Assembly (NCBI RefSeq): GCF_015244705.1
Contig: NZ_JABCQF010000011.1
Location: 1 to 64,000, forward strand
DNA length: 64,000 bases
Origin: Gluconobacter potus
GTDB taxonomy: Bacteria; Pseudomonadota; Alphaproteobacteria; Acetobacterales; Acetobacteraceae
Reading direction: 5' to 3'
The notes under the pieces are model-generated. The model made no database searches, was not told the origin of the DNA, and was given only the letters and a program-made list of their open reading frames with translations. A program made the position numbers and the translations under genes. This document shows, piece after piece, positions 1-64,000 of this stretch (its first letter is position 1; each line of letters opens with the position of its first letter).

Positions 1-79
1 CCTGCGACACTCGCAGGTAGTACCGCGTCACTATCTCTTAAATCGTTCATGCTTCATAGCTGAACCAGACCAGAAATAT

Positions 80-985
80 TCAGCAAGGCGTCAGTCGCCG
101 GGAGCTTACGACAGCAACACGGGCACGATCGAAAATCTCCTGCTCCACTTTGGAGCCATAAACATCATCAAAGGCGAACCCCAGCATGATGGTCTGCTGA
201 CACACTTCCATCTTTGCATCGGGATGGGACAGGAAATCCGTCAGAGAGGTTTCCCGCATGAGACGCATGGTATCAGTGAAAGTTCTTGGATCTTCGCTCA
301 TGCGTCGAGAGTGCAGGAATGCTGAACGGAAGCGCGCAAGTGGATCTCGCAATACGCCTGCAAAACGATCATTAGGCGCGGCCGAATGAACCAGGATCTG
401 CAAAGGCACATGACCACCGACAAGATCGAAATTGGCCGCTACCAAAGGATGACGGACCAGAGCTTCGTAACTTTCGCAATAGACCTTGGACGGCACCGAA
501 CGCGCGATGGCTTCCCATGCAGACGTACCAGCCGTCTTGGGAATATGGGTAAAAAAGATCGTCTCACTGCAACGTCGGAGCTTTCGCGCATTCAGATACT
601 GTTGAATGACCTGATAATGCCGGCCCGGACGCCCCTTTAAACGAAACAGTTCCCAGCGGCGAGGCTGCATGAAACAGGCGAAAACTTCATTGGCAAAAAC
701 CGGTCGCCAAGTTGCATAGATCTTTTTGAGAACGGCGTGAGATATGCCTGCAATGCGTGCCTTATAAAGAAACAGAACCGTCGCATCAGCGATATCAATG
801 ACATAGCGATAGGTCCGTATTTCAGCCACATCCGCAACCGGCCAGTTTCCTTCTGGTAGCAAAATCCGGTCATCTCGCCTCAGATGCGATGCAACCCCGA
901 GCCAGGCATCCTGCCACAGTGGATCCATCCAGGCAGGTTTCATATTCCCAGAGGGGGCATGAACACTCGGCTCCGCAACGTTCAT
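80..985 (-). CDS. Sulfotransferase-family protein
   Basis: This 301-residue protein carries a sulfotransferase-type PAPS-binding loop, HIPKTAGTS, at residues about 147-155. A second motif, RDPLARFRSAF near residue 212, matches the region that contacts the 3'-phosphate of the cofactor. The family moves a sulfate group from PAPS to a sugar, lipid or protein; the acceptor cannot be told here. About 140 residues precede the P-loop and hold no domain I recognise. The C-terminus stops soon after the second motif, in a tail (SSRRLTPC) that looks unlike the usual end of the fold, so the gene may be frameshifted or shortened near its 3' end. No close partner gene is seen. It may be chromosomal or cargo of the phage-like element to its right. 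Confidence 0.72.
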   Translation of the reverse strand: MNVAEPSVHAPSGNMKPAWMDPLWQDAWLGVASHLRRDDRILLPEGNWPVADVAEIRTYRYVIDIADATVLFLYKARIAGISHAVLKKIYATWRPVFANEVFACFMQPRRWELFRLKGRPGRHYQVIQQYLNARKLRRCSETIFFTHIPKTAGTSAWEAIARSVPSKVYCESYEALVRHPLVAANFDLVGGHVPLQILVHSAAPNDRFAGVLRDPLARFRSAFLHSRRMSEDPRTFTDTMRLMRETSLTDFLSHPDAKMEVCQQTIMLGFAFDDVYGSKVEQEIFDRARVAVVSSRRLTPC

Positions 986-1281
986 GTCCGCGCCTTATCG
1001 TTTTGACGTGGAAAGTTCCATGAACGTTATATTTGCTGAATTTTAGGGAATTAAAAATCAAAACACTCCATTATTACAATATATTCCCATATAAGAACAT
1101 TATAAATACATATGGAAATTATCGGTAACTATAAAATATATTTCAAAACCCAGAATAATAACCTGAAAGATTTGTATCCATGCTGCTGAACCAGGGCTTA
1201 CAGACCCATCTCAAGGTTGGTAAAGGCGTGCGGTAAGCCGGCATCATGCTTTTGCCTGCTGGCAGTTCCAACATCCGTGGA
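986..1281. other. AT-rich gap without a recognisable gene
   Basis: Nothing that looks like a gene is visible on either strand. The first two thirds are strongly AT-rich, with runs such as TATAAATACATATG, unlike the GC-rich genes around them. This would suit a promoter region for the leftward sulfotransferase gene or the edge of the integrated element. No repeat of the tRNA-Val 3' end was found here. Confidence 0.4.
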
Positions 1282-1307
1282 TTTCTTAAGGCTTCGTCCT
1301 TAAGAAA
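1282..1307 (-). terminator. Hairpin terminator after the small lipoprotein gene
   Basis: A perfect 10-bp stem (TTTCTTAAGG / CCTTAAGAAA) closes a six-base loop, CTTCGT. It sits nine bases past the stop codon of the minus-strand lipoprotein gene and could end the replication operon. The stem is A/T-rich at its base, but no long T tail follows on the minus strand. Confidence 0.5.
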
Positions 1308-1315
1308 AGTCTGTA

Positions 1316-1510
1316 TTACTCACCTCTGTCCCGGGTGGAAGCTGCGCAAGCTTTCTGGAGCCTGCGCATGGCCTCAGGCGGCATGGGAGCAGTCATCATG
1401 GACTGATACTCCATGCAGGCTGCCGTTGTCTCACGAGACGGCTGGCTATGCTGGCTGCCAGAACAGCCTGCGAGGAAGAGTGCGGCAAGTGAAGGAATGA
1501 TGAAACGCAT
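1316..1510 (-). CDS. Small lipoprotein of the phage-like element
   Basis: A 64-residue protein with a short signal peptide and a clear lipobox (LAGC, Cys16), so it should be cut by signal peptidase II and anchored to a membrane by lipidation. The mature part is only about 49 residues, hydrophilic, with two more cysteines, and has no domain I recognise. It lies 71 bases downstream of the helicase gene on the same strand and just before a hairpin, so it may be the last gene of that operon. Small lipoproteins in prophages can act in lysis (spanin outer subunit) or in superinfection exclusion; nothing here decides between these. No spanin partner is visible. Confidence 0.62.
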   Translation of the reverse strand: MRFIIPSLAALFLAGCSGSQHSQPSRETTAACMEYQSMMTAPMPPEAMRRLQKACAASTRDRGE

Positions 1511-1580
1511 GATCTCTCTTTTGGCGGCCTTTACTTTTTAAGCGCCCGAGAAGCTACAGAGTTCAGAGATGGGACGTGAA

Positions 1581-3089
1581 TCACCACGCCGGCCCTCTCT
1601 CATCTTCCCCCTGATCCCGGAACCAGGTCGTTGGTCCGTCGAACCACATATCCACGATCCCGCCTTTGCTGCCCCGGTTCTTGAGGATCAGGACTTCGCC
1701 CTTGCCTCGCGACCGCTCGAGATTGGCGTCGAATTCTGCTGCCCGCTTCTGATAGACGGCGTCGCTCTCGTTTGTGTTCCGGACTACGCTGCCGTCGGCT
1801 CCGATCCGGGACTGGAGCGCATGCGCCTCGCGATACACCCCGAGGATGCAGCGGGCGTCCTGCTCGATTGCACCACTCTCCCGGATGTCGGACATTCCCG
1901 GCCGTCGGTCTTCCCGGTTTTCGGACTGCCGGTTGAGCTGGGAGAGGGCTATGACGGGAACTTTCAGTTCGCGCGCCATGCGGGCAATCTCGCCGCTGAT
2001 CTCAGTGACTTCGTTCACCCGGCTTCCCGAGCGGCGCACGGCATCGCTGCCGCGCAGTAGCCCGATGTAGTCGATGACGATGAACTTCAGGCCTTCAGGC
2101 TCTCGCGCCATGCGTCGCGCACGGATAGCGATCTGCTGGACACTCAGCCCTTCGCGGTCATCAATCACCAGCTGAATACGCTTCTTGGCTTCCATACCGG
2201 CCTGAACAATCCGCTGCATGGTCGTGCCTGACACGGGCTCCGGACCATTGGGGCCGTCGAACATGCCAGTCAGCACCGTGTCGAGGGTCAGGCCGCATCG
2301 AGCGGAGACCACGCGACCCATCAGTTCCTCGGCTGGCATCTCGCCAGACCAATACATCCCACGGCCCTCCGCAATCGCCATGCGCGTTGCAATCCCGATC
2401 CCGAGGGCTGACTTACCCATGCCTGGTCGGCCCGCGATGACATACATCGCACCAGCACGGAAGCCGCGAATGCGCTTGTTCAGCGTCTCGTACCCGCAGT
2501 CGAGACCGGACAGGTAATTCCCGGCTTTCCAGGATGCTTCTGTCTCGGCCAACAGCGCATCGGTGGCCGCACTCGCAGTTCTTGCCTGTCGGGTGCCGTC
2601 CGTGCCAGCAGCCAGCCCCTGAAGCTGCTCCTGCATGCGGCTGATGATCGAGGACGCCGTGTCTCCCTCAAACTCGTTGGTGCCCCACAAGACGCTGCTT
2701 GCGATATCCCGAATGCCCCGTCTGGTCGCCATGTCCACGATCTCGCGGGCATAGGCTCGGATCAGGCTGTGGGGCGCAGCTATCATACCTTCCATGGTCT
2801 CGATCAGGGCTTTCTCGACCCCATACTCACAAACCACTTCGTTGGCCTGGAGGGCGTTTCGGATCGTCACGGGATCGGCAAGTCTCCCGGATCGGATTAC
2901 ATCCCCGCAGATCCGGAAAATCTCGCCTCGATATCTGGCGGCGAAATGCTCGGGCCTGAGGATGTCGGCCACAACGTCGTAATCGGCGTTGCGAAGCATG
3001 ATGGACGCGAGAACGCCGCGCTCGGCCATGATGTTTTCCAGCGCAGGTGGCTGGGGCGGCTGCAGCAGTCCGTGGAGATTTTCACTCAT
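1581..3089 (-). CDS. DnaB-like replicative helicase (phage type)
   Basis: A 502-residue ring helicase of the DnaB family that would unwind DNA ahead of the fork at the element's origin. Residues about 15-120 match the DnaB N-terminal collar domain, which binds primase or the loader. Residues about 190-490 are the RecA-like motor: Walker A GRPGMGKS at 220-227, a Walker B-like stretch (FIVIDYIGLL) near 335-345, and a following SQLNRQSE segment typical of DnaB motif 3. The length is normal for the family. Its ATG overlaps the stop of the upstream gene by four bases (ATGA). Together with the initiator gene two places upstream and its iterons, it makes the element replication-competent in principle. 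Its divergence and setting favour a phage helicase over the chromosomal dnaB. Confidence 0.9.
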   Translation of the reverse strand: MSENLHGLLQPPQPPALENIMAERGVLASIMLRNADYDVVADILRPEHFAARYRGEIFRICGDVIRSGRLADPVTIRNALQANEVVCEYGVEKALIETMEGMIAAPHSLIRAYAREIVDMATRRGIRDIASSVLWGTNEFEGDTASSIISRMQEQLQGLAAGTDGTRQARTASAATDALLAETEASWKAGNYLSGLDCGYETLNKRIRGFRAGAMYVIAGRPGMGKSALGIGIATRMAIAEGRGMYWSGEMPAEELMGRVVSARCGLTLDTVLTGMFDGPNGPEPVSGTTMQRIVQAGMEAKKRIQLVIDDREGLSVQQIAIRARRMAREPEGLKFIVIDYIGLLRGSDAVRRSGSRVNEVTEISGEIARMARELKVPVIALSQLNRQSENREDRRPGMSDIRESGAIEQDARCILGVYREAHALQSRIGADGSVVRNTNESDAVYQKRAAEFDANLERSRGKGEVLILKNRGSKGGIVDMWFDGPTTWFRDQGEDERGPAW

Positions 3090-3655
3090 CGGGAAACCCT
3101 CACATCCCGGGCTTCCGGAATGAAATCCTCACGCTTCGGTGCTGGACCTTCATGACCGCCTGCCGCCCAGTTCCGGCGTGCCGTGGCATAGGCCGCAAGA
3201 GCCGGCTGCTGGATGACCCGCTCGATCGCCTGACACTGCGCTTCCATTGCCGCGGCATAGCCGCTCAGATGGGCATACAGCTCGGCCGGGTAGGGCCAGA
3301 ACTTGCCGGGAATGCGCCCTGAAGCATCCGGGCCTTTCTGTAGCCATGATACCCGGGTTTCTCGTACCCACACGCCCTGGGGCAGGTCGGCACAGATCTC
3401 CGCAATTACAGCCACGGCGTCGCGGAAATCGGTCTCGCTGGCTGGCGGATTAGCCACGAACTTGCACAGCCGCGTCAGCCAGGCGCCCATCTCGCCAGGT
3501 GTGCCGGGACGCATCGACCGCCGCATGTCGGCCAGCGCCTGAACGGCTTCCTCGTGGACCTGACGGCACAGGGGCGGATCCGGATCATGCTGCCCGATGA
3601 GCTGGGCCAGAAGCGCGGAATGCGGACGAACGGCGAGGGAGAGGCTCTGGCTCAT
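3086..3655 (-). CDS. Hypothetical protein of the replication operon
   Basis: This 189-residue protein is not recognised with certainty. It is translationally coupled on both sides by ATGA overlaps, between the initiator-like gene and the helicase gene. Genes in this position in lambdoid or P22-like replication modules often encode helicase loaders or accessory factors, but there is no Walker A loop here, so it is not an AAA+ loader of the DnaC type. The sequence is mostly helical, with an acidic middle and a conserved-looking Trp-rich stretch (FWPYPAEL). The placement suggests a replication accessory or regulatory role; this is inference from context only. Confidence 0.75.
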   Translation of the reverse strand: MSQSLSLAVRPHSALLAQLIGQHDPDPPLCRQVHEEAVQALADMRRSMRPGTPGEMGAWLTRLCKFVANPPASETDFRDAVAVIAEICADLPQGVWVRETRVSWLQKGPDASGRIPGKFWPYPAELYAHLSGYAAAMEAQCQAIERVIQQPALAAYATARRNWAAGGHEGPAPKREDFIPEARDVRVSR

Positions 3656-4518
3656 CGTCCGTCGAACTCCGGCGAGGCGAAATGCTGCTCGAGCGATCGG
3701 CCAAAGCTCTGGCGCTTCGGCGTAGCACTGGCAGGAAAGCTGCCTTTCGGCTCGAACACCCCGGTCCAGCCGCGCTCGGTGCTGGTGTCGAGAATGGCTT
3801 CGACGTCATGGCCGGCGCTCCGGAATGCCTCAAGCTTGCGGAGAACGCCCTGGATGGCCCGGACCGTTCGGGGAGCCTTCTTCGCCTTGCGGGTCTGGAG
3901 GTATCCGCCCCACGCCTCGGCCGGAAGCCATGAGGGCAGGTCGAGGCTCACGGTCCGGATCTTGCCGTCGTCGTCCTGCTCGCGAAAAGTCATCGAAGCG
4001 GCTTCGGAAGCAGCGGGGGACTGTAGGGGGTTTGGGGTCTTGGATGGTTTATTTGGGTTATATATGGGTTTGGGTGCAGCTGGTGCACCCCTAAATGACG
4101 TGAGCTGCACCCCTAAGCTACCTGAGCTGCACCCCTGACTGGCGTGAGATGCACCCCTGCCGGTTGTTTCCTGCACGATCTGCACCCCTGAAATGGAGTC
4201 AGCAGGAGGCACATCATCAGGCGTCAGAATGTCCATCCGCAGGCGGTAATTGACCGGTCGACGACCAGCGTGTGCGATCTTGAGCCGGACGATCTCCTGA
4301 TCGCCCATTTCCATGACGCCGGCGGCAATCAGATCATCGACCTTCTTGCGCACGGTACGTTCGCTCAGCTTTGTCATCTGAACGATCACCTCGGTGGAGG
4401 GAAAGCAGTCCTCTCCACTGGGCGTGGCGAAGTTGGCGTATGCCAGCAGGACGCTGACCGCCAACGGATCCGTGACGACCGTCTGGGCCCAGGCCCATGT
4501 CATTGCCTGCACGCTCAT
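3652..4518 (-). CDS. Phage replication initiator with N-terminal helix-turn-helix
   Basis: The first ~110 residues of this 288-residue protein form a winged-helix domain like those of phage and plasmid initiators (PSTEVIVQMTKLSERTVRKK is a clear helix-turn-helix). The middle is a low-complexity linker. The C-terminal ~110 residues (from about SLDLPSWLPAEAWGGYL) resemble the tail domain of phage replication proteins. The layout recalls lambda O: DNA-binding head, origin inside the gene, and a C-terminal part that would meet the helicase or loader. The linker is encoded by 22-bp iterons, described separately. It overlaps its neighbours by four bases on both sides. An ordinary transcription factor is less likely, given the helicase in the same operon. 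Confidence 0.78.
   Translation of the reverse strand: MSVQAMTWAWAQTVVTDPLAVSVLLAYANFATPSGEDCFPSTEVIVQMTKLSERTVRKKVDDLIAAGVMEMGDQEIVRLKIAHAGRRPVNYRLRMDILTPDDVPPADSISGVQIVQETTGRGASHASQGCSSGSLGVQLTSFRGAPAAPKPIYNPNKPSKTPNPLQSPAASEAASMTFREQDDDGKIRTVSLDLPSWLPAEAWGGYLQTRKAKKAPRTVRAIQGVLRKLEAFRSAGHDVEAILDTSTERGWTGVFEPKGSFPASATPKRQSFGRSLEQHFASPEFDGR
4041..4189. repeat. Iteron array and AT-rich tract: candidate replication origin
   Basis: The nonamer TGCACCCCT occurs at 4084, 4106, 4128 and 4150, exactly 22 bp apart, with a degenerate copy at 4172 (TGCACGATC) and another full copy at 4181. Beside it, at about 4045-4070, lies a short AT-rich stretch (GGTTTATTTGGGTTATATAT) that could melt. The repeats lie inside the initiator gene. 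Since 22 is not a multiple of 3, they are read in all three frames and give unrelated peptides, so the pattern is kept at DNA level. This is the classical look of initiator-binding iterons next to a DNA unwinding element. Confidence 0.72.
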
Positions 4519-4640
4519 ACGCCAGCTCTCCTGTTCCAGGCTTCAGCCCTCTCAAGGGCGAATGCAGCTTTGTCGGCACGGCAGCGGGCAACCCACTTCC
4601 AGTAGAACGCCATCTTCCGGCAGAACCATTTCCAGATCAT
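4515..4640 (-). CDS. 41-residue Trp- and Arg-rich small protein
   Basis: A small gene whose start (ATG at 4640) overlaps the stop of the upstream 97-residue gene and whose TGA overlaps the ATG of the initiator gene, both as ATGA. This double coupling is the main reason to believe it. The product begins MIWKWFCRKMAFYWKWVARC, has five tryptophans in 41 residues, and is strongly basic. No signal peptide or known domain is seen. It may be a regulatory micro-protein or simply keep translation of the operon continuous. Confidence 0.6.
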   Translation of the reverse strand: MIWKWFCRKMAFYWKWVARCRADKAAFALERAEAWNRRAGV

Positions 4641-4930
4641 GCAGCCTCTTTCCTGAGCGCCTTGATGCGGGCGCGCAGCAGTTCAGCCTCGGCAACGTAG
4701 CGACGTTCCTCAGCTTCCAGATGAGCCGCAAAACGCGCACGGACAGACAGCCATTCAGCGGCTTTGACCGAGCGGATTTCGCGATAAAGGCAGGCACGAA
4801 CACGCCGTTCCGTCAGCCCGAGAATACGCGATGCGTCGTAAATCGCGGCTTTGAGACCACGCCCTTTCCGCCGGCTTTCGACAGTCTGGGAAACGAGGGA
4901 CGCATAGTCTTCGAGAACGGTTTCGCTCAT
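4637..4930 (-). CDS. Hypothetical phage protein, early operon
   Basis: I take the ATG at 4930 as the start, giving MSETVLEDYASLVS and 97 residues; longer readings upstream have unphage-like, proline-rich sequence. The protein is charged and helical. A possible helix-turn-helix lies near residues 25-45 (AAIYDASRILGLTERRVRACL), followed by a long C-terminal helix rich in Glu, Arg and Leu that could form a coiled coil. It may be a small DNA-binding regulator of the early operon. It is the first gene of the minus-strand run that ends with the helicase, and overlaps the next gene by four bases. Confidence 0.66.
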   Translation of the reverse strand: MSETVLEDYASLVSQTVESRRKGRGLKAAIYDASRILGLTERRVRACLYREIRSVKAAEWLSVRARFAAHLEAEERRYVAEAELLRARIKALRKEAA

Positions 4931-5052
4931 GGCCGCTTCACTCTGAACCGGCGGTTTCGTGCCTTTGGACGAGATGCTCCACAACATTGGCCTTGGCCTC
5001 CTGCAGTTTTGGGAATGTTCAGACCCGTTGAAACCGCACAGAAGGAGCAGAG

Positions 5053-5328
5053 GTGGAGCGTGAAGAAAGAACAGATCAGAGATCGGGGGCGGAAAAGCTG
5101 CTCGCCTGTATCGACGCAACTTTGCTTGGACTTGCCCAGCTCAGAGCCCAGGCCGGCATCTACGAGTATATTCCGGCCGCACGTCTTACGACGCGGCTCA
5201 GCGGCATCATCCTGTCGCCCACACTCCTGCCGGTTCCGCCGATCAGGCCAACAGCCCAGACCGTCGAAACCCTGCTCGACCTGTTGAGCAGGCTGCAGGA
5301 AATGGGAGCCGCCCCCGACCATTACTGA
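5053..5328 (+). CDS. Hypothetical 91-residue phage protein
   Basis: The start is a GTG at 5053, preceded by a good ribosome-binding site (AAGGAG, about six bases before it). The protein (MEREERTDQRSGAEKLLACI...) is mostly helical, with no domain I recognise. It lies on the plus strand, divergent from the early minus-strand operon and convergent with the Cro-like gene, overlapping its 3' end by seven bases. The strong ribosome-binding site supports it over the opposite-strand reading, which is proline- and cysteine-rich and looks like a shadow. Confidence 0.55.
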   Translation: MEREERTDQRSGAEKLLACIDATLLGLAQLRAQAGIYEYIPAARLTTRLSGIILSPTLLPVPPIRPTAQTVETLLDLLSRLQEMGAAPDHY

Positions 5329-5543
5329 CCCAGGTATCGCTGGATCATATCCTTCGACAGGATGAAATCATTCGGCGTCACACGCCCGCTGGTGTAAACA
5401 AGGATCTTGCGCATGTTTTCAGCGTCCGGACGACGCGTTCCCCGCCGCCAGTCCCCAACAATCTTGCGCAGGTTGATGCCGGACTGCCGAGCGAATTCCG
5501 CATCGGTCAGTTCGTGCTTTTTCAGATATTCGTCTAGGGTCAT
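5322..5543 (-). CDS. Cro-like helix-turn-helix repressor
   Basis: With the ATG at 5543 the product is 73 residues, MTLDEYLKKHELTDAEFARQ. The helix-turn-helix (TDAEFARQSGINLRKIVGDWRRG, residues about 13-35) and small size fit Cro-type or XRE-type phage regulators. It is divergent from the CI-like gene at 5627, with paired operator-like repeats between them, the usual plan of a lysogeny switch. It is the first gene leftward from the switch, so its promoter may also drive replication genes, though the oppositely oriented 91-residue gene lies between. A longer N-terminal form is possible but would run into the operator region. Confidence 0.8.
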   Translation of the reverse strand: MTLDEYLKKHELTDAEFARQSGINLRKIVGDWRRGTRRPDAENMRKILVYTSGRVTPNDFILSKDMIQRYLGQ

Positions 5544-5585
5544 GGACACACACAACCATGCCGGGGACTGTTCGGTCAATAAATT

Positions 5586-5617
5586 AGTTACCGACACGGT
5601 CACCGGAAGTGGTTACC
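5586..5617. promoter_or_regulatory. Operator region of the CI/Cro-type switch
   Basis: Between the divergent regulators lies AGTTACCgacacGGTCACC (5586-5604), two similar half-sites five bases apart, and a further GGTTACC at 5611-5617. The same bipartite arrangement occurs at 12954-12972 on the other orientation. Location and repetition suggest binding by the CI-like or Cro-like protein. Confidence 0.6.
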
Positions 5618-5626
5618 AATCGTGTC

Positions 5627-6283
5627 ATGACTGATCATCCGACCAGATTGGCCGATTTCATGGCCCGTGCACGCCTGACCGACCCGGAACTGGGGCGGCG
5701 GGCGGACACGTCGAAGCAGCAGATTTTCAAGCTCCGGAAAGGCGAGCGGAAGATGTCCCGCGAATGGGCGGAACGTCTGGCGCCACATTTGGGCGTGACC
5801 TGGCCGGAACTCATGGAAGGGGACTGGCGCCTGGCTCCTGCACCCCAGAGCGGGCTTCCGCCGGCACTCCATCCCAGCATCTCCATTCCGGAATACGATC
5901 TTGCCGAAGCGGACGGAAAATCCCCCGTTGAAAAGCTGACGGTTCTGGCCCACTGGACGCTCCCGCATGAGATGGTGCGGGCTCATGCCGGCGAAGGCGC
6001 GGAACTCGGCTTCGTCCGCGTCTCTGACGATGCCATGACACCCGATTATCTGCCGACTGACCGCGTGCTGATCGATTTTGCCCACAAGGTGCCGTCACCG
6101 GCCGGCGTTTATCTGCTCTGGGATGGGGCAGGGATCGCACTGAGGCAGTTAGAGCCTCTCGTGGGGAGCATGCCTGCAACAGTCCGGGTCAGCGCCACCA
6201 GCAAGCGTTACAGCCCCTATGAGCGTCCGGCTGCTGCTCTCGCCATTATCGGCAAGGTCGTTGGAAAGTGGTCCTGGACCTAA
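5627..6283 (+). CDS. CI-like phage repressor, S24/LexA-type C-terminus lacking catalytic residues
   Basis: Taken from the ATG at 5627, the protein has 218 residues: an N-terminal helix-turn-helix (RLTDPELGRRADTSKQQIFKL, about 17-37) and a C-terminal half with the S24 peptidase-like layout (VSDDAMTPDYLPTDRVLID, then PAGVYLLWDG, then GIALRQL). In LexA and lambda CI the loop reads G/D-S-M, with Ser as nucleophile, and a later Lys activates it. Here Ala136 sits at the Ser place and Arg173 at the expected Lys place. The protein probably keeps the dimerisation fold but should not cut itself, so induction would need another route, for example an antirepressor. It is divergent from the Cro-like gene across the paired operators. 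Confidence 0.82.
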   Translation: MTDHPTRLADFMARARLTDPELGRRADTSKQQIFKLRKGERKMSREWAERLAPHLGVTWPELMEGDWRLAPAPQSGLPPALHPSISIPEYDLAEADGKSPVEKLTVLAHWTLPHEMVRAHAGEGAELGFVRVSDDAMTPDYLPTDRVLIDFAHKVPSPAGVYLLWDGAGIALRQLEPLVGSMPATVRVSATSKRYSPYERPAAALAIIGKVVGKWSWT

Positions 6284-6367
6284 ACTCTTCTGTACGCAGG
6301 GGAACAAATTGGTGACATTGAACGCACAGAGGATTATATCTCTGATCTGATCAAAGGGAGGCCCGTC

Positions 6368-6652
6368 ATGAAAATGGAGAGACTGGTAAAGCGCCATGTT
6401 GCTTCAGCCGCGGCAGGTCTTTTTCGGAGTGAAACCCTGAGAAACACGATTATCGGGGCCTCGCGCGCTCTGGACCCCAACCCGCAGGTTGATACAAAGC
6501 CTGTGACGTATGCGGTCCGTGGCATGTCGTTTTCCGGAGGGTTCGCTCAGGATCGACAGAACCTGATGCAGGACCGTATCCGCGGTGAAGGCCGCATCTT
6601 CGAAATGCGCGCACTCACCAGGACCAATGGCAAAACCTCCCGTTACGCCTAA
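6368..6652 (+). CDS. Hypothetical 94-residue protein
   Basis: The ATG follows an excellent ribosome-binding site (AAAGGGAGG, seven bases before). The sequence (MKMERLVKRHVASAAAGLFR...) is basic, with an N-terminal amphipathic helix and no hydrophobic segment long enough to span a membrane. I do not recognise a family. Its last 26 bases overlap the start of the DUF2335-like gene in another frame, so the two are probably cotranscribed. Its place just after the repressor gene is typical of lysogenic-conversion or accessory genes. Confidence 0.62.
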   Translation: MKMERLVKRHVASAAAGLFRSETLRNTIIGASRALDPNPQVDTKPVTYAVRGMSFSGGFAQDRQNLMQDRIRGEGRIFEMRALTRTNGKTSRYA

Positions 6653-7169
6653 GCCTGGGAAAACCGGGAACAACAATGTTCCTGTGCCACATGAGAATGT
6701 GGAACTCCTCCAGGCAGCTCTCGGAATTGATCTGACAGCCTCGCCAGACATTCTCATCGCGAGGATCTCGGCGACTATAGAGGCCTCTAGCAGCCCCTAC
6801 AGCTCAGCAGAAATGCTCGAAGATTACGTTCGGCGCGGCATGCCAGACGTCAAGGATCGCGTCCTCGATACGATCGATGAGGAGCGACACTGGCGCCATG
6901 CTCGGGACGAGCAGGAGCAGGCTCATCGTCACGCGATGGAACGGGCCGCCGCCGATCAGACCGCAGCAAAGATTGTAGAGGAACACGCCCAGCAGAGGCG
7001 CTCCCAACGTAACGCCTTTATCATCGCGCTGGCATCCATTCCCGCGGCCATGGCGAGTGAATGGCTGGGCTTTGCAAACTCATTCTGCATCAGCCTCCTC
7101 ATCATCGGGATAGGCGGCCCGTCCAGTGCCACGATCCTCGCGCGCATCATGGACAAGCTCAAAGGCTGA
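6627..7169 (+). CDS. DUF2335-like membrane protein
   Basis: From the ATG at 6627 the product is 180 residues (MAKPPVTPKPGK...). The middle, about residues 60-120, has the DUF2335 pattern: a short domain (SSAEMLEDYVRRGMPDVKDRVLDTI), a charged helix (DEQEQAHRHAMERAA), then two hydrophobic segments (about 128-146 and 150-170) that should span the membrane as a hairpin. Proteins of this family are common in prophages and islands; their function is not established. A holin-like role has been guessed from the hairpin, without proof. An in-frame start further upstream exists but has a poor sequence. It overlaps the preceding gene by 26 bases. Confidence 0.68.
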   Translation: MAKPPVTPKPGKTGNNNVPVPHENVELLQAALGIDLTASPDILIARISATIEASSSPYSSAEMLEDYVRRGMPDVKDRVLDTIDEERHWRHARDEQEQAHRHAMERAAADQTAAKIVEEHAQQRRSQRNAFIIALASIPAAMASEWLGFANSFCISLLIIGIGGPSSATILARIMDKLKG

Positions 7170-7376
7170 GACCGCCAGGGCGGGGGACTGCTCAGACCTG
7201 AGCAGTGATTGCTCCGGGAATTAACCGCGCGATTAATCCACAGAAATGTGCCTCTCCAAGGGGTGAGATCATTTTCGGGATGACTCTGTTGTGGTTACGT
7301 CAAATTACCGGAATGTCGGCTGATTGTGGTTTTGCAATCAGCGCGAGGCCGGCAAGAACGAAGCAGGGGAGGTACA

Positions 7377-7940
7377 ATGACGAGTGAAAACGCGGATTAC
7401 AGCCAGAGCATCGCCAACTACGGCGCCGCAGCCGTCAAAAAGTACCGCGACATCTCCGGCATCAGGAATGACAACGAGATTCCGGAGATCTTCCTGGGCG
7501 GGCAGATCGCGATCGGACTGCATGATGAGTTCAGGCTGCAGTGTCATGTTGAGCGGCGTTACGACCTCATCCTGCGAGAACTCGGCTTTCCGATTACCCA
7601 GAGCGTGATCGATACCTTTGGCTCACAACGAGCAGACGCGGCCCTTTATCGTGATGGAAAGCCGTTTGCGATCATTGAACTGAAGATCTGCGACGAGCGC
7701 GACCGTTATGGCGACAAACTGGAGCGCGATCTCAACAAGATGCGCAAGCTCGCCAATAAGGCCGGCATCGAGATCTATCTCGGCACTCTTATGACTGACG
7801 TTCGCAAGGTGGAGTGCGCGAAGCGTAGAGCGACTATCGAAGAGAAGCTCAAAGGATGCTTCTCCGCTCATAGTTCTCTCGAACCAGCGGGTTATGGGGC
7901 AGACTGGAAGTGGCAGTTTTTGGCGGGGCGGTTTCGATAG
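7377..7940 (+). CDS. PD-(D/E)XK-like nuclease candidate
   Basis: The ATG at 7377 follows GGGGAGG and gives 187 residues. The core DAALYRDGKPFAIIELKICD fits the PD-(D/E)XK nuclease signature: an Asp, then about 12-15 residues, then Glu-x-Lys (ELK). Restriction enzymes, repair nucleases and some phage-defence proteins share this fold. Predicted helices before (RRYDLILRELGFP) and after (KLERDLNKMRKLANKAGI) fit it. There is no methyltransferase next to it, so it is not an ordinary type II restriction pair. It may protect the lysogen against other phages, or process DNA; this is inference from the motif and its place among accessory genes. Confidence 0.55.
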   Translation: MTSENADYSQSIANYGAAAVKKYRDISGIRNDNEIPEIFLGGQIAIGLHDEFRLQCHVERRYDLILRELGFPITQSVIDTFGSQRADAALYRDGKPFAIIELKICDERDRYGDKLERDLNKMRKLANKAGIEIYLGTLMTDVRKVECAKRRATIEEKLKGCFSAHSSLEPAGYGADWKWQFLAGRFR

Positions 7941-8412
7941 CTGGGGGGACGGAAATCCAGCGACGCTCTAGAAAATATTCTGAAGTTACCAAAGTGGTTG
8001 CGCAGCTAGCTTTAGGCTGGAATATTCAGCCACATGATGAAACATGCGCCGAAGCTTTCAGACACTTGCATCACCGGCCGCGTCATTGGAAGTGGACTTG
8101 GAAGTATGGGGGCAAATAGGGGAGACTTCCGGCCGAAGAGCGGGGATCCAGCCTTTCGGACCCCCGCCGTGCTTCCGCCGCCGGATAGTCACGATCAGGC
8201 GGGCGTGCAAGCATTGGTGGTCCAGGCGCTTGTCGTGCGGAGCTATCAGGCGAACCCGAAGGCTTAGTTCTCATGAACTGTCTTGTTAGAACCCGGATAC
8301 GGAAAAGAGACAACATCTTTTATTCTAAGATTTGAGGTCAAATCTTTTTCGGTTTGCATGCCATATCACAGCCGAAACCCATGCAGTTCCGATCAGAGCG
8401 AAAAACGCAACG
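7941..8412. other. Gap with no confident gene
   Basis: An open frame at 8034-8267 (plus strand, 77 codons) and others on both strands overlap here, but none has a ribosome-binding site or a recognisable product. The base composition changes from GC-rich on the left to strongly AT-rich after about 8280, which suggests a junction between segments of different origin. Confidence 0.4.
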
Positions 8413-9057
8413 ATGATTAAGGCTATGAGCATGTTAACAAACCTTATCACTATTTCTCCAGAACTAGCACAATCCCTTATTAAGATTGTAACGATATCTT
8501 CGGTTATATTTGGAGTTTTAACCGGACTTGGAGCAGGATTAACATTTGCTTGCCAGTCTATCCTAGATGCCGAAAATGATAAGAAAATTGCTATTGCAGA
8601 AAAAAATGCTTCGGAAGCAAGGTTGCAAAGTGAAATAGTGAAAAACTCCATAAAGTGGCGTGAACTCAATGAAAAACAGTATAAATCCCTTCGGGATTTT
8701 GCAAAAGAGAATCCGAGAAATGTAGTTTTTCGAATACCAAATGGAGATCCTGAGGCTTTATATTACGCCAATTCAATTGCAAATTCATTAAATGATGCTG
8801 GAGTTAAGGTTTTTAAGTTATATAATTTTTCGACAATAGAAGTGAATTCGTTAGTTCTTGCGTCCAAGGATATGGATGATGCATTCAATTATACGCGCCT
8901 GTTCAGTAACATGGGTATAGAATCCCAAATGATAGACACTAAAAAGAATGGGCTGCCGAAATTGGCAGGGATTAGTGCGGGAGATATTCCTGAAGGGGCA
9001 GAATCATGGATACAAATTTTCATCCCTTCGCGTCTTCCGCCTCGGTTTAATCCCTAA
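8413..9057 (+). CDS. AT-rich membrane-anchored protein of unknown function
   Basis: Taken from the ATG at 8413 (MIKAMSMLTNLITISPELAQ), the protein has about 214 residues. A hydrophobic helix near residues 22-45 (IVTISSVIFGVLTGLGAGLTFAC) should anchor it. A coiled-coil stretch follows (AENDKKIAIAEKNASEARLQSEIVKN), then a soluble domain of about 130 residues with alternating strands and helices (NVVFRIPNGDPEALYYANSI...). That domain is unknown to me; its spacing recalls small alpha/beta sensor domains. The gene is much richer in A and T than its neighbours and uses different codons, a sign of recent transfer. A rho-independent terminator follows at once. Confidence 0.66.
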   Translation: MIKAMSMLTNLITISPELAQSLIKIVTISSVIFGVLTGLGAGLTFACQSILDAENDKKIAIAEKNASEARLQSEIVKNSIKWRELNEKQYKSLRDFAKENPRNVVFRIPNGDPEALYYANSIANSLNDAGVKVFKLYNFSTIEVNSLVLASKDMDDAFNYTRLFSNMGIESQMIDTKKNGLPKLAGISAGDIPEGAESWIQIFIPSRLPPRFNP

Positions 9058-9062
9058 CCCGC

Positions 9063-9088
9063 GCCCGGCTCCGGCCGGGTTTCTTTTT
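9063..9088 (+). terminator. Rho-independent terminator
   Basis: GCCCGGC and GCCGGGT arms form a GC-rich stem with a tiny loop, followed by TTTCTTTTT. It lies six bases after the stop codon of the membrane-anchored protein gene and fits its strand. Confidence 0.8.
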
Positions 9089-9111
9089 GTATGGGTGGCC
9101 GCAGATGCCGG

Positions 9112-9330
9112 TCACCTTCGTAGGCTGTAGTATGGTTTGATATGATATTGAACGTAACGGCCTGCTGATGAGGCATGTATGAACTCAATCCACACTGACG
9201 GTGGTACGTTGTAGTAAGCGTAACTCTTCCAGCCGTCGCGAAACGTGATCGTCAGAACGCGTGATGTATCATTGTATGTCGCGTGAGAGATCGCTTCAGA
9301 TGCAACGAAATTGTGCGTGTGTGTCGGCAT
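9112..9330 (-). CDS. KTSC-domain protein
   Basis: The 72 residues match the KTSC domain along their whole length: S-x-I-SHATYNDTSRVLTITFRDG followed by Y-x-YYNVPPSVWIEF and SAGRYVQYHIKPYY. KTSC domains are named for occurring beside lysyl-tRNA synthetase, but most copies are stand-alone small proteins of phages and mobile elements with unknown function. The ribosome-binding site (GAGGGAG, eight bases before the ATG) lies inside a small hairpin (AGGCTC / GAGCCT), so translation may depend on ribosomes finishing the upstream 82-residue gene, which stops 12 bases earlier. Confidence 0.85.
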   Translation of the reverse strand: MPTHTHNFVASEAISHATYNDTSRVLTITFRDGWKSYAYYNVPPSVWIEFIHASSAGRYVQYHIKPYYSLRR

Positions 9331-9342
9331 TGGAAGGCTCCC

Positions 9343-9591
9343 TCAAGGAGAGCCTTTTTCGATCGCGGCGGCTACCAACTGCCAGCGGATAGGGGTCAAA
9401 TAATTGTTGTGTTGATGATGGTTTTGAGGAGGTAAGACGTGCCCCTTAGCGATCCCAATTTCATGGCCGCATCCAGTGCATCGATATATTCCCCCATCAG
9501 GCGACGGAACTCCAGGGCTACGGGCATTAGAAGCATCAAAATTAACATGGTTATTTTGGACGAAATGCGTGTTGCTTTTAAAATATGGCAT
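9343..9591 (-). CDS. Small zinc-ribbon-like protein
   Basis: An 82-residue protein with GIYRCTGCGHEIGIAKGHVLPPQ in the middle. One CxxC pair and a cluster of histidines after it (QNHHQHNN) could bind zinc, though a second CxxC is missing. The pattern 'G-Y-R-C..CG..........PP...H..W' occurs in small phage and island proteins annotated only as hypothetical. The start follows a good ribosome-binding site (GAGGAG). The next gene on the strand, for the KTSC protein, starts 12 bases past its stop, so the two form an operon. Confidence 0.7.
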   Translation of the reverse strand: MPYFKSNTHFVQNNHVNFDASNARSPGVPSPDGGIYRCTGCGHEIGIAKGHVLPPQNHHQHNNYLTPIRWQLVAAAIEKGSP

Positions 9592-9791
9592 GAATTCTCT
9601 CCTCTAATGTAACCCAATCAGTGACATTAGATTCGAGTCAAGAAATATGAATTGCGCATAATTCCGTAATGGATTTCGCCGCATTTTTTGATGTTTATTT
9701 GGCTCTAAAAAAGATAACTAAGACAAGGATTTAACCATAGGGATGAGATCATCCGTACACCCTGGCTTATGTCGTAGATGGCAGCAGTGTT
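9592..9791. other. AT-rich leader before the zinc-ribbon/KTSC pair
   Basis: No gene is visible. The stretch 9600-9760 is AT-rich (for example GATGTTTATTTGGCTCTAAA) and probably holds the leftward promoter of the two small genes. No terminator or clear operator palindrome was seen. Confidence 0.35.
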
Positions 9792-9986
9792 TTGCCTCTC
9801 GAAGAGGGGAAGGTGCGTGAGAAGCAGATTTCGCTTATCGGTGAGCAGGTGATTGCGTTAGCTCCCTCAGCAGAGGGCGGTGCAGACGTTCAGAAAGAGT
9901 ACAATCAGCTCGTGTGTGAACTGCAGGCATTAGGCGCTCGGCCCCATGCTTCTCTGGGAGCGGCGCTTATTGGGGCTTTGGATTAA
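9792..9986 (+). pseudogene. Possible gene fragment
   Basis: An open stretch reads ...YTLAYVVDGSSVLPLEEGKVREKQISLIGEQVIALAP and continues to a stop at 9986. The frame is open further upstream, to about 9745, without an ATG or GTG; only a TTG at 9792 could start it, and no ribosome-binding site precedes that. The protein sequence looks real rather than random, so I read it as the 3' remnant of a longer gene whose start has been lost. No family is recognised. Confidence 0.3.
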
Positions 9987-10014
9987 ATGTACAAGACCAG
10001 TTGAAACACTACTC

Positions 10015-10878
10015 TTAATGGGAACCCCCTATAAACTGCGGAGAGCCATATCCCAACCGATTTTCGATAAAGCGCTTATGATTTATATGAGAGCCATAAA
10101 CATAATTACACGATTGTCTTACAATTGCGTTATTGTAATCAGATGCTATTTTGTCCCAGTGAGATATAATTTTGTCAAATGTATTTCTTCTATTAACCAA
10201 TAATAGAAGACGTTTCGGATTAAGGGATAAAGCCATAAAAGCATGTTTTTCTGTGAGACTTTTTGATCTAAATATAGGGCGATCGGATGTCAAAAGATCG
10301 CCTTTATGAATATCTAATACATGCCAGCTCATATTGAGGAGCGTTGTTCCTACCTTCTCATTGTCTATTATTCTGGTAAAGAGCCTTACAAATTCACCTG
10401 CTTCCATTTTCGTGTAGATATCCTCTGAAATATCACGGAGACCTTCTGGAAGAGGTGGGCGAAATGCATTTTGCCCTTCAGAGTAAATTTTCTTCCAACT
10501 GTTTCGTAGGAAATCAACTTTTTCTGGATTCCGGTGGATTAAGGAAATCATGAAGCGTGCCCAGTGGACCTGATCTTCATGGCTGAGAGTTGATTTTCCT
10601 TGAATCATTACCTGCTGAATCTGGGCGGCATAACTATCCACCTGCCCCATAAATTGATCTTCAATCCAAGTGCGGAGATCAGGGTCAAACTCTGGGATAG
10701 TATAAAGATCCTTTTCAAATCCGACTTGTTTTGGGTATTTAAATGCTGAATGCACAGGCTGTCCGGGTCCGGGCCGTTTGTACTCAACCAAACGGTTATC
10801 TTCCTGCCTCTGGCACCAGTTCTTCAGATAAAACTCAGGAATATAATGATGTCTCACTGGAGGATTGGGAGAGTTCAT
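10015..10878 (-). CDS. DUF4238 protein
   Basis: The N-terminus (RHHYIPEFYLKNWCQRQEDNRLVEYKR) is the hallmark of DUF4238: 'HHYxPxFYLKxF' followed by a strand-rich stretch. The middle is helical, and a later block reads 'ITSDRPIF'-like (LLTSDRPIFRSKSLTEKHAFMALSLNPKRLLLL), which is also typical of the family. At 287 residues the length is normal. The function is unknown; the family turns up often in genomic islands and near defence genes. The gene is AT-richer than the phage core and stands alone between convergent and divergent neighbours. Nothing suggests secretion or membrane attachment. Confidence 0.8.
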   Translation of the reverse strand: MNSPNPPVRHHYIPEFYLKNWCQRQEDNRLVEYKRPGPGQPVHSAFKYPKQVGFEKDLYTIPEFDPDLRTWIEDQFMGQVDSYAAQIQQVMIQGKSTLSHEDQVHWARFMISLIHRNPEKVDFLRNSWKKIYSEGQNAFRPPLPEGLRDISEDIYTKMEAGEFVRLFTRIIDNEKVGTTLLNMSWHVLDIHKGDLLTSDRPIFRSKSLTEKHAFMALSLNPKRLLLLVNRRNTFDKIISHWDKIASDYNNAIVRQSCNYVYGSHINHKRFIENRLGYGSPQFIGGSH

Positions 10879-11008
10879 AGAAGGTCCATTAGCTTCACCG
10901 CCATCCCTTGGCTCTGTCGATTTTTTTTCTGAATAGTTTATCTTAAGGTACTACTTGATGGGCAGGTTTATTCATGACCCGTAACACGATAAAGTTTGAA
11001 AGCGATCG

Positions 11009-11467
11009 TTAAGGGGACTTATCAGATTTCAGACCCTTCTGAATGAGGCGACGAATGGCCTCAGGACGAGTTAAATCCCGAGATGCGCCCCAACTATCAA
11101 TTTCGTCAGTCATCTTATCATTTATGGAGGCAGTTTTGTCGGCAACAATGTCTGACATGGAATACACAGCTCTTTTGGCCTCGTAACTCATACTCCTGTA
11201 CATTGCAATTAAGTCTGCTTCTTCAGGATTAACCGTTATTTCAATAGCTTCTTCCGGGGGATTTTCGACGCCCCCTCTAATAAGGCCAAAAACAAAATTT
11301 GGCGATTGAAGATCAAATCCAGATCTGCCGCCTTCCAGTGTCCAGTTCAGCCTCTGCACGATCTCCGCGTTCATTGAATGTGAATGCTCTTCTGCCGCCG
11401 CCTTAAGGCGATCGAGCAGTTCGCGCGACGTTCTAAGAGTGAAAGTGGATCGAGATTCGTCAGACAT
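11009..11467 (-). CDS. Arc-type ribbon-helix-helix regulator
   Basis: The first ~50 residues of this 152-residue protein (STFTLRTSRELLDRLKAAAEEHSHSMNAEIVQRLNWTLEG) are a ribbon-helix-helix DNA-binding domain of the Arc type: a strand, then two helices that form an intertwined dimer. The ~100 residues after it are acidic and helical, and may serve for dimer-dimer contact or partner binding. It is divergent from a second, 60-residue ribbon-helix-helix gene, and four operator-like boxes lie between their starts, which suggests mutual or self repression, as in P22 arc/mnt. Confidence 0.82.
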   Translation of the reverse strand: MSDESRSTFTLRTSRELLDRLKAAAEEHSHSMNAEIVQRLNWTLEGGRSGFDLQSPNFVFGLIRGGVENPPEEAIEITVNPEEADLIAMYRSMSYEAKRAVYSMSDIVADKTASINDKMTDEIDSWGASRDLTRPEAIRRLIQKGLKSDKSP

Positions 11468-11504
11468 GATTCAAGGATAATTCAGAATGCTCGCGCATTC
11501 CAGT

Positions 11505-11548
11505 TGACTTCATTCTGACTTCACGAGTATGAAGTCATAGTGACTTCA
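11505..11548. promoter_or_regulatory. Operator array of the divergent ribbon-helix-helix pair
   Basis: TGACTTCA occurs at 11505, 11516 and 11541 and inverted (TGAAGTCA) at 11530. The pairs 11505/11516 and 11530/11541 are each 11 bp apart, one helical turn, as expected for two dimers on one face. A plus-strand promoter, TTGACT (11504) and TATGAA (11528), overlaps the boxes. Confidence 0.72.
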
Positions 11549-11561
11549 CGGAAGGAGAAGA

Positions 11562-11744
11562 GTGACGACATCAACGATCACGTTTCGCATGGACGAGGCG
11601 ACCCGTCAGTATCTTGAGGATCGCGCCAGACGACATGATCGAAGCATGAACAAGGAGTTCTCGGCGATTATGCGAGAGCTACGAGAAAAAGAAAAGGCAC
11701 CGGACCCCGCCGTAGGAAGCAAGTCCGATGCCTTTCATCAGTGA
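11562..11744 (+). CDS. Small Arc-type ribbon-helix-helix protein
   Basis: GTG start at 11562 after a strong GGAAGGAG site. The 60 residues hold one ribbon-helix-helix domain: TSTITFRMDEATRQYLEDRARRHDRSMNKEFSAIMREL, with the 'ITFRM' strand that inserts into the DNA major groove. The 15-residue tail is charged. It is the first gene rightward of the operator array, only 18 bases before the Rha/KilAC-type gene, so it probably controls that gene and itself. It resembles the opposite-strand Arc-type protein only in the domain. Confidence 0.82.
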   Translation: MTTSTITFRMDEATRQYLEDRARRHDRSMNKEFSAIMRELREKEKAPDPAVGSKSDAFHQ

Positions 11745-11762
11745 ATTAAGGATTACACTGTT

Positions 11763-12509
11763 ATGTTGACAGGTAACATGAAAGGATTGCCCGTTTCCAG
11801 TGGAAACGAAATCCTACCTCTGAGCATGTCGAGCCGCGAGATTGCAGGGCTGACAGGGAAACGCCACGACAATGTCGTTCGAGACATTGAAAAAATGTTG
11901 AAGGACGTCGGAGAAGCTGTCCTCAAATTTGAGGGCAGCTATCTCGGGGCCGATAACACCGAGCGGAAATGCTACAATCTCCCCCGCGATCTGACCTACA
12001 CTCTCATCGCCGGATACCGTTCTGACCTTCGCCTGAAGATCGTGCGTCGCTGGATGGAGCTGGAAGCCGCCACCATCGCGCCGCCTGAAACGCCTGAGCA
12101 GCTCGCGCTGCGGGCGCTGGCCGGACTTCAGAGCGTGGTCGAGAAGCAGAAGGTCCAGCTTGCCCTGGTTCAGCCGAAGGCGGATGCGCTGGATCGCATT
12201 GCCGGGCTGGAAGGCACGTTCAACGGCACGGAGGCGGCCAAGGAACTCCAGGTCGGTCCGCAGACGCTGTTCCGCTGGATGGACACTAACGAGTGGACCT
12301 ACAAGCGGGCCGGAAGCGCGAACCGGCAGGCCTATCAGAAGCGCATCAACGCCGGCGACCTGACGCACAAGACCACGATCATCGTCCGTCCGGACGGCAC
12401 GGAGAAGGCGGCCGATCAAGTCCGCATCACGGCCCAGGGTCTGGTCAAGCTGGCCCGGCTTGTGCCCGGCGCGCATCTTCGGACCGGAGATGAGGGAGAG
12501 GCGGCATGA
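11763..12509 (+). CDS. Rha-family / KilAC antirepressor-like protein
   Basis: Two domains are clear in these 248 residues. Residues about 20-105 (LSMSSREIAGLTGKRHDNVVRDIEKML... RSDLRLKIVRRWMELE) form a Rha domain, first known from a phage regulator that interferes with infection of certain hosts. Residues about 145-245 (FNGTEAAKELQVGPQTLFRWM...VRITAQGLVKLARL) form a KilAC domain, the usual C-terminus of phage antirepressors. Such proteins bind and inactivate a CI-type repressor or act as regulators. This matters here because the CI-like protein seems unable to cut itself. The Rha half is nearly the same as in the gene at 14833. Confidence 0.86.
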   Translation: MLTGNMKGLPVSSGNEILPLSMSSREIAGLTGKRHDNVVRDIEKMLKDVGEAVLKFEGSYLGADNTERKCYNLPRDLTYTLIAGYRSDLRLKIVRRWMELEAATIAPPETPEQLALRALAGLQSVVEKQKVQLALVQPKADALDRIAGLEGTFNGTEAAKELQVGPQTLFRWMDTNEWTYKRAGSANRQAYQKRINAGDLTHKTTIIVRPDGTEKAADQVRITAQGLVKLARLVPGAHLRTGDEGEAA

Positions 12510-12856
12510 TGGCACATGTCTCTTCGGGATCGGTCGTCCCGCCATCTCTCATGGCTCTGGACCAGATCGAGCAGGCCCAGCCCAATCCAGACGCGGCGCT
12601 GATTGCCAAGTGCGATCGGTTCTGCACGACGAATGCGGACTGGGACCGGCTGTATGACGGTGGGCAGACGCTGGATGCGGACAGTCTGGCAGGCGAGAAC
12701 GTCCGGCTCATGGACGAGATCGCAGCTCTGCCGGCCAGGACGGCCTCGGGCCGGAACGCCAAGCTGAAAGCCGTGCAGGCCTTGTGGCCGGACGGTCTGG
12801 GCGAGGGGTTCGAGCTGGTTCAGTCCGTGCTCGATGACTTCCGGGCGGCTGGATAG
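12506..12856 (+). CDS. Hypothetical phage protein, paralogous to a neighbour's C-terminus
   Basis: This 116-residue protein starts within the stop of the Rha/KilAC gene. Its residues about 30-100 (LIAKCDRFCTTNADWDRLYDG ... LMDEIAALPARTASGRNAKLKAVQALW) line up with the C-terminal part of the 377-residue protein at 13419 (LLQVCKDFCRVEKAWQDAINA ... LAARLQKIPAKTEAGLKAKAAAYDVF). Both have the layout 'cysteine, aromatic, W...., short loop, I-P-A-(K/R)-T..G...K'. So one module occurs twice. It is helical and carries no enzyme motif that I know. Confidence 0.7.
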   Translation: MMAHVSSGSVVPPSLMALDQIEQAQPNPDAALIAKCDRFCTTNADWDRLYDGGQTLDADSLAGENVRLMDEIAALPARTASGRNAKLKAVQALWPDGLGEGFELVQSVLDDFRAAG

Positions 12857-12943
12857 CACTTCCACACAGCACAGGCGGGAAGGGGTGAGAGAGGCTCCGC
12901 GCCTTCCCGTCAAAGAAAGTCACCTATACGGGGACTTTATATA

Positions 12944-12974
12944 TTGACTTAATGGTGACCGTTATGGTTACCAT
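12944..12974 (+). promoter_or_regulatory. Promoter with repressor-type bipartite site
   Basis: GGTGACCgttatGGTTACC (12954-12972) repeats, in the other orientation, the 19-bp site in the CI/Cro region (its complement reads GGTGACCgtgtcGGTAACT). It overlaps the spacer and probable -10 of a promoter whose -35 is TTGACT at 12944. The repressor would then also silence the 13.0-15.6 kb genes. Confidence 0.6.
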
Positions 12975-13002
12975 ACGGGGTGACTGCACCCACGGAGGTC
13001 TC

Positions 13003-13122
13003 ATGACCACGTTTGAAGATCTGGCATTCATTGCCGCAAGCTTTCTCGCCCCAGCTGCTCTGCTGGTGTTTCTCCGCCCGCTGCTTTCCATGATGGCCCG
13101 GCTCACGATGGGGCTGTCATGA
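13003..13122 (+). CDS. 39-residue membrane micro-protein
   Basis: The ATG at 13003 follows ACGGAGG with ideal spacing, and its TGA overlaps the next ATG (ATGA). The product is MTTFEDLAFIAASFLAPAAL followed by a hydrophobic stretch and a basic end (LVFLRPLLSMMARLTMGLS). One membrane helix, residues about 7-29, is likely. It is the first gene after the promoter with the repressor-type site. Small phage membrane proteins of this size may be holin-like or exclusion factors; no assignment is possible. Confidence 0.62.
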   Translation: MTTFEDLAFIAASFLAPAALLVFLRPLLSMMARLTMGLS

Positions 13123-13376
13123 GCGCCGAAGCCATGTCGAGCGGCGGCAGGACTGAACTGGTCAAGGCTATGGTGACGGATGTGATTGACCAGCTTGCAC
13201 GCTGGATGGCCTCAACCGGCACGCCCGACAACCTGCCGCCCGAGATGCTGTCGATCGCCACCGTGACATCGCATCTGGCTGTTATCGCCGAGGAACGACA
13301 TGGCCTGGAATTCGCAGTCGGGCTCATCACCGTTTTCGAGATGACACTCGGCGAAATACCTGACGACGAAGACTGA
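13119..13376 (+). CDS. Hypothetical 85-residue phage protein
   Basis: Translation is coupled to the membrane micro-protein by an ATGA overlap. The product (MSAEAMSSGGRTELVKAMVTDVIDQLARWM...) looks like a small all-helical soluble protein with an acidic end (GEIPDDED). No known motif. It belongs to the run of small genes that leads to the second Rha-type gene. Confidence 0.64.
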   Translation: MSAEAMSSGGRTELVKAMVTDVIDQLARWMASTGTPDNLPPEMLSIATVTSHLAVIAEERHGLEFAVGLITVFEMTLGEIPDDED

Positions 13377-13418
13377 ACAAACCGGCCTCAACGGCCAATA
13401 AAGACAGGAAATCTGAAA

Positions 13419-14552
13419 ATGGTTGAAACCACCACGCGCCCGAACTGCGCCCAGACCACGGCTTCTGACGCTGTCCGCCCGGTCATCGAAGATCAGCTCG
13501 ACGCAGCTCTGACTGGCAGCAGCCCGCGGCTCGCATCCGATATCGGCCGGGAATATGCAAAGGCCTGCGCTGAATGTTACGGAGCAGACAACAGGAAGTA
13601 CGAAGAACCCGGCAGCATCAGCGACGAAGAATACAACATTCTCGATAAAAAACAGGCCGATCTCTATGACGAGATCCTGAACACTCCTCCAAACATCGAG
13701 AGCCCGGCCGACATACTGGTCGAACTCATGGTGTGCATCTCTGACATGCGGAACAGCATGGGGCCAGCCGGCCTCGATCTGACGGATGCCATGAACAACA
13801 CCGAGCGGCTGGTGCGTCTGCTCGGTCTGTCAGCCGGAATCTTCGGGCAGGATCTCGACTCACTCGGCGCGGATGCCTTCTGCGTGACACCGGGAGAAAC
13901 ACCGGACTGGATGCCCCATTACGAGGAGTATCTGGTCGAACTGGCGATCGAGAAGAAGCATGCCTTCCGTCTGACGCCGCAGGGTCTTGTAGAAATCTAC
14001 GCTCAGCAAGGGCAGGGCGATGCTGCCCTGCTGCAAAAGCTCGATGCCATCAAACCTCACGCTCTCCGCTCCGTGGTTCAGGAGATGATTATCACGCGTG
14101 GTCCGGCCTTTGGTATTCCGACCCGCGTGGAAGACCTGGCCAGGCGCGAATGGTGGCTGAGTGCGCGTGCCGTCAAGACCCCCATGAGGGGTACTGGTCC
14201 GTTGCGCGTCATTTGGGCCGACAATCATATCGACGCCGAGCTTCTCCAGGTCTGCAAGGATTTCTGCCGTGTGGAGAAGGCCTGGCAGGACGCGATCAAT
14301 GCGCTTGCATGGGATGAGGGGGACGAGGAGATCAACGCCACGATTGGTGTTGAACGTGATGAGTTGGCGGCCAGGCTCCAGAAAATTCCTGCGAAGACCG
14401 AAGCTGGTTTGAAAGCAAAGGCAGCGGCCTACGATGTCTTCATGAATGGCAGCTGGGACGTCATGCTGCCCGAAGACAGCCCGGAGATCGAACGTCCTCT
14501 GCTCGCTACGCTGATCCGCGATCTCGTCCGCAAGACGGCCGGTGCGGCATGA
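13419..14552 (+). CDS. Hypothetical 377-residue phage protein
   Basis: The start follows AAGACAGGAAATCTGAAA, with an AGGA at suitable distance. Two halves can be seen. The N-terminal ~130 residues, with ECYGADNRKYEEPGSISDEEYN and a helical tail, are of unknown fold; the C-terminal ~100 residues are the module shared with the 116-residue protein at 12506. In between lies a segment with TPQGLVEIYAQQGQGDAALLQKLDAI. Composition is acidic and helical; no transmembrane or signal sequence. The protein may be built from separately evolved phage modules; function unknown. The next gene starts inside its stop codon. Confidence 0.72.
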   Translation: MVETTTRPNCAQTTASDAVRPVIEDQLDAALTGSSPRLASDIGREYAKACAECYGADNRKYEEPGSISDEEYNILDKKQADLYDEILNTPPNIESPADILVELMVCISDMRNSMGPAGLDLTDAMNNTERLVRLLGLSAGIFGQDLDSLGADAFCVTPGETPDWMPHYEEYLVELAIEKKHAFRLTPQGLVEIYAQQGQGDAALLQKLDAIKPHALRSVVQEMIITRGPAFGIPTRVEDLARREWWLSARAVKTPMRGTGPLRVIWADNHIDAELLQVCKDFCRVEKAWQDAINALAWDEGDEEINATIGVERDELAARLQKIPAKTEAGLKAKAAAYDVFMNGSWDVMLPEDSPEIERPLLATLIRDLVRKTAGAA

Positions 14553-14836
14553 GCCTGCGGCATATCTCTGAATGCCTGCCGCGCCTGGACTTTCCTGCGC
14601 TCACAGCCGGGATGCAGGGCAGGCTCGTGGCAGAACAGGCCCGGCACGCGACCGACGCAGATTTTCTCGCCGCAGCGCGGAAGACCATGACCGATCTGGG
14701 CACAAACTGGGAACGGCGCGGCTACTCAGTCGTGCAGGTCCGGACATTCCTGAATGAGTTCATCGAGACAGCGGCTTCCCGGCGGACCGAACTGGCTCGC
14801 GAGAAGCACATGACCGCCATGGGAGTTGAAGCATGA
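14549..14836 (+). CDS. Hypothetical 95-residue phage protein
   Basis: The gene overlaps both neighbours by four bases (ATGA at each end), so it is part of one translated chain from 13419 to the Rha-type gene. The protein (MSLRHISECLPRLDFPALTA...) is helical, with NWERRGYSVVQVRTFLNEFIETAASRRTELAREKH as a long basic-acidic helix. I see no known domain. Confidence 0.66.
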   Translation: MSLRHISECLPRLDFPALTAGMQGRLVAEQARHATDADFLAAARKTMTDLGTNWERRGYSVVQVRTFLNEFIETAASRRTELAREKHMTAMGVEA

Positions 14837-15435
14837 ACACGGATGTTTTCGCACAGACCCAATCGCTCACCATGTCCAGCCGCGAGATCGCGGAGGTGAC
14901 GGGGAAGCGTCATGATAACGTCGTCCGCGACATCGAGAAGATGCTGAACGACGTTGGAGAGGGTCTCCTCAACTTTGAGGAGACCTATCGAAACGAGCAG
15001 AATGGCCAGGAATACCGCTGCTACAATCTCCCCAAGGACCTGACCATCACGCTCGTTGCCGGATACCGTTCGGATCTCCGGCTCAAGGTCGTCCGGCGCT
15101 GGATGGAGCTGGAAACCGGGGGCAGCCCGGTTGCGGTCTCGTCAGTTCCTCAGCCGAAACTGGCCGGGATGGGGCGTACCTTTGCGGATATGCGCCGGAT
15201 CGCGAAGCTGATGAAGCTGGACGATGCGCAGGCCGCCATTCACGCCTCGCATGCTGTCAAGCGTCTGCATGGGGTTAACCCCCTTGAGGTGATGGACATC
15301 CAGCGGATTGAAAGCCCGGCGCAGAAAGCATTCTTCACCGTCAGCGATCTTGGCGCAGCGGGAAGGGTGGCAGTCCGCCCAATGGCTGAACAGGACGCTT
15401 CTCGCCATGGGGTTGCAGGATCGCTCCGCCAGTGA
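14833..15435 (+). CDS. Rha-family regulator, C-terminus lost to an apparent frameshift
   Basis: Residues about 10-95 (LTMSSREIAEVTGKRHDNVVRDIEKMLNDVG...RSDLRLKVVRRWMELE) are a Rha domain, nearly the same as in the Rha/KilAC protein at 11763. After a linker and a helical stretch (FADMRRIAKLMKLDDAQAAIHASHAVKRL) the reading frame goes ...FFTVSDL and then becomes nonsense (GAAGRVAVRPMA...). In the +1 frame the sequence continues as AQREGWQSAQWLNRTLLAMGLQ, a typical phage antirepressor C-terminus. Skipping the G at 15352 after the codon CTT (15349-15351) would give a 271-residue protein. So the gene is either broken, wrongly sequenced, or read by frameshifting. Confidence 0.72.
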   Translation: MNTDVFAQTQSLTMSSREIAEVTGKRHDNVVRDIEKMLNDVGEGLLNFEETYRNEQNGQEYRCYNLPKDLTITLVAGYRSDLRLKVVRRWMELETGGSPVAVSSVPQPKLAGMGRTFADMRRIAKLMKLDDAQAAIHASHAVKRLHGVNPLEVMDIQRIESPAQKAFFTVSDLGAAGRVAVRPMAEQDASRHGVAGSLRQ

Positions 15436-15649
15436 CGACAATCCCTGGACGGCAACAGAAGCGGGCCGGGCATACAGTCGGCTGGAAGATGCGCCGATCA
15501 AGGGCCGTCGCTCCCGGCAGATGCTCCTCTGGTCAGCAGAAATTATCCCGCTGGTTCAGCGGCACATTGCGCAGAGCGCCACGCCTTACGCAGCCATCAC
15601 GGCTGCCGAGGATGCGGTTCTTGTCGGGAAAGGAGCAAGCAATGAGTGA
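15350..15649 (+). pseudogene. Out-of-frame C-terminal part of the Rha-type gene
   Basis: This continues the protein at 14833 in the +1 frame: AQREGWQSAQWLNRTLLAMG, then W-TATEAGRAYSRLEDAPIKG and LLWSAEIIPLV, ending at a stop at 15647-15649. The pattern 'WxxTExG...Y...........W...I...' is that of antirepressor-like phage C-terminal domains. It has no start of its own with a proper ribosome-binding site, so it is expressed only if the ribosome shifts by +1 near 15350 or if the extra base is an error. Confidence 0.6.
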
Positions 15650-16016
15650 GCCTCTCGAAGAAACCCTGACCCTTCAGGACGTTCTGACGCGTCTCAAAGG
15701 CCGTGTTGGGCGCACAAAGCTCCATGCGCACTTGAGGCGCGTGAAGGAATTTCATGGTGGTCCGACGCATCGTCGTTGGGGTCACCGAATCATCTTTTAC
15801 CCGGCGGATTTCAAACGCCTGCTACTGAGCCTGGAATGCCCCTCAAACTCTTCAAACGCGGCCGGTCGGAAACCTACTACGTTCGCGGAACCGTCAAAGG
15901 ACAGAGCGTTTATGAAAGCTCAGGAACTTCTGACCCCCACCAGGCGGAAGAATACAGGGCGAAGCGCGAAGCCGAACTCTGGCAGGAAAGCATCTATGGC
16001 AAGCGGGCCGTCGTAA
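15642..16016 (+). CDS. Excisionase-like small DNA-binding protein
   Basis: The ATG at 15642 has a good ribosome-binding site (AAAGGAG). Residues about 8-62 (LTLQDVLTRLKGRVGRTKLHAHLRRVKEF...HRIIFYPADFKRLLLSL) form a small winged-helix domain of the AlpA/excisionase type; an Xis bends DNA at the attachment site and steers the integrase towards excision. The remaining ~60 residues are low-complexity and lie in the 181 bases that also encode the integrase N-terminus in another frame, so the tail may be unimportant. Position directly upstream of the integrase gene fits an xis-int pair. Confidence 0.66.
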   Translation: MSEPLEETLTLQDVLTRLKGRVGRTKLHAHLRRVKEFHGGPTHRRWGHRIIFYPADFKRLLLSLECPSNSSNAAGRKPTTFAEPSKDRAFMKAQELLTPTRRKNTGRSAKPNSGRKASMASGPS

Positions 16017-16939
16017 CCTTCGCTCATGCGGTCGCTGCCTATGTCGAGGCAGAGCCGCGTTCCGAAGCGACAAAGGCCTATCTTCGCCGTCTGCTGGACC
16101 ATTTCGGCACCACGCGCCTGGCAGATATCGACCAGACCGCGCTCGATCAGGCTTATCGGCACATTCTGCGCGATGGTGCCGAGGCCAGTCCTGCCACAAA
16201 AGTCAGGTCCGTTCTCACGCCTTTGCGCTCTGTCCTAGAATTTGCCGCTATCCGGAGGTGGTGCGAGCGTCCGGCCTTCGACAAGCCGCGTATTCCGATG
16301 AGCCGGACGGTTTATCTCAGGCCCGAGCAGGTGACGGACCTGATCGATAACGCGGCACCGCACCTGAAGCCGTTGCTGGTCTTCCTGTTCGGAACCGGTG
16401 CCCGCATGTCAGAGGCTCTCGAACTGGACTGGGCCTGCGTCGACCTGAAGGGGAAACGGGCTGTCGTCTGGCAGAAGCAGGGGAACGAGCGGCATATCGA
16501 TCTGCCACCCCGTGTCTGCGAATCACTGGCTTCTCTCCCGAACCGGGATGGCCGCGTGTTTCGTCCTGTTCGTGCTCGGAAGTCGAGAAATGGGAAGGGC
16601 AGGGAGATCGGGGAGGCCTATTCGGAAAACGGGCGGACCAGCGGCGGCCAGATCAAGTCCGGATGGTCAGTGGCGTGTCGCAAAGCGGGTCTGCCGGGGC
16701 ACATGCGCGTATGGACACCCAAGGGGCAGGAGAAACCGAAGAGCGTATTCGTCCCGGACATCACCCCGCATGATGCCCGCCACACATGGGCGAGCTGGCA
16801 ATACTGTTTGCACAAGGATCTGATGCGTCTCAAGGCTGACGGGGGATGGGGCAACATCACAACGGTGACGCGCTACGCCAAGGTGATGCCGGACGCTTAT
16901 CGGGATGAGATCATGGAATGGCTCGGAATCGGTGGCTGA
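15836..16939 (+). CDS. Tyrosine-family site-specific integrase
   Basis: From the ATG at 15836 the integrase has 367 residues. Residues about 5-50 look like the arm-binding domain, 55-140 the SAM-like core-binding domain, and 155-360 the catalytic domain. Catalytic residues are visible: Arg190 (GTGARMSEALELDW), His312-x-x-Arg315 (PHDARHTWASW), Trp338 in the box-III position and the nucleophile Tyr347 (TVTRYAKV). It would insert and, with the Xis, remove the element. It ends 190 bases from a tRNA-Val gene, and integrases of this type often use tRNA genes as targets. Starting at an earlier in-frame codon (15776) is possible but would leave only 20 unlikely residues. Confidence 0.92.
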   Translation: MPLKLFKRGRSETYYVRGTVKGQSVYESSGTSDPHQAEEYRAKREAELWQESIYGKRAVVTFAHAVAAYVEAEPRSEATKAYLRRLLDHFGTTRLADIDQTALDQAYRHILRDGAEASPATKVRSVLTPLRSVLEFAAIRRWCERPAFDKPRIPMSRTVYLRPEQVTDLIDNAAPHLKPLLVFLFGTGARMSEALELDWACVDLKGKRAVVWQKQGNERHIDLPPRVCESLASLPNRDGRVFRPVRARKSRNGKGREIGEAYSENGRTSGGQIKSGWSVACRKAGLPGHMRVWTPKGQEKPKSVFVPDITPHDARHTWASWQYCLHKDLMRLKADGGWGNITTVTRYAKVMPDAYRDEIMEWLGIGG

Positions 16940-17130
16940 GCCATCCTCGGTCGATTCGCATGAGCGGCCACGATGCCGTGAAGGGTGCACGGATTTTGCA
17001 CCGAATTGCTCGCGAAGGAGTGGCTTCCCCCGTCATGAGGCGACATTGTCCGAAGCGCGCGATCTGACAAATCGATAGCGGCGTCGCAGAAAAGATGCTT
17101 AATTTTCAAGGGGTTTCTTACCGGACCGAG

Positions 17131-17205
17131 TGGTGGGCGCAACAGGGATTGAACCTGTGACCCCTACCATGTCAAGGTAGTGCTCTACCGCTGAGCTATG
17201 CGCCC
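17131..17205 (-). tRNA. tRNA-Val (anticodon GAC)
   Basis: Read on the minus strand, the acceptor stem GGGCGCA / TGCGCCC (17199-17205 with 17135-17141) closes a full cloverleaf. The anticodon arm is CTACC-TTGACAT-GGTAG with anticodon GAC (valine), the T arm is ACAGG-TTCAATC-CCTGT, and CCA is encoded. Short complementary sequences lie outside it (ACCGGACC at 17120, GGTCCGGT at 17208), likely pairing in the precursor. Its 3' end faces the integrase gene. Confidence 0.96.
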
Positions 17206-17280
17206 CCGGTCCGGTGAGGCGGTTTCTAGCTGTGTCCGGAAAACCTTGCAACCCCCTGTGGGACTAAATATGAAAAAAAT

Positions 17281-18177
17281 ATGCAACTTCCTGTGCCACT
17301 GACGTCCTTCAGAGTGAATCGACCGCGGAATACTGCGATTCCTCTGCTTGTCTCGTCTCCGCATTCCGGACGGAATTATCCATCGGATTTTCTCGACAGT
17401 GCCTCGCTCTCCTTTCATGAACTGCAGCAGAGCGAAGACCGGTTTGTGGATCGGTTGTTTGAAAACGCACCTGATTTCGGCGCGACGCTGATCTGCGCCG
17501 AGTTTCCCCGTGTATGGTGCGATGTGAATCGCGACTGGCGCGAAGTGGATGCGGAAATGTTTGATCCGCCACCGCCCGATGACGAGGTCCTGCTCACGGC
17601 CAAGGTCAAGGCGGGGTTCGGGGTTATTCCGCGCTATGTGTCGCAGGGACGGCAGGTTTACGGACAGCCCCTTCATCTCTCGGAGATAAAGGACCGGATT
17701 GCCGCGGCATGGCTGCCCTATCACGAGGCTCTTGCGGCGCTCCTGAGCGAAATGAGGGCGCGTTTCGGCTATGCCATTCTTCTGGAAGCACATTCCATGC
17801 CCAGACTGCCTTATGCGCGATCGTGCGATATCGTGCTGGGGGACGTCCATGGCCGAAGCTGCGTTCCCGGTCTGCCGGACATGATTGAAAACATGCTCGG
17901 AAGCCTGGGGTATTCCGTTCGTCGGAATGTTCCCTATGCCGGCGGGTATATTACGCAGCATTACGGGCGCCCCAATCAGAATATTCATGCCGTCCAACTG
18001 GAGATCTGCCGATCCCTTTATCTGAATACCGCGACGCTCAAGCCTGGCGCCGGGTTTGAACAGACGCAGCGCAACATGCAGTCTCTCCTTGCGGGGCTGA
18101 CGGCATGGATTGGCAGCGGAGTTCTGGCGCAGTCTCCGGGCCCGGAAGCAGAACTTGCGGCTGAATCGTCTCCGTAG
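17281..18177 (+). CDS. N-formylglutamate amidohydrolase-family protein
   Basis: The 298-residue product matches the N-formylglutamate amidohydrolase family (HutG-type): LLVSSPHSGRNYPSDFL near the start, EDRFVDRLFENAP and CAEFPRVWCDVNRD, then AILLEAHSMP and DIVLGDVHG...IQLEICR-like (VQLEICRSLYLN) towards the end. In histidine breakdown this zinc-type enzyme removes formate from N-formyl-L-glutamate. No other hut gene is nearby, so another formyl- or acyl-amino acid may be the substrate. The ATG at 17281 has a poor ribosome-binding site, and the end is low-complexity (GPEAELAAESSP). It is the first gene of the host chromosome after the tRNA. Confidence 0.85.
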   Translation: MQLPVPLTSFRVNRPRNTAIPLLVSSPHSGRNYPSDFLDSASLSFHELQQSEDRFVDRLFENAPDFGATLICAEFPRVWCDVNRDWREVDAEMFDPPPPDDEVLLTAKVKAGFGVIPRYVSQGRQVYGQPLHLSEIKDRIAAAWLPYHEALAALLSEMRARFGYAILLEAHSMPRLPYARSCDIVLGDVHGRSCVPGLPDMIENMLGSLGYSVRRNVPYAGGYITQHYGRPNQNIHAVQLEICRSLYLNTATLKPGAGFEQTQRNMQSLLAGLTAWIGSGVLAQSPGPEAELAAESSP

Positions 18178-18281
18178 TGCGGATGTACCCTTGTTCTTCT
18201 TTCCCGTGAGTTACAGAGGACAAGCCTGCCATTGATCTATAGTTTAAGGGCTGGGTTTATGCTTGCAGGCAGGATGTTGCA

Positions 18282-19454
18282 GTGATTTTTCAGAACAGGG
18301 CAGGCTATTCGTTTCTCAGGCAGCCTGAGAGCGGGCAGGTTGAGGTTACGACCGAAGAACTGTTCTTCGATCTGATTTATGTTTTCCTTGTTACCCAGAT
18401 CAGTCACGGGCTGCTGCATCATCTTGGTGGGATGGGCTTCCTCCAGACGCTTGTTCTGTGGTTCGCGGCCTGGCTGGGATGGCAGTATACGGGTTGGATC
18501 ACCAACTGGTTCGACCCACGCTCTGCCTCGTTACGTTGTGTCCTGTTTGCATCCATGGCGCTTGCTCTCTTATGTGGCGCGGCTGCCCCGGAGGCATTCG
18601 GAGCAAGAGGGCTGAGTTTTGCCCTCTGCTACACGGTCATGCAGACGGGGAGGTCAGCCTTTGTGGTGTGCAGATTGCCCCGCAACCATGCGCTCCTCCC
18701 GAATTATCAGCGGATTCTTGTCTGGAACCTGATCAGCAGTACATTCTGGATCATTGGTGCATTTTACTCTTCCAACCTGCGTCTCGTGTTCTGGAGCATG
18801 GCAGTTCTGTGCGAATACGTCTCTCCCATGCTCGGCTTCTGGCTTCCGTTTCTCGGGCGGTCACGTACGTCCGACTGGACGATTTCGGGCAGCCATCTCG
18901 TGGAGCGATGTCAGCTTTTCGTCATGGTGGCGCTGGGCGAGACCATCATGGCTTCCGGATTGTCCATGGCGCGGGCAGAGCAGTGGACAGCGCCGGTTTT
19001 ACTTGGGTTCTGTGTGAGCTTCCTGTGTACGGTCGCCATGTGGTGGCTTTATTTCGGCACCTCGATCAGGCAGGCCGAACATGCCATCAAGCATTCTTCC
19101 GACCCCGGCCGACTGGGAGCGTATTTTCATTATATTCATGCCATCCTCATCGCCGGCATTATCGTGACGGCTGTGGGTATGGATATCCTTCTGGAAAATC
19201 CCCTTGAGGCCGTGTCAGGCCCCGCGCTTTCTGTCATGATCGCGGGGCCGATCCTCTATCTTTCCGGAAGCTGTATTTACGGATGGATTGTGACGTCCAG
19301 GTGGTCTGTCTGGCATCTGGTGGGACTGGGTGGATTTGTGATCCTGTTTTTTGCGGGTGCCGCATTATCACCCCTGATCCTCTGTTCGATTGGCACCCTC
19401 ATGCTTCTGGCGGTGGCCTGGTGCGTCGAGCGGGGAAAAAGGAGGGACGCCTGA
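18282..19454 (+). CDS. ltrA: LtrA-like membrane protein
   Basis: This 390-residue polytopic protein has about ten hydrophobic segments and begins with the LtrA signature VEVTTEELFFDLIYVFLVTQISHGLL. Other family marks are FDPRSASLRCVLF, GRTRTSDWTISGSHLVERCQLFVMVALGETI and the final charged tail. LtrA was named from a low-temperature-growth gene of Listeria; its molecular role is not settled. The start is GTG at 18282, about six bases past a weak ribosome-binding site. It ends 33 bases before the stop of the convergent DUF4105 gene. Confidence 0.88.
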   Translation: MIFQNRAGYSFLRQPESGQVEVTTEELFFDLIYVFLVTQISHGLLHHLGGMGFLQTLVLWFAAWLGWQYTGWITNWFDPRSASLRCVLFASMALALLCGAAAPEAFGARGLSFALCYTVMQTGRSAFVVCRLPRNHALLPNYQRILVWNLISSTFWIIGAFYSSNLRLVFWSMAVLCEYVSPMLGFWLPFLGRSRTSDWTISGSHLVERCQLFVMVALGETIMASGLSMARAEQWTAPVLLGFCVSFLCTVAMWWLYFGTSIRQAEHAIKHSSDPGRLGAYFHYIHAILIAGIIVTAVGMDILLENPLEAVSGPALSVMIAGPILYLSGSCIYGWIVTSRWSVWHLVGLGGFVILFFAGAALSPLILCSIGTLMLLAVAWCVERGKRRDA

Positions 19455-19487
19455 GAACCGGAGGGACATTGGCGGGCATGACAGAAG

Positions 19488-20498
19488 TCAGTCCGCCGGG
19501 TCATTTATCTCATGAGGTTTGCTGCGGATTTCCTCTGAATAATCCGCATCCGGCGAGGCATTGGCGGGGCGCTGGATACGGCTCTGGGCCTTGAGTTCTG
19601 GAAACGGAATCCTGGTATCGAGAAGCCCGAGATCATAGGCCAGCGACGCGGTGTATCCGCTGAGCAGAACCCGCCAGTCCAGCCGGTAGCGCAGTCTGGC
19701 CTGCGCCCGGGTCAGGATGCCCGTTGTGCAGTTGTCAGTCAGGGTATTATACCATGCCGGGTGTTGGACCAGCGTGTGGATTTCCCGCAGATAGCTCTCG
19801 AACAGCCTCCTGCGTTCCGAAGCCGAGAGCGTAAGACGGTAGAGATAGACGCGCTCGTGCCGGACATCCGTCCGCACACCAATGAGGTCCCGTTCGTCGG
19901 CCGTGACGTAGAAAATCTCGTAATGATGGAAGAAACCGGCAATCGTCGAATACTGGAATTTCTTCTGACGGCGGGTTTCGATGGACATGGCCACATGCCG
20001 TCCATCACGAAAGCCGAAGCTCAGAAAGACATGCGCGATGGCATTTCCCGCCCAGTAGGATGTGACGAGATCAACGGATGAGAGGTCGCCCAGGTTGTAT
20101 GTCGCGTCGTAATAACGGGGCGTGTAGTCCTGCGTGGTCCAGTAAATGAAGTTCCGGATATTCCGGATATGGGCAAGATTTCCATCCATTGTGACATCAG
20201 CGGGGACGGCATATTCCCCCTGCCATTCCCGGTCATTGCGGGGCGGGTCGGTGACGTACCAGAGGCCGAGTGCGCCAAATAGCGTGCCAATACCGGTCCT
20301 GGAGGCCAGCCTGTTCGGCAAACGGGACGCGCCAGCAACAAGAAGCGGGAAAAGAACGGTCAGGGCGATACGAAGCCCGTCCGGCTCAAGCGTTGAATAA
20401 TAAAGCGCCGCCGTCCCAAAGAGGACAAGCAGAACGAGCAGCGCCAGCCCCGCGGCTTTTCCGGCCCGTCGCCAGCGGGACTGTTTCTGCGCGCTCAC
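19488..20498 (-). CDS. DUF4105 (Lnb-type) membrane-bound protein
   Basis: The first ~100 residues carry two or three hydrophobic segments; the rest should be periplasmic. The domain DUF4105, now also known as the Lnb N-terminal periplasmic domain, is seen in NFIYWTTQDYTPRYYDATYNLGDL, AGNAIAHVFLSFGF, HHYEIFYV and YNTLTDNCTTGIL. The Cys in DNCTT and the His residues are the expected active-site-like residues of a cysteine-hydrolase or acyltransferase fold. Relatives with further membrane helices act on lipoprotein acyl chains; whether this one does is unknown. It is the last gene of the overlapping RND-pump operon and starts inside the stop of the lipase-like gene. Confidence 0.82.
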   Translation of the reverse strand: MSAQKQSRWRRAGKAAGLALLVLLVLFGTAALYYSTLEPDGLRIALTVLFPLLVAGASRLPNRLASRTGIGTLFGALGLWYVTDPPRNDREWQGEYAVPADVTMDGNLAHIRNIRNFIYWTTQDYTPRYYDATYNLGDLSSVDLVTSYWAGNAIAHVFLSFGFRDGRHVAMSIETRRQKKFQYSTIAGFFHHYEIFYVTADERDLIGVRTDVRHERVYLYRLTLSASERRRLFESYLREIHTLVQHPAWYNTLTDNCTTGILTRAQARLRYRLDWRVLLSGYTASLAYDLGLLDTRIPFPELKAQSRIQRPANASPDADYSEEIRSKPHEINDPAD

Positions 20499-22411
20499 TG
20501 GCCGTGCGCCTGTTCAAGGGGAGTATAGGTGCCGCCCAGAGAGGTAACCGTTCCTTTTCCGCCCTTGTCGGTTTCGGGGGGAACTGTTCCGTCCTCTTCA
20601 AGCTGCCTGATCAGGATGCGGCGGACTTCTGCGGTTGTGACCGGGTTGGACTGGGTCGAATGGCCGGAATGACGCACCACAAGTTCCGACTGCACATCCG
20701 GAATATGGGCGCTTTCGTACATGACCACGCCGTCATCGGCAGTTTTCAGGGGGCCCTCTCCCAGAACCGGAATGATCGAATGGCTCTCGACGTCAGGAGC
20801 GACGGGAATAGCGGCCAGAGACCGGATGAACGAACTGCGTGGAGACATGCCGTATACACTGCCGACACGCCAGGGACGCATGTTCAGCTTGCGGATTTCC
20901 GGCGAGCTCGCGAATACGGCGCGTACTGTCTCCTGAACCGAGACAGGGAACGTCACGAGCCGGCCGACCAGCTGCGCCACGGACAGTCCGGCGACATAGC
21001 TTCCATGCTGGGGTGTGGAAATGAAGACGACGCTGCGGGCCTCGGGAAGCGGGGTTGGAAACAGGGCATCGTGCAGCAGAGTCTCATCGCGCGGGCGTAG
21101 TTTCAGGCGGTCCAACGGAATGGAGATCATGCCGTTCCAGAGCCTGTCTCCCGCATTCACAACCAGCATCTTGGCCAGCAGGCCACCTTGGCTGTGTCCA
21201 ATCAGGGTCATTTTTCCCAGGGCAGGATCTGCCTTCGCGCCACCAAGCTGGGCCACGGCTTTTTCCAGCGCTTGGCGAAGCTGAAGCGCGGAATAGGGAA
21301 TGGGGTTTCCCGTCGCGTAGGAAAAGAACCAGAATTCATAATGATTTCTGATGGTTGTGTCTTCCATCAGGTCATTGACCATGCTCGCCCATCGCGCCGC
21401 GCTGGACGCCGTGCCATGCACGAGCACAACCGGCCGGTGCCCATACTGATGAGGCTCGATGGTCAGCAGTTGCGGGTGATCGCCTTTGTTGAACAGGCGC
21501 CCGTCGAGGAAACCGCGATATTCGACGGACCAGTCCATCGCGTCATTCAGGCTTTCGGCACGGGCGGTCGTCTGGTCGAACTGGAGCGGCGCCGTCTGTC
21601 CTACGATGGTCTGATCAATGGGGGTCAGCCGAAGGCTGGCCGAGACATGGTCCGAAAGGATCTGCTGCCGGGGAGCGCTCATGACCAGCATCAGGTTCAT
21701 CGGTACGCGCAGCGAATTGGCAATCTGGAAGGATTTGTTTTCCTGCGCGGTCAGACGGGGCAGTGCTCCTACGGGTTCGCCCAGGCCTTTCTGGCGATAG
21801 GTGTTTTCAATCCCACTGACCGCAAGGCGGGAGACGGGACGGATATCGGTGACATCATGTCCATGCCATCGGAGCTGTCCGGGGTCGACGTAAAGGGTCA
21901 CGGGACCGGAGGAGAGGCGCCATTCCTGTGAGACCAGATTGACCGGTGTTCCCAGAGCCTCGGTCAGGCCGAACATGTACAGGTCGCAGGCCTGCCGCAG
22001 GTGGGGATCGTAAGGGCTGGGGCGCTCGTCTGCAGGGGCGTCCGGATTGATATAGGCATAGGCATAAAGCGCGGCAGCCATATAAGCCGCGCGGTCCTGA
22101 TGGCGCCGTCCCTGCAGGTAGTTCAGCTCCGCCAGGGCGAAAAGCTGATCGTCCAGCGTGCTGGTATAGAAATGTTTCCGGGTCCGGTCCTGCAGGGCAA
22201 GCAGCGCCTGAGCAGGATGGGCGTTCCACAGGGGAAGCAGGTTCTCGCGTTGCAGGACCGTGCGCGTCAGATTGGTGAGGCGACCTCCCGCAAGGGCGCT
22301 CTGGTTCCGGTCCTGATAGGCGGATGTCAGGGAAAGCTGCCGGACGGAGATGGGAGAGGCACAGCCTTCCAGACAGAGGAGCGCGACAAGAGAAAACAGG
22401 GCCTTTTTCAT
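20495..22411 (-). CDS. Lipase-like alpha/beta-hydrolase lipoprotein
   Basis: Signal peptide with lipobox LEGC (Cys17), so a membrane-anchored lipoprotein, 638 residues long. The N-terminal half (about 20-310) contains helical repeats (NYLQGRRHQDRAAYMAAALYAY). The C-terminal half is an alpha/beta-hydrolase: oxyanion loop VLVHGTASSAARW, nucleophile elbow LIGHSQGGLLAKM (Ser in GHSQGG), and a late His (RHSGHST). The family hydrolyses esters of unknown lipids. It overlaps the outer membrane factor gene and the DUF4105 gene by four bases each, so it is part of the pump operon. Such a hydrolase fused genetically to an efflux operon is unusual. Confidence 0.83.
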   Translation of the reverse strand: MKKALFSLVALLCLEGCASPISVRQLSLTSAYQDRNQSALAGGRLTNLTRTVLQRENLLPLWNAHPAQALLALQDRTRKHFYTSTLDDQLFALAELNYLQGRRHQDRAAYMAAALYAYAYINPDAPADERPSPYDPHLRQACDLYMFGLTEALGTPVNLVSQEWRLSSGPVTLYVDPGQLRWHGHDVTDIRPVSRLAVSGIENTYRQKGLGEPVGALPRLTAQENKSFQIANSLRVPMNLMLVMSAPRQQILSDHVSASLRLTPIDQTIVGQTAPLQFDQTTARAESLNDAMDWSVEYRGFLDGRLFNKGDHPQLLTIEPHQYGHRPVVLVHGTASSAARWASMVNDLMEDTTIRNHYEFWFFSYATGNPIPYSALQLRQALEKAVAQLGGAKADPALGKMTLIGHSQGGLLAKMLVVNAGDRLWNGMISIPLDRLKLRPRDETLLHDALFPTPLPEARSVVFISTPQHGSYVAGLSVAQLVGRLVTFPVSVQETVRAVFASSPEIRKLNMRPWRVGSVYGMSPRSSFIRSLAAIPVAPDVESHSIIPVLGEGPLKTADDGVVMYESAHIPDVQSELVVRHSGHSTQSNPVTTAEVRRILIRQLEEDGTVPPETDKGGKGTVTSLGGTYTPLEQAHGQ

Positions 22412-23844
22412 GGGCGAACTGCTGCCTGCCGGGCAGGGACATGAAATCCGCCGCCGGTCGCCTTGTAGAGATCGACCGAGGCGTTCAGCCGCTGGATCCT
22501 TGCCGAGACCTGTGCGAGCCGTGCCTGCTGGACGATGGCCTGTGCGGTCAGGAGGTCGATCCGGCTGGCGTAGCCATTTTCAAGCCGCAGCGTCGTAAGG
22601 TGCAGACGGTGCTCGTCCGACGCTACCCGGGAGGTGGTGTCGCCTTCGCGGTCTGCGGCGGTCTTCTGCGCCAGAATGGCGTCCCGCACTTCCTTGAAGG
22701 CGGAGCGGATGGACTGCTGGTAGAGGATCACCTGCTCGTTCTTCCCGGCTTTTGCGAGCCGGACGCCACTTTCCGTGCGTCCGAAATCCAGAACCGGCGC
22801 CGCCATGGCCGCCCCCAGTGTCCATGCGCGACCCGTAGCCCGGTACAGGTTATCGATATCGACGTTATTCACGCCCGCAAGGGAGGCCAGGGAGATCGAC
22901 GGGAAGTAGGCCGCCCGTGCGAAGCCGATATTGAAATTGCTCGCCATCAGCATCTGTTCGTGCATGGCGATATCGGGCCGGCGCTCAAGCAGTTCCGAGG
23001 GCAGAAGGGACGGGGTCGCTTCCGGGACGGTCATGTCCCCGATATTCCGGCCGCGGGGAAGTTCGTTCTGGATGATGCCCTGCGGGGACTGGCCGATCAG
23101 GACCGCGAGAGCGCTTTCGGCCCTGTCGCGCTGGTCTTCCATGTCCGGCAGGAGTTCGTGGACGGTATCGCGCCGTTCCCTCACGCTCTCAAGGGTGAGG
23201 GCATCCGTGGCACCCACGTCGTATTGCCGCTGGACCAGCGCCAGGAGATCGTCCTGTGTCTGGGCCGTCTGTTTCAGAAGGGCCACGTCCTCATCCAGCG
23301 CGCGCAGGCTGAAATAGAGTTTTGCAACACCCGCGACGACAGAGAGCCGTGCTGCATCCATCGCATAGACACCAGCGTGAACCCCGGCTTTCGCCGCGTT
23401 GCTGAGACTGGCGTTCTTGCCCCACAGATCGAGTTCATAAGTGAGCATTCCGCCGACAAACCCGAGATTGCTAGTCTTGTTCGGAAAATGGAGGCTCTGG
23501 TTCAGGGCGCTGACCCGTCCGTTCGCGAACTGTCCGTAGGCATCGGCTCCCGCAATCGACAGCATGGGGAGCTGGTTGGCGAAGGCATAGCCGTACTGGG
23601 CTCTGGCCTGCATCAGACGGTTGCCGGCCAGGGCAATATCGTCACTGTCCCGCAGGGCAGTCTGGACGATCTGGTCGAGAACCGGATCGCCATAGCTGTG
23701 CCACCATGTCCGGTCATCGCGCACCACGGCGGCGGCTCCCGGCCATGTTGCGGGAAGGGGCATCGCGGGGCGTTTGTAATCCGGTGCCAGCCAGGAACAT
23801 CCCGCCAGAAGCAGCGGGGCAAAGAGAAGCCATCTGCGCATCAT
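22408..23844 (-). CDS. RND efflux outer membrane factor (NodT/TolC type)
   Basis: From the ATG at 23844, which overlaps the pump's TGA, the product has 478 residues. It begins with a signal peptide and lipobox LLAGCSWLAPDYKRP, as in the OprM/NodT branch of TolC-like outer membrane factors. Two long helical repeats can be followed (for example ALRDSDDIALAGNRLMQARAQYG and ALDEDVALLKQTAQTQDDLLALVQRQYDVGATDALTLESVRERRDTV), the usual alternating coiled coil and strand pattern of the trimeric channel. It completes a tripartite pump with the adaptor and inner membrane transporter upstream. Confidence 0.92.
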   Translation of the reverse strand: MMRRWLLFAPLLLAGCSWLAPDYKRPAMPLPATWPGAAAVVRDDRTWWHSYGDPVLDQIVQTALRDSDDIALAGNRLMQARAQYGYAFANQLPMLSIAGADAYGQFANGRVSALNQSLHFPNKTSNLGFVGGMLTYELDLWGKNASLSNAAKAGVHAGVYAMDAARLSVVAGVAKLYFSLRALDEDVALLKQTAQTQDDLLALVQRQYDVGATDALTLESVRERRDTVHELLPDMEDQRDRAESALAVLIGQSPQGIIQNELPRGRNIGDMTVPEATPSLLPSELLERRPDIAMHEQMLMASNFNIGFARAAYFPSISLASLAGVNNVDIDNLYRATGRAWTLGAAMAAPVLDFGRTESGVRLAKAGKNEQVILYQQSIRSAFKEVRDAILAQKTAADREGDTTSRVASDEHRLHLTTLRLENGYASRIDLLTAQAIVQQARLAQVSARIQRLNASVDLYKATGGGFHVPARQAAVRP

Positions 23845-26800
23845 GCGGCTCCTTCTGCCGGATCGGGGGTGGGTTCGCGGACACGGAACCAGATGACGTA
23901 AAGCGACGGCAGGAAGATCAGGGTCAGGACCGTGGCAACGGCCAGGCCACCCATGATGACATCGGCCATCGGCCCCCAGAAGACGCTCGATGCGATCGGG
24001 AGCATGCCGAGGATGGCGGCCACGGCCGTCAGCATGATGGGCCGGAACCGGATCATGGCGGCATCGACCACCGCGTCCCATTCCGACTTGCCGGCCTGCT
24101 GCTCGATCTCGATCTGGTGAACGAGAATGACCGAGTTGCGGATGATCATCCCGACCAGCGCCACAAGACCGAGCATGGCGATGAAGCCCATCGGATGCTG
24201 CGAGATCAGGAGGGAGGCGACAACACCGATCAGGCCGAACGGCGCAACACTCAGGACCAGCGCCAGACGCTTGAAACTCTGAAGCTGGATCATCAGCACC
24301 GCCATCATGATCAGGAGCATGACCGGCATGACCGCGACCACGGACCCCTGGGACTTCGCGCTTTCCTCGACCGTTCCGCCGACTGCAAGATGATAGCCGG
24401 GCGGCAGGCTGGCATTGAACGCGGCCATTCTGGAAGCCAGTGCGGAGACCGCGGCATCGGGCTGTATGTTGTTCTGGAGCTGCGCCTGGACCGTCATGGT
24501 CGGCAGGCGGTCACGGCGCCAGATCAGGGGATAGTCTTCCACATACGAGACTGTCGCTACCGAAGACAGGGGAACGGTCAGGTCGTTCGGGAGGCGGATA
24601 TCGAGATTTCGCAGCTGTTCGATCGACAGGCGTTCGTCCTTGTTGGCCCGCAGGACAACATCGACGAGATAGATGCTGTCACGTAACTGCGTGACGGTCA
24701 TGCCGGTGACCGTGGAGTTGATGGCCATGGCAATGGCGGACGAGGAGAGCCCCAGTCGCCGGGCGTCTTCCTGACGGACATCGATCCTCAGTTTCCGTGC
24801 CGGGTCGCCCCAGTCGAAGTTGATCAGGCGCAGATTATGGCTCTCGTCCATGATGCGTGCGACCTGCTGCGCATAGTCGCGGACCCTGTCGGGATCGCGG
24901 CCGCTGATGCGATACTGCACGGGCCAGCCCACGGGCGGTCCGAGTTCCAGGGCGAACAGGCCATGCACGATGTCCGGGAACTGTCGGCTCAGGGCTTCAT
25001 CGAGACGATGGCGGACACGTTCGCGCGCCGCGGCATCCTTGGCGACGATTACGGTCTGGGTGAAGAAATCGTTGGGAAGCTGTTCGTCAATCGACAGATA
25101 GAAGCGGATGGCGCCACGACCGACATAGGAACTCCAGTGGTCGATATCGGGATCGTTGCGCAGCAGGGCGTCCAGCTTGCGGGAGACATCCGCCGTTGCC
25201 GTGATTGAAGATCCCTGTCGCAGCGATAGGTTGACGAGCAGTTCTGGACGGTCCGAGGCCGGGAAGAACTGCTTTGGCACAAGCGGCAGCAGGAGCAGGG
25301 CTACAGCGAGCGCGCCGAGGCTGGCAAAAACCGTTACCCGCGGATGATGCATCGACAGCAGCAGGAAACGCCGGAACGTGGTCAGGATCCGTCCGGGCGG
25401 ACGGGGCGTTGCGGTTCCGGTCGTCGCTTCGGGATGTTCGCGCAGGATCGTGATCCCAATCAGCGGCGCGACCAGAACGGCCACGAACCAAGAGACGACC
25501 AGCGCGATGCCCACCACGGCAAACAGCGAGAACGTGTATTCGCCCGCAATGCTGTGCGCGAAACCGACCGGCACGAAGCCCGCGATCGTCACCAGTGTGC
25601 CCGTCAGCATGGGGAAGGCCGTGGATGTATAGGCGAAGGTCGCGGCCCGTGCACGGGTCCAGCCTTCCTCCAGCTTGCTGACCATGCTTTCGACGGTGAT
25701 CATGGCATCATCCACGAGCAGGCCAAGCGCGATGATCAGCGCGCCCAGAGAGACACGCTGAAGGTCGATCCCGAAGATTTCCATGCAGGTGAAGACGACG
25801 GCGAGGACGAAGGGGATGCAGAAGGCCACCACAGTTCCCGCGCGGCCGCCAAGGCTGAGGAAGCTGATGCCCAGCACGATGGCGATGGCCTCGAAAAGGG
25901 CTTCCGTGAAGTCACCAACAGCGTCTTTCACGACCTTGGGCTGGTTGGCGACGAGATGGGCCTCAATCCCGACAGGCATCCGCGCATGCAGCTTCGTCAT
26001 CGTGGCGGAAATGTTCTTTTCCATCGCAAGGACGTTGCCGCCGGAACTCATGGAAATCGCCAGACCGATGGCGTCCTGTCCGTTCACGCGGAACATGGTC
26101 TGCGGAGGATCGGAATAGGAGCGGGTAACAGTGGCAATGTCTCCCAGGCGGATCTTGCGGCTTCCCGCATAGACCGTGACGTTCTCGATGTCCTGCACCG
26201 AATTGAACTGCCCGGTGGGCTGGATCCGGATCTGCTCCGTTCCGGTATCGAGCGTGCCGGAAGGCATGAGGACGTTCTGCGCCAGAAGCGACGATGCGAT
26301 CATCGCACTGTTGATCCCCAGCCGGGACAGATGGTGGCTGGACAGATCGACATAGATCTTCTCGTCCTGCGCGCCCAGCGTCTCGATCTTGGCGACATCG
26401 GGGACGTGCAGCAGTTCGTCGCGGACCGTTTCGACGTAATCCCTCAGGTCACGATGGGAAAAACCCTGTGCCGTGAAGGCATAGATGATGCCGAATGTAT
26501 CGCCGAACTCGTCATTGAAGAACGGACCCGCGGTTGTGGAGGGCAGGAAGACCTTGAGGTCGCCTACCTTCTTGCGGACCTGGTACCAGATATCCGGAAC
26601 CTTCGTCTTGGGTGTCCCCGACTGCAGATTGAGCAGAATCGTGGTTTTTCCCGCGACCGTGTAGCTTTTGACGTAGTCGAAGTAAGGCGTTTCCTGCAGC
26701 TTCTTTTCGATGGGATCTGTCAGGAGATGGGCCGTTTCCTCGACGGAGGCACCGGGAAGCATGGCCTGCACGACCATGGTCTTGACGGTGAACGGAGGGT

Positions 26801-26951
26801 CCTCGTTACGCCCCAGGGCGAAATAGGACCTGAAGCCCGCCACACCGATCAGGATCATGAAGAAAAGAACGAGCGCGCGATGGTTGATCGACCAGCGCGA
26901 CAGGTTCACACCACCGGGGGCCGGAGACTCAGGGGCGGACATCGGCGTCAT
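23841..26951 (-). CDS. RND-family efflux transporter
   Basis: A full-length RND pump of 1036 residues with the typical 12 membrane helices and two large periplasmic loops. It starts LSRWSINHRALVLFFMILIGVAGFRSYFALGRNEDPPFTVKTMVV, a signature of HAE1-like RND proteins. The proton-relay pattern is seen in the fourth helix, GLLVDDAMITVESMVSKLEEG, and the second half has the matching helix (MGFIAMLGLVALVGMIIRNSVILV). The pump uses the proton gradient to drive out drugs, solvents or other toxic molecules; substrate unknown. The ATG at 26951 overlaps the adaptor gene by 23 bases; a second Met three codons later is also possible. Confidence 0.94.
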   Translation of the reverse strand: MTPMSAPESPAPGGVNLSRWSINHRALVLFFMILIGVAGFRSYFALGRNEDPPFTVKTMVVQAMLPGASVEETAHLLTDPIEKKLQETPYFDYVKSYTVAGKTTILLNLQSGTPKTKVPDIWYQVRKKVGDLKVFLPSTTAGPFFNDEFGDTFGIIYAFTAQGFSHRDLRDYVETVRDELLHVPDVAKIETLGAQDEKIYVDLSSHHLSRLGINSAMIASSLLAQNVLMPSGTLDTGTEQIRIQPTGQFNSVQDIENVTVYAGSRKIRLGDIATVTRSYSDPPQTMFRVNGQDAIGLAISMSSGGNVLAMEKNISATMTKLHARMPVGIEAHLVANQPKVVKDAVGDFTEALFEAIAIVLGISFLSLGGRAGTVVAFCIPFVLAVVFTCMEIFGIDLQRVSLGALIIALGLLVDDAMITVESMVSKLEEGWTRARAATFAYTSTAFPMLTGTLVTIAGFVPVGFAHSIAGEYTFSLFAVVGIALVVSWFVAVLVAPLIGITILREHPEATTGTATPRPPGRILTTFRRFLLLSMHHPRVTVFASLGALAVALLLLPLVPKQFFPASDRPELLVNLSLRQGSSITATADVSRKLDALLRNDPDIDHWSSYVGRGAIRFYLSIDEQLPNDFFTQTVIVAKDAAARERVRHRLDEALSRQFPDIVHGLFALELGPPVGWPVQYRISGRDPDRVRDYAQQVARIMDESHNLRLINFDWGDPARKLRIDVRQEDARRLGLSSSAIAMAINSTVTGMTVTQLRDSIYLVDVVLRANKDERLSIEQLRNLDIRLPNDLTVPLSSVATVSYVEDYPLIWRRDRLPTMTVQAQLQNNIQPDAAVSALASRMAAFNASLPPGYHLAVGGTVEESAKSQGSVVAVMPVMLLIMMAVLMIQLQSFKRLALVLSVAPFGLIGVVASLLISQHPMGFIAMLGLVALVGMIIRNSVILVHQIEIEQQAGKSEWDAVVDAAMIRFRPIMLTAVAAILGMLPIASSVFWGPMADVIMGGLAVATVLTLIFLPSLYVIWFRVREPTPDPAEGAA

Positions 26952-28023
26952 TCAGCAGCGTGACCTTCTGGTTCGGATAGAGCGCCTGCACACCGGCCGT
27001 GACGACGCGGTCCCCGGCGTTCAGTCCGGATGAGACGAGCACATCCGTGGCGGTGTAGCTGGCAATTTCGATCTGTCTCAGGGCAACGGTCGATGTGTCG
27101 GCAGCGACAACCCAGACGGCGGGCTTGCCGTCCTGTGCCGTAAGGGCCGAAGGGGGCAGGCGGATTTCCCGACGGTCCGTCAGCGTCATGCGACCGACCA
27201 CGACCGATCCTAAAGTCATGTCCACAGGCGGGGACTGCAGAAGCGCCTTGGCCCGGTAGGTCCGGGTCAGGGGATCAGCATCGGGTGCGAGTTCATAAAG
27301 ATTTGCCGTCGTACAGAGCCGGGGCTCGGCGTCCAGGCAGACCGAAAATGTCCGTCCCATCAGGCCGGTTGCGCGCACGAGGGAGGCCGGGATGTCGAAC
27401 TGGATGTCACGCTCGCCACTCTGCGCCATGCGCAGGACCGGCTGGCCTGCAGCAACGACTTCCCCGACTTCAGCCAGGCGGTCCGTGATGATTCCATCAG
27501 AATCCGCCGTCAGCTGCGTGTGCTCCACACCTTCCTGTGCAATCCGCATGCGGGCCTGAGCGGACTGAAGGGTGCTCTGCGCCGTATGGTAGCGGCGGAT
27601 CACGTCGTCATACTCGTTGCGGGAAATGGCCTGCACCGGGAGAAGGGCAACAGCGCGTTTACGGAGCGCTTCCATCTGGATGAGGTCGGCCTTTGCGGCT
27701 TCCACGTCTGCGGTCGCGGCTTGCAGGGTCTGCGTCGCGCCCACTTCGTCCAAGCGGGCTACGACCTGTCCGGCATGAACGGCACTGCCGACGCTGACGC
27801 TGCGTTCAACGATCTTGCCTGGCAGGCGGAACGACAGGGTCACGGTGCGGTGGGGTGCAACCTGACCCGTCAGGGGCTCGCCGGCTGTGCTGTCAACGGG
27901 CTGCACCACCATGGAACGGACGGGACGGATGTCTGGAGCCGGTTCTTTCTTGTGACAGCCTGCCAGAACAAGCAGAAGGCTGCTGCCCAGCATGACGGGC
28001 AATCTGCCGGCAGAAGCTCTCAT
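26929..28023 (-). CDS. RND efflux periplasmic adaptor lipoprotein
   Basis: The signal peptide ends in a lipobox, LAGCHKKEP, so the adaptor is anchored to the inner membrane. The 364 residues show the membrane-fusion plan: a barrel-sandwich first half (TVTLSFRLPGKIVERSVSVGSAVHAGQVVARLD), a coiled-coil hairpin (about 90-160, TLQAATADVEAAKADLIQMEALRKRAVALL), the second half of the lipoyl-like domain (SDGIITDRLAEVGEVVAAGQPVLRM), then beta-barrel and membrane-proximal domains. It couples pump and outer membrane channel. It overlaps tetR upstream and the pump gene downstream. Confidence 0.93.
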   Translation of the reverse strand: MRASAGRLPVMLGSSLLLVLAGCHKKEPAPDIRPVRSMVVQPVDSTAGEPLTGQVAPHRTVTLSFRLPGKIVERSVSVGSAVHAGQVVARLDEVGATQTLQAATADVEAAKADLIQMEALRKRAVALLPVQAISRNEYDDVIRRYHTAQSTLQSAQARMRIAQEGVEHTQLTADSDGIITDRLAEVGEVVAAGQPVLRMAQSGERDIQFDIPASLVRATGLMGRTFSVCLDAEPRLCTTANLYELAPDADPLTRTYRAKALLQSPPVDMTLGSVVVGRMTLTDRREIRLPPSALTAQDGKPAVWVVAADTSTVALRQIEIASYTATDVLVSSGLNAGDRVVTAGVQALYPNQKVTLLNDADVRP

Positions 28024-28691
28024 CGGGACGTCTCCGCCGTGCTGGCCTGGGGGGAGACGAGGATTCCGCTCATGACGGCGTTCCAGGTCTGCTCAAGATA
28101 CTGGTCGCGCTCCTGGGGCGTTGCGAGAACCATCCGCCCGAAGAGCCTCTGCTGGTGGGGCCAGCTCAGAAGAAGGGCGGAGAGCATCCGGGATGTCTCC
28201 TCGCACCCACAGGTCCTGTTCAGCAGACCGGCTTTTTCGACCTCACCCAGAAGCTTGAACGTAAGCTTTTCCAGCGGTTCGAAGACATGGGCCCCCGCAT
28301 GTTCGACCAGATCGGGAAAACGCCATCCTTCGGCGATGAAGGTTCGGCTCAGCGCGATGGTATCGGGTTGCAGCACGAGATCGATCAGCATGCGCATGGT
28401 CTGGCGCAGGGCCAGAAGAGGGTCGGCGGAGACCATGTCTTCGGGAGGAGCCGCGGCTCCGAGAAGGCTCTGTCCGAGTTCGGTGATGACCGTCTTGAAC
28501 AGGATCTCCTTGGAGGCATGACGCCGGTAGATGGTCTGTTTGCCCACCTGCGCGACGGCGGCGATCTGCTCCATGGAGGTCGCGGCATATCCTTTTTCGC
28601 CGAACAGATGCACGGCCGTCTGGAGGATCAGGGCATCAAGTTCTTCGGACATCCTGGTATCAGGCCGTCCTCCATAACGTTTCGTAGCCAT
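28020..28691 (-). CDS. TetR-family repressor of the efflux operon
   Basis: The first ~60 residues hold a TetR DNA-binding domain: ILQTAVHLFGEKGYAATSMEQIAAVAQVGKQTIYRRHASKEILFK. The other ~160 residues are helical and unlike other families, as usual for the ligand-binding part. It is the first gene of the overlapping operon, and the 18-bp palindrome about 55 bases upstream would be its binding site, so it likely represses its own operon until a pump substrate binds. The 223-residue length is typical. Confidence 0.92.
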   Translation of the reverse strand: MATKRYGGRPDTRMSEELDALILQTAVHLFGEKGYAATSMEQIAAVAQVGKQTIYRRHASKEILFKTVITELGQSLLGAAAPPEDMVSADPLLALRQTMRMLIDLVLQPDTIALSRTFIAEGWRFPDLVEHAGAHVFEPLEKLTFKLLGEVEKAGLLNRTCGCEETSRMLSALLLSWPHQQRLFGRMVLATPQERDQYLEQTWNAVMSGILVSPQASTAETSR

Positions 28692-28746
28692 GCCATGTCT
28701 CCTTGCGGGTGTCTGAGTGGCGTCAGGATGGTCTGCTGTCAGTAGA

Positions 28747-28764
28747 CGAGACGGTTCAGTCTCG
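28747..28764. promoter_or_regulatory. Probable TetR operator
   Basis: CGAGACggttcaGTCTCG is a perfect palindrome with six-base arms, centred about 65 bp before the tetR start and within the region where the leftward promoter must be. Size and position fit a TetR-type operator. Confidence 0.65.
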
Positions 28765-28891
28765 CAAGAGTGTGATCCTTGCAGGCCTGTGGAATTTTTA
28801 TGTCAGCCCGATCGAAAGAACCGCTGCAGTATCGCGGCGACATGTTTCTTCCGCGTTAAGAAAATCCGGGAACCGGGCGGCTTCTGTCATA

Positions 28892-30049
28892 CCAAGGGCT
28901 ATCACCTTTGACCTATATGAGCCCAGTTTCTGAGACCGATGGATCGGATGGTCTGTGGCAGGGCGGTGAGGTTGTTCCATGCGGTACATGCGGCTTCGAT
29001 GATGTGTTCGATGCCGCTGAATACGGTGTTGGACAGCCAGTTGGCGCGTAGGAACTGCCAGATATTCTCGACCGGGTTCAGTTCGGGCGCGCGGGACGGC
29101 AGGAAGATCAGGCTGACGTTGCGCGGCAGTCTGAGTTTGGGTGTCGTATGCCAGCCGGCGCGATCGAGCAGGACGACGGCATGCGCTCCGCGTGCGACGC
29201 GGCGTGAGATTTCCTCGATATGCAGTTGCATGCTGGCCGTGCCGGTAAACGGCAACACCAGGCCTGCCGCCTTGCCGAGTGCGGGGCAGATGGCGCCGAA
29301 CAGCCAGGCATTCTCATAGCGTTGATCGGCAGGCTGGCGTGGTCGGGTGCCACGCCGCGCCCATTGCCGGACAAGACCGTTTTTCTGCCCGATGCGGGCC
29401 TCGTCCTGCCACCAGAGTTCAATCCGCCTGCCTCTGGGCAGATGCCCGGTGTGGGCGCTCAGGATCGTGGGGAAGTTTTTTTAAACGCGTCCATGACGGA
29501 CCGATCCTGTCCGGGGTGACGCGGACGCGCGCTGACGTGGCTGAACCCGAGCCGCTTCAACAGGGCGGAGACATGGCGTTCGTGATAGGAGACGCCAAAA
29601 CGCTCTTCGATGACCCGCTGAAGATCGACCCGACGCCAGCGCACCACACCGTCCCGGGCACGGTCAGGCCCTGTCGTGACCAGCGCCGATAATTCTGCCA
29701 GTTGGTCCGCTGTCAGGCGGCAGACCGACCCGTTGCGCCATTGGTCCCGCAAGCCATCCGGCCCCGCAGCATTGAACCGGTGCACCCAGTCCCGCAGGGT
29801 TTGCCGGTCCATGCCGCCGATCCGCGCCGCTTCGCCCCGGCTGGCACCGTCGCGCACCGCAGCCAGAGACAAAAGGCGCCGTGCAACATTCGCATCCCGC
29901 ATACGAGAGGCCAGACCCCGTAACGCAGAAGCCGTATAATCCGTCCGTAAGGCAATCGCACCAGCCATTCCCGATCCTCCCTCTCACAACAGAATCAGAA
30001 CAGGCCCTTCGCGTCACTTCACAGATGAGTCAAAGACAGTAGCCCTTGG
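28892..30049 (-). mobile_element. Complete IS630-family insertion sequence
   Basis: The ends are inverted repeats, CCAAGGGCTA....CTTTGAC on the left and its complement on the right (GTCAAAG....TAGCCCTTGG), imperfect in between. Both are bounded by TA (28890-28891 and 30050-30051), the target duplicated by IS630/Tc1-type elements. It is 1158 bp long. It sits upstream of the tetR operon and downstream of the MFS exporter gene and breaks no visible gene. Confidence 0.85.
28902..29968 (-). CDS. IS630-family transposase, made through a -1 frameshift
   Basis: The first frame (29968 to 29459) encodes the helix-turn-helix part, MAGAIALRTDYTASALRGLA...GGMDRQTLRDWVHRF. The second frame encodes the DDE catalytic part: ELWWQDEARIGQ, VVLLDRAGWH, and PELNPVENIWQFLR. 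They are joined at seven A residues (29476-29482 on the plus strand as T's); re-reading one A gives ...KKNFPTILSAHTGHLPRG and an unbroken enzyme. Many IS630 elements use such slippage to limit transposase level, so this is likely the normal form, not a broken gene. The last codons lie inside the terminal repeat. Confidence 0.85.
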
Positions 30050-30088
30050 TATCAGTCTCTGCCGCAGGGGGAGGAGCAGACCTGAAGC

Positions 30089-31624
30089 CTATGCGGTCTG
30101 GTCGTTTCCAGGGTTCAGTTTCTTGCGCGCCATCAGTCCCACGATCAGCATAAAAGCGAGGAACATGAAGCTGCTACTGACAGTCAGGCTCGCGCTGATC
30201 GACGTCTTGTAGGCGGCCTTCACCTGATCATGCAGGGCGGGAGAGAGCGTCTGGATGGCTGCCATGCCGTTTTCCAGAAATGTGGGCACATCGATCTTTT
30301 CGGGCAGGGCATTCAGGCTGTTTCGCAGCATCAGGGCCATCACGCCCCCTGAAAGCGCCACGCCAAGCGATCCGCCCAAGGAGCGGATGAATGCCATCAT
30401 GGCTGTGGCGATCCCCAGCATGTTTCCTGGAACGGAGTTCTGGATGATGACCGTCGCATTGGGCATGCCAATGCCCATCCCGACTCCCAGGCATCCAAGG
30501 CTCAGAAGGAACGAGAACGCGGGCGCACCATGACGGGCACACAGCGCAATCAGGGCGAGGGCCAGAAACTCGATACCGACACCAATCACGAGCAGGAGTT
30601 CGTAACGCTGCGTCCTCGATGAGACATAACCGCCCAGGATCGAACTGATCATCATGGTGCCGACCTGCGGCAGCATCATCAGGCCTGAAGTCGCGGGAGT
30701 TTCCCCCAGGACGAGCTGATAATACAGCGGCAGGAAAATCATCGACCCCATCATGGCAAAAGACATGATCCCCGTAGCCGCCACGCAGACGGAAAAATCC
30801 GCAATCCGCAGAAGACCAAGACTGACGAGAGGTTCAGGTGCGCGCCGTTCCTGCCAGAGAAACAGCAGGAAAACCACCGTGCTTCCTGTCAGCAGAAGCA
30901 GGGTGAGGGGGGATGTCCAGGACAGGGCGGTTCCGAGGGAATTGAACAGGAGCAGAAAGCCGGCTGTCGCAATCGCCAGAAGCCCGGCCCCCAGATAATC
31001 AATACGCGGCCTTTTTTCAGCGCCACCAGAGGGCAGGCTCAGCATGATCAGCGTAAAGGCGAGAAGTCCGACAGGCAGGTTGACCAGAAAGACCCAGCGC
31101 CATGAAAGGGCACTGGTCAGCACGCCGCCAAGAAATGGACCGGTCACGCTGCTGACGGCGAAAGCGCCGGTAAAGAGACCCTGATACCGGCCACGCTGCT
31201 GCGGCGTGACCATGTCACCGATCACGGTCTGGGACAGGGTCATCAACCCGCCGGCTCCGATCCCCTGAAATCCCCGGAACAGGATCAGCTGCCACATGCT
31301 CTGGGCAACACCGCACAGAAGCGAGGCCAGCAGAAAGGCCCCGATACTGAATCCGAGCAGGGGGCGTCTGCCGAACATGTCGGAAAGCTTGCCGTACAGG
31401 GGCGTAGCAATCGTCGAGGTCAGCATGAAGGCCGTCACCACCCATGACATGTGGGCTAGACCGCCCAGATCGCTAACGACCGTAGGAAGGGCCGTGGAGA
31501 CAATGCTCTGATCGAGCGCCGCCATGATCATGGTCAGGATCAGACCGGCAAAAACGCGGAGGCGCGTCGAAGGCGTATAGCGGGATGGGAGATCAGCGGA
31601 GACGGATTGCACGAAAAATTCCAT
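30089..31624 (-). CDS. DHA2-family MFS drug exporter (EmrB/QacA type)
   Basis: A 511-residue protein with about 14 predicted membrane helices, as in the 14-helix DHA2 proton antiporters. Signatures: ALDQSIVSTALPTVVSDLGG in the first helix, GKLSDMFGRRPLL in the loop 2-3 (motif A), RGFQGIGAGGLMTLSQTVIGD, and GPFLGGVLTSALSWRWVFLVNLPVG (motif C-like). It would export toxic organic compounds; no adaptor protein lies beside it. The start at 31624 has a weak ribosome-binding site; a few residues less are possible. It stands alone, separated from the RND operon by the IS630 element. Confidence 0.92.
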   Translation of the reverse strand: MEFFVQSVSADLPSRYTPSTRLRVFAGLILTMIMAALDQSIVSTALPTVVSDLGGLAHMSWVVTAFMLTSTIATPLYGKLSDMFGRRPLLGFSIGAFLLASLLCGVAQSMWQLILFRGFQGIGAGGLMTLSQTVIGDMVTPQQRGRYQGLFTGAFAVSSVTGPFLGGVLTSALSWRWVFLVNLPVGLLAFTLIMLSLPSGGAEKRPRIDYLGAGLLAIATAGFLLLFNSLGTALSWTSPLTLLLLTGSTVVFLLFLWQERRAPEPLVSLGLLRIADFSVCVAATGIMSFAMMGSMIFLPLYYQLVLGETPATSGLMMLPQVGTMMISSILGGYVSSRTQRYELLLVIGVGIEFLALALIALCARHGAPAFSFLLSLGCLGVGMGIGMPNATVIIQNSVPGNMLGIATAMMAFIRSLGGSLGVALSGGVMALMLRNSLNALPEKIDVPTFLENGMAAIQTLSPALHDQVKAAYKTSISASLTVSSSFMFLAFMLIVGLMARKKLNPGNDQTA

Positions 31625-32231
31625 AATTTCAAAACGTCAGCAGCGTTTTTCCATAAGGATCACGACTGCCCGGACGCGTTACCTGTCATTGGGCTGCGGC
31701 CTGTCACCCGCTTCGGTCAGCCCGGATCAGCGCTAACGGACCACACCCGTCATGATTGATCAACCGTCGCTCTGGCCAGCATCCGGATCAGAAGAGCTGA
31801 TCTTTCCGTTCGTCAGAGTAAGTCTCTTGCAGACATCTGTTCTGGTTCCGTGAGCAAGCATCACAAAACAGATACTCACAATCGATTGATGGTGTTCATT
31901 TATTGTTTGCCATTAATGGAAATAATGTCCTTTGACGATGGAGTATATTTTGTAAAATGACTTACTTTAATTCGAAAAATAATACAGAAATACCTGTTTC
32001 TATTTAATATTAATGAAGCCTGTTCTTTTCCGTATTTTATGGTCTGCAGAGAAATGAAGACATCTTCACACTTGCAAATCCCTTTCAGAAACCATCTCAG
32101 GCGTTTCGTCAGAAGACATGAACATCCACGGATGTGGGGCATTGGGGAACCAGGTATGGAGTAAAAATTAAAATAAATAACGCAAATCCGGTTTCTGAAT
32201 TCAAAATAAAAACGTTCACATTGGAGGTAAA
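31625..32231. other. Long intergenic region before the quinoprotein dehydrogenase gene
   Basis: No convincing gene. An 80-codon frame on the minus strand (31900-32142) is rich in Ile, Lys and Cys and lacks a good start, so I reject it. The left half is GC-rich with TGATTGATCA and CGGATCAG motifs; the right half, from about 31860, is AT-rich and likely carries the promoter for the dehydrogenase gene. The region separates two divergent genes. Confidence 0.4.
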
Positions 32232-34652
32232 ATGTCGAGCGAAACCCCTACGGGATCAAGGCCATGGGCTATAAGTGGCTTGATATTCATTGTGAGCCTG
32301 ACGCTCATCATCGGTGGAATAGAACTTATTTCTCTCGGTGGAACATTCTATTACCTGATCGCTGGTCTTGCCTTGGCGGCAAGTGCCGCGCTGGCCTGGA
32401 CACGTCGCAGTCTTGCGCTCTGGGTCGTGGCAGTTACAATTTTCGGAACACTGGTCTGGTCACTGGCGGAAGTCCATCTGACGTTCTGGGAACTTGAACC
32501 GCGCCTTGTCGCATTCATCGTTCTTGGACTTCTTGTTCTTCTGCCCTGGTTCCGGGGCAGGCTGTTTCCCGTTTCCCGTGCTGCGACACTCACTGTTGGT
32601 GGTGTCACCGCGGCAACGTTCCTGACCCTGGTTGTCGCAGCATTGCAGCCAAACGGTATCTCCGGGGCCGCACAGCTGGCGTCCGGCTCCGACGGCGGAT
32701 CTGATACCTCCGTTCCGGATCAGGACTGGCAGTATTATGGCCGCACTCAGGGCCAGGATCGTTTTTCTCCGCTCAAGCAGATCAACGCCGGGAACGTGAA
32801 GAACCTGAAGCTTGCCTGGAGCATGCACACGGGTGACACCATGCGGGCTGGTGAAGATCAGGGGGGCACCGATGGTGGGCATGAGTTCAACTTCGAGAAT
32901 ACGCCCATCAAGGTCGACGACACGCTCTATGTCTGCACCGGTCACAGCTGGGTTGAAGCCATTGATGCGGCAACGGGCAAGATCAAATGGAAATACGATC
33001 CCAAGGCCAATACCGGCCCGGACGTCTATCTCGCCTGCCGTGGCGTCTCCTATTACAAGGCTCCTGAAGGGGCGAGCGCAGAGTGCCCGGAGCGTATCAT
33101 TGCCCCGGTTCTCGATGCCCGGATGATGGCTCTGAATGCTAAAACGGGTAAGCCCTGCGAGGATTTCGGGGAACACGGTTTCATCTCGCTGACGCAGTAT
33201 CTGGGTCATGTCCCCGACGGTTTCCACTTCGTCACGTCGCCGCCCATGATCATCAGTGATCGTGTCATCACCGGTGGCTGGATCTTCGACAATCAGGCCA
33301 CGTTCGAGCCGTCAGGCGCTGTCCGTGCGTTTGATCCCATTACCGGCAAGATCGTCTGGGCCTGGGATGTGGGCCACAATCCGCAGACCTGGACGCCAGG
33401 ACCCAATGATGAACTGACCCGCGACACGCCCAATGCCTGGGGTGTCTATACAGCCGACCCCAAGCTGGGCCTGGTCTATCTGCCGACCGGCAACGCGCCG
33501 CCGGACTACTTCGGTGGGCATCGTCGTCCGTTCGATGACAAGTTCAGCAGTTCGATCATCGCGCTGGATGCGAAGACCGGCGAACTGCGCTGGCATTTCC
33601 AGACCGTCCATCATGACGTGTGGGATATGGACGTCCCGGTGGGGCCATCGCTGATCGATCTGCCCGGACCTGATGGTTCAACAATCCCTGCTCTGGTCCA
33701 GACAACCAAGCGTGGCGAATTCTTCATGCTCAACCGCGAGACGGGCAAGCCCGTTGCCGAGGTTGCGGAAAAGAAGACCCCCCAGGGCGCTGTTCCCGGA
33801 GACTGGACCACACCGACGCAGCCTTATTCGGTCGGTCTTCCTTCTGTCTCGCCAAAAGATCTGACAGAGAAGCATCTGTGGGGCGCAACGCCGATCGATC
33901 AGATGATGTGCCGCATCCAGTTCCGCAAGGCGGCCTATCAGGGGCAGTTCACGCCCCCACAGTTGAAGGAAACCATCGTTTACCCGGCGTTTGACGGTGT
34001 CGTGGACTGGAATGGTGCGTCTGTCGATCCGGTGAACAAGCTGGTCATTTCCACGGCCAACTATATCCCCTTCATGCTGCGTATGGCGCCGCGTGACGCC
34101 GTCGAGAAGGCGGGTTTTGTGCCCCCGTGGGATGGCAGCGGAAACGAACCGCATGTGAAGGGCGGTGTGTATGGTCCTCAGTACGGTACGCCGTATGTTG
34201 GCTACGTCCACCCCTGGCTGAACCCGCTTATGGTTCCCTGTGACGCACCACCGTGGGGCACGCTGACCGCGATCGATCTCGTCAGCCGGAAAATCGTCTG
34301 GCAGCATCCGATCGGCACGACGCGCGATACCGGCCCGTTTGGCACGCATACCAATCTGCCCCTGCCAACCGGCATGTTTAACATTGGTGGCACGATGGTG
34401 ACCGGAGGCGGTCTCGTCTTCCTGGGCGCAACGGCGGACGACTATCTGCGCGCTGTTGATGAAAGCACAGGCAAAGTGGTCTGGAGAGCACGTCTTCCGG
34501 CGGGCGGTCAGGCCAATCCAATGTCCTACATGATCAACGGCAAGCAGTATATCGTGATTGCTGCCGGCGGACATGCGGGAATGGGAACGCGGACGGGCGA
34601 TTATATTCTCGCCTATGCCCTGGATGACGGGCAGACAGCTCAGGCCAACTGA
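32232..34652 (+). CDS. Membrane-bound PQQ-dependent dehydrogenase (glucose/quinate/inositol type)
   Basis: This 806-residue quinoprotein starts with five membrane helices in the first ~150 residues, through which electrons pass to ubiquinone. The remaining ~650 residues are a periplasmic eight-bladed propeller with the tryptophan-docking repeats (for example GKIKWKYDPKA, GKIVWAWDVGH, GKVVWRARLP). Residues Asp465/Asp467 (HHDVWDMD) and Lys493 (TTKRGEFF) match the catalytic base and the PQQ-contacting lysine of known membrane glucose dehydrogenases. The family includes glucose, quinate/shikimate and inositol dehydrogenases; the substrate is undecided. A strong ribosome-binding site (GGAGG) precedes the start. 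An OprB porin and sldBA follow. Confidence 0.9.
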   Translation: MSSETPTGSRPWAISGLIFIVSLTLIIGGIELISLGGTFYYLIAGLALAASAALAWTRRSLALWVVAVTIFGTLVWSLAEVHLTFWELEPRLVAFIVLGLLVLLPWFRGRLFPVSRAATLTVGGVTAATFLTLVVAALQPNGISGAAQLASGSDGGSDTSVPDQDWQYYGRTQGQDRFSPLKQINAGNVKNLKLAWSMHTGDTMRAGEDQGGTDGGHEFNFENTPIKVDDTLYVCTGHSWVEAIDAATGKIKWKYDPKANTGPDVYLACRGVSYYKAPEGASAECPERIIAPVLDARMMALNAKTGKPCEDFGEHGFISLTQYLGHVPDGFHFVTSPPMIISDRVITGGWIFDNQATFEPSGAVRAFDPITGKIVWAWDVGHNPQTWTPGPNDELTRDTPNAWGVYTADPKLGLVYLPTGNAPPDYFGGHRRPFDDKFSSSIIALDAKTGELRWHFQTVHHDVWDMDVPVGPSLIDLPGPDGSTIPALVQTTKRGEFFMLNRETGKPVAEVAEKKTPQGAVPGDWTTPTQPYSVGLPSVSPKDLTEKHLWGATPIDQMMCRIQFRKAAYQGQFTPPQLKETIVYPAFDGVVDWNGASVDPVNKLVISTANYIPFMLRMAPRDAVEKAGFVPPWDGSGNEPHVKGGVYGPQYGTPYVGYVHPWLNPLMVPCDAPPWGTLTAIDLVSRKIVWQHPIGTTRDTGPFGTHTNLPLPTGMFNIGGTMVTGGGLVFLGATADDYLRAVDESTGKVVWRARLPAGGQANPMSYMINGKQYIVIAAGGHAGMGTRTGDYILAYALDDGQTAQAN

Positions 34653-34661
34653 GACATCCCG

Positions 34662-34695
34662 GCGACAGGGTTTTCCGAGATGGAAACCCTGTCGC
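34662..34695 (+). terminator. Hairpin terminator after the quinoprotein gene
   Basis: GCGACAGGGTTT and AAACCCTGTCGC pair perfectly around a ten-base loop, nine bases past the stop codon. The tail (TCCATTTCATATT) is only moderately T-rich. It suggests that the porin gene has its own promoter in the 380 bases that follow, where I see no gene. Confidence 0.6.
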
Positions 34696-35079
34696 TCCAT
34701 TTCATATTGGGCGTGTATTCAGAACCACAGGTTCTGAAACTTTACAGCAGGCTAAACAGCGCCTTGCTCTGCTCCGGAATTGTCGTCCATCCGAATACGA
34801 AAATCAGTGCTTGCGGCCGCCAAAAACTGGCGTTTGATCCGTTTTCTACACGGACAAGTGAGGGGCAGCTTTCTGCCGGTTTCATGAATGGTCAGACGAT
34901 AAATAATTCCATTTAAAACAATAGATTAGGGTTCCATTGGGATTGAAGTCCATTCCTAATGGATTTCAGTCCGGTTTTTGTCATCGGGTGAGCTATTTTG
35001 TTTGGTCCGGTTTTTTGATTTCTAGGGTTTGCGACTTCTTTTCTGAAGAATGGGAGGCGCGCAGGGAGCCTTTAAATAT
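34696..35079. other. Intergenic region before the OprB porin gene
   Basis: No gene supported. A 78-codon plus-strand frame (34680-34916) overlaps the hairpin and has no ribosome-binding site. The segment 34890-35040 is AT-rich (TAATTCCATTTAAAACAATAG) and likely holds the porin promoter. Confidence 0.4.
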
Positions 35080-36639
35080 ATGTCAAACCACTCTAACGAT
35101 CCTGGTCGTAAAAAAGGGGTCCTTTATGTAAGTACCTTAATACTTCTATGGATTCCTTGCGGGCTGAAAGCACAGGATATTTCCAAGATTCCCGTCATTC
35201 AGACAGGGAACGTTCATGGTCGTGTAAATTCTCATGTGTCTTCTGCGAAAAATTCTCCTGTCAGAACAGTGAATCCACGACCGTTACTTGTGAAGACTGC
35301 ACCGGATGCCGACGGTAGCACACGTATGGCCACTACCTCCGATACGACGGAGAACAGCTTTTTCCCCGACAGTTTTCATGACTGGCTGACCCAGAGCACG
35401 ATGACGGGAGACTGGGCCGGGTGGCGGACGTGGCTGACGAAAAAGGGCATCAACATCGGGGGGCATTATTTTCAGGATAGTGCAGGGAACCCGATGGGGG
35501 GAGCTTCGAAAAATGTCCGTTACGCGCATGAGGTCGGGGTCAATGTGGACTTCGATCTCAAGAAACTGACGGGATTCTCGATCGGTTTGTTCCACCTTAC
35601 CGTAACGTCACGTGCCGGTCTCGGGCTTGGGGCAAAACTGCCGGCGCTGGATAGTCCGCAGGAAATCTACGGTTCTCCGACCGTACGTCTGTCCCTCCTG
35701 TCCTGGGAAATGCCCTGGAACCGGTATGTGACCACGGATGTCGGTGAAATGAACGCCGAAACGGATTTCGAATCATGGTCCATGTACTGGGGCATGAACA
35801 ACTATTGCCAATTCGAAAGTAATGCGATCTGCGGCATGCCCCAGTCAATCGCTTACAACTCCGGATACAGTTATTATCCAACCGCCCATCCGGGCGCATG
35901 GGTCAAATTCTATCCGGCGGGAAATGACCATTACTCCATTCAGTTCGGGGCCTATTCCGTCGACCCTACGATCGGCAATACGCATAACGGCTGGAAAATG
36001 AACCTGCATGGCGCGACGGGAACGTTTCTTCCGTTCCAGCTTGTCTGGCATCAGGGTGGAAAAGACGATTACAGCGGGCCGCTTCAGACCAACGTGAAAA
36101 TTGGTGGCTACTGGGACTCTTCCGAGGTCAAGAACGTCTATTCGCAACTTGGGACTTTCGGGATCCCGGAGCAGTACCTGGTTTCTGCGCCGGTTTCCAA
36201 GGTGCGCGGGCGTTTTGGCGGCTGGTTCCAGTTCGACCGGATGCTGGAGCGTGACGGGAATGATCCGAACCGTGGAACATCTTTTTTCGCGTCGTTTACG
36301 TGGGGCGATCCACGGACGTCTGTTGCGCCGTATTTCGTTGACTGGGGTCTGACACGCAAAGGGACATTCCCCACGCGACCGAACGACACGGTTAGCCTTG
36401 GCATGAAGATGCTCTGGGTCAGCCCGAAACTTACGAGCTGGGTTCGTGAACTGCAGGGCACGGGGGCTACAGGAATTTACAAGCCTTCCGGCGAGCACTC
36501 GATCGAACTCAATTATGGCTGGCGTCCGACGCCCTGGCTGCTGATCCGTCCAGGTGCCCAGTACATCTGGAGCACGGGAGGAACCAATAAATACAAAAAT
36601 CCATTAATACTGGACTTTGAAACCGGAATCACACTTTGA
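35080..36639 (+). CDS. OprB-type carbohydrate porin
   Basis: With the ATG at 35080 the protein has 519 residues, starting with a positively charged part and the hydrophobic signal segment GVLYVSTLILLWIPCGLKA. About 100 variable residues are followed by the OprB domain: DWLTQSTMTGDWAGWRTWLTKKGINIGGHYFQDSAGNPMGG and strands such as GFSIGLFHLTVTSRAGLGL, ending in a typical outer membrane protein C-terminus (LDFETGITL, not the usual aromatic end residue). OprB porins let sugars and polyols through the outer membrane. Its place between two periplasmic dehydrogenase units suggests it delivers their substrates. Confidence 0.88.
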   Translation: MSNHSNDPGRKKGVLYVSTLILLWIPCGLKAQDISKIPVIQTGNVHGRVNSHVSSAKNSPVRTVNPRPLLVKTAPDADGSTRMATTSDTTENSFFPDSFHDWLTQSTMTGDWAGWRTWLTKKGINIGGHYFQDSAGNPMGGASKNVRYAHEVGVNVDFDLKKLTGFSIGLFHLTVTSRAGLGLGAKLPALDSPQEIYGSPTVRLSLLSWEMPWNRYVTTDVGEMNAETDFESWSMYWGMNNYCQFESNAICGMPQSIAYNSGYSYYPTAHPGAWVKFYPAGNDHYSIQFGAYSVDPTIGNTHNGWKMNLHGATGTFLPFQLVWHQGGKDDYSGPLQTNVKIGGYWDSSEVKNVYSQLGTFGIPEQYLVSAPVSKVRGRFGGWFQFDRMLERDGNDPNRGTSFFASFTWGDPRTSVAPYFVDWGLTRKGTFPTRPNDTVSLGMKMLWVSPKLTSWVRELQGTGATGIYKPSGEHSIELNYGWRPTPWLLIRPGAQYIWSTGGTNKYKNPLILDFETGITL

Positions 36640-36765
36640 AGCAAAACTCAAAGTAACTATTATAAGAACACCAAGTTATATCACGCCTTAGTGAGGTATC
36701 TCGGGAGCTCTTATTTAATCCACTTGCATGTAATCACTAATTCCCATCCGGGAAAGGAAAGGTTC

Positions 36766-37170
36766 ATGGTTAATTCATCCTGGAATGTAATGTTCCGGCA
36801 CTTTCATAATGCGACTTTTGTGGAGTGGCTCGTTCTGCTTCTTGGTCTCGTTATCACCCTCGTCGGTGTGGCCTTTGTCATCGGCGGAGTAGATCTCGCC
36901 ATGTTGGGCGGCTCTTTTTACTATGCGCTCTGCGGGCTGCTTCTGGCTGCCGGAGGCATTCTCATGATCCTGGGGCGCACGATGGGTGCGTTCCTGTATC
37001 TCGGCGCATTGGCCTACACATGGGTGTGGTCCCTGTGGGAAGTGGGTTTCAGCCCGATCGATCTTCTTCCGCGCGCTTTTGGGCCGACCCTTCTGGGCGT
37101 TCTTGTCGCCCTGTCCATTCCGGTCCTGCGCCGTCAGGAAGTACGTTTTTCCAGCAAGGGAGCCGTCTGA
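36766..37170 (+). CDS. sldB: PQQ-dependent polyol dehydrogenase small membrane subunit SldB
   Basis: A 134-residue protein from the ATG at 36766 (GGGAAAGGAAAGG before it). About five membrane helices, with FVIGGVDLAMLGGSFYYALCGLLL, GAFLYLGALAYTWVWSLWEVGFSPIDLLPRAFGPT and a basic end. This matches SldB of Gluconobacter, which anchors the catalytic SldA subunit and passes electrons to ubiquinone; it resembles the N-terminal part of membrane glucose dehydrogenase. The stop overlaps the SldA start by one base (TGATG), so the two subunits are made together. Confidence 0.93.
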   Translation: MVNSSWNVMFRHFHNATFVEWLVLLLGLVITLVGVAFVIGGVDLAMLGGSFYYALCGLLLAAGGILMILGRTMGAFLYLGALAYTWVWSLWEVGFSPIDLLPRAFGPTLLGVLVALSIPVLRRQEVRFSSKGAV

Positions 37171-39389
37171 TGCGTCGGCCATATCTTTTCGCTACAGTGG
37201 CCTCTCTGGCGCTGACTGCGCTGCCATTTGCGGCCCATGCACAGTTCGCTCCTGCCGGAGCAGGCGGTCCGCCCTCCGCTTCAATTCCGGGGGCGGGCAA
37301 AGCCGACGAACCGGCACGGGATGCGCCGCCAGACCCGAGCTATTTTGCAGGCCCGTCCGCTTATGCGCCGCAGGCCCCGGGCGTGAATGCCGCCAATCTG
37401 CCGGATATGGATTCCATTGATGCGTCGGCACTGCCGGCCATGGTGCCGCAGCAGAGCGCCAGTCCGGCGCGTGAGGATTGGGCGACATACGGACATGATG
37501 ACAACCAGACGCGCTATTCGCCTCTGGACCAGATCACGCCAGAGAATGTCTCCCAGCTTGAAGTGGCGTTCACCTATCACACGGGCAGCTATCCGCGACC
37601 TGGGCAAGCCAACAAATGGGCAGCCGAGACGACACCGATCAAGGTTGGCGACGGTCTCTACATGTGTTCGGCACAGAACGACATCATAAAGCTCGACCCG
37701 ACAACGGGTAAGCAGATCTGGCGCCGCGATCTGAATGTGAAATATGAGTCCATTCCCTACACAGCGGCGTGTAAGGGCGTGACGTATTTCACATCATCGC
37801 AGGTGCCTGAAGGCGAGCCGTGTCACAACCGTATTATCGAAGGCACGCTGGACATGCGGCTGGTCGAAGTGGACGCGGCGACCGGTGAATTTTGCCCCAC
37901 TTTCGGTCATGGCGGGCAGGTCAACCTGATGCAGGGGCTGGGTGAGTCCGTGCCGGGCTTCGTGGCCATGACGGTTCCGCCAATGGTCGTGAATGGTGTG
38001 GTTGTCGTCAATCACGAGGTTCTGGATGGTCAGCGCCGGTGGGCGCCATCCGGGGTCGTGCGCGGCTATGATGTGGAGAGCGGAAAGTTCGTTTGGGCTT
38101 GGGACGTCAAGCGCCCCGATGACCATTCGCAGCCGACCGGCAACAACCATTACAGCCGTGGCACGCCCAATTCCTGGGCCGCTCTGACAGGCGATAACGC
38201 GCTGGGACTGGTCTATGTTCCGACCGGGAACTCGGCCGGCGACTATTTCAGTGGATATCGCAGCCCTGAGGAAAATGCCGTTTCCACGTCAATTGTCGCA
38301 CTGGACGTCAAGACCGGATCTCCGCGCTGGGTTTACCAGACGACCCGCAAGGACGTCTGGGACTACGACATGGGCTCGCAGGTCACGATGATGGACATGC
38401 CGACGCCTGACGGGCAGACGGTTCCAGCCATCATCGTACCGACCAAGCGTGGGCAGACCTTCGTTCTGGACCGCAGGACGGGCAAGTCCATCCTTCCCGT
38501 GGAGGAGCGGCCGGCTCCGGCAGGGAATGTTCCGGGCGATACGCGTGCACCCACGCAGCCCTGGTCCGTCGGGATGCCTGCCCTGCGCATGCCGGAGCTT
38601 CAGGAAAAGGATATGTGGGGCATGTCCCCGCTGGATCAGCTCTACTGCCGTATCAAGTTTCGCAGCGCGCATTATGTGGGTGAGTTCACGCCGCCCAGCC
38701 TGGACAAGCCGTGGATCATGTATCCGGGCAACAATGGCGGCAGCGACTGGGGCTCCATGGCCTATGATCCGGAAACGGGCATCCTGATCGCCAACTGGAA
38801 TGCGTCCCCGATGTATGCCCAGCTCATCACCCGTCGCAAGGCGGACAGCCTGAAGCTGATGCCGATTGATGCCGTGCATTACAAGCCCGGTGCCGGAGCC
38901 TCGGCGGAAGGCAATGGTCCGATGGAAGGGACGCCCTATGCGATCACGATTGCACCTTTCTGGGACCCGTTCACCCGCATGCTGTGCCACAAGCCGCCTT
39001 ACGGGATGATCACCGCCATCGACATGAAGCATGGGCAGAAGGTTCTATGGCAGCATCCGCTGGGAACTGCGCGTGCCAACGGTCCGTGGGGACTGCCGAC
39101 AGGACTGCCCTGGGAAATCGGAACACCTAACAATGGCGGTGCCGTCATTACCAAGGGTGGTCTGGTCTTCATCGGTGCGGCAACCGACAACCTGATCCGG
39201 GCCATCGACGAGCGGACAGGCAAGGTCCTGTGGTCGCATGTTCTTCCGGGCGGCGGTCAGGCCAATCCGATGACTTATGAAGCCAACGGACGGCAGTATG
39301 TTGCGATCATGGCTGGTGGTCACCACTTCATGATGACGCCGATCTCTGACCAGATGGTTGTTTTCGCCCTTCCCAAGGGAACGAACTGA
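37170..39389 (+). CDS. sldA: PQQ-dependent polyol (glycerol/sorbitol/arabitol) dehydrogenase large subunit SldA
   Basis: From the ATG at 37170 the product is 739 residues. A signal peptide (MRRPYLFATVASLALTALPF...AHA) is followed by a proline/alanine-rich stretch and the eight-bladed quinoprotein propeller. Asp398/Asp400 (DVWDYD) and Lys426 (PTKRGQTF) fit the active site. In Gluconobacter, SldA oxidises glycerol to dihydroxyacetone, sorbitol to sorbose and other polyols. The sequence follows known SldA closely over its whole length. Some Gluconobacter strains carry two sldBA copies, and this may be either; a second copy elsewhere cannot be judged. Confidence 0.95.
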   Translation: MRRPYLFATVASLALTALPFAAHAQFAPAGAGGPPSASIPGAGKADEPARDAPPDPSYFAGPSAYAPQAPGVNAANLPDMDSIDASALPAMVPQQSASPAREDWATYGHDDNQTRYSPLDQITPENVSQLEVAFTYHTGSYPRPGQANKWAAETTPIKVGDGLYMCSAQNDIIKLDPTTGKQIWRRDLNVKYESIPYTAACKGVTYFTSSQVPEGEPCHNRIIEGTLDMRLVEVDAATGEFCPTFGHGGQVNLMQGLGESVPGFVAMTVPPMVVNGVVVVNHEVLDGQRRWAPSGVVRGYDVESGKFVWAWDVKRPDDHSQPTGNNHYSRGTPNSWAALTGDNALGLVYVPTGNSAGDYFSGYRSPEENAVSTSIVALDVKTGSPRWVYQTTRKDVWDYDMGSQVTMMDMPTPDGQTVPAIIVPTKRGQTFVLDRRTGKSILPVEERPAPAGNVPGDTRAPTQPWSVGMPALRMPELQEKDMWGMSPLDQLYCRIKFRSAHYVGEFTPPSLDKPWIMYPGNNGGSDWGSMAYDPETGILIANWNASPMYAQLITRRKADSLKLMPIDAVHYKPGAGASAEGNGPMEGTPYAITIAPFWDPFTRMLCHKPPYGMITAIDMKHGQKVLWQHPLGTARANGPWGLPTGLPWEIGTPNNGGAVITKGGLVFIGAATDNLIRAIDERTGKVLWSHVLPGGGQANPMTYEANGRQYVAIMAGGHHFMMTPISDQMVVFALPKGTN

Positions 39390-39590
39390 AAAAAACGGGG
39401 GCCGCATGAAGTGCGGTCTCCGGGAAACGTCGAGGCGCGAACCCTGCCTGGTGGGGGACATGAAAATGGCCGTTTTGCCTGCGAGCAAAGCGGCCAAATG
39501 TTTTCCTGATCCGTCGGAGAAAGCATTTCGGCTAAACAGGGCTATCAGGCTGCGTTTCGATCATTTCGGCCATTCAAGAGAAAAGGTTCT

Positions 39591-40349
39591 ATGTCGAAAA
39601 CTCCAAAACTGATTCAATCCATCGAACGCGCCGTAGCTCTGCTTGAAATCATTGCGCATCAGGGTGGTGCCGCGCGACTACGGGATCTGGCCATCATCTC
39701 CGGTCTGGGCAAGACGACGGCCCACAACATTCTTCAGACGCTGGAGCAGCTTGGTTATGTTCACCGCCGTCTGGGGGACATGAATTATTATCTTGGAGGA
39801 CGTATCCTCAATCTTTCCCGCATCGTGGGGAATGACTACGTTTTTCGCGACAAGATGCGGCCTGTTCTGGAGCAGATCGCCCGGGAGAGTGGCGCCACGG
39901 TCTATTTTGCGGTTCCCAGCGGAGACAAGGCTGCTTACGTCGATATCGTGGATCTGAAGGACCCGCTCTTCGCCGCGTCCCGTCTGCATGACCGGGAAAA
40001 GCTCGAAGGCTCCTCGGTCGGGTTGGTGTTTCTGGCGTTTGTGCCGGGGCTGGGGAAACGTGTGCTTGCCACGCGCGCAAATGCCCTGAGCAAAAACATT
40101 CTTCTGGAAATCGAGAATGTCCGGGTCAAGGGATATGCCCTGGATCTTGAATCCTATCGGCCTGGTATCAATGCCGTTGCCATTCCCTGGCGGGAAAGCA
40201 GTGGTGAAGTCCGTTCAAGCATTGCCCTGTCAGGACCGGCGGCGGAACTACCCCGGCAACGCCTGATCCAGCTTGCCTGGATGATGATGAAGCATGTCGC
40301 AAGTGCCAACCTGGAAGGTTCCAGAAGCGTGTTTGGAAAAACGATCTGA
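39591..40349 (+). CDS. IclR-family regulator
   Basis: A 252-residue IclR-type regulator: helix-turn-helix in residues about 8-65 (IQSIERAVALLEIIAHQGGAARLRDLAIISGLGKTTAHNILQTLEQLGYVHRR), then the effector-binding domain (DKMRPVLEQIARESGATVYFAVPSGDKAAYVDIVD ... RPGINAVAIPWRESSGEVRSSIALSGPAAEL). Such regulators control polyol, aromatic or amide degradation genes. It lies 200 bases after sldA on the same strand and faces the leftward LysR gene; it may control sldBA, the locus to its right, or both. Ribosome-binding site AAAAGG at good distance. Confidence 0.92.
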   Translation: MSKTPKLIQSIERAVALLEIIAHQGGAARLRDLAIISGLGKTTAHNILQTLEQLGYVHRRLGDMNYYLGGRILNLSRIVGNDYVFRDKMRPVLEQIARESGATVYFAVPSGDKAAYVDIVDLKDPLFAASRLHDREKLEGSSVGLVFLAFVPGLGKRVLATRANALSKNILLEIENVRVKGYALDLESYRPGINAVAIPWRESSGEVRSSIALSGPAAELPRQRLIQLAWMMMKHVASANLEGSRSVFGKTI

Positions 40350-40384
40350 CAGGGCTCCGGGATCGCCTTCGCACGTAATGACCT

Positions 40385-41266
40385 TCACATGCTGGCAGAC
40401 CCGAGTGGAGACTGGAGGATATCGAGGAGGCGGTTAATCAGGCGTCTTCTGGGAGTATTCCTTTGGGAAAGAAATCCCAGTTTCCTGCACGGTGCCGGAG
40501 CAGGGAGTGAGACTTTTTTCAGATGGAAGCCGTCCGGCCAGGGGAGGGCCCAGTCCGGAATCAGTGAGACGCCGGTTCCTTGATTGACGAGGGTCGTGAT
40601 GGCATCGAGTGCGTCCAGTTCCAGCCGTTCATGAGGCCAGATTCCGGTACGTTTCAGATAGTCATCCGCCAGGCGTCCACCCCACTGGTTGCGGTCATAA
40701 CGGATGAAGGGATAGTTCCGCAGGATTTCGTGCGGGTCGGTCTCCGTTACATCGCCGGGAACAAGAACGATGAGCGGCTCTGAGCGCAGCGTCTCCCAGA
40801 CATAGGTTTCCGGAATGTTGAATGGCGGCTCGACGATGAAGGCCGCATCCAGTGCCCCATCCAGAACGGCATTGTAAAGCGCGGAAGACGACCCCGGCAT
40901 GATGTGCAATTCGATTTCAGGAAAACATTCGAAAAAGCGCTTCAGGTAAGGAGGCAGAAGGCCGTTTGCGGCACTGGAAATGGCCCCCAGCCTGAGTTTT
41001 CCGACCGGAGTGTCGCTTGTCGCAATCACGCAGAGTTCACGGACGGAAGTGACGATCCGACGGCTTTGCTCAAGAATAGCCAGGCCATGTTCGGTCGGAC
41101 GCACATGGCGTCCGTTCCGCTGGACAAGGGAGCAGCCGATCTCCTCTTCCAGTGTCCGAAGCCGCTGCGCCACGGTTGCGGGGGTCAGGTGCTGCTGGCG
41201 TGCGGCTCCTGCGATGGAGCCCTGCTCGATAACAATGAGCAGACTTTCAAGGAAGCGTGTGTCCAT
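40385..41266 (-). CDS. LysR-family regulator (first of a tandem pair)
   Basis: A 293-residue LysR regulator beginning MDTRFLESLLIVIEQGSIAGAARQQHLTPATVAQRLRTLEEEIGCSLV (winged helix-turn-helix), with the effector-binding domain from about 90 on (LRLGAISSAANGLLPPYLKRFFECFPEIELHIMPGSSSALYNAVLDG). It is very similar, from the first residue to the last, to the next LysR gene upstream, so the two arose by tandem duplication. Same strand as the M20 amidohydrolase gene, so it may regulate that gene and the divergent TonB-receptor operon. Confidence 0.93.
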   Translation of the reverse strand: MDTRFLESLLIVIEQGSIAGAARQQHLTPATVAQRLRTLEEEIGCSLVQRNGRHVRPTEHGLAILEQSRRIVTSVRELCVIATSDTPVGKLRLGAISSAANGLLPPYLKRFFECFPEIELHIMPGSSSALYNAVLDGALDAAFIVEPPFNIPETYVWETLRSEPLIVLVPGDVTETDPHEILRNYPFIRYDRNQWGGRLADDYLKRTGIWPHERLELDALDAITTLVNQGTGVSLIPDWALPWPDGFHLKKVSLPAPAPCRKLGFLSQRNTPRRRLINRLLDILQSPLGSASM

Positions 41267-41300
41267 GAACGGTTATCCGGAATGGGGAAAGTGAGAGCCT

Positions 41301-42170
41301 TCAGGCCTTCTTGAGGGTGAGGAATGGCTCCATGGTCTTGATGAGATGGGCGTGCGGTGAGGCGTGCAGCCAGTGCAGGCCGATATGGCGCTGGGGTGGT
41401 GTACTGGAGACAGGAATCTTCCGGACTTTGAGCCCTTCCGGCCATGGCGGGAGCCAGTCCGGAAGCAGGGAAATGCCAATGCCCTGGCTGACCATCAGAG
41501 CGATGGCTTCAAGGGAATCAAGCTCCAGCTGTTCCTTGGGGAAAATCCTGTTGTCCTTGAGGAAGGTATCGGCGACACGACCGCCCCACTGATTGCGGTC
41601 ATACCGGAGGAAAACATTATTTTTAAGGATCTTCAGAGGATCCGTTTCAGCGCAGTTTTCCGGAACCAGAACTATCAGAGGCTCCGACAGAAGCCTTTTC
41701 CAGCCGCATGTCTTGGGAATACCGAAAGGAGGCTCAACGATAATTGCGCAGTCCAGTTGTCCTTCCAGGACCTCATGATACAGCTTGATCGACTGACCCG
41801 GTGTGACATGCAGGTCGATCTGTGGATACTCGATGAAGAATTTTTTCAGCATGAAGGGAAGGATGCCGGTCAGGGCAGTGGAAATGGCGCCGATTTTCAG
41901 TTCGCCGGCAAATTCTTCCTGAAAGGCGAGGGACCGCAACTCTTCGACACCCTTGATGAGCTGTCGGCTCTTCTCAATGATGGCCAGGCCTGCAGCAGTC
42001 GGTGTCACGGTCCTGCCGGCACGGATCAGCAGAGGCTGTCTGATCTGGTCTTCAAGAGCCTTGATGCGCTGGGAGACGGCCGCAGGGGTGAGTGAAAGCT
42101 GACGCGCGGCATCGGCGATGGAACCTCGTTCCACGATGGCGATGAAGCTTTCCAGAAAGCGTGTGTCCAA
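41301..42170 (-). CDS. LysR-family regulator (second of a tandem pair)
   Basis: The start is taken as the TTG at 42170, giving LDTRFLESFIAIVERGSIADAARQLSLTPAAVSQRIKALEDQI, because it aligns exactly with the ATG of the neighbouring paralogue; the long open extension upstream is unlike a LysR N-terminus. The 289-residue product has the usual winged helix-turn-helix (to about 65) and periplasmic-binding-like effector domain (ELKIGAISTALTGILPFMLKKFFIEYPQIDLHVTPGQSIKLYHEVLEG). Both paralogues share PPFNIPETYVW/PPFGIPKTCGW and YDRNQWGGR, so they probably bind related ligands. Confidence 0.88.
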   Translation of the reverse strand: MDTRFLESFIAIVERGSIADAARQLSLTPAAVSQRIKALEDQIRQPLLIRAGRTVTPTAAGLAIIEKSRQLIKGVEELRSLAFQEEFAGELKIGAISTALTGILPFMLKKFFIEYPQIDLHVTPGQSIKLYHEVLEGQLDCAIIVEPPFGIPKTCGWKRLLSEPLIVLVPENCAETDPLKILKNNVFLRYDRNQWGGRVADTFLKDNRIFPKEQLELDSLEAIALMVSQGIGISLLPDWLPPWPEGLKVRKIPVSSTPPQRHIGLHWLHASPHAHLIKTMEPFLTLKKA

Positions 42171-42267
42171 GATGCGCTGTCTCTCGTTTCTGACTTGGAA
42201 ATGATTTCCGCGGACTTCATGGTATGGCAAGCGCCACGATATCAGAACAGGATCTCCGGTTCTTTTT

Positions 42268-43674
42268 TCAGAACTTTCCCTGAGGCGGAAAAGTATCCGC
42301 AGGAATGGGAGAGACATAAGGAGTGCGAAGAAGGCGTTGTGCGTGATCGTCCTGAGCCTTTTTCAAGACATCCGGGGACCGGAATAATCGAATGGCGGTC
42401 ATGGCCATCGCCTTTGCGACATGGATCATGCCCTTATGTGCTACCGGGGAAACACCCTGAGCCGTCATCTGCCATGAGTGGAGGGGAGTCCCGATGGCGC
42501 AGGTTGCTCCCAGAGCCTGAACCGTCGGGACGGTCCAGCTGACATCCCCGACATCCGTGGAGCCCAGGGAAAACCGGCTTCCAGCAGGCAGGACAAAGTC
42601 GGACAGCGACGCATCACATGCGGAGCATCCCACCTGCTGAAGAGCGGACTCAATATCCTCCGCTGACAGGGTCTCCTGTATCCTTGCGGCGAAAACCTGA
42701 TCTTCGGCGCTGAAAGGTGGTGGCCCGAGTTGCTCGAAACTTTCCTGCATCACTTTTTCAAGGGGCGGGCAGGGGAGCAGGTTCGCAACGCCTCCGGTTA
42801 CAATGCTCCGAACCTGAGTTCCGCTCATCAGGGCCGCTCCCTGAGCCACCTGCCGTACCCGCTCGGCCAGTGCCAGCATTTCGGAAAGACCTTCTGCCCG
42901 AACGGAATAACGGACTGTCGTTTCAGACTGCACGACATTGGGCGCAGTCCCACCGGCATTGATGTAAGCGTAATGAATGCGCGAGGTGGGAAGCATGTGC
43001 TCACGCAGATAGTTAACGCCCACGCTCATCAGTTCGACCGCATCCAGTGCTGACCGCCCCAGATGTGGTGCGGCCGCTGCGTGAGCCGAACGGCCGGTAA
43101 ATGTGAAATCCATCCGGACATTTGCCAGGGAAGACGGTGGGAGAACCCCGCAGAACGGGGATGGGTGCCATGAAATCGCGGCATCCACTCCTGTGAATGC
43201 CCCACCTCTGACCATGAAACCTTTTCCCGCTCCGCCTTCCTCTGCCGGGCATCCATAATACCGGACGCGGCCAGGGATCTGCATGACCGCAAGCCAGTCC
43301 CGAACAGCAACAGCGGCCAGAAGGGATGCAGCGCCAAGCAGGTTGTGTCCGCATCCATGGCCGTTTTCGGTCGTCGGAGTATGATCGAAGGAGCCTGCAG
43401 CCGCCGCGAGACCGGGCAGGGCATCGTATTCCCCCAGAAAAGCAATGACCGGGCCATCCTCTCCGCTTTCGCCCATCACAGCCGTCGAGATGCCTGCAAC
43501 ATGGGAGGTAAGGACAAAGCCATGATCAGACAGCATCCGCGTGTGCAGCGCACAGGAGTGATGCTCTTCGTAACAGAGTTCGGGAACGGCCCATACGTTA
43601 TCGCTCAGGGCAATGGCTTCATCCGCCAGGGTGTCGACATGATCCCAGATCTTTTCCGTGTTTCGTATTGGCAT
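42268..43674 (-). CDS. M20-family amidohydrolase (AbgB-like)
   Basis: A 468-residue metallo-amidohydrolase. Residues about 95-115 carry HTPTTENGHGCGHNLLGAASLLA, where Cys and His bind a metal; then come PAEEGGAGKGF (Glu-Glu, catalytic base and metal) and ISWHPSPFCGVLPPSSLANVRMDFTFTGRSAHAAAAPHLGRSALDAVELM, the start of the dimerisation domain. This is the layout of AbgB, which with AbgA cuts p-aminobenzoyl-glutamate, and of peptidase D-type amidohydrolases. The true substrate is an amide or acyl-amino acid of unknown kind. Same strand as two LysR genes; divergent from the TonB receptor gene. Confidence 0.9.
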   Translation of the reverse strand: MPIRNTEKIWDHVDTLADEAIALSDNVWAVPELCYEEHHSCALHTRMLSDHGFVLTSHVAGISTAVMGESGEDGPVIAFLGEYDALPGLAAAAGSFDHTPTTENGHGCGHNLLGAASLLAAVAVRDWLAVMQIPGRVRYYGCPAEEGGAGKGFMVRGGAFTGVDAAISWHPSPFCGVLPPSSLANVRMDFTFTGRSAHAAAAPHLGRSALDAVELMSVGVNYLREHMLPTSRIHYAYINAGGTAPNVVQSETTVRYSVRAEGLSEMLALAERVRQVAQGAALMSGTQVRSIVTGGVANLLPCPPLEKVMQESFEQLGPPPFSAEDQVFAARIQETLSAEDIESALQQVGCSACDASLSDFVLPAGSRFSLGSTDVGDVSWTVPTVQALGATCAIGTPLHSWQMTAQGVSPVAHKGMIHVAKAMAMTAIRLFRSPDVLKKAQDDHAQRLLRTPYVSPIPADTFPPQGKF

Positions 43675-43995
43675 GAAGCATTCCTGAGGTTGGACAAGGA
43701 TCCATTTGGAACGAATCTGGAATATTGTTGAAGGCGATCATTCCTGTAAAAATTTAACGACATCTCCTGATGAAAACCAGCAACAAAATGTTTTTTTCAT
43801 CTTCTATGGAAATCTCGATCCCTGAAATTTAAGGATATCTGCTGATTTATCTCACTGTAAGCATCTCATGAGATAGTTTTATTATCTTTTGAATCAAACA
43901 GGAACAGCTATGTCCTGAAACCGAAATATGTTCTGAATATGAAACATAAGGTTTGCCGGTCTGCGGGATGATCGGTTTATGAGCAGGAGTTCAGG
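43675..43995. promoter_or_regulatory. Divergent promoter region of the M20/TonB locus
   Basis: No gene in these 320 bases between divergent genes. The sequence is AT-rich. The perfect palindrome ATCTCATGAGAT lies at 43863-43874, and could be bound by one of the LysR or IclR regulators. The interval is likely to hold promoters for both sides. Confidence 0.5.
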
Positions 43996-46356
43996 ATGAT
44001 TATGGTTCGGGCTGAACGGCAGGGTTCTGTTATGAAAAACGCATTCCGCGGCTTCCTGATGCTGTCTGTCTGTACGGGATGCCTTTCGATGGCAGGGGCA
44101 TATGCCGCTACTTCAAAAAACGACAAAGCCCGTCGGACAGTCCCGTCCAGACATGCGGATGCTCATGTCGCACCCGTACATCATGCGGTGGCAAAGCAGG
44201 ATCATCCCGAAGTCATCAGCGTCACGACGAAGCGTCGGGCGTTCGGGTTCGGAGCCGATCAGCACCGCGCTGGCAACATCACCAATCTGACCGCTGAAGA
44301 CCTCGTGACGCATCACGTCACGACCGTCGAGGATATCCAGAATCTGGTGCCGAACCTCACGATCCAGACTGAGGGCGGTTCGAACGTTCCGGACTATTAC
44401 CTGCGCGGCATCGGTATGCAGGATTATACCCAGAACAACATGTCCTCGGTCATGACCTATTTCGATGACGTACCGTACACCATCACGGCGATGAGTTCCG
44501 GCCAGATGTTCGACGTGGCCTCCGTCGGTGTCGAGCCCGGCCCGGTCGGTTTTGAGCATGGCATTGCCGACACGGGCGGCGAAGTCCGCATCACGACCAA
44601 TGATCCGACCAAAACCCTTCATTACGGTGCATCGGAAGACATCGCGAGCTACGCGCGCAGCAAGACGAATTTCTATGTGTCCGCACCGATCACGGACCGG
44701 CTCCAGTTTCGTCTTGCCGGGCAGATGCTGCAGGGCGGGGCCTTCCGCTACAACCGGGTCAACGGTGAGTCGATCGGGCGCGCCAATGAGGGCGCGCTAC
44801 GCGGCAAACTGGCCTGGCAGCCCGACGATAAAACGAACATCAAACTGACCGCCAACTGGTCGCAGGATTCTTCGGAAGCGCAGGCCGGTTTCGTCCTGTC
44901 CGACAGCAACAACATCCTCCCGCGCGATCAGGACATCTATGCGACGGGCTGGAATCTCAATCCCCAGTACGCCAAGATTCTCGGGATCTCCCCTAACAGC
45001 AAGCCGTCCTATAACGACATGCAGTGGGGCATCAATCTCAACGCGGACCGGGATCTGGGCTGGGCGCACCTGGCAACGATCTCCTCGTTCCAGCAGCAGC
45101 AGCGCCATGAATATATCGATCGGGACGCGGAAGCCTATCGTTCCGGTGACAGCTATCTGACGGGAAGCATGAATGTGTTCTCGCAGGAAGTACGCCTTTC
45201 GGGCATGGCGCTCCACAACCGGCTCGAATGGGTGGCGGGCATGTACTACAACCGCGTTCGGGCCTCGGGCGAGAACTGGTTCGATTACACGGATCGCTCC
45301 GGAAAGTATTACTTTCAGGACAGCACCCATGTGCAGCCACAGCAGAATTTTTCACAGTTCGTGAACCTGAAATACGCCCTGACGCCCAAACTGCACCTGA
45401 TCTTCGGTCTGGAGCATCAGAGTGACGACCGCCAGTTTCTCGACGACGCCGTCTACCGCTACAACCCTGTGACGCTGGCAAAGACCTACAGTCAGGTTTT
45501 CGCCAATCACGGCGCCCTGACAAACCAGTTCTCGGGCAAGGTCGGCATCAACTATCAGGTGATGCAGAATGCAATGCTATATGCCGATATCCGGCGTGGC
45601 GTGAAACCGGGTGGCTTTACGGCCAACACGACGTTGACGGAACAGCAGGCTGCGGGCTTCAAACCTGAATGGCTGATGGCTTACGAAGTCGGCTTCAAGA
45701 GTGAATTCTTCAATCACCGTCTTCGGATCAATGGCGCGGCATTCTGGGATTCCTACCACGACCAGCAGTATTTCTCCTATATTCTGGTTCCCGGCTGGGG
45801 GACGGTCGGTTCCTATGTCAATGTGCCCCGTTCGCATATCTTCGGAACGGAACTCTCGATCAGCGCCCATCCTTTCCGCGGCCTGACAATCTCTCAGAAC
45901 GTAGGGTATCAGCGCGGAACCTATGATGACTTCCAGGTCCTGAACGTGCAGGCCGTGACCGCCTATTACGCCAAGACCGGACAGTACAAGTCGATAACTG
46001 ACAGCTATAACGGCGCAGATATGGGTATCCCTAAACTGACGCTGAACGGAAGTATTTCCTATGAAACGAAACCCGTTTTCAGGAAATATACCGTCACGCT
46101 TCAGGGGGATTACTCATATCGTGGTGCACAGGATACTGTCCCGCGTGGAACCGGAACCTACCTGCTGCCTGCATATTTCCTCATGAACGGCAGTGTGACC
46201 TTCAAGCCGGTCAAGGGACGCTGGGCTGTTACGGCTTACGCCACGAACATTCTCAACCGCGACTACATCGTCAGCCGTACGCTTGCGACAACGGTCAACA
46301 TGGGCATTTCCGGACAGCCAAGATTTGTGGGCGGCCGTTTTTCCTATGATTTCTGA
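43996..46356 (+). CDS. TonB-dependent outer membrane receptor
   Basis: The ATG at 43996 has a good ribosome-binding site (AGGAG, six bases before) and gives 786 residues with a signal sequence around MKNAFRGFLMLSVCTGCLSMAGAYAA; the ATG at 44032 is the alternative start. A linker rich in His and Lys precedes a TonB-box-like segment (PEVISVTTKRR), then the plug (TVEDIQNLVPNLTIQTEGGSNVPDYYLRGIGM) and the 22-strand barrel, ending in ...RFVGGRFSYDF with the outer membrane end residue Phe. It imports a large or rare substrate with TonB energy. The downstream MFS and hydrolase genes suggest an organic compound rather than iron. Confidence 0.92.
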   Translation: MIMVRAERQGSVMKNAFRGFLMLSVCTGCLSMAGAYAATSKNDKARRTVPSRHADAHVAPVHHAVAKQDHPEVISVTTKRRAFGFGADQHRAGNITNLTAEDLVTHHVTTVEDIQNLVPNLTIQTEGGSNVPDYYLRGIGMQDYTQNNMSSVMTYFDDVPYTITAMSSGQMFDVASVGVEPGPVGFEHGIADTGGEVRITTNDPTKTLHYGASEDIASYARSKTNFYVSAPITDRLQFRLAGQMLQGGAFRYNRVNGESIGRANEGALRGKLAWQPDDKTNIKLTANWSQDSSEAQAGFVLSDSNNILPRDQDIYATGWNLNPQYAKILGISPNSKPSYNDMQWGINLNADRDLGWAHLATISSFQQQQRHEYIDRDAEAYRSGDSYLTGSMNVFSQEVRLSGMALHNRLEWVAGMYYNRVRASGENWFDYTDRSGKYYFQDSTHVQPQQNFSQFVNLKYALTPKLHLIFGLEHQSDDRQFLDDAVYRYNPVTLAKTYSQVFANHGALTNQFSGKVGINYQVMQNAMLYADIRRGVKPGGFTANTTLTEQQAAGFKPEWLMAYEVGFKSEFFNHRLRINGAAFWDSYHDQQYFSYILVPGWGTVGSYVNVPRSHIFGTELSISAHPFRGLTISQNVGYQRGTYDDFQVLNVQAVTAYYAKTGQYKSITDSYNGADMGIPKLTLNGSISYETKPVFRKYTVTLQGDYSYRGAQDTVPRGTGTYLLPAYFLMNGSVTFKPVKGRWAVTAYATNILNRDYIVSRTLATTVNMGISGQPRFVGGRFSYDF

Positions 46357-46440
46357 TTACGGAATATTCCGGAACCATTTTAACGTGCCGGAATATTTTC
46401 CTACAGGAAGCGCCCCGGTGCCGCAGGAGAGAGGGTATTG

Positions 46441-47736
46441 ATGAACGAGATACAGACCAGACTTTACCATCGCCTGAACTGGCGGATCATGTCGTGGATC
46501 ATTGTGATCTACCTGATGGATAGTATCGACCGAACCAATCTGGGGTTTGCACGCAGCCATATCTCCCAGGATGTGGACCTAACTGCGGCACAGTTCGGAT
46601 TTGCGGCCGGGATTTTCTTCGTCGGCCTGGTCCTGTTCGAAATTCCGATCAGCCTCTGGTCATCGCGGGTGGGGGCACCCAAGACATTTGCCAGAATCAT
46701 GGTCTTGTGGGGCATGACATCGGCGGCGACTGGCTTCATTCACAGCCGCGACAGCTTTTATGTCCTGCGTTTTCTGCTGGGCGTGTTCGAAGCAGGTTTT
46801 GCCCCGACCTGCACTTATTATCTGGCTCGCTGGTATCCTGAGAACCGGATGTCGGCCGTCATTTTCTGGCACCAACTCTCACTGCCTCTGGCCGGGATAA
46901 TTATCGGCCCGATCTCGGAGCTGATCCTGTCTCACTTCGATCAGGTCGCCGGTCTGGCGGGGTGGCGCTGGATGTTTCTTCTCGAAGGGCTACCGTCCAT
47001 CGTGCTCGGCGTCATCGTCGCTTTCGTCCTTCCCACCGCACCAAAGGACGCTGCATGGCTGTCGGTACAGGAACGCAAGACAATCGAGGCATGGAGCGTC
47101 CGGCAGAACGTACGCCATGTGGAATTTTCCGCTGTCATCCGGGACCCGGCGATCTATTTCCTGGGGCTCGGCTTCTTCGCACTCATGGCCGGAATGTACA
47201 TGCTGAATTTCTGGCTGCCGTCTATCATTCATGAATCCGGCGTTCATTCGTCCCTGGCGGTCGGGCTGTACTCCTCGTTTCCCTACGTGATTTCCGTCGC
47301 TTCGATGGCCTATTGGAGTGCCCGTTCGGACAGGCTGAAGGAACGGAGCTTCCACTGTTACGCTCCGGCGCTTCTGGCCAGCCTGTGCTTTCTGCTGACA
47401 ACCATCATTCCGGATATTTTTATCCTGAAGATGATCGTTCTGGCAGGAGCTACGGCCGGGATCTACGCATCCTACGTCGTCTTCTGGGCGATGGCCGCCA
47501 ATGTGTTCCAGGGAAGCGCTGCAACCGGCGGGTTTGCGCTGATCAACGCCATCGGACTTTGGGGCGGCGTCATCAGCCCCATGGTCGTCGGAAAACTGAC
47601 ATCCCTTACAGGAACCCTCTCAGCCGGGATGGTGTGCATGGCCATCACGGTCGCGGTCGGGGCCGTCATCCTTTGGTCCGTGACACGCAGGATCACGGCC
47701 CCTTCCGGCCCCTCTATTCCTTCTGAAATTCTGTAA
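46441..47736 (+). CDS. MFS transporter, anion:cation symporter (ACS) type
   Basis: A 431-residue protein with 12 predicted membrane helices. The first part, RIMSWIIVIYLMDSIDRTNLGFARSHISQDVDLTAAQFGFAAGIFFVGLVLFEIPISLWSSRVGAPK, is typical of the ACS branch, whose members import organic acids, tartrate, phthalate or allantoate. The start is the ATG at 46441, after GAGAGGG; a TTG in front is less likely. It lies 84 bases after the TonB receptor gene and 21 bases before the CapA-type gene, so it should carry the same compound across the inner membrane. Confidence 0.91.
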   Translation: MNEIQTRLYHRLNWRIMSWIIVIYLMDSIDRTNLGFARSHISQDVDLTAAQFGFAAGIFFVGLVLFEIPISLWSSRVGAPKTFARIMVLWGMTSAATGFIHSRDSFYVLRFLLGVFEAGFAPTCTYYLARWYPENRMSAVIFWHQLSLPLAGIIIGPISELILSHFDQVAGLAGWRWMFLLEGLPSIVLGVIVAFVLPTAPKDAAWLSVQERKTIEAWSVRQNVRHVEFSAVIRDPAIYFLGLGFFALMAGMYMLNFWLPSIIHESGVHSSLAVGLYSSFPYVISVASMAYWSARSDRLKERSFHCYAPALLASLCFLLTTIIPDIFILKMIVLAGATAGIYASYVVFWAMAANVFQGSAATGGFALINAIGLWGGVISPMVVGKLTSLTGTLSAGMVCMAITVAVGAVILWSVTRRITAPSGPSIPSEIL

Positions 47737-47757
47737 CTGTAGTTGAAAGACCTGTAT

Positions 47758-49074
47758 ATGAAAGTCTGCCTCACGGGCGACAGCATTGTCCTGCGTCGGC
47801 TGAACACGGATATCGATCCGGTCTGCGCCCCGCTGTTTGACATGATCCGGGATTGCGATGCGTCCTTCACAAATCTTGAGATCATGCCAAGCGACTATCA
47901 GGGCGATCCCGCCCTTGATCATGGCGGATCTCATTTCAGCGCCCATCCCTGGATCCTGGATGAACTCCGCACCGCAGGTTTCGACCTGTTCGCAGCCGCT
48001 ACCAATCACTGTCTTGATTACGGCATTTCCGGTCTTCGCATTGCAATCGAAGAACTGAGAAAGCGCGAAATCCTGTATTCCGGTGTGGGGCTGACCCTCG
48101 AGGAAGCGCGTCGTCCGGCCTATTTCAGCCATCCCAGAGGCACGGTCTCGATGCTGTCGTGCTGTTCGACATTCGCGCGCGGACAGGAAGCTGCCGATCA
48201 GACCCGGAGCATGCAGGGACGCCCCGGTCTCAATCCGCTGCATTTCAGCACGACGTATCAGGTAAAGCCGGAAGAGCTTTCGGTTCTGCAGACAATTTCG
48301 GCAGGTCTTGGTCTGGAGAAAATCAAGCAGGAGCAGATCAAGCTGGGCTTCGGCTATCCCGCTCCGGAAGACACGCTGACGCTGGATGGAACCCGTTTTG
48401 TCGAGGGCAGTGAAACCCGCATCACCACCGCCCCGAATGCGCGGGATCTGGAGGAAATCGGGCGCTGGGTCCGTGAAGCCCGGGTTGTCTCTGACGTGGT
48501 CATCGTCAGTGTTCATACCCATGAAGTCGGGTATGACGCCGATGGAACCATCAGTTGGGAAAAGCCGGGCGAGTTTCTGGAAGCCTTTGCCCGGGATGCC
48601 ATCGATCAGGGGGCTGACATCGTGGTCTGCCACGGCCAGCATCTTCTGAAGGGAATGGAACTCTACAAGGGCAAACCGATCTTCTATAGCCTCGGTAATT
48701 TCATTGGTCAGAACGAACTTGTCGATATGCTGCCGGAGGATTCCTATACCTTCTACAAGGTCAGCACGGATGTGACGCCGCATCAGGTCTACAAGACCCG
48801 GACCCTGAATGACACGAAGGGCTTCCCGGCCGATCGGCGCTTCTGGGAAACCCTGCTGCCGATCTGCGAATTCGCAGAAGACGGAACATTGTCCTCCATG
48901 GAAATTCATCCCGTCTCGCTTGGATTGGGCAAAAGCGCCCATACGCGCGGCCTGCCTTTTCTCGCTGAAGGGGAAGAAGGTGAGAGCATCCTGTCTCGCT
49001 TCGAGATCCTCTGTGAGCCCTATGGCGTTCGCTTCACGCGTGAAAAGGGAAAACTTGTCCTGAAACAGGACTGA
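47758..49074 (+). CDS. CapA-family metallophosphatase-like protein
   Basis: A 438-residue protein of the CapA (poly-gamma-glutamate capsule) family of calcineurin-like phosphoesterase folds. Metal-site marks are visible: VCLTGDSIVLRR, CDASFTNLEI, FAAATNHCLDYG, VVIVSVHTHEVGYD, and the closing VVCHGQHLLKGMELYKGKPIFYSLGNFIG. There is no signal peptide, so it is probably cytoplasmic, unlike the membrane-anchored CapA of capsule operons. No capB, capC or capE gene is nearby. In this setting it is more likely a hydrolase or ligase-type enzyme acting on the imported compound. The ATG at 47758 has a weak ribosome-binding site; a TTG 15 bases earlier is possible. Confidence 0.85.
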   Translation: MKVCLTGDSIVLRRLNTDIDPVCAPLFDMIRDCDASFTNLEIMPSDYQGDPALDHGGSHFSAHPWILDELRTAGFDLFAAATNHCLDYGISGLRIAIEELRKREILYSGVGLTLEEARRPAYFSHPRGTVSMLSCCSTFARGQEAADQTRSMQGRPGLNPLHFSTTYQVKPEELSVLQTISAGLGLEKIKQEQIKLGFGYPAPEDTLTLDGTRFVEGSETRITTAPNARDLEEIGRWVREARVVSDVVIVSVHTHEVGYDADGTISWEKPGEFLEAFARDAIDQGADIVVCHGQHLLKGMELYKGKPIFYSLGNFIGQNELVDMLPEDSYTFYKVSTDVTPHQVYKTRTLNDTKGFPADRRFWETLLPICEFAEDGTLSSMEIHPVSLGLGKSAHTRGLPFLAEGEEGESILSRFEILCEPYGVRFTREKGKLVLKQD

Positions 49075-49083
49075 TATGCCCCC

Positions 49084-49121
49084 ACCTTTGCGGAGAGTCG
49101 CAAGAGATCATCCGCAAAGGT
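49084..49121 (+). terminator. Hairpin after the CapA-type gene
   Basis: ACCTTTGCGGA and TCCGCAAAGGT form a perfect 11-bp stem around a 16-base loop, nine bases past the stop. The tail is AACCTTTGCTTTC, without a clean T run. It may attenuate transcription into the VOC and M20 genes. Confidence 0.5.
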
Positions 49122-49215
49122 AACCTTTGCTTTCATCAGAAGACATATATTCGTTCTATAATATGCCGGTTTCTGCATGTTATTCTGATATTCCTTCTTA
49201 ATTTCTGGTGTAGAG

Positions 49216-49641
49216 ATGCCTAATCCGTTTCACATTGCATTTCCGGTCGACGACCTTGATGCTGCCCGTGTCTTCTATGGTGAAGTTCTGGGTTGCCCGG
49301 AAGGACGTAGCACGAACAGCTGGATTGATTTCGACCTGTACGGCCATCAGATCGTAACCCATCTTGTTCCCGACGCATGCCATAAAGGTGACGCTGGAAG
49401 CGGGGCGGTGGACGGACACAACGTGCCGATTCCCCATTTTGGCGTCGTACTGGACATGGATGACTGGAAAGCCCTCGCGGAGCGCGTCCGTCGTCACGGC
49501 ATTACCTTCGGGCTGGAGCCGCAGATCCGTTTTGAAGGACTGCCCGGTGAACAGGCGACGATGTTCTTCTGTGACCCGGCAGGCAATGCGCTGGAATTCA
49601 AGGCGCTGGCCGACATGAAGCAGCTTTTTACCAAGCAGTAA
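49216..49641 (+). CDS. VOC-family (glyoxalase-like) protein
   Basis: The 141 residues form one vicinal-oxygen-chelate domain: [45 protein letters not shown] in the first half, [56 protein letters not shown] in the second. The metal ligands would be His6 (HIAF), His in the middle (HFGVVL) and the Glu of NALEFK. Such proteins include dioxygenases, glyoxalases and isomerases of small molecules. The gene starts 140 bases after CapA and 33 bases before the M20 hydrolase gene, so it likely works on the same compound. The opposite-strand reading is a shadow. Confidence 0.88.
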
Positions 49642-49674
49642 GTCTCTACCCATCCGGTTCTAAAAGGAGTTTCC

Positions 49675-50964
49675 GTGTCCAGTTCCCTGACCTCTTCCAA
49701 TACGGCTGCTGCCCCTGTTCTTGATCCGGAACTGGCAAACCGGGTGTTCGATCGCCTGCATGATATCGGCTTTGACGGGCGGGGAATGACCCGCCCATCC
49801 TATGGCGAGGGCGAGAACCGGGCACACGCCCTGTTTGAAGACATCGCCAGAGAGCATGGGTTGGAAATCCGCAGGGACTGGGCATCGAACCTGTTCATCA
49901 CGCTTCCGGGCCGCAACCGTGATCTGCCTGTGGTCATGACCGGATCACATGTGGATACGGTCCCGTGCGGTGGCAATTTTGACGGTGCAGCAGGGGCGAT
50001 CGCAGGGCTTCTGATCCTTTGCGCCTGGGCCAGAGCGGCGTTCCAGCCTGAGCGCGATACGACGCTGATCGTGACCCGTGCGGAAGAAAGCGTCTGGTTC
50101 CCGGTGTCCTATCTGGGCAGCCGCACGGCTTTTGGCCTGCTGCCTGCAGAAGCCCTTGAGACACCGCGTAGTGATGATGGCGTGACACTGCGCGATCATA
50201 TGCTGGCCTGCGGTGCACATCCCGAACTGTGTGGCAAGGCGCCCGTTCTGGACCCGGCAAAAATCGACTGCTTTGTGGAACTCCATATCGAGCAGGGGCC
50301 AGTATTGCTTGAGGCGGATGTTCCCGTTGGGGTCGTGACCGGAATTTGCGGCAGTACCCGATATCGCTCCGCAGTCATTCACGGCCAGTACGCCCATTCT
50401 GGCGCGACGCCGCGGCGTTTCCGCTCGGATGCTGTCATGGCCGGTGCGAGCATGATGATGGCGCTTCATGAAGACTGGAAAACGGTTGAAGCCGCCGGCG
50501 AGGAAATGACCCTGACGTTCGGGGTGTGCCAGACGGATCCGGCACAGGCCAATTTTGCTGCCGTTCCGGGCAAACTCGATCTGGTCATCGATATCCGTTC
50601 ACGTGACGAAGCTCTGCTGGAACGCATGAACACACGGGTCATCGAGCAGGCCCGTCGGGTGGAAGCAGAGTTCTCAGTCCGTGTTGACCTGGGCCCGCGT
50701 ACCCAGAGCACGCCGGCTGTCATGGATGAAACGATTCAGGCGCAGGTGAAAGAGCTGGCAGCGGAAATGGGTATCGCGGTCGTTTCAATGGCCAGCGGGG
50801 CCGGGCATGACGCGGCAACATTCGCAGGGCAGGGCGTTCCGACTGAAATGCTGTTCGTCCGAAACGAGAATGGCAGCCATAACCCAGACGAAAGCATGGA
50901 AATGGAAGACTTTCTTCTGGGTGCCAGCCTGCTGGAAAGACTTCTGCGCAAGCGGGCATCCTGA
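49675..50964 (+). CDS. M20-family hydrolase (carbamoylase / allantoate amidohydrolase type)
   Basis: GTG start at 49675 after AAAGGAG. Metal-binding motifs of the amidase/carbamoylase branch are clear in the 429 residues: GSHVDTVPCGGNFDGAAGAIAGL, the Glu-Glu pair in TRAEESVWFPVSYLGSR, ELHIEQGPVLLEAD, and HSGATPRRFRSDAVMAGA in the dimerisation domain. Relatives remove ureido groups (N-carbamoyl-L-amino acids, allantoate, ureidoglycolate) or other amides. Two M20 hydrolases of different branches thus flank one importer set. The EES replaces the more usual EEGSRF, so substrate may differ. Confidence 0.9.
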   Translation: MSSSLTSSNTAAAPVLDPELANRVFDRLHDIGFDGRGMTRPSYGEGENRAHALFEDIAREHGLEIRRDWASNLFITLPGRNRDLPVVMTGSHVDTVPCGGNFDGAAGAIAGLLILCAWARAAFQPERDTTLIVTRAEESVWFPVSYLGSRTAFGLLPAEALETPRSDDGVTLRDHMLACGAHPELCGKAPVLDPAKIDCFVELHIEQGPVLLEADVPVGVVTGICGSTRYRSAVIHGQYAHSGATPRRFRSDAVMAGASMMMALHEDWKTVEAAGEEMTLTFGVCQTDPAQANFAAVPGKLDLVIDIRSRDEALLERMNTRVIEQARRVEAEFSVRVDLGPRTQSTPAVMDETIQAQVKELAAEMGIAVVSMASGAGHDAATFAGQGVPTEMLFVRNENGSHNPDESMEMEDFLLGASLLERLLRKRAS

Positions 50965-51096
50965 AACGGGACATCTCGGCGGGGCAGCGCTTGATGTAAT
51001 GTCGCATGCACTGCCTGTCGCAGGAAATCCTGCTCCTAACTTTGTAGGGGCAGAAGTGAGGCAGTGTTGACAAAGGATCTAATCCAGAACCTGGAC

Positions 51097-51975
51097 GGAT
51101 CGAAGAACCGTTGATTGAAATTTTTGCGGCCTGATTTTCGGCTGCAACGGGCAGGCATCAATGGTTCTGGCTGAATCTCGCACCATCATTAGAGGTGGCA
51201 TCTGTCGCATTCCATTGAAGGATCAGCCTGAACTTCCGGTCGATGGAGGCATGGGATTTATAGCCAAAGGACGAGAGGGTAAGATCCGTTGCCGGAAATG
51301 TTCCATCATCCTGTCGCTTTGCTTTGGTGAACTTCAGCGTCCCGCGCGCATGCCTGTCCTTATGAGACAGCTTTGAGGGTTTGTCCTGCCAGTCTTGTGG
51401 GATCCGTCCTTCCCGGAGATCCGTCTTCTCAGCGTTTGTATTGCGCTGCTTTGGCGCCGCCAGCGTTGCGTCCAGGATCTGCCCCGACATCGGTAGATAA
51501 GCGGCGTTCCGTAATGTGGTATTGAAGCGGTTGAACAGTCTTTCAATCGCACCGGCCTGCGTCAGCCGCTCACGAAACAGCCAGATCGTTTTGGCATCGG
51601 GCACCTGATCCGACAGACCCAGACCAAAGAAGCGCATAAAAGACAGACGGTCATTGATCAGGTCTTCCCTCCGCTCGTCGGAGAGCTTGTTCAGTGTCTG
51701 GATCACCAGGGTTTTGAACATCAACACCGGATCAAACGGCGGACGGCCACCTTTGCGTCCATCCGAATAGGCAAGAGCCTTCTCCTGATCAGGTCGAAAC
51801 ACCTCAAAATCCACAGTCCGGGAAAAGACTTCGAACTGATCACCAGGCCCACTCAACCGTGCAAGCCGCTCTTCAACATCAAAGAAACCCGGCTGCTTCA
51901 TGTCATCTATCCCTAATCCACGCAGGGAAAATAGAATTACAGAGACGCACACAAAACCAACGGGTTTTTCGAACC
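51097..51975 (-). mobile_element. Internally deleted IS5-type element
   Basis: The right end (51961-51975, complement GGTTCGAAAAACCCG) resembles the left end GGATCGAAGAACCG (51097-51110), as inverted repeats should. Between them lies an IS5/IS1031-type transposase gene without its C-terminal third. So both ends are kept and the middle is missing. It cannot move by itself. Confidence 0.6.
51158..51901 (-). pseudogene. Truncated IS5-family transposase
   Basis: The ATG at 51901 starts MKQPGFFDVEERLARLSGPG, the usual N-terminus. KGGRPPFDPVLMFKTLVIQTLNKLSDERREDLINDRLSFMRFFGLGLSDQVPDAKTIWLFRERL and LPMSGQILDATL (first catalytic Asp) are intact. The reading passes SFGYKSHASIDRKFRLI, then a few residues, and stops at NDGARFSQNH, where intact relatives go on for about 100 residues with the second Asp and the Glu. 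Length is about 247 residues rather than about 350. So the protein is inactive. Confidence 0.8.
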
Positions 51976-52033
51976 CTCACGTTCTTTTTGAAAATGTGTC
52001 GCAACAAGATGCCAAGGTGATACCTTCGGTTAA

Positions 52034-52055
52034 GTTGAGATTGATTCTCATTTTC
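52034..52055. promoter_or_regulatory. Fur-box-like palindrome before the heme uptake operon
   Basis: GTTGAGATTGATTCTCATTTTC contains TGAGA-N5-TCTCA (52036-52050), similar to the GATAATGATAATCATTATC type Fur site. It lies about 60 bases before the first gene of the heme operon and fits repression when iron is plentiful. Confidence 0.6.
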
Positions 52056-52113
52056 ACATATGGCAGCCTTGTCACATCGGATTGGACCATATCCCGGAAG
52101 CGAGGAGAGCCAG

Positions 52114-52446
52114 ATGTTTGTTGTTGTGAACCGTTTCAAAGTGCGGCTGGACTGGCACCCCGATTTCCGGCGCCGCTGGCTGGATCGGGAGGTGCTTCTC
52201 AACACTGCCCCGGGTTGCCTCATGATCCCGTTCCTGAAAGGCAGCGCCTATCCTAACCCTGTGGCTTACATTTCCCATGCGTTCTGGGCGTCGCGCGAGG
52301 CCTTCGAGGCATGGCGTGGTGGATCGGACCTGTTCCAGACAGCGCATAAGAACGCCGGCAAGGGCGAGCATTTGACGATCGGGCAACGGGCGTTCAGTGC
52401 CTCTGAAGTGCTCCGGACTGTCGAAGGGATGGAGCAGGCCGCGTGA
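52114..52446 (+). CDS. IsdG/HmuQ-like heme-degrading monooxygenase
   Basis: The ATG at 52114 follows GAGGAGA. The 110-residue ABM-domain protein keeps the heme oxygenase triad of IsdG-type enzymes: Asn6 (MFVVVNRF), Trp67 (FEAWRGG) and His78 (LFQTAHKNA). These use O2 and electrons to open the heme ring and free iron. It is the first gene of the operon with HmuT, HmuU and HmuV, so heme brought in would be cut here. A second such protein, at 55226, closes the operon. The stop overlaps the HmuT start. Confidence 0.85.
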   Translation: MFVVVNRFKVRLDWHPDFRRRWLDREVLLNTAPGCLMIPFLKGSAYPNPVAYISHAFWASREAFEAWRGGSDLFQTAHKNAGKGEHLTIGQRAFSASEVLRTVEGMEQAA

Positions 52447-53378
52447 TGACTCAGAATTCCGCTCTTTCCCGGCGAAAGCTGGGCCTGTCCCTCGTCGCCA
52501 TGAGCGTGGCGGCCGGTATTCTGCCTGAAACAACTCATGCGGCCTCTGTGCGGACAATAACGGACTGCCGCGGGCGTCATGTTGTGATCCCGGCGGCACA
52601 GCGGATCGCCTGTATCGGTGGTACTATTACGGAAACGCTTTATGCGTTTGGACGCTCGCAAAGCATCATTGGCGTTGATCTGACGTCTACATGGCCGGAA
52701 CAGGCGCAGCGGGAAAAGAAAAACCTAGGCTACATGCGGGCGATTTCCGCCGAAGGGGTTCTGTCTCTCAGGCCGGACCTGATTCTGGCCATGAATGATT
52801 CCGGTCCGGCCGCTGCGATGGATCAGCTTGCAGCTTCGGGCGTGCCGGTCGTGTTCGTGGATGCAACGCACTCGCCGGAAGCGATCGAGGGACGCACCCG
52901 TTTTCTGGCCGAAATCGTTGATGCGAAGCCTGAAGGTGAGCGCCTGTGCGGCACAATTTCGGACCAGTTCCGGAGCCTCGCCTTATGGCGCGCGGCCCAT
53001 CCGCAGATGAGGCGTGTGCTGTTCGTGATGCGCATGACCAACAACCGTCCCATGGCCGCTGGGGCAGGAACGGCTGCGGATGCCGTGATCGGTCTTGCGG
53101 GGGCGATCAATGCCGGAGCGGGCATGCGGGGCTACAAGATCGTGGATCAGGAAAACCTTGTTGCGCTCCGGCCGGATGTAATCCTGACGATGCAACAGGG
53201 TGGGGATGCGATCCGGAATGAGCTTCTGGCTGATCCGGGGTTCCAGTTGACCCCTGCAGGCAAGAACCGGGCGATCATTGCCATGGAGGGGGAGCGTCTT
53301 CTTGGATTTGGGCCGCGTACGCCCCTGGCTGCGCTTGATCTGGCGCGCCTGATTGAAACGGCGGGTCATCCCGTATGA
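52446..53378 (+). CDS. hmuT: Periplasmic heme-binding protein HmuT
   Basis: The ATG at 52446 overlaps the stop of the heme oxygenase gene. The protein begins with a twin-arginine-like N-terminus (LSRRKLGLSLVAMSVAAGILPETTHAA), then the substrate-binding domain typical of HmuT/ShuT: RIACIGGTITETLYAFG, VGVDLTSTWPEQAQ..., NLGYMRAISAEGVLSLRPDLILA, GVPVVFVD and NRPMAAGAGTAADAVIGLAGAINAG. The ABC transporter binds heme in the periplasm and hands it to HmuU. The first Met could also be the GTG three bases before. Confidence 0.9.
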   Translation: MTQNSALSRRKLGLSLVAMSVAAGILPETTHAASVRTITDCRGRHVVIPAAQRIACIGGTITETLYAFGRSQSIIGVDLTSTWPEQAQREKKNLGYMRAISAEGVLSLRPDLILAMNDSGPAAAMDQLAASGVPVVFVDATHSPEAIEGRTRFLAEIVDAKPEGERLCGTISDQFRSLALWRAAHPQMRRVLFVMRMTNNRPMAAGAGTAADAVIGLAGAINAGAGMRGYKIVDQENLVALRPDVILTMQQGGDAIRNELLADPGFQLTPAGKNRAIIAMEGERLLGFGPRTPLAALDLARLIETAGHPV

Positions 53379-54403
53379 CATCATCCCGGCGTCAGGCCCT
53401 GATCTTTCTGATCGCTCTCATACCATTGCTGCTGCTGGCCGTCATCGCCGCGCTGAATATCGGTGCGACGGGCGTGCACCTGTCGGCTTTCTGGCATGGA
53501 ACAACGGATTCTGACATCCGGGTAGACCGGATCGTGCTGCTTCGCATCCGCGGGCCACGGGTGGTGATGTCGGGCCTGACCGGGGCGGCGCTGGCGGTTG
53601 CTGGAGCGGTCATGCAGGGGCTTTTCCGCAATCCCCTGGCCGATCCGGGGCTGATTGGCGTGTCATCGGGTGCGGCACTGGCGACGGCCTGCATGATCGT
53701 TCTGGGGGGACCATGGCTTGTTTCGGGTACATGGGGTGTCTGGGCCATTCCTGCTGCGGGGATGTGCGGCAGCTTTGCCGCTGCCTATCTACTGTATCTG
53801 TTTGCGACGCGCGGGGGCGTGACCTCCGTCAGCACGATCCTTCTGGCTGGCGTGGCGCTCGGGGCGTTCTCCGGGGCGCTGACGGGTATTCTTATTTTCC
53901 GTGCCAACGATACGGCCCTGCGTGACCTGACATTCTGGACCATGGGTAGCTTCGCCGGTGCGACATGGTCCCGCATCGGGCTGTTATGTCCGTTCCTGTG
54001 CGTTGCGGCTGCCGTGACGGCACGTCTGGCCACGCCGCTCAATGCCCTGCTGCTGGGCGAAAGCGATGCCCACCTGATCGGGTATCCGGTCGAACGGATC
54101 AAGCGTCTGGCCATGGTGGCGGTAGCCTGTGCCGTCGGGCCAACGGTGTCCTTCGTGGGGGCGATCGGGTTCGTGGGCGTCATCGTGCCGCATCTTGTCC
54201 GGCTGGTGACGGGCCCGGATCATCGCCTCGTTCTGCCGGGAAGTGCGCTTTTAGGGGCAAGCCTCATGATCGTGGCCGATACGCTAGCGCGCGTGATTGC
54301 CATCCCCGCTGACGTGCCAGTGGGGATCGTGACGGCTGTTCTGGGAACGCCGGTCTTCGTCTGGCTGCTGTCCGGAGCCCACGGACGCGAGGTGGTCTCA
54401 TGA
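53375..54403 (+). CDS. hmuU: Heme ABC transporter permease HmuU
   Basis: A FecCD/BtuC-type permease of 342 residues with about ten membrane helices. The marks GAVMQGLFRNPLADPGLIGVSSGAALATA, ILLAGVALGAFSGALTGI, FWTMGSFAGATW and GFVGVIVPHLVRLVTGPDHRLVLPGSALLGA (with the loop that meets the ATPase) are all present. It overlaps hmuT and hmuV by four bases at each end. It transports heme across the inner membrane. Confidence 0.94.
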   Translation: MTSSRRQALIFLIALIPLLLLAVIAALNIGATGVHLSAFWHGTTDSDIRVDRIVLLRIRGPRVVMSGLTGAALAVAGAVMQGLFRNPLADPGLIGVSSGAALATACMIVLGGPWLVSGTWGVWAIPAAGMCGSFAAAYLLYLFATRGGVTSVSTILLAGVALGAFSGALTGILIFRANDTALRDLTFWTMGSFAGATWSRIGLLCPFLCVAAAVTARLATPLNALLLGESDAHLIGYPVERIKRLAMVAVACAVGPTVSFVGAIGFVGVIVPHLVRLVTGPDHRLVLPGSALLGASLMIVADTLARVIAIPADVPVGIVTAVLGTPVFVWLLSGAHGREVVS

Positions 54404-55209
54404 GCCTTGCTCTTCAGGATGTCGTCTGGCGCGCGGGTGGGAAAACGATCCTGCACGGGGCTTCGCTTCGCTTCGAGGCGGGACAGGTGACGGCCATTGT
54501 CGGACCGAATGGCGCAGGGAAAAGCACGCTGCTCCGGATTGCCAGCGGATTGCTGTCGCCAACGAGCGGAACGGTGACGTTGCAGGGTACGGAGTTGAAC
54601 CACCTTGCTCCGGCACGCCTCGCGGCGATGCGGGCCATGCTGACACAGGAGACTGTTCTGCGAGCACGTTTCACATTGCAGGATCTCGTTGTGATGGGGG
54701 CGCGTGTCTCGGCGCCACGTCTGACCGGTCAGGAGCGCACAATGCTGGCGGAAGACCTGCTCGGTCGTGTGGGGCTGGAGCACTTTGCGGATCGCGATGT
54801 CATGGATCTTTCCGGCGGCGAGCACCAGCGTGCCCATCTGGCCCGCGTCCTGATGCAGCTTGAGGCCGCGGTGTCAGACAAGGGGAATGCGCCGGGATTT
54901 CTGCTGCTCGACGAGCCGATTTCCGCGCAGGATCCGGCGCGTCAGCATCTGGTGCTTGATCTCGCCCGTAAGCATGCCCGCAGGGGTGGCGGGGTCGTAC
55001 TGGTCCTGCATGACCTCAATTGGGCCGTGGCCTGTGCCGACAGGATCGTGGTCGTGCATCAGGGCACCATTCATGCGCAGGGACCGCCACAGGACGTTCT
55101 GACAGACACTCTGGCCCAGACGGTGTTCGGGCTGGAAGAGGGGCGCGTCCAAACCCATGAGCGAACGGGCAAGCCCTACATCCTGCCGCACGATATCATT
55201 TTCAACTGA
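54400..55209 (+). CDS. hmuV: Heme ABC transporter ATP-binding protein HmuV
   Basis: A 269-residue ATPase: Walker A VGPNGAGKSTLLRI, ABC signature LSGGEHQRAHLARV, Walker B FLLLDEPISAQDP and the switch His in VLVLHDLNWAVACAD. It powers HmuU. The Gly-Glu-His in the signature (LSGGEHQR rather than LSGGEQQR) is known in HmuV-type proteins. It starts inside the hmuU stop codon; the next gene follows after 16 bases. Confidence 0.94.
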   Translation: MSLALQDVVWRAGGKTILHGASLRFEAGQVTAIVGPNGAGKSTLLRIASGLLSPTSGTVTLQGTELNHLAPARLAAMRAMLTQETVLRARFTLQDLVVMGARVSAPRLTGQERTMLAEDLLGRVGLEHFADRDVMDLSGGEHQRAHLARVLMQLEAAVSDKGNAPGFLLLDEPISAQDPARQHLVLDLARKHARRGGGVVLVLHDLNWAVACADRIVVVHQGTIHAQGPPQDVLTDTLAQTVFGLEEGRVQTHERTGKPYILPHDIIFN

Positions 55210-55225
55210 GCAAAGAGGAAAACAG

Positions 55226-55546
55226 ATGCACCAGTATATTGCGATGAACCGCTTCAGGGTGGCCCAGGACGATGCCGAAGCTTTTGAAAAACGATGGCTG
55301 GATCGGGAAATCCTACTGAAGACGGTGCCCGGCTTCGTCAGCTTCCAGTTCCTGAAAGGCCCGGTGCAGGATGGCCTGACGCTTTATGCATCCCACACAG
55401 TCTGGGCCTCCCATGACGCCTTCGTGGGATGGACCCAGTCCGAACAGTTCCGACAGGCGCATACGGGCGCTGGGCAGGGACGGACGCTGATGGTTGGGTC
55501 CCCTGTTTTTGAAGGCTTTCTGGTCCTTCAGAACATCCCGGCCTGA
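55226..55546 (+). CDS. Second IsdG/HmuD-like heme-degrading monooxygenase
   Basis: From the ATG at 55226 (GAGGAAAAC before it) the product has 106 residues. Asn8 (YIAMNRF), Trp69 (VGWTQSE) and His79 (FRQAHTGA) keep the triad of IsdG-type heme oxygenases. It is about half identical by eye to the first protein (WLDREILLKTVPGFVSFQFLKG against WLDREVLLNTAPGCLMIPFLKG), a clear paralogue. Rhizobia also have two such enzymes, HmuQ and HmuD, around their heme transporters. It ends the operon, and a strong hairpin follows. Confidence 0.86.
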   Translation: MHQYIAMNRFRVAQDDAEAFEKRWLDREILLKTVPGFVSFQFLKGPVQDGLTLYASHTVWASHDAFVGWTQSEQFRQAHTGAGQGRTLMVGSPVFEGFLVLQNIPA

Positions 55547-55564
55547 GAGGAGCTCTTCGGATGG

Positions 55565-55602
55565 AGCGGGATTGGTGAGGCTGCAGTCTCACCAATCCCG
55601 CT
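55565..55602 (+). terminator. Strong hairpin ending the heme operon
   Basis: AGCGGGATTGGTGAG and CTCACCAATCCCGCT are perfectly complementary (15 bp) around an eight-base loop, 18 bases past the stop codon. The tail CAGGTTCTTC is partly T-rich. A terminator role is likely; the symmetry would also suit an attenuator or a small RNA end. Confidence 0.7.
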
Positions 55603-55746
55603 CAGGTTCTTCAAAAAATGGACGCGGAATGTCCGTCAGTGTTCTATGACGCATCATTCTGATGTGTTGGCGCCGACGCACGGAACATCGGGCAGGATCA
55701 TTTTGCTGGGTCTCTTTTGAAGAAACATGAACTGGGTCATCGCACC

Positions 55747-56526
55747 ATGAAGCGGACGGCCGATCTGCCGGACCGTCCGCCGCCGGTCGTGGGGTTTGCA
55801 GACCGTTATCTGGGCGGTTTCGTCGACGGATATCACACGCATGACCGCTCCCAGCTTTCGCTGTTTCTCGGCGGAACGGTGACCATCAGTACGCTGGGGC
55901 GCAGTTTCGTACTCGGGTCAGGGCAGGGGATGTGGATCCCCGCTAACACGCTTCATCAGGCAAACTGCCGGACCGATCTGGCATTCCAGGTCATTTACGT
56001 TGATCCGACACTGCCGGAAGCCGAAGACCTTCCGTGCAAGATGTTCGACGCCTCATCCCTCATGCGGGGGCTCGTGGATGAGATCATCGCCATGCGCTAC
56101 GAGTTCTCCATGGATGAGCGCATGACGTCTATTGCGCGGCTTCTTGTCGGTGAAATCAGGCGCGCGCCCCCAATTGCGGACCGGTTGCTGTTTCCTTCCG
56201 ATCCGCGCCTCCTTCGCGTCTGTGAGGCGATTGCCGCCCAGCCCGGAGACTGCCACGACATCGACCACTGGGCGCGGGAAGCGGGCATGGCCCGGCGGAC
56301 CTTTACCCGACTTTTCCAGCAGGAAATGGGCATGGGGTTCGCCGCCTGGCGCCGGCGTGTCCGGGTGGTCGAGGCGGCTTCCCGCATTGCCGCGGGACAG
56401 TCGATTTCCGAAGTCGCATTCGACCTCGGTTACGAGAACCCCAGCAGTTTCAGCACGATGTTCCATCGAACCTTCGGCGTCTCGCCCCGTATGGTGCGCG
56501 TAGGCACGCTGACGCCGCCCCTGTAA
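55747..56526 (+). CDS. AraC-family regulator
   Basis: From the ATG at 55747 the product has 259 residues. The first ~130 are a cupin-type sensor domain (HTHDRSQLSLFLGGTVTISTLGRSFVLGSGQGMWIPANTLHQANC), the last ~100 carry two helix-turn-helix motifs (WAREAGMARRTFTRLFQQEMGMGFAAWRRRVRVVEAASRIAAGQSISEVAFDLGYENPSSFSTMFHRTFGVSP). It lies between the heme operon and the TonB receptor gene, on the same strand as both, and likely switches on the receptor or the operon when iron or siderophore is present. A TTG ten codons earlier is an unlikely start. Confidence 0.9.
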   Translation: MKRTADLPDRPPPVVGFADRYLGGFVDGYHTHDRSQLSLFLGGTVTISTLGRSFVLGSGQGMWIPANTLHQANCRTDLAFQVIYVDPTLPEAEDLPCKMFDASSLMRGLVDEIIAMRYEFSMDERMTSIARLLVGEIRRAPPIADRLLFPSDPRLLRVCEAIAAQPGDCHDIDHWAREAGMARRTFTRLFQQEMGMGFAAWRRRVRVVEAASRIAAGQSISEVAFDLGYENPSSFSTMFHRTFGVSPRMVRVGTLTPPL

Positions 56527-56676
56527 CTGGCTTTTCTCAGCCCCAATCTCCCATCCGCTCCCATTCAGGCAACACCGCAGCGACTTCCATCCTCGGCGAT
56601 CAGGCAGAGTTTGTTCGCGTTCGGGCCAATGGCCGTCGCGTCGGTTGATGCGACCTACGAATGTGGTTAGGAGCGC

Positions 56677-56698
56677 AACTAAGAGTCATTCTCAATAC
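56677..56698. promoter_or_regulatory. Fur-box-like site before the TonB receptor
   Basis: AACTAAGAGTCATTCTCAATAC resembles a Fur site (AAGAGTCATTCTCA against TGAGAATGATTCTCA) and matches the one before the heme operon in its right half. It lies about 60 bases before the likely receptor start, so the receptor gene appears iron-repressed. Confidence 0.55.
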
Positions 56699-56756
56699 AA
56701 AAGACAGACCGCCGACCCTCTGGGTGCAGAAGCCGGTAACGACACATGGGTGGGGT

Positions 56757-58970
56757 ATGCAGCGTAACAGGATCATCTACACGGCGCTTTTTTCGATCGT
56801 TCTGAGCGATACGGCGTTTGCTGCCGATCAGGACAGGAAAGCCGACACGGACCGGCAAACCGGGAAAACAGCAGTTGGCCACGTCGCACACAAATCCGTG
56901 GAAACACATACAAAAGACGTCGAACAGGTCAGGGTTCGCGGGCATCTGGCCTCGACCGTTGCGTCCTCCGCAACCAAGTCGAACACGCCCCTGATCGAGA
57001 CGGCCCAGTCGGTAACGGTGATTACCCGCGACGAAATGGATGCGCGCGGCGTGCTGACCCTCAATCAGGCTGTCCGGTATGCCGCAGGCGTGACGGCCGA
57101 TACGCGCGGCGGAGAAGGGACGCGCTATGATCTTTTCGATCTGCGTGGCTTCACGGTCCCGACTTTTCTAGATGGCCTGAAATTTCAGGACAGTCCGACA
57201 GGTTTCGCGGTGGCTCAGACTGACACGTTCCGTCTGGATCGCGTCGAGCTTCTGAAGGGGCCGGCATCCGCGCTTTACGGTCAGTCCAGCCCTGGCGGCC
57301 TTACCGCGCTGTCCAGCAAGCTGCCGACGGATCAGCGGTTTTATGGCGGCGTAAATGCGACGGGCGGTATGTTCGATCTCTATCGTGTCGATGCGGATGT
57401 GGGGGGCTTTGCGACGGATGATGGAATGGTCCGCTATCGTGTGTACGGCACCATCAACGGACAACACACGCAGCTGAGCAGGACCGGAAGCCGGCGTTTC
57501 AGCATCAGCCCGTCCTTTACGTTCGGCGGGGATGGTCCGACAACCCTGACGCTGCTCGGGAACTACCAGTATGATCCGGAGAACGGTTCCTATGGTGGTG
57601 TCCCACTGATCGGTTCTCTCAAGCGCGCATCCTACGGCTATTTGCCGCGCAATTTCTATGATGGCGATGTCTCGGCGGAAAAGTTCAACCGACGTCAGGG
57701 CGCTATCACCTATATCCTGAACCATCGCTTCAACGATGACTGGAGCTTCAGCACGCGTGGCCGTTACGACGACATCCGAACGGTCTATCGCAGTGTCTAT
57801 GACAATGGATATTACGACAGTGACGACGGCACCAGCGGCCAGATGCTGTCGCGTTCCGCCTATGGCACGCAAGAGCATACCTATAATCTGGCGTTTGACA
57901 GCCAGTTCAAGGGACGGGTTCGCACAGGGCCGCTGCGTCATGCGCTGATGTTTGGTTTTGACTACATGCAGCAGAAGGCGAACGATATGGAAGCCTATGG
58001 GGATGCGCCGGATCTGGACGTGCTGCATCCCGACTATCACATGGCCATTGCCGACCTGACGCCCTATCTTAATTACGTCACGAAATCCCATCAGATCGGT
58101 GCTTATGGACAGGATGAGATCCGCTGGAAGCGACTGATCCTGACGGGCAGCATCCGCAATGACTGGTATCGGTCCCATCAGACCGAATATTTCGAGCAGT
58201 CCAATGACCGGCAGAGTGCAAGTCAGATTACCTGGCGCGCTTCAGGACTGTATCATTTCGATTTCGGTCTCTCGCCGTATATCAGCTACTCGACATCCTT
58301 TCAGCCGCAATCGGGCACGGTCTCGAATGATGGCGGCGCGACGCTGCGACAGGCCCATCCGTCCATCGGCAAGCAGCTTGAAGGCGGTCTGAAATACCAG
58401 ATCCCGGGGACGTCAGTCCTTTTTACAGCCACGGGCTTTCATATCGAGCAGAGCAACGTCCTCGTTTCCGTTGCCAATACGGGATACAGCCTGCAAAGCG
58501 GTCTGGTTCATTCGGATGGCTTTGAGTTTGAAGCCCATGCCCAGCCGTTCCACAACCTGATGGTCACGGCGGCAGTCAGTTTCCAAAAGGTTAAGGATGA
58601 CTCCACCGGGAAGCCTCTGATCCAGTCCGGTAAGGGAAACGCGTCCCTGTTTGCCTTTTACACGATGCCGTCCGGCCCGCTCAAAGGGTTCGGTTTTGGT
58701 GGCGGTATGCGGTATTCGAACAAGACCTATGGTGGCGAAGCGACCTATGGCAGCGTCTGGCTCCCGCAATATGCCCTGTTTGACGCGTCAATAGCCTATG
58801 ATCTCAACAACATGTCTCATTCCCTTCGTGGCTGGAAGGTCGCCGCCAGTGTCAGGAATCTATTTGACAAAAACTATATTGCAAACTGCTTCGCCTATGG
58901 AGCCGACGGACAGTATTGTTACTACGGGGAGCGCCGGAATGCTCAGGCCAGCATAGGGTATAGCTGGTAA
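56757..58970 (+). CDS. TonB-dependent siderophore receptor
   Basis: The start at 56757 lies after the Fur-like box and gives a signal peptide (MQRNRIIYTALFSIVLSDTAFAAD) and a 737-residue receptor. The TonB box region (DVEQVRVRGHL) is followed by the plug (SNTPLIETAQSVTVITRDEMDARGVLTLNQAVRYAAGV, RGGEGTRYDLFDLRGF, VELLKGPASALYGQSSPGGLTALSSKLP), then the barrel, ending in NAQASIGYSW (aromatic end). These plug motifs belong to the siderophore branch (FhuA/FhuE-like), not the heme branch, which has FRAP and NPNL boxes that I do not find. So it may bring in a siderophore rather than heme. Confidence 0.9.
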   Translation: MQRNRIIYTALFSIVLSDTAFAADQDRKADTDRQTGKTAVGHVAHKSVETHTKDVEQVRVRGHLASTVASSATKSNTPLIETAQSVTVITRDEMDARGVLTLNQAVRYAAGVTADTRGGEGTRYDLFDLRGFTVPTFLDGLKFQDSPTGFAVAQTDTFRLDRVELLKGPASALYGQSSPGGLTALSSKLPTDQRFYGGVNATGGMFDLYRVDADVGGFATDDGMVRYRVYGTINGQHTQLSRTGSRRFSISPSFTFGGDGPTTLTLLGNYQYDPENGSYGGVPLIGSLKRASYGYLPRNFYDGDVSAEKFNRRQGAITYILNHRFNDDWSFSTRGRYDDIRTVYRSVYDNGYYDSDDGTSGQMLSRSAYGTQEHTYNLAFDSQFKGRVRTGPLRHALMFGFDYMQQKANDMEAYGDAPDLDVLHPDYHMAIADLTPYLNYVTKSHQIGAYGQDEIRWKRLILTGSIRNDWYRSHQTEYFEQSNDRQSASQITWRASGLYHFDFGLSPYISYSTSFQPQSGTVSNDGGATLRQAHPSIGKQLEGGLKYQIPGTSVLFTATGFHIEQSNVLVSVANTGYSLQSGLVHSDGFEFEAHAQPFHNLMVTAAVSFQKVKDDSTGKPLIQSGKGNASLFAFYTMPSGPLKGFGFGGGMRYSNKTYGGEATYGSVWLPQYALFDASIAYDLNNMSHSLRGWKVAASVRNLFDKNYIANCFAYGADGQYCYYGERRNAQASIGYSW

Positions 58971-59001
58971 TATTCATGACTCCCTGAGGAAATGCGAGAA
59001 C

Positions 59002-59039
59002 AGGCCGTGCGGTTCATGTGTGAACCATACGGCCTTTTT
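59002..59039 (+). terminator. Rho-independent terminator after the receptor gene
   Basis: AGGCCGTgcGGTTCA pairs with TGAACCatACGGCCT (one small internal loop), followed by TTTTTA. It stands 31 bases past the receptor stop and ends that transcript. Confidence 0.85.
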
Positions 59040-59227
59040 ATTACCTGCTACCAATGGGTCCAGCCACCCATGAGTAAAATTCATACTTAAATGAAATAAA
59101 ATCATTTTTATTCAACGAACCTCTCAGGCATAAGATTCTGCATCGCTCTGAAACGCAAACTGAAGAAACATTCCTGAATAAAAAAGGGAATAATTCGGGA
59201 TCTTCAGTAATCTAGGCAGTATCTATC

Positions 59228-60211
59228 ATGTCGGTTGAATTTACATTCAATATCAAGAAAATCCCATTCAATGAAGATTACACGCCCTCAGACAGCACAC
59301 GTCTGACAACCAATTTTGCCAATCTGGCGCGCGGGGAACACAGGCAGGAAAACCTGCGGAATGTTCTGCGCATGATTGATAACCGTTTCAATTCCCTGGC
59401 GCATTGGGACAATCCCAACGGAGACCGCTATTCCGTGGGAGTTGATATCATTTCTGCTGAAATGACGATCAAATCCGAGGGGAAGAATCAGCGTTTTCCT
59501 CTGATAGAGGTTCTGAATACCTCTATCTTTGACAGAAAAGACGATAAACGCATCCCGGGAATTGTCGGGAATAACTTTTCATCCTACGTCCGTGACTATG
59601 ATTTCAGTGTTCTGCTGTTAAATCACAATAAAGATCTGTCAGAATTCAGAACGCCTGATCGTTTCGGTGATCTGCATGGCAACCTGTTCAAGTGCTTTAT
59701 CAATTCAGAGTGCTACAAGGCCCATTTCAGGAAAATGCCGGTAATTTGCCTGAGCGTTTCAAGCAACAGGACTTATTACAGGACCAGGAATCATCATCCG
59801 GTGCTGGGCGTTGAGTACGAGCAGCGGGAATTTTCGCTGACAGACCAGTACTTCGGGAAAATGGGCATGAAGGTCAGGTATTTCATGCCTGAGAATGCGT
59901 CTGCGCCTCTGGCCTTTTATTTCTTTGGCGATCTGCTCTCCGATTATTCCAATATGGAGCTCATCAGCACCATCAGCACGATGGAATCTTTTCAGAAGAT
60001 TTACCGTCCTGAAATCTACAATTCGAATTCTCCGGCGGCTGACTGCTATCAGCCGAGCCTGAAGCACCAGGATCATTCGGTGACCCGGATTGTCTACGAC
60101 CGCGAGGAGCGCAGCCAACTGGCGATCGCGCAGGGCAGGTTTACGGAAGAGAGCTTCATCAAGCCGTATCAGGACGTTCTTGAGCAGTGGTCTGCCCAGT
60201 ACTCCGTTTGA
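59228..60211 (+). CDS. mesX: MesX (DUF1852), partner of the folate-independent methionine synthase
   Basis: The 327 residues agree with DUF1852 throughout, beginning FTFNIKKIPFNEDYTPSDSTRLTTNFANLARGEHRQENLRNVL and with SVGVDIISAEMTI, NHHPVLGVEYEQREFSLTDQYFGKMGMKVRYFMPENASAPLAFYFFGDLL in the middle and end. In other bacteria this protein, MesX, is needed for MesD to make methionine and probably acts as an oxygenase that supplies the methyl group; this is from knowledge of the family. It lies 25 bases before mesD, so the two form an operon. A terminator at 59002-59039 separates it from the iron genes upstream. Confidence 0.9.
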   Translation: MSVEFTFNIKKIPFNEDYTPSDSTRLTTNFANLARGEHRQENLRNVLRMIDNRFNSLAHWDNPNGDRYSVGVDIISAEMTIKSEGKNQRFPLIEVLNTSIFDRKDDKRIPGIVGNNFSSYVRDYDFSVLLLNHNKDLSEFRTPDRFGDLHGNLFKCFINSECYKAHFRKMPVICLSVSSNRTYYRTRNHHPVLGVEYEQREFSLTDQYFGKMGMKVRYFMPENASAPLAFYFFGDLLSDYSNMELISTISTMESFQKIYRPEIYNSNSPAADCYQPSLKHQDHSVTRIVYDREERSQLAIAQGRFTEESFIKPYQDVLEQWSAQYSV

Positions 60212-60236
60212 ACACACCAGAACAAGGTCATCTGTC

Positions 60237-61265
60237 ATGAAAACACTGCTCCCCACCTCTACGGCCGGCAGCCTTCCCAAACCGTCCTGGCTGGCAAAAC
60301 CCGAGACACTCTGGTCCCCCTGGAAATTGCAGGGGGAGGAACTGGTCGAAGGCAAACAGGATGCGCTGCGTCTGACGCTGGACGATCAGGATCGTGCCGG
60401 CATTGATATCGTCAGCGATGGAGAACAGACACGTCAGCATTTCGTCACGACATTCATTGAACATCTTGGCGGCGTTGACTTCGAGAACCGTCAGACCGTC
60501 AAGATCCGCAATCGTTACGATGCGAGCGTGCCGTCCGTCGTGGGCGCCGTGACCCGTGAAAAGCCCGTCTTTGTTGAAGATGCAAAATATCTGCGGGCAC
60601 TGACGAAAAAACCGATTAAATGGGCGCTTCCGGGCCCCATGACGATGATCGATACGCTCTACGACGGTCATTACAAAAGCCGTGAAAAGCTGGCTTGGGA
60701 ATTCGCAAAGATCCTCAATCAGGAGGCCAGGGAACTGGAGGCTGCCGGGGTCGATATCATCCAGTTTGATGAACCGGCTTTTAACGTCTTCTTTGATGAG
60801 GTCAATGACTGGGGCATTGCCACTTTGGAGAAGGCCGTTGAAGGGCTGAAATGCGAAACGGCTGTCCATATCTGCTATGGGTACGGCATCAAAGCCAATA
60901 TCGACTGGAAAAATGCGCTGGGCGCAGAGTGGCGGCAGTATGAGGAAATCTTCCCGAAGCTGCAGAAATCCAGCATCGATCTGATCTCACTGGAATGCCA
61001 GAATTCCCGCGTTCCGATGGATCTCATTGAGCTTGTGCGCGGCAAAAAGGTGATGGTGGGTGCCATTGATGTGGCGACCAATACCATTGAAACGCCGGAA
61101 GAGGTTGCCAGCACGCTCCGAAAGGCCCTGCAGTTCGTGGATGCTGACAAGCTTTATCCTTCGACCAACTGCGGTATGGCGCCTCTGTCGCGTCGGGTCG
61201 CACGCGGAAAGCTGAATGCTCTGGGTGCAGGCGCAGAAATCGTGCGCAAAGAACTCTCAGCCTGA
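60237..61265 (+). CDS. mesD: MesD, core-type methionine synthase (MetE C-terminal-like)
   Basis: From the ATG at 60237 the protein has 342 residues and covers only the C-terminal catalytic half of MetE (full MetE has about 750). The zinc ligands are kept: His211-x-Cys213 (AVHICYGYG) and Cys312 (PSTNCGMAPLS), with a Glu in between (LISLECQNS). Homocysteine would bind at the zinc; the N-terminal folate-handling half of MetE is absent. With MesX next to it, this fits MesD, which methylates homocysteine without methyl-tetrahydrofolate. A long hairpin follows its stop. Confidence 0.93.
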   Translation: MKTLLPTSTAGSLPKPSWLAKPETLWSPWKLQGEELVEGKQDALRLTLDDQDRAGIDIVSDGEQTRQHFVTTFIEHLGGVDFENRQTVKIRNRYDASVPSVVGAVTREKPVFVEDAKYLRALTKKPIKWALPGPMTMIDTLYDGHYKSREKLAWEFAKILNQEARELEAAGVDIIQFDEPAFNVFFDEVNDWGIATLEKAVEGLKCETAVHICYGYGIKANIDWKNALGAEWRQYEEIFPKLQKSSIDLISLECQNSRVPMDLIELVRGKKVMVGAIDVATNTIETPEEVASTLRKALQFVDADKLYPSTNCGMAPLSRRVARGKLNALGAGAEIVRKELSA

Positions 61266-61272
61266 TCTGCCG

Positions 61273-61300
61273 ATCCCCTGGTTCAGCGGAACCAGGGGAT
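61273..61300. terminator. Long hairpin between mesD and the small minus-strand gene
   Basis: ATCCCCTGGTTC and GAACCAGGGGAT are perfectly complementary (12 bp) around the four-base loop AGCG. It starts seven bases after the mesD stop. It can form on both strands, so it may serve as a bidirectional stop for mesD and for the minus-strand gene, whose stop codon lies in it. Confidence 0.6.
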
Positions 61301-61474
61301 TACGCAGCATGGACATCCGGGTTCGTCTTCCCCGTCAGAATCAGTGATCTCCGGGGCGTTGCATGTCAGGGATGACATTCCCTGTTCATTCCCGGCTTTG
61401 TCTGTCGAGGGCAGGGCACCTGTCCCGGTACTGGCAGGGGACCATCCGTCCTGCGTTTCATCAAACATCATCAC
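61283..61474 (-). CDS. 63-residue cysteine-containing small protein
   Basis: The start follows GGAAGGGGTG with good spacing and lies 29 bases past the metF stop, on the same strand, so it could be the second gene of a metF operon. The product starts MMMFDETQDGWSPAST and ends with GDEDEPGCPCCVIPWFR-like residues: acidic, then a CPCC group. Such a C-terminus might bind a metal. I know no family. It may also be an unused open frame; the stop lies in the hairpin loop. Confidence 0.4.
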   Translation of the reverse strand: MMMFDETQDGWSPASTGTGALPSTDKAGNEQGMSSLTCNAPEITDSDGEDEPGCPCCVIPWFR

Positions 61475-61502
61475 CCCTTCCGTGATTTCCGATTTTGCTT
61501 CT

Positions 61503-62432
61503 TCATGAATCTATCTCACTGGCTGGACGCGCACCCAGAAGATGTGCAATCGCGCAGGTCAGATCTGGACGGTTCAGCGTAGAGAAATGGAACTCGTTGA
61601 TTCCGTGAGACTGCAGAGTTCGAACCTGCTCTGCCGCTACAATACAGGCAGCGATACGACAGAGTTCCGGGTTCTTTGCCGTTCTTTCAAACAAGTGCGT
61701 CACCCAAGCCGGTACCGTAACCCCACAGAGTGCCGAGAAACGTGCAATCTGGTCATAGTTCGACACTGGCATGATGCCGGGAACGATCGGGGCGGTAATA
61801 CCGGCCGCCAGACAGCAATCAAGAAAGCGCAGACAGGTCGAAGCCTCAAAGAAATACTGAGTTATGGCACGGGTCGCACCGGCATCGAGCTTGCGTTTGA
61901 GATTGTCGAGATCGGCCTGTGCGCTCAGGGCCGTAGGGTGTGTTTCGGGGTAGGCGGCAACCGAGATTTCAAAGTCAGCAATGCGGCGCAGGCCAGCGAC
62001 AAGATCGCTGGCATAGGCATAACCACCCGAATGCGGTGTATAGGCGGTGCCCGCGGGCGCATCGCCCCGCAGAGCCACGAGATGCCTGACACCGGCCTGC
62101 CAGTAGGTGCGGGCAATGTCGTCGATTTCTTCGCGGGTGGCGCCAATACACGTCAGATGAGCGGCCGGCACGAGCATCGTCTCCTGCTTCAGGCGCAGGG
62201 CTGTCGCCTGTGTTCGCGCCTGCATCGTGCCACCCGCCCCATAGGTCACCGAGACAAAGCGGGGAGAGAGAGGCGCCAGACGGCGGATGCACTGCCACAA
62301 ACGCTGCTCCATAGCGTCTGTCCTCGGGGGAACGACTTCGAAAGAGAGGACAGGAACGGGCATGTCAGAATGACAAAGCGACGGATGGTCCGCCAGTTTC
62401 CCGGAAAGAAGACGTTTCAAATTCGTATTCAT
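61503..62432 (-). CDS. metF: Methylenetetrahydrofolate reductase MetF
   Basis: A 309-residue FAD enzyme that reduces 5,10-methylene- to 5-methyl-tetrahydrofolate. Family marks: VLSFEVVPPRTDAMEQRLW (FEFFPP-type), FVSVTYGAGG, HLTCIGATREEIDDIARTYWQAGVRHLVALRGD, ISVAAYPETHP and ATRAITQYFFEASTCLRFLD, PGIMPVSNYDQI. The end (GINEFHFSTLNRPDL) is the homologue of the usual 'FHFYTLN' motif. It is divergent from the LysR-type gene at 62563, and the pair lies beside mesXD. The 130-bp gap is AT-rich and should hold both promoters. Confidence 0.95.
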   Translation of the reverse strand: MNTNLKRLLSGKLADHPSLCHSDMPVPVLSFEVVPPRTDAMEQRLWQCIRRLAPLSPRFVSVTYGAGGTMQARTQATALRLKQETMLVPAAHLTCIGATREEIDDIARTYWQAGVRHLVALRGDAPAGTAYTPHSGGYAYASDLVAGLRRIADFEISVAAYPETHPTALSAQADLDNLKRKLDAGATRAITQYFFEASTCLRFLDCCLAAGITAPIVPGIMPVSNYDQIARFSALCGVTVPAWVTHLFERTAKNPELCRIAACIVAAEQVRTLQSHGINEFHFSTLNRPDLTCAIAHLLGARPASEIDS

Positions 62433-62562
62433 ATCAACTGCATCAGATCGGTGAGGCGGGATGACCGACGTTCAGATGATTTCAACTAGAGCTTTATAAT
62501 GATGAATATAAATGATATTTTTTCATGGATATATTAATTTAATGCATAATAGGTGGTAAGAG

Positions 62563-63456
62563 ATGAGTGTTCTGCAACGCAATCATCTGATGATTATTCA
62601 GGAAGTTGCCCGGGAAGGCTCACTGACAGCGGCCGGCGCACGGCTGAATCTGACCCAGCCTGCTCTCAGCCATGCCGTCCGCAAGATCGAGATGCAGCTC
62701 GGCGTGAAGATCTGGCGACGCGAAGGCCGATCCCTGATCCTGACTCAGGCCGGCCAGTGGCTGTTGTCTCTCGCAAACCGGCTGTTACCGCAGTTTTCGC
62801 TGGCTGAAGAGCGGTTGGAGCAGTTTGCGAATGGTGAGCGTGGCACATTGAGGATCGGGATGGAATGTCATCCCTGCTACCAGTGGCTTCTCAACGTTGT
62901 CTCGCCCTATCTCGAACGCTGGCCGAAAGTGGATGTCGATGTCCGGCAGAAATTTCAGTTCGGTGGCATCGGGGCGATCCTGAGCAATGAGATCGATATT
63001 CTCGTAACGCCTGACCCGCTTTACAAGCCCGGCCTGAACTTCACGCCGGTCTTTGATTATGAACTGGTCCTCGTCGTGGGAAGCGGGCACAGACTGTATG
63101 GCGTTGATCGCGTCACGCCTGAGCAGCTTGCCGACGAAACGCTCATCACCTATCCCGTGCCCTCGGAACGACTGGATATCTATACCCAGTTTCTTCAACC
63201 CGCCGGCATCGCACCCCGTCAGCAGAAACAGATCGAGACGACGGATATCATGCTGGTCATGGTGGCACATGGCCGGGGAGTTGCAGCACTTCCCCGATGG
63301 CTGGTGGATGAATATGCCCCACGCTTCGACCTTCATTCCGTAAGACTGGGTGAAACCGGAATTGCGAAGCAGATCTTTTTGGGGCGTCGGGAAACTGATG
63401 CGGATGTTCAGTATCTCACCGATTTCATCGGATTTGCAGCCGATCCAAAAGATTAA
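62563..63456 (+). CDS. metR: MetR-like LysR-family regulator
   Basis: A 297-residue LysR regulator: winged helix-turn-helix in the first 60 residues (HLMIIQEVAREGSLTAAGARLNLTQPALSHAVRKIEMQLGVKIW) and an effector-binding domain that starts with the MetR-type signature LRIGMECHPCYQWLLNVVSPYLERWPKVDVDV. MetR uses homocysteine as a signal and activates metE, metF and related genes. Its place opposite metF and next to mesXD supports this. A clear MetR site (TGAA-N5-TTCA) was not found in the intergenic gap. Ribosome-binding site AGGTGGTAAG. Confidence 0.87.
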   Translation: MSVLQRNHLMIIQEVAREGSLTAAGARLNLTQPALSHAVRKIEMQLGVKIWRREGRSLILTQAGQWLLSLANRLLPQFSLAEERLEQFANGERGTLRIGMECHPCYQWLLNVVSPYLERWPKVDVDVRQKFQFGGIGAILSNEIDILVTPDPLYKPGLNFTPVFDYELVLVVGSGHRLYGVDRVTPEQLADETLITYPVPSERLDIYTQFLQPAGIAPRQQKQIETTDIMLVMVAHGRGVAALPRWLVDEYAPRFDLHSVRLGETGIAKQIFLGRRETDADVQYLTDFIGFAADPKD

Positions 63457-63908
63457 AAAGTATTTTTTCTGGGGAGGTCGGACTGCCTTTCCAACAGCAC
63501 ATATATCCCTGACCCCGCTATACTAGCCGCTATTAAGGCCTGCCAGGTTGCTGTCAGAATCATTTCATAGCGATGCCAAAACCCGGGTTCGGGAAACCCA
63601 TCCAAGGCCATTCCGGGAAGAAAGGCTGCGAATAGTGGGGCAAGACCCACACTAAAAACAAAAGCTAAGGCACATGGAAACCAAGGTTTCTTTGTTAGGC
63701 CTGGGCCTGAAAAGACTTTTGCCACACTCCATAGTAGACCGATTCCCAGAACGGAAAAAATAGAAATAAGAACCAACAGGAATAAATATGATGTTATATT
63801 TTTATTGGAAGAGCAGGATTCTGCGTTGCGTAAAATGATGAAAACGAGCACCGAAAGACATATCGATATTACGTATGATGCTTTAGGACTTAAGCGGCCC
63901 GACATCAT
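63453..63908 (-). CDS. Small four-helix membrane protein
   Basis: This 151-residue protein has four predicted membrane helices (about 12-28, 41-66, 77-98, 120-142). Sequence: SYVISICLSVLVFIILRN, LFLLVLISIFSVLGIGLLWSVAKVF, WFPCALAFVFSVGLAPLFAAFLPG and LTATWQALIAASIAGSGIYVLLE. No signal peptide, no conserved enzymatic residues and no family that I know. It converges with metR, overlapping its 3' end by four bases. The gene is slightly AT-richer than its neighbours. Confidence 0.62.
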   Translation of the reverse strand: MMSGRLSPKASYVISICLSVLVFIILRNAESCSSNKNITSYLFLLVLISIFSVLGIGLLWSVAKVFSGPGLTKKPWFPCALAFVFSVGLAPLFAAFLPGMALDGFPEPGFWHRYEMILTATWQALIAASIAGSGIYVLLERQSDLPRKNTF

Positions 63909-64000
63909 TTACGTCTCTCCCCCGTATTTCAGGATGGGGCCGCAGGTTCTATTTTTCACTACACGCGATTGAATCTTTCTGGATCCCATCCTGCCGTCAG

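Follow-up and report, generated by a model that had tools for sequence, protein, structure and literature searches.

A tandem array of nine-nucleotide repeats lying within the replication initiator gene of a temperate phage is, judging from sequence comparison, very probably the replication origin of that phage. The array is located in a 64,000-nucleotide stretch of Gluconobacter potus DNA (hereafter, the window). A first-pass annotation had proposed an iteron-type origin inside the phage initiator gene, and this proposal is supported here: the array is not reproduced by shuffling the gene, comparable arrays recur across the initiator family, and the annotated origins of lambda and P22 are re-found by the same detector. 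As origins inside initiator genes are already known from lambda, P22, SPP1 and pSK41, the window exemplifies an established plan. Less expected are the generality and regularity of that plan, together with a second repeat, built on the motif AACC, that recurs with the helical period in the tract beside the iterons. Among the papers listed in literature searches, no survey of intragenic phage origins was apparent from titles and the beginnings of abstracts.

An iteron array read in three codon phases

The repeat TGCACCCCT is present in five exact copies, spaced 22, 22, 22 and 31 bp, with the partial copy TGCACGATC placed 22 bp past the copy at 4150 (Table 1). The first-pass annotation had listed the same copies, and all of its positions proved exact. 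Tandem Repeats Finder reported a period of 22 over 4084-4158, with a score of 99. The unusual feature of TGCACCCCT is its spacing and clustering, not the frequency of the word: with up to one mismatch allowed, no enrichment was detected across the whole window (15 matches versus 16.1 expected). Counting both strands of the 3.42-Mb genome, the nonamer is found at 13 places, five of them within the 106 bp of the array, and the reversed word at nine; moreover, the array is the sole site in the genome with the 22-bp pair pattern, which occurs there three times.

Table 1. Features of the candidate origin and the surrounding operon (window positions).
Feature	Position	Strand	Evidence or remark
Iteron 1 (AGGGGTGCA on the coding strand), distal	4181..4189	-	exact match; 31 bp to next copy
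Degenerate iteron copy, at the 22-bp position	4172..4180	-	partial match TGCACGATC
Iteron 2	4150..4158	-	exact match
Iteron 3	4128..4136	-	exact match
Iteron 4	4106..4114	-	exact match
Iteron 5, adjoining the AT-rich tract	4084..4092	-	exact match
Perfect dyad on iteron 5, 7-bp arms, 5-bp centre	4072..4090	.	arm-match score
AT-rich, strand-skewed tract, candidate unwinding element	4031..4079	.	low GC and GC skew
AACC repeat in the candidate unwinding tract	4046..4070	-	copies at 4067-4070, 4056-4059, 4046-4049; spacing 11, 10
C-run/TA/C-run element (CCCCCTACAGTCCCC)	4016..4030	-	pattern downstream of the array
Replication initiator gene, 288 aa	3652..4518	-	HTH_36 PF13730 E=1.3e-6; phrog_678 'replication initiation O-like' E=7.7e-34
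N-terminal winged-helix domain, aa 1-97	4228..4518	-	AlphaFold2, ten-residue pLDDT means 76-95, one block 62; putative iteron binder
Predicted disordered linker, aa 99-171	4006..4224	-	AlphaFold2 pLDDT <50; encoded by iterons and adjoining tract
C-terminal alpha/beta domain, aa 175-260	3739..3996	-	AlphaFold2; putative contact to loader or helicase
189-aa gene, 4-bp overlap with each neighbour	3086..3655	-	candidate helicase loader by position only
DnaB-type replicative helicase	1581..3089	-	PF03796 E=2.6e-63; TIGR03600 phage_DnaB E=2.8e-94, below curated cut-off

All three codon phases of the initiator gene are used by the array. On the coding strand, the five copies fall in phases 2, 0, 1, 2 and 0, and are read as SGVQ, RGA, QGCS, LGVQ and RGA. 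The earlier statement that the repeats are translated in three frames thus stands, while that of unrelated peptides has to be narrowed, as these phases yield three kinds of peptide, not five. We also considered that the repeats could be a mere by-product of a repetitive, low-complexity protein linker, given that the linker is predicted to be disordered by AlphaFold2, and that some relatives carry codon-phased 21-bp or 24-bp repeats encoding repeated peptides. In the window, however, the copies occupy three phases and specify three kinds of peptide, and five copies were obtained in none of 2000 synonymous shuffles of the initiator gene, nor in any of 2000 mononucleotide shuffles. Such a by-product is contradicted for the window, where we find it barely credible, and may apply to the codon-phased relatives.

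Iteron 5 carries a perfect dyad, while the other four copies in the window reach 4 or 5 of 7 arm matches, that is, one copy in five is perfect. Among the iterons of the family, at least 6 of 7 arm positions match in 47% of the copies that stand first in their array, 49% of those that stand last and 35% of those in between, versus 9% of random positions.

The initiator, its operon and the predicted protein

The N-terminal helix-turn-helix named by the first-pass annotation is confirmed by an HTH_36 match (PF13730) over residues 23-67, which scores 28.5 bits and is above the gathering score of 25. The phrog_678 match spans amino acids 1-270, most of the protein, and phrog_6451 ('primosomal protein') matches amino acids 156-261. 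No match was found to PF04492 at E up to 0.1 or to TIGR01610 at E up to 0.01; the family of the window initiator has a Pfam domain other than that of lambda O.

The AlphaFold2 model of the initiator has an overall mean pLDDT of 68.9 and a pTM of 0.37, with a confident N-terminal winged helix. In this model, the predicted disorder coincides with the part of the protein that the array and the tract next to it specify. Comparison with PDB folds gave TubR as the best match, which is weak (E=0.015), alongside weak matches to 4pql (E=0.039) and 4pt7 (E=0.18), both of which may be RepA_N initiators. Since no match has an E below 0.015, and many of the matches listed are winged-helix DNA-binding proteins by title, the fold informs little beyond the presence of a winged helix.

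The operon with a DnaB-type helicase that had been described for this locus is present, as shown by the PF03796 gene, with the correction that a 189-aa gene intervenes and overlaps both neighbours. Profile matches of the 189-aa protein are weak and of unknown function (PF19457, E=0.009, below cut-off; phrog_16106, E=0.02); no NCBIfam match was obtained, and no loader family was detected in Pfam, PHROG or NCBIfam profiles. Its one relative in viral contigs, 95% identical, comes from the same UViG as L023, a near relative described below. Lying between the initiator and DnaB, it is a candidate orphan helicase loader.

A repressor gene (phrog_4, E=1.5e-15) at 5609-6283 (+) and an integrase gene at 15776-16939 (+) together indicate a prophage. 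Elsewhere in the window, at 23841-26951 (-), a 1036-aa open reading frame matches phrog_7301, of unknown function, with E=4.2e-150.

Recurrence of arrays across the initiator family

To compare the window initiator with its relatives, 126 genes were collected, of which 10 were removed because of their length or of ambiguous letters, leaving 116, and five were redundant, leaving 111. The relatives came from retrieved loci and from 40 further hand-picked places, weaker places being left out. Also excluded were L001-L004 and L039 (the window's own gene), L017-L020 (each the second piece of a gene that was in the set) and L066. As control ORFs, we took open frames of 180 aa or longer, called mechanically in the same loci, rather than annotated genes.

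The best 9-mer array beat all of 150 synonymous shuffles in 52 of the 111 initiator genes (the other 59 do not beat every shuffle) versus 2 of 122 control ORFs. Arrays with p<0.05 were present in 79/111 initiator genes and 9/122 controls, and four or more copies in 63/111 and 3/122, respectively. These fractions leave out ten viral loci that matched the query only in part (L028-L033 and L035-L038); their best arrays have only 2 or 3 copies, and including them would lower the fractions. When the same detector was applied to lambda O and to P22 gene 18, none of 300 shuffles matched the real array; in lambda it recovered three of the four iterons that are annotated, and in P22 three copies inside the annotated rep_origin.

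The words of the iterons were then compared with the proteins that carry them, in a set of 68 genes that had been selected for arrays (p<0.02) and that was also used for the dyad, AACC and C-run analyses. Similarity between words correlates with similarity between N-terminal regions (r=0.378). Once the C-terminal region is controlled for, a partial correlation of 0.335 remains (permutation p=0.0005), versus 0.045 (p=0.047) for the reverse partial. Mean word similarity is 0.67 for the 18 pairs similar in both regions, 0.54 for the 45 pairs with similar N- and dissimilar C-terminal regions, 0.36 for the three pairs of the opposite kind and 0.29 for the 1799 pairs dissimilar in both. The pair formed by the window and L094, at 0.27, is low among the 45, even though GGGGTG is found in both words. 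Overall, the iteron word tracks the N-domain rather than the C-domain, which supports recognition by the N-domain. The correlation supports such recognition rather than proving it, as the pairs are not independent of each other, and as the N-domain and the iterons are neighbours on the DNA, so that shared ancestry could yield part of the correlation.

The 45 pairs reveal that N- and C-domains have been exchanged among relatives, and the array might accordingly be a recombination joint for such swaps or, considering the weak TubR match of the model, a partition-like site, instead of an origin. However, because the word differs between N-domain groups, it would make a poor common crossover site, and what recurs across the family is the geometry and the unwinding tract instead of the word. 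We hold this reading to be decidedly improbable.

The AT-rich tract and its helical-period repeat

The AT-rich tract that the first-pass annotation had placed next to the repeats lies directly beside iteron 5, and includes 49-mers whose GC content, at 43%, is the lowest in the operon (several are tied). Moreover, the most GC-skewed 60-mers of the window start at 4015-4017. On the coding strand, the tract contains a chain of three AACC units about one helical turn apart. For the window itself, the statistical support is modest: the chain has p=0.023 against 3000 synonymous shuffles, and the second repeat was not significant in a less targeted 7-mer test (95/300).

Words containing AACC are enriched across the family. 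In the 120 nt after the array, as compared with the rest of the genes, AACCATC was counted 22 times versus 0.9 expected, and AGAACCA 24 times versus 0.6 expected. Chains of at least three AACC at 10-12 bp were present in 19 of the 66 genes with room for the test, versus 1.06 expected from synonymous shuffles. Raw counts, taken without shuffling, gave no chains of three or more in any of the 68 genes at spacings of 4-6, 7-9, 13-15, 16-18 or 19-21 bp, and none at 10-12 bp elsewhere in the gene, namely upstream (0/68) or in the C-domain (0/65). The AACC copies use all codon phases (22, 42 and 20 in phases 0, 1 and 2). An untargeted 7-mer test likewise detected a second repeat (p<0.05) in 20/66 genes, versus 0/68 upstream and 5/65 in the C-domain.

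The repeat was also approached from DNA only. When viral contigs were scanned for three GAACCRTC units spaced 11 bp apart, 41 stretches were returned, versus six for the reversed pattern; in 36 of the 41, the preceding 260 nt contain an array with four copies or more. Two of the remaining stretches (L150 and L173) begin less than 300 nt before the units. As to the others, L176 is read, by eye, in a frame differing from that of its relatives, L179 holds an HTH-like gene (by eye) with the units and no array, and in L161 the units lie outside any long frame of that strand. All 23 proteins that were aligned, 20 of them chosen from the 41 stretches, match phrog_678. The 41 stretches form 24 groups, in which the first unit falls in phase 0, 1 or 2 in 7, 12 and 5 cases, a distribution that again argues against a by-product of the protein linker. 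Without L161, L173 and L176, whose frames are doubtful, the counts are 5, 12 and 4; five of the phase-1 groups are mutually close, of an Arthrobacter type (by eye). One of the six reversed-pattern matches, L190, lies in an array-bearing frame and has AACCTACCAAG units at 11 bp, perhaps a variant of the second repeat. In 398 bacterial genomes, a strict three-copy AACC pattern with variable gaps gave one match, in a 42-aa frame without an array and outside any initiator, versus one for the reversed pattern, and is therefore no general finder in bacterial genomes.

The chances are roughly even that AACC units, one per helical turn in the unwinding tract and in all codon phases, represent a second and more general origin code beside the initiator-specific iterons. 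If so, recurring linker peptides such as EPS, NHQ/NRQ and TIK/TVN would be DNA signals in disguise, and AACC would perhaps mark sites where single-stranded DNA is held by the initiator or by the helicase loader. No report of an AACC repeat in phage origins was found in the titles and beginnings of abstracts of the papers listed in literature searches; for a search by short DNA and peptide strings, the papers listed were unrelated, which makes that search weak evidence.

A further element, CCCC-TA-CCCC, follows the array in 12 of the 68 genes, including the window, versus 0.18 expected from flanking DNA, and its matches start in phases 0, 1 and 2 in 5, 3 and 4 genes. A stricter form of the pattern is present in at least 120 viral stretches. 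Reading 80 of these (L195-L274) showed that in 79 the longest frame has it on its coding strand; when the coding-strand stretches are grouped, a single phase is shared by 29 of the 32 groups. The reversed pattern is not a valid control, as the element is almost palindromic letterwise and many of the same loci were returned. The element may be either a DNA site or a conserved protein motif. The strict stretches mostly encode PPKSPK or PPISPK, in genes with N-termini that are unrelated by eye.

The tract also bears on whether the array could be an operator, at which the helix-turn-helix protein, bound within its own gene, would repress or attenuate transcription of the replication operon, with the origin elsewhere. 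Repeated operators are often bound by winged-helix proteins, and regulators are encoded close by, the phrog_4 repressor among them. The array, however, sits in the middle of the gene, is adjoined by an AT-rich, strand-skewed tract with a helical-period repeat of its own, and occupies the position of the annotated origin in lambda and P22. An operator is hence unlikely in our judgement, and an origin is the preferred reading.

Comparison with known systems

Lambda O shares with the window four annotated iterons in the middle of the gene, adjoining an AT-rich tract as outlined in PMC7466680, and differs in its family (PF04492, 5.7e-36; TIGR01610, 5.4e-39) and in the gene that follows, which is P and not a DnaB. 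In P22, an annotated rep_origin lies inside initiator gene 18 and is followed by the DnaB-type gene 12; the repeat word is TCGGTAAAA, no gene separates initiator and helicase, and the sequence of the unwinding tract is another one. The first-pass annotation had likened the plan to that of lambda O with a different initiator and iteron. This holds for the repeats within the gene, the AT-rich tract and the other protein family, while the operon is closer to P22 18-12 and to SPP1 38-39-40. In SPP1, as summarised in PMC6316719, gp38 binds oriL repeats inside gene 38, and initiation requires the loader gp39 and the helicase gp40. By that description, products 38, 39 and 40 (initiator, loader and DnaB-family helicase) resemble the window operon, with the difference that the middle gene of the window has no detected similarity to a loader in Pfam, PHROG and NCBIfam profiles.

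Outside phages, the Rep protein of plasmid pSK41 is described in PMC5703833 as binding, with its N-domain, four Rep boxes located centrally in rep, with the origin-encoded middle forming a linker; according to the same account, and unlike the window initiator, this Rep has a DnaG-interaction domain. In a repABC plasmid, silent changes in an A+T tract inside repC abolish replication, and repC is presented in that account as having no iterons (PMC3155836). Two further phages are known here by description: Pseudomonas phage MD8, in which repeats lie within the O-like gene gp56 (PMC8508860), and Francisella phage KIRK, for which a lambda-like origin with four repeats was predicted from analysis of ORF43 (PMC7924643).

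A possible mechanism of initiation

Based on these results, we propose that the N-terminal winged helix would bind the GGGGTGCA iterons, which are spaced about two helical turns apart, in a series that would end in the full dyad beside the AT-rich tract. The resulting nucleoprotein complex would strain the tract, which may then open. The AACC units, which follow one another on the coding strand at intervals of about one helical turn, could be held single-stranded by the initiator or be exposed for helicase loading, a role comparable to that of the DnaA-trio of bacterial origins. Finally, the C-terminal domain, perhaps together with the 189-aa protein, would deliver the phage DnaB.

For few phages is there a detailed understanding of the way in which the initiator opens DNA. 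A helical-period AACC repeat shared by phages whose iterons differ would indicate that they have a step in common once recognition has taken place, either strand holding or helicase loading. Moreover, should the linker of this gene group reveal the origin, many phage origins could be predicted together with the pairing of initiators and iterons, yielding a natural code that relates winged helices to repeat words.

Relatives of the window and the 22-bp spacing

A tblastn search with the initiator returned 93 phage records, all below 60% identity, and a search of genome contigs with back-translated peptides gave no close relatives among 20 stretches. A near relative, L023 from IMG/VR, is 98% identical and differs at 17 of 867 gene positions: the five cores (45 bases) are free of differences, the array spacers have two and the tract after the array has one.

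The GGGGTG-type core and the 22-bp spacing are kept in six relatives (L094, L138, L139, L140, L144 and L145) gathered by protein similarity, with 32-42% identity over the matched region in five of them. The first-pass annotation had named disappearance of the 22-bp period in close relatives as evidence against an origin; this is not what was observed, the cores being unchanged in L023 and the spacing retained in these six. The window has AGGGGTGCA at 31-22-22-22, and L094, from the same phylum, has GGGGTGACA at 30-22-22-22; the Arthrobacter phages Andrew and Abidatro (L144, L145) carry C/TGGGGTGAA at 30-22-22-22, so that a 30/31-22-22-22 geometry is common to all four. In L138 and L140, CGGGGTGCA is found at 30-19-22-22. 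The word of JBD68, L139, is ACGGGGTGC; gp54 of this Pseudomonas phage is 40% identical to the window initiator over amino acids 1-162 and contains a five-copy array at 18-22-22-22 with one copy mismatched, while the next gene, gp55, is DnaC-like, unlike that of the window. The core identity of 86% in this clade, versus 37% for the spacers, is partly circular, as the GGGGTG core and the 22-bp spacing were the selection criteria.

Other relatives have different words in the same place of the gene. In L005, L008 and L009, from genomes of the window's own taxonomic family, the initiators share a 21-21-27-21-21 geometry and the words differ. In addition, L054 has an initiator-like gene in which a CCCCTCCAA-type word is repeated, in nine copies, every 22-23 bp.
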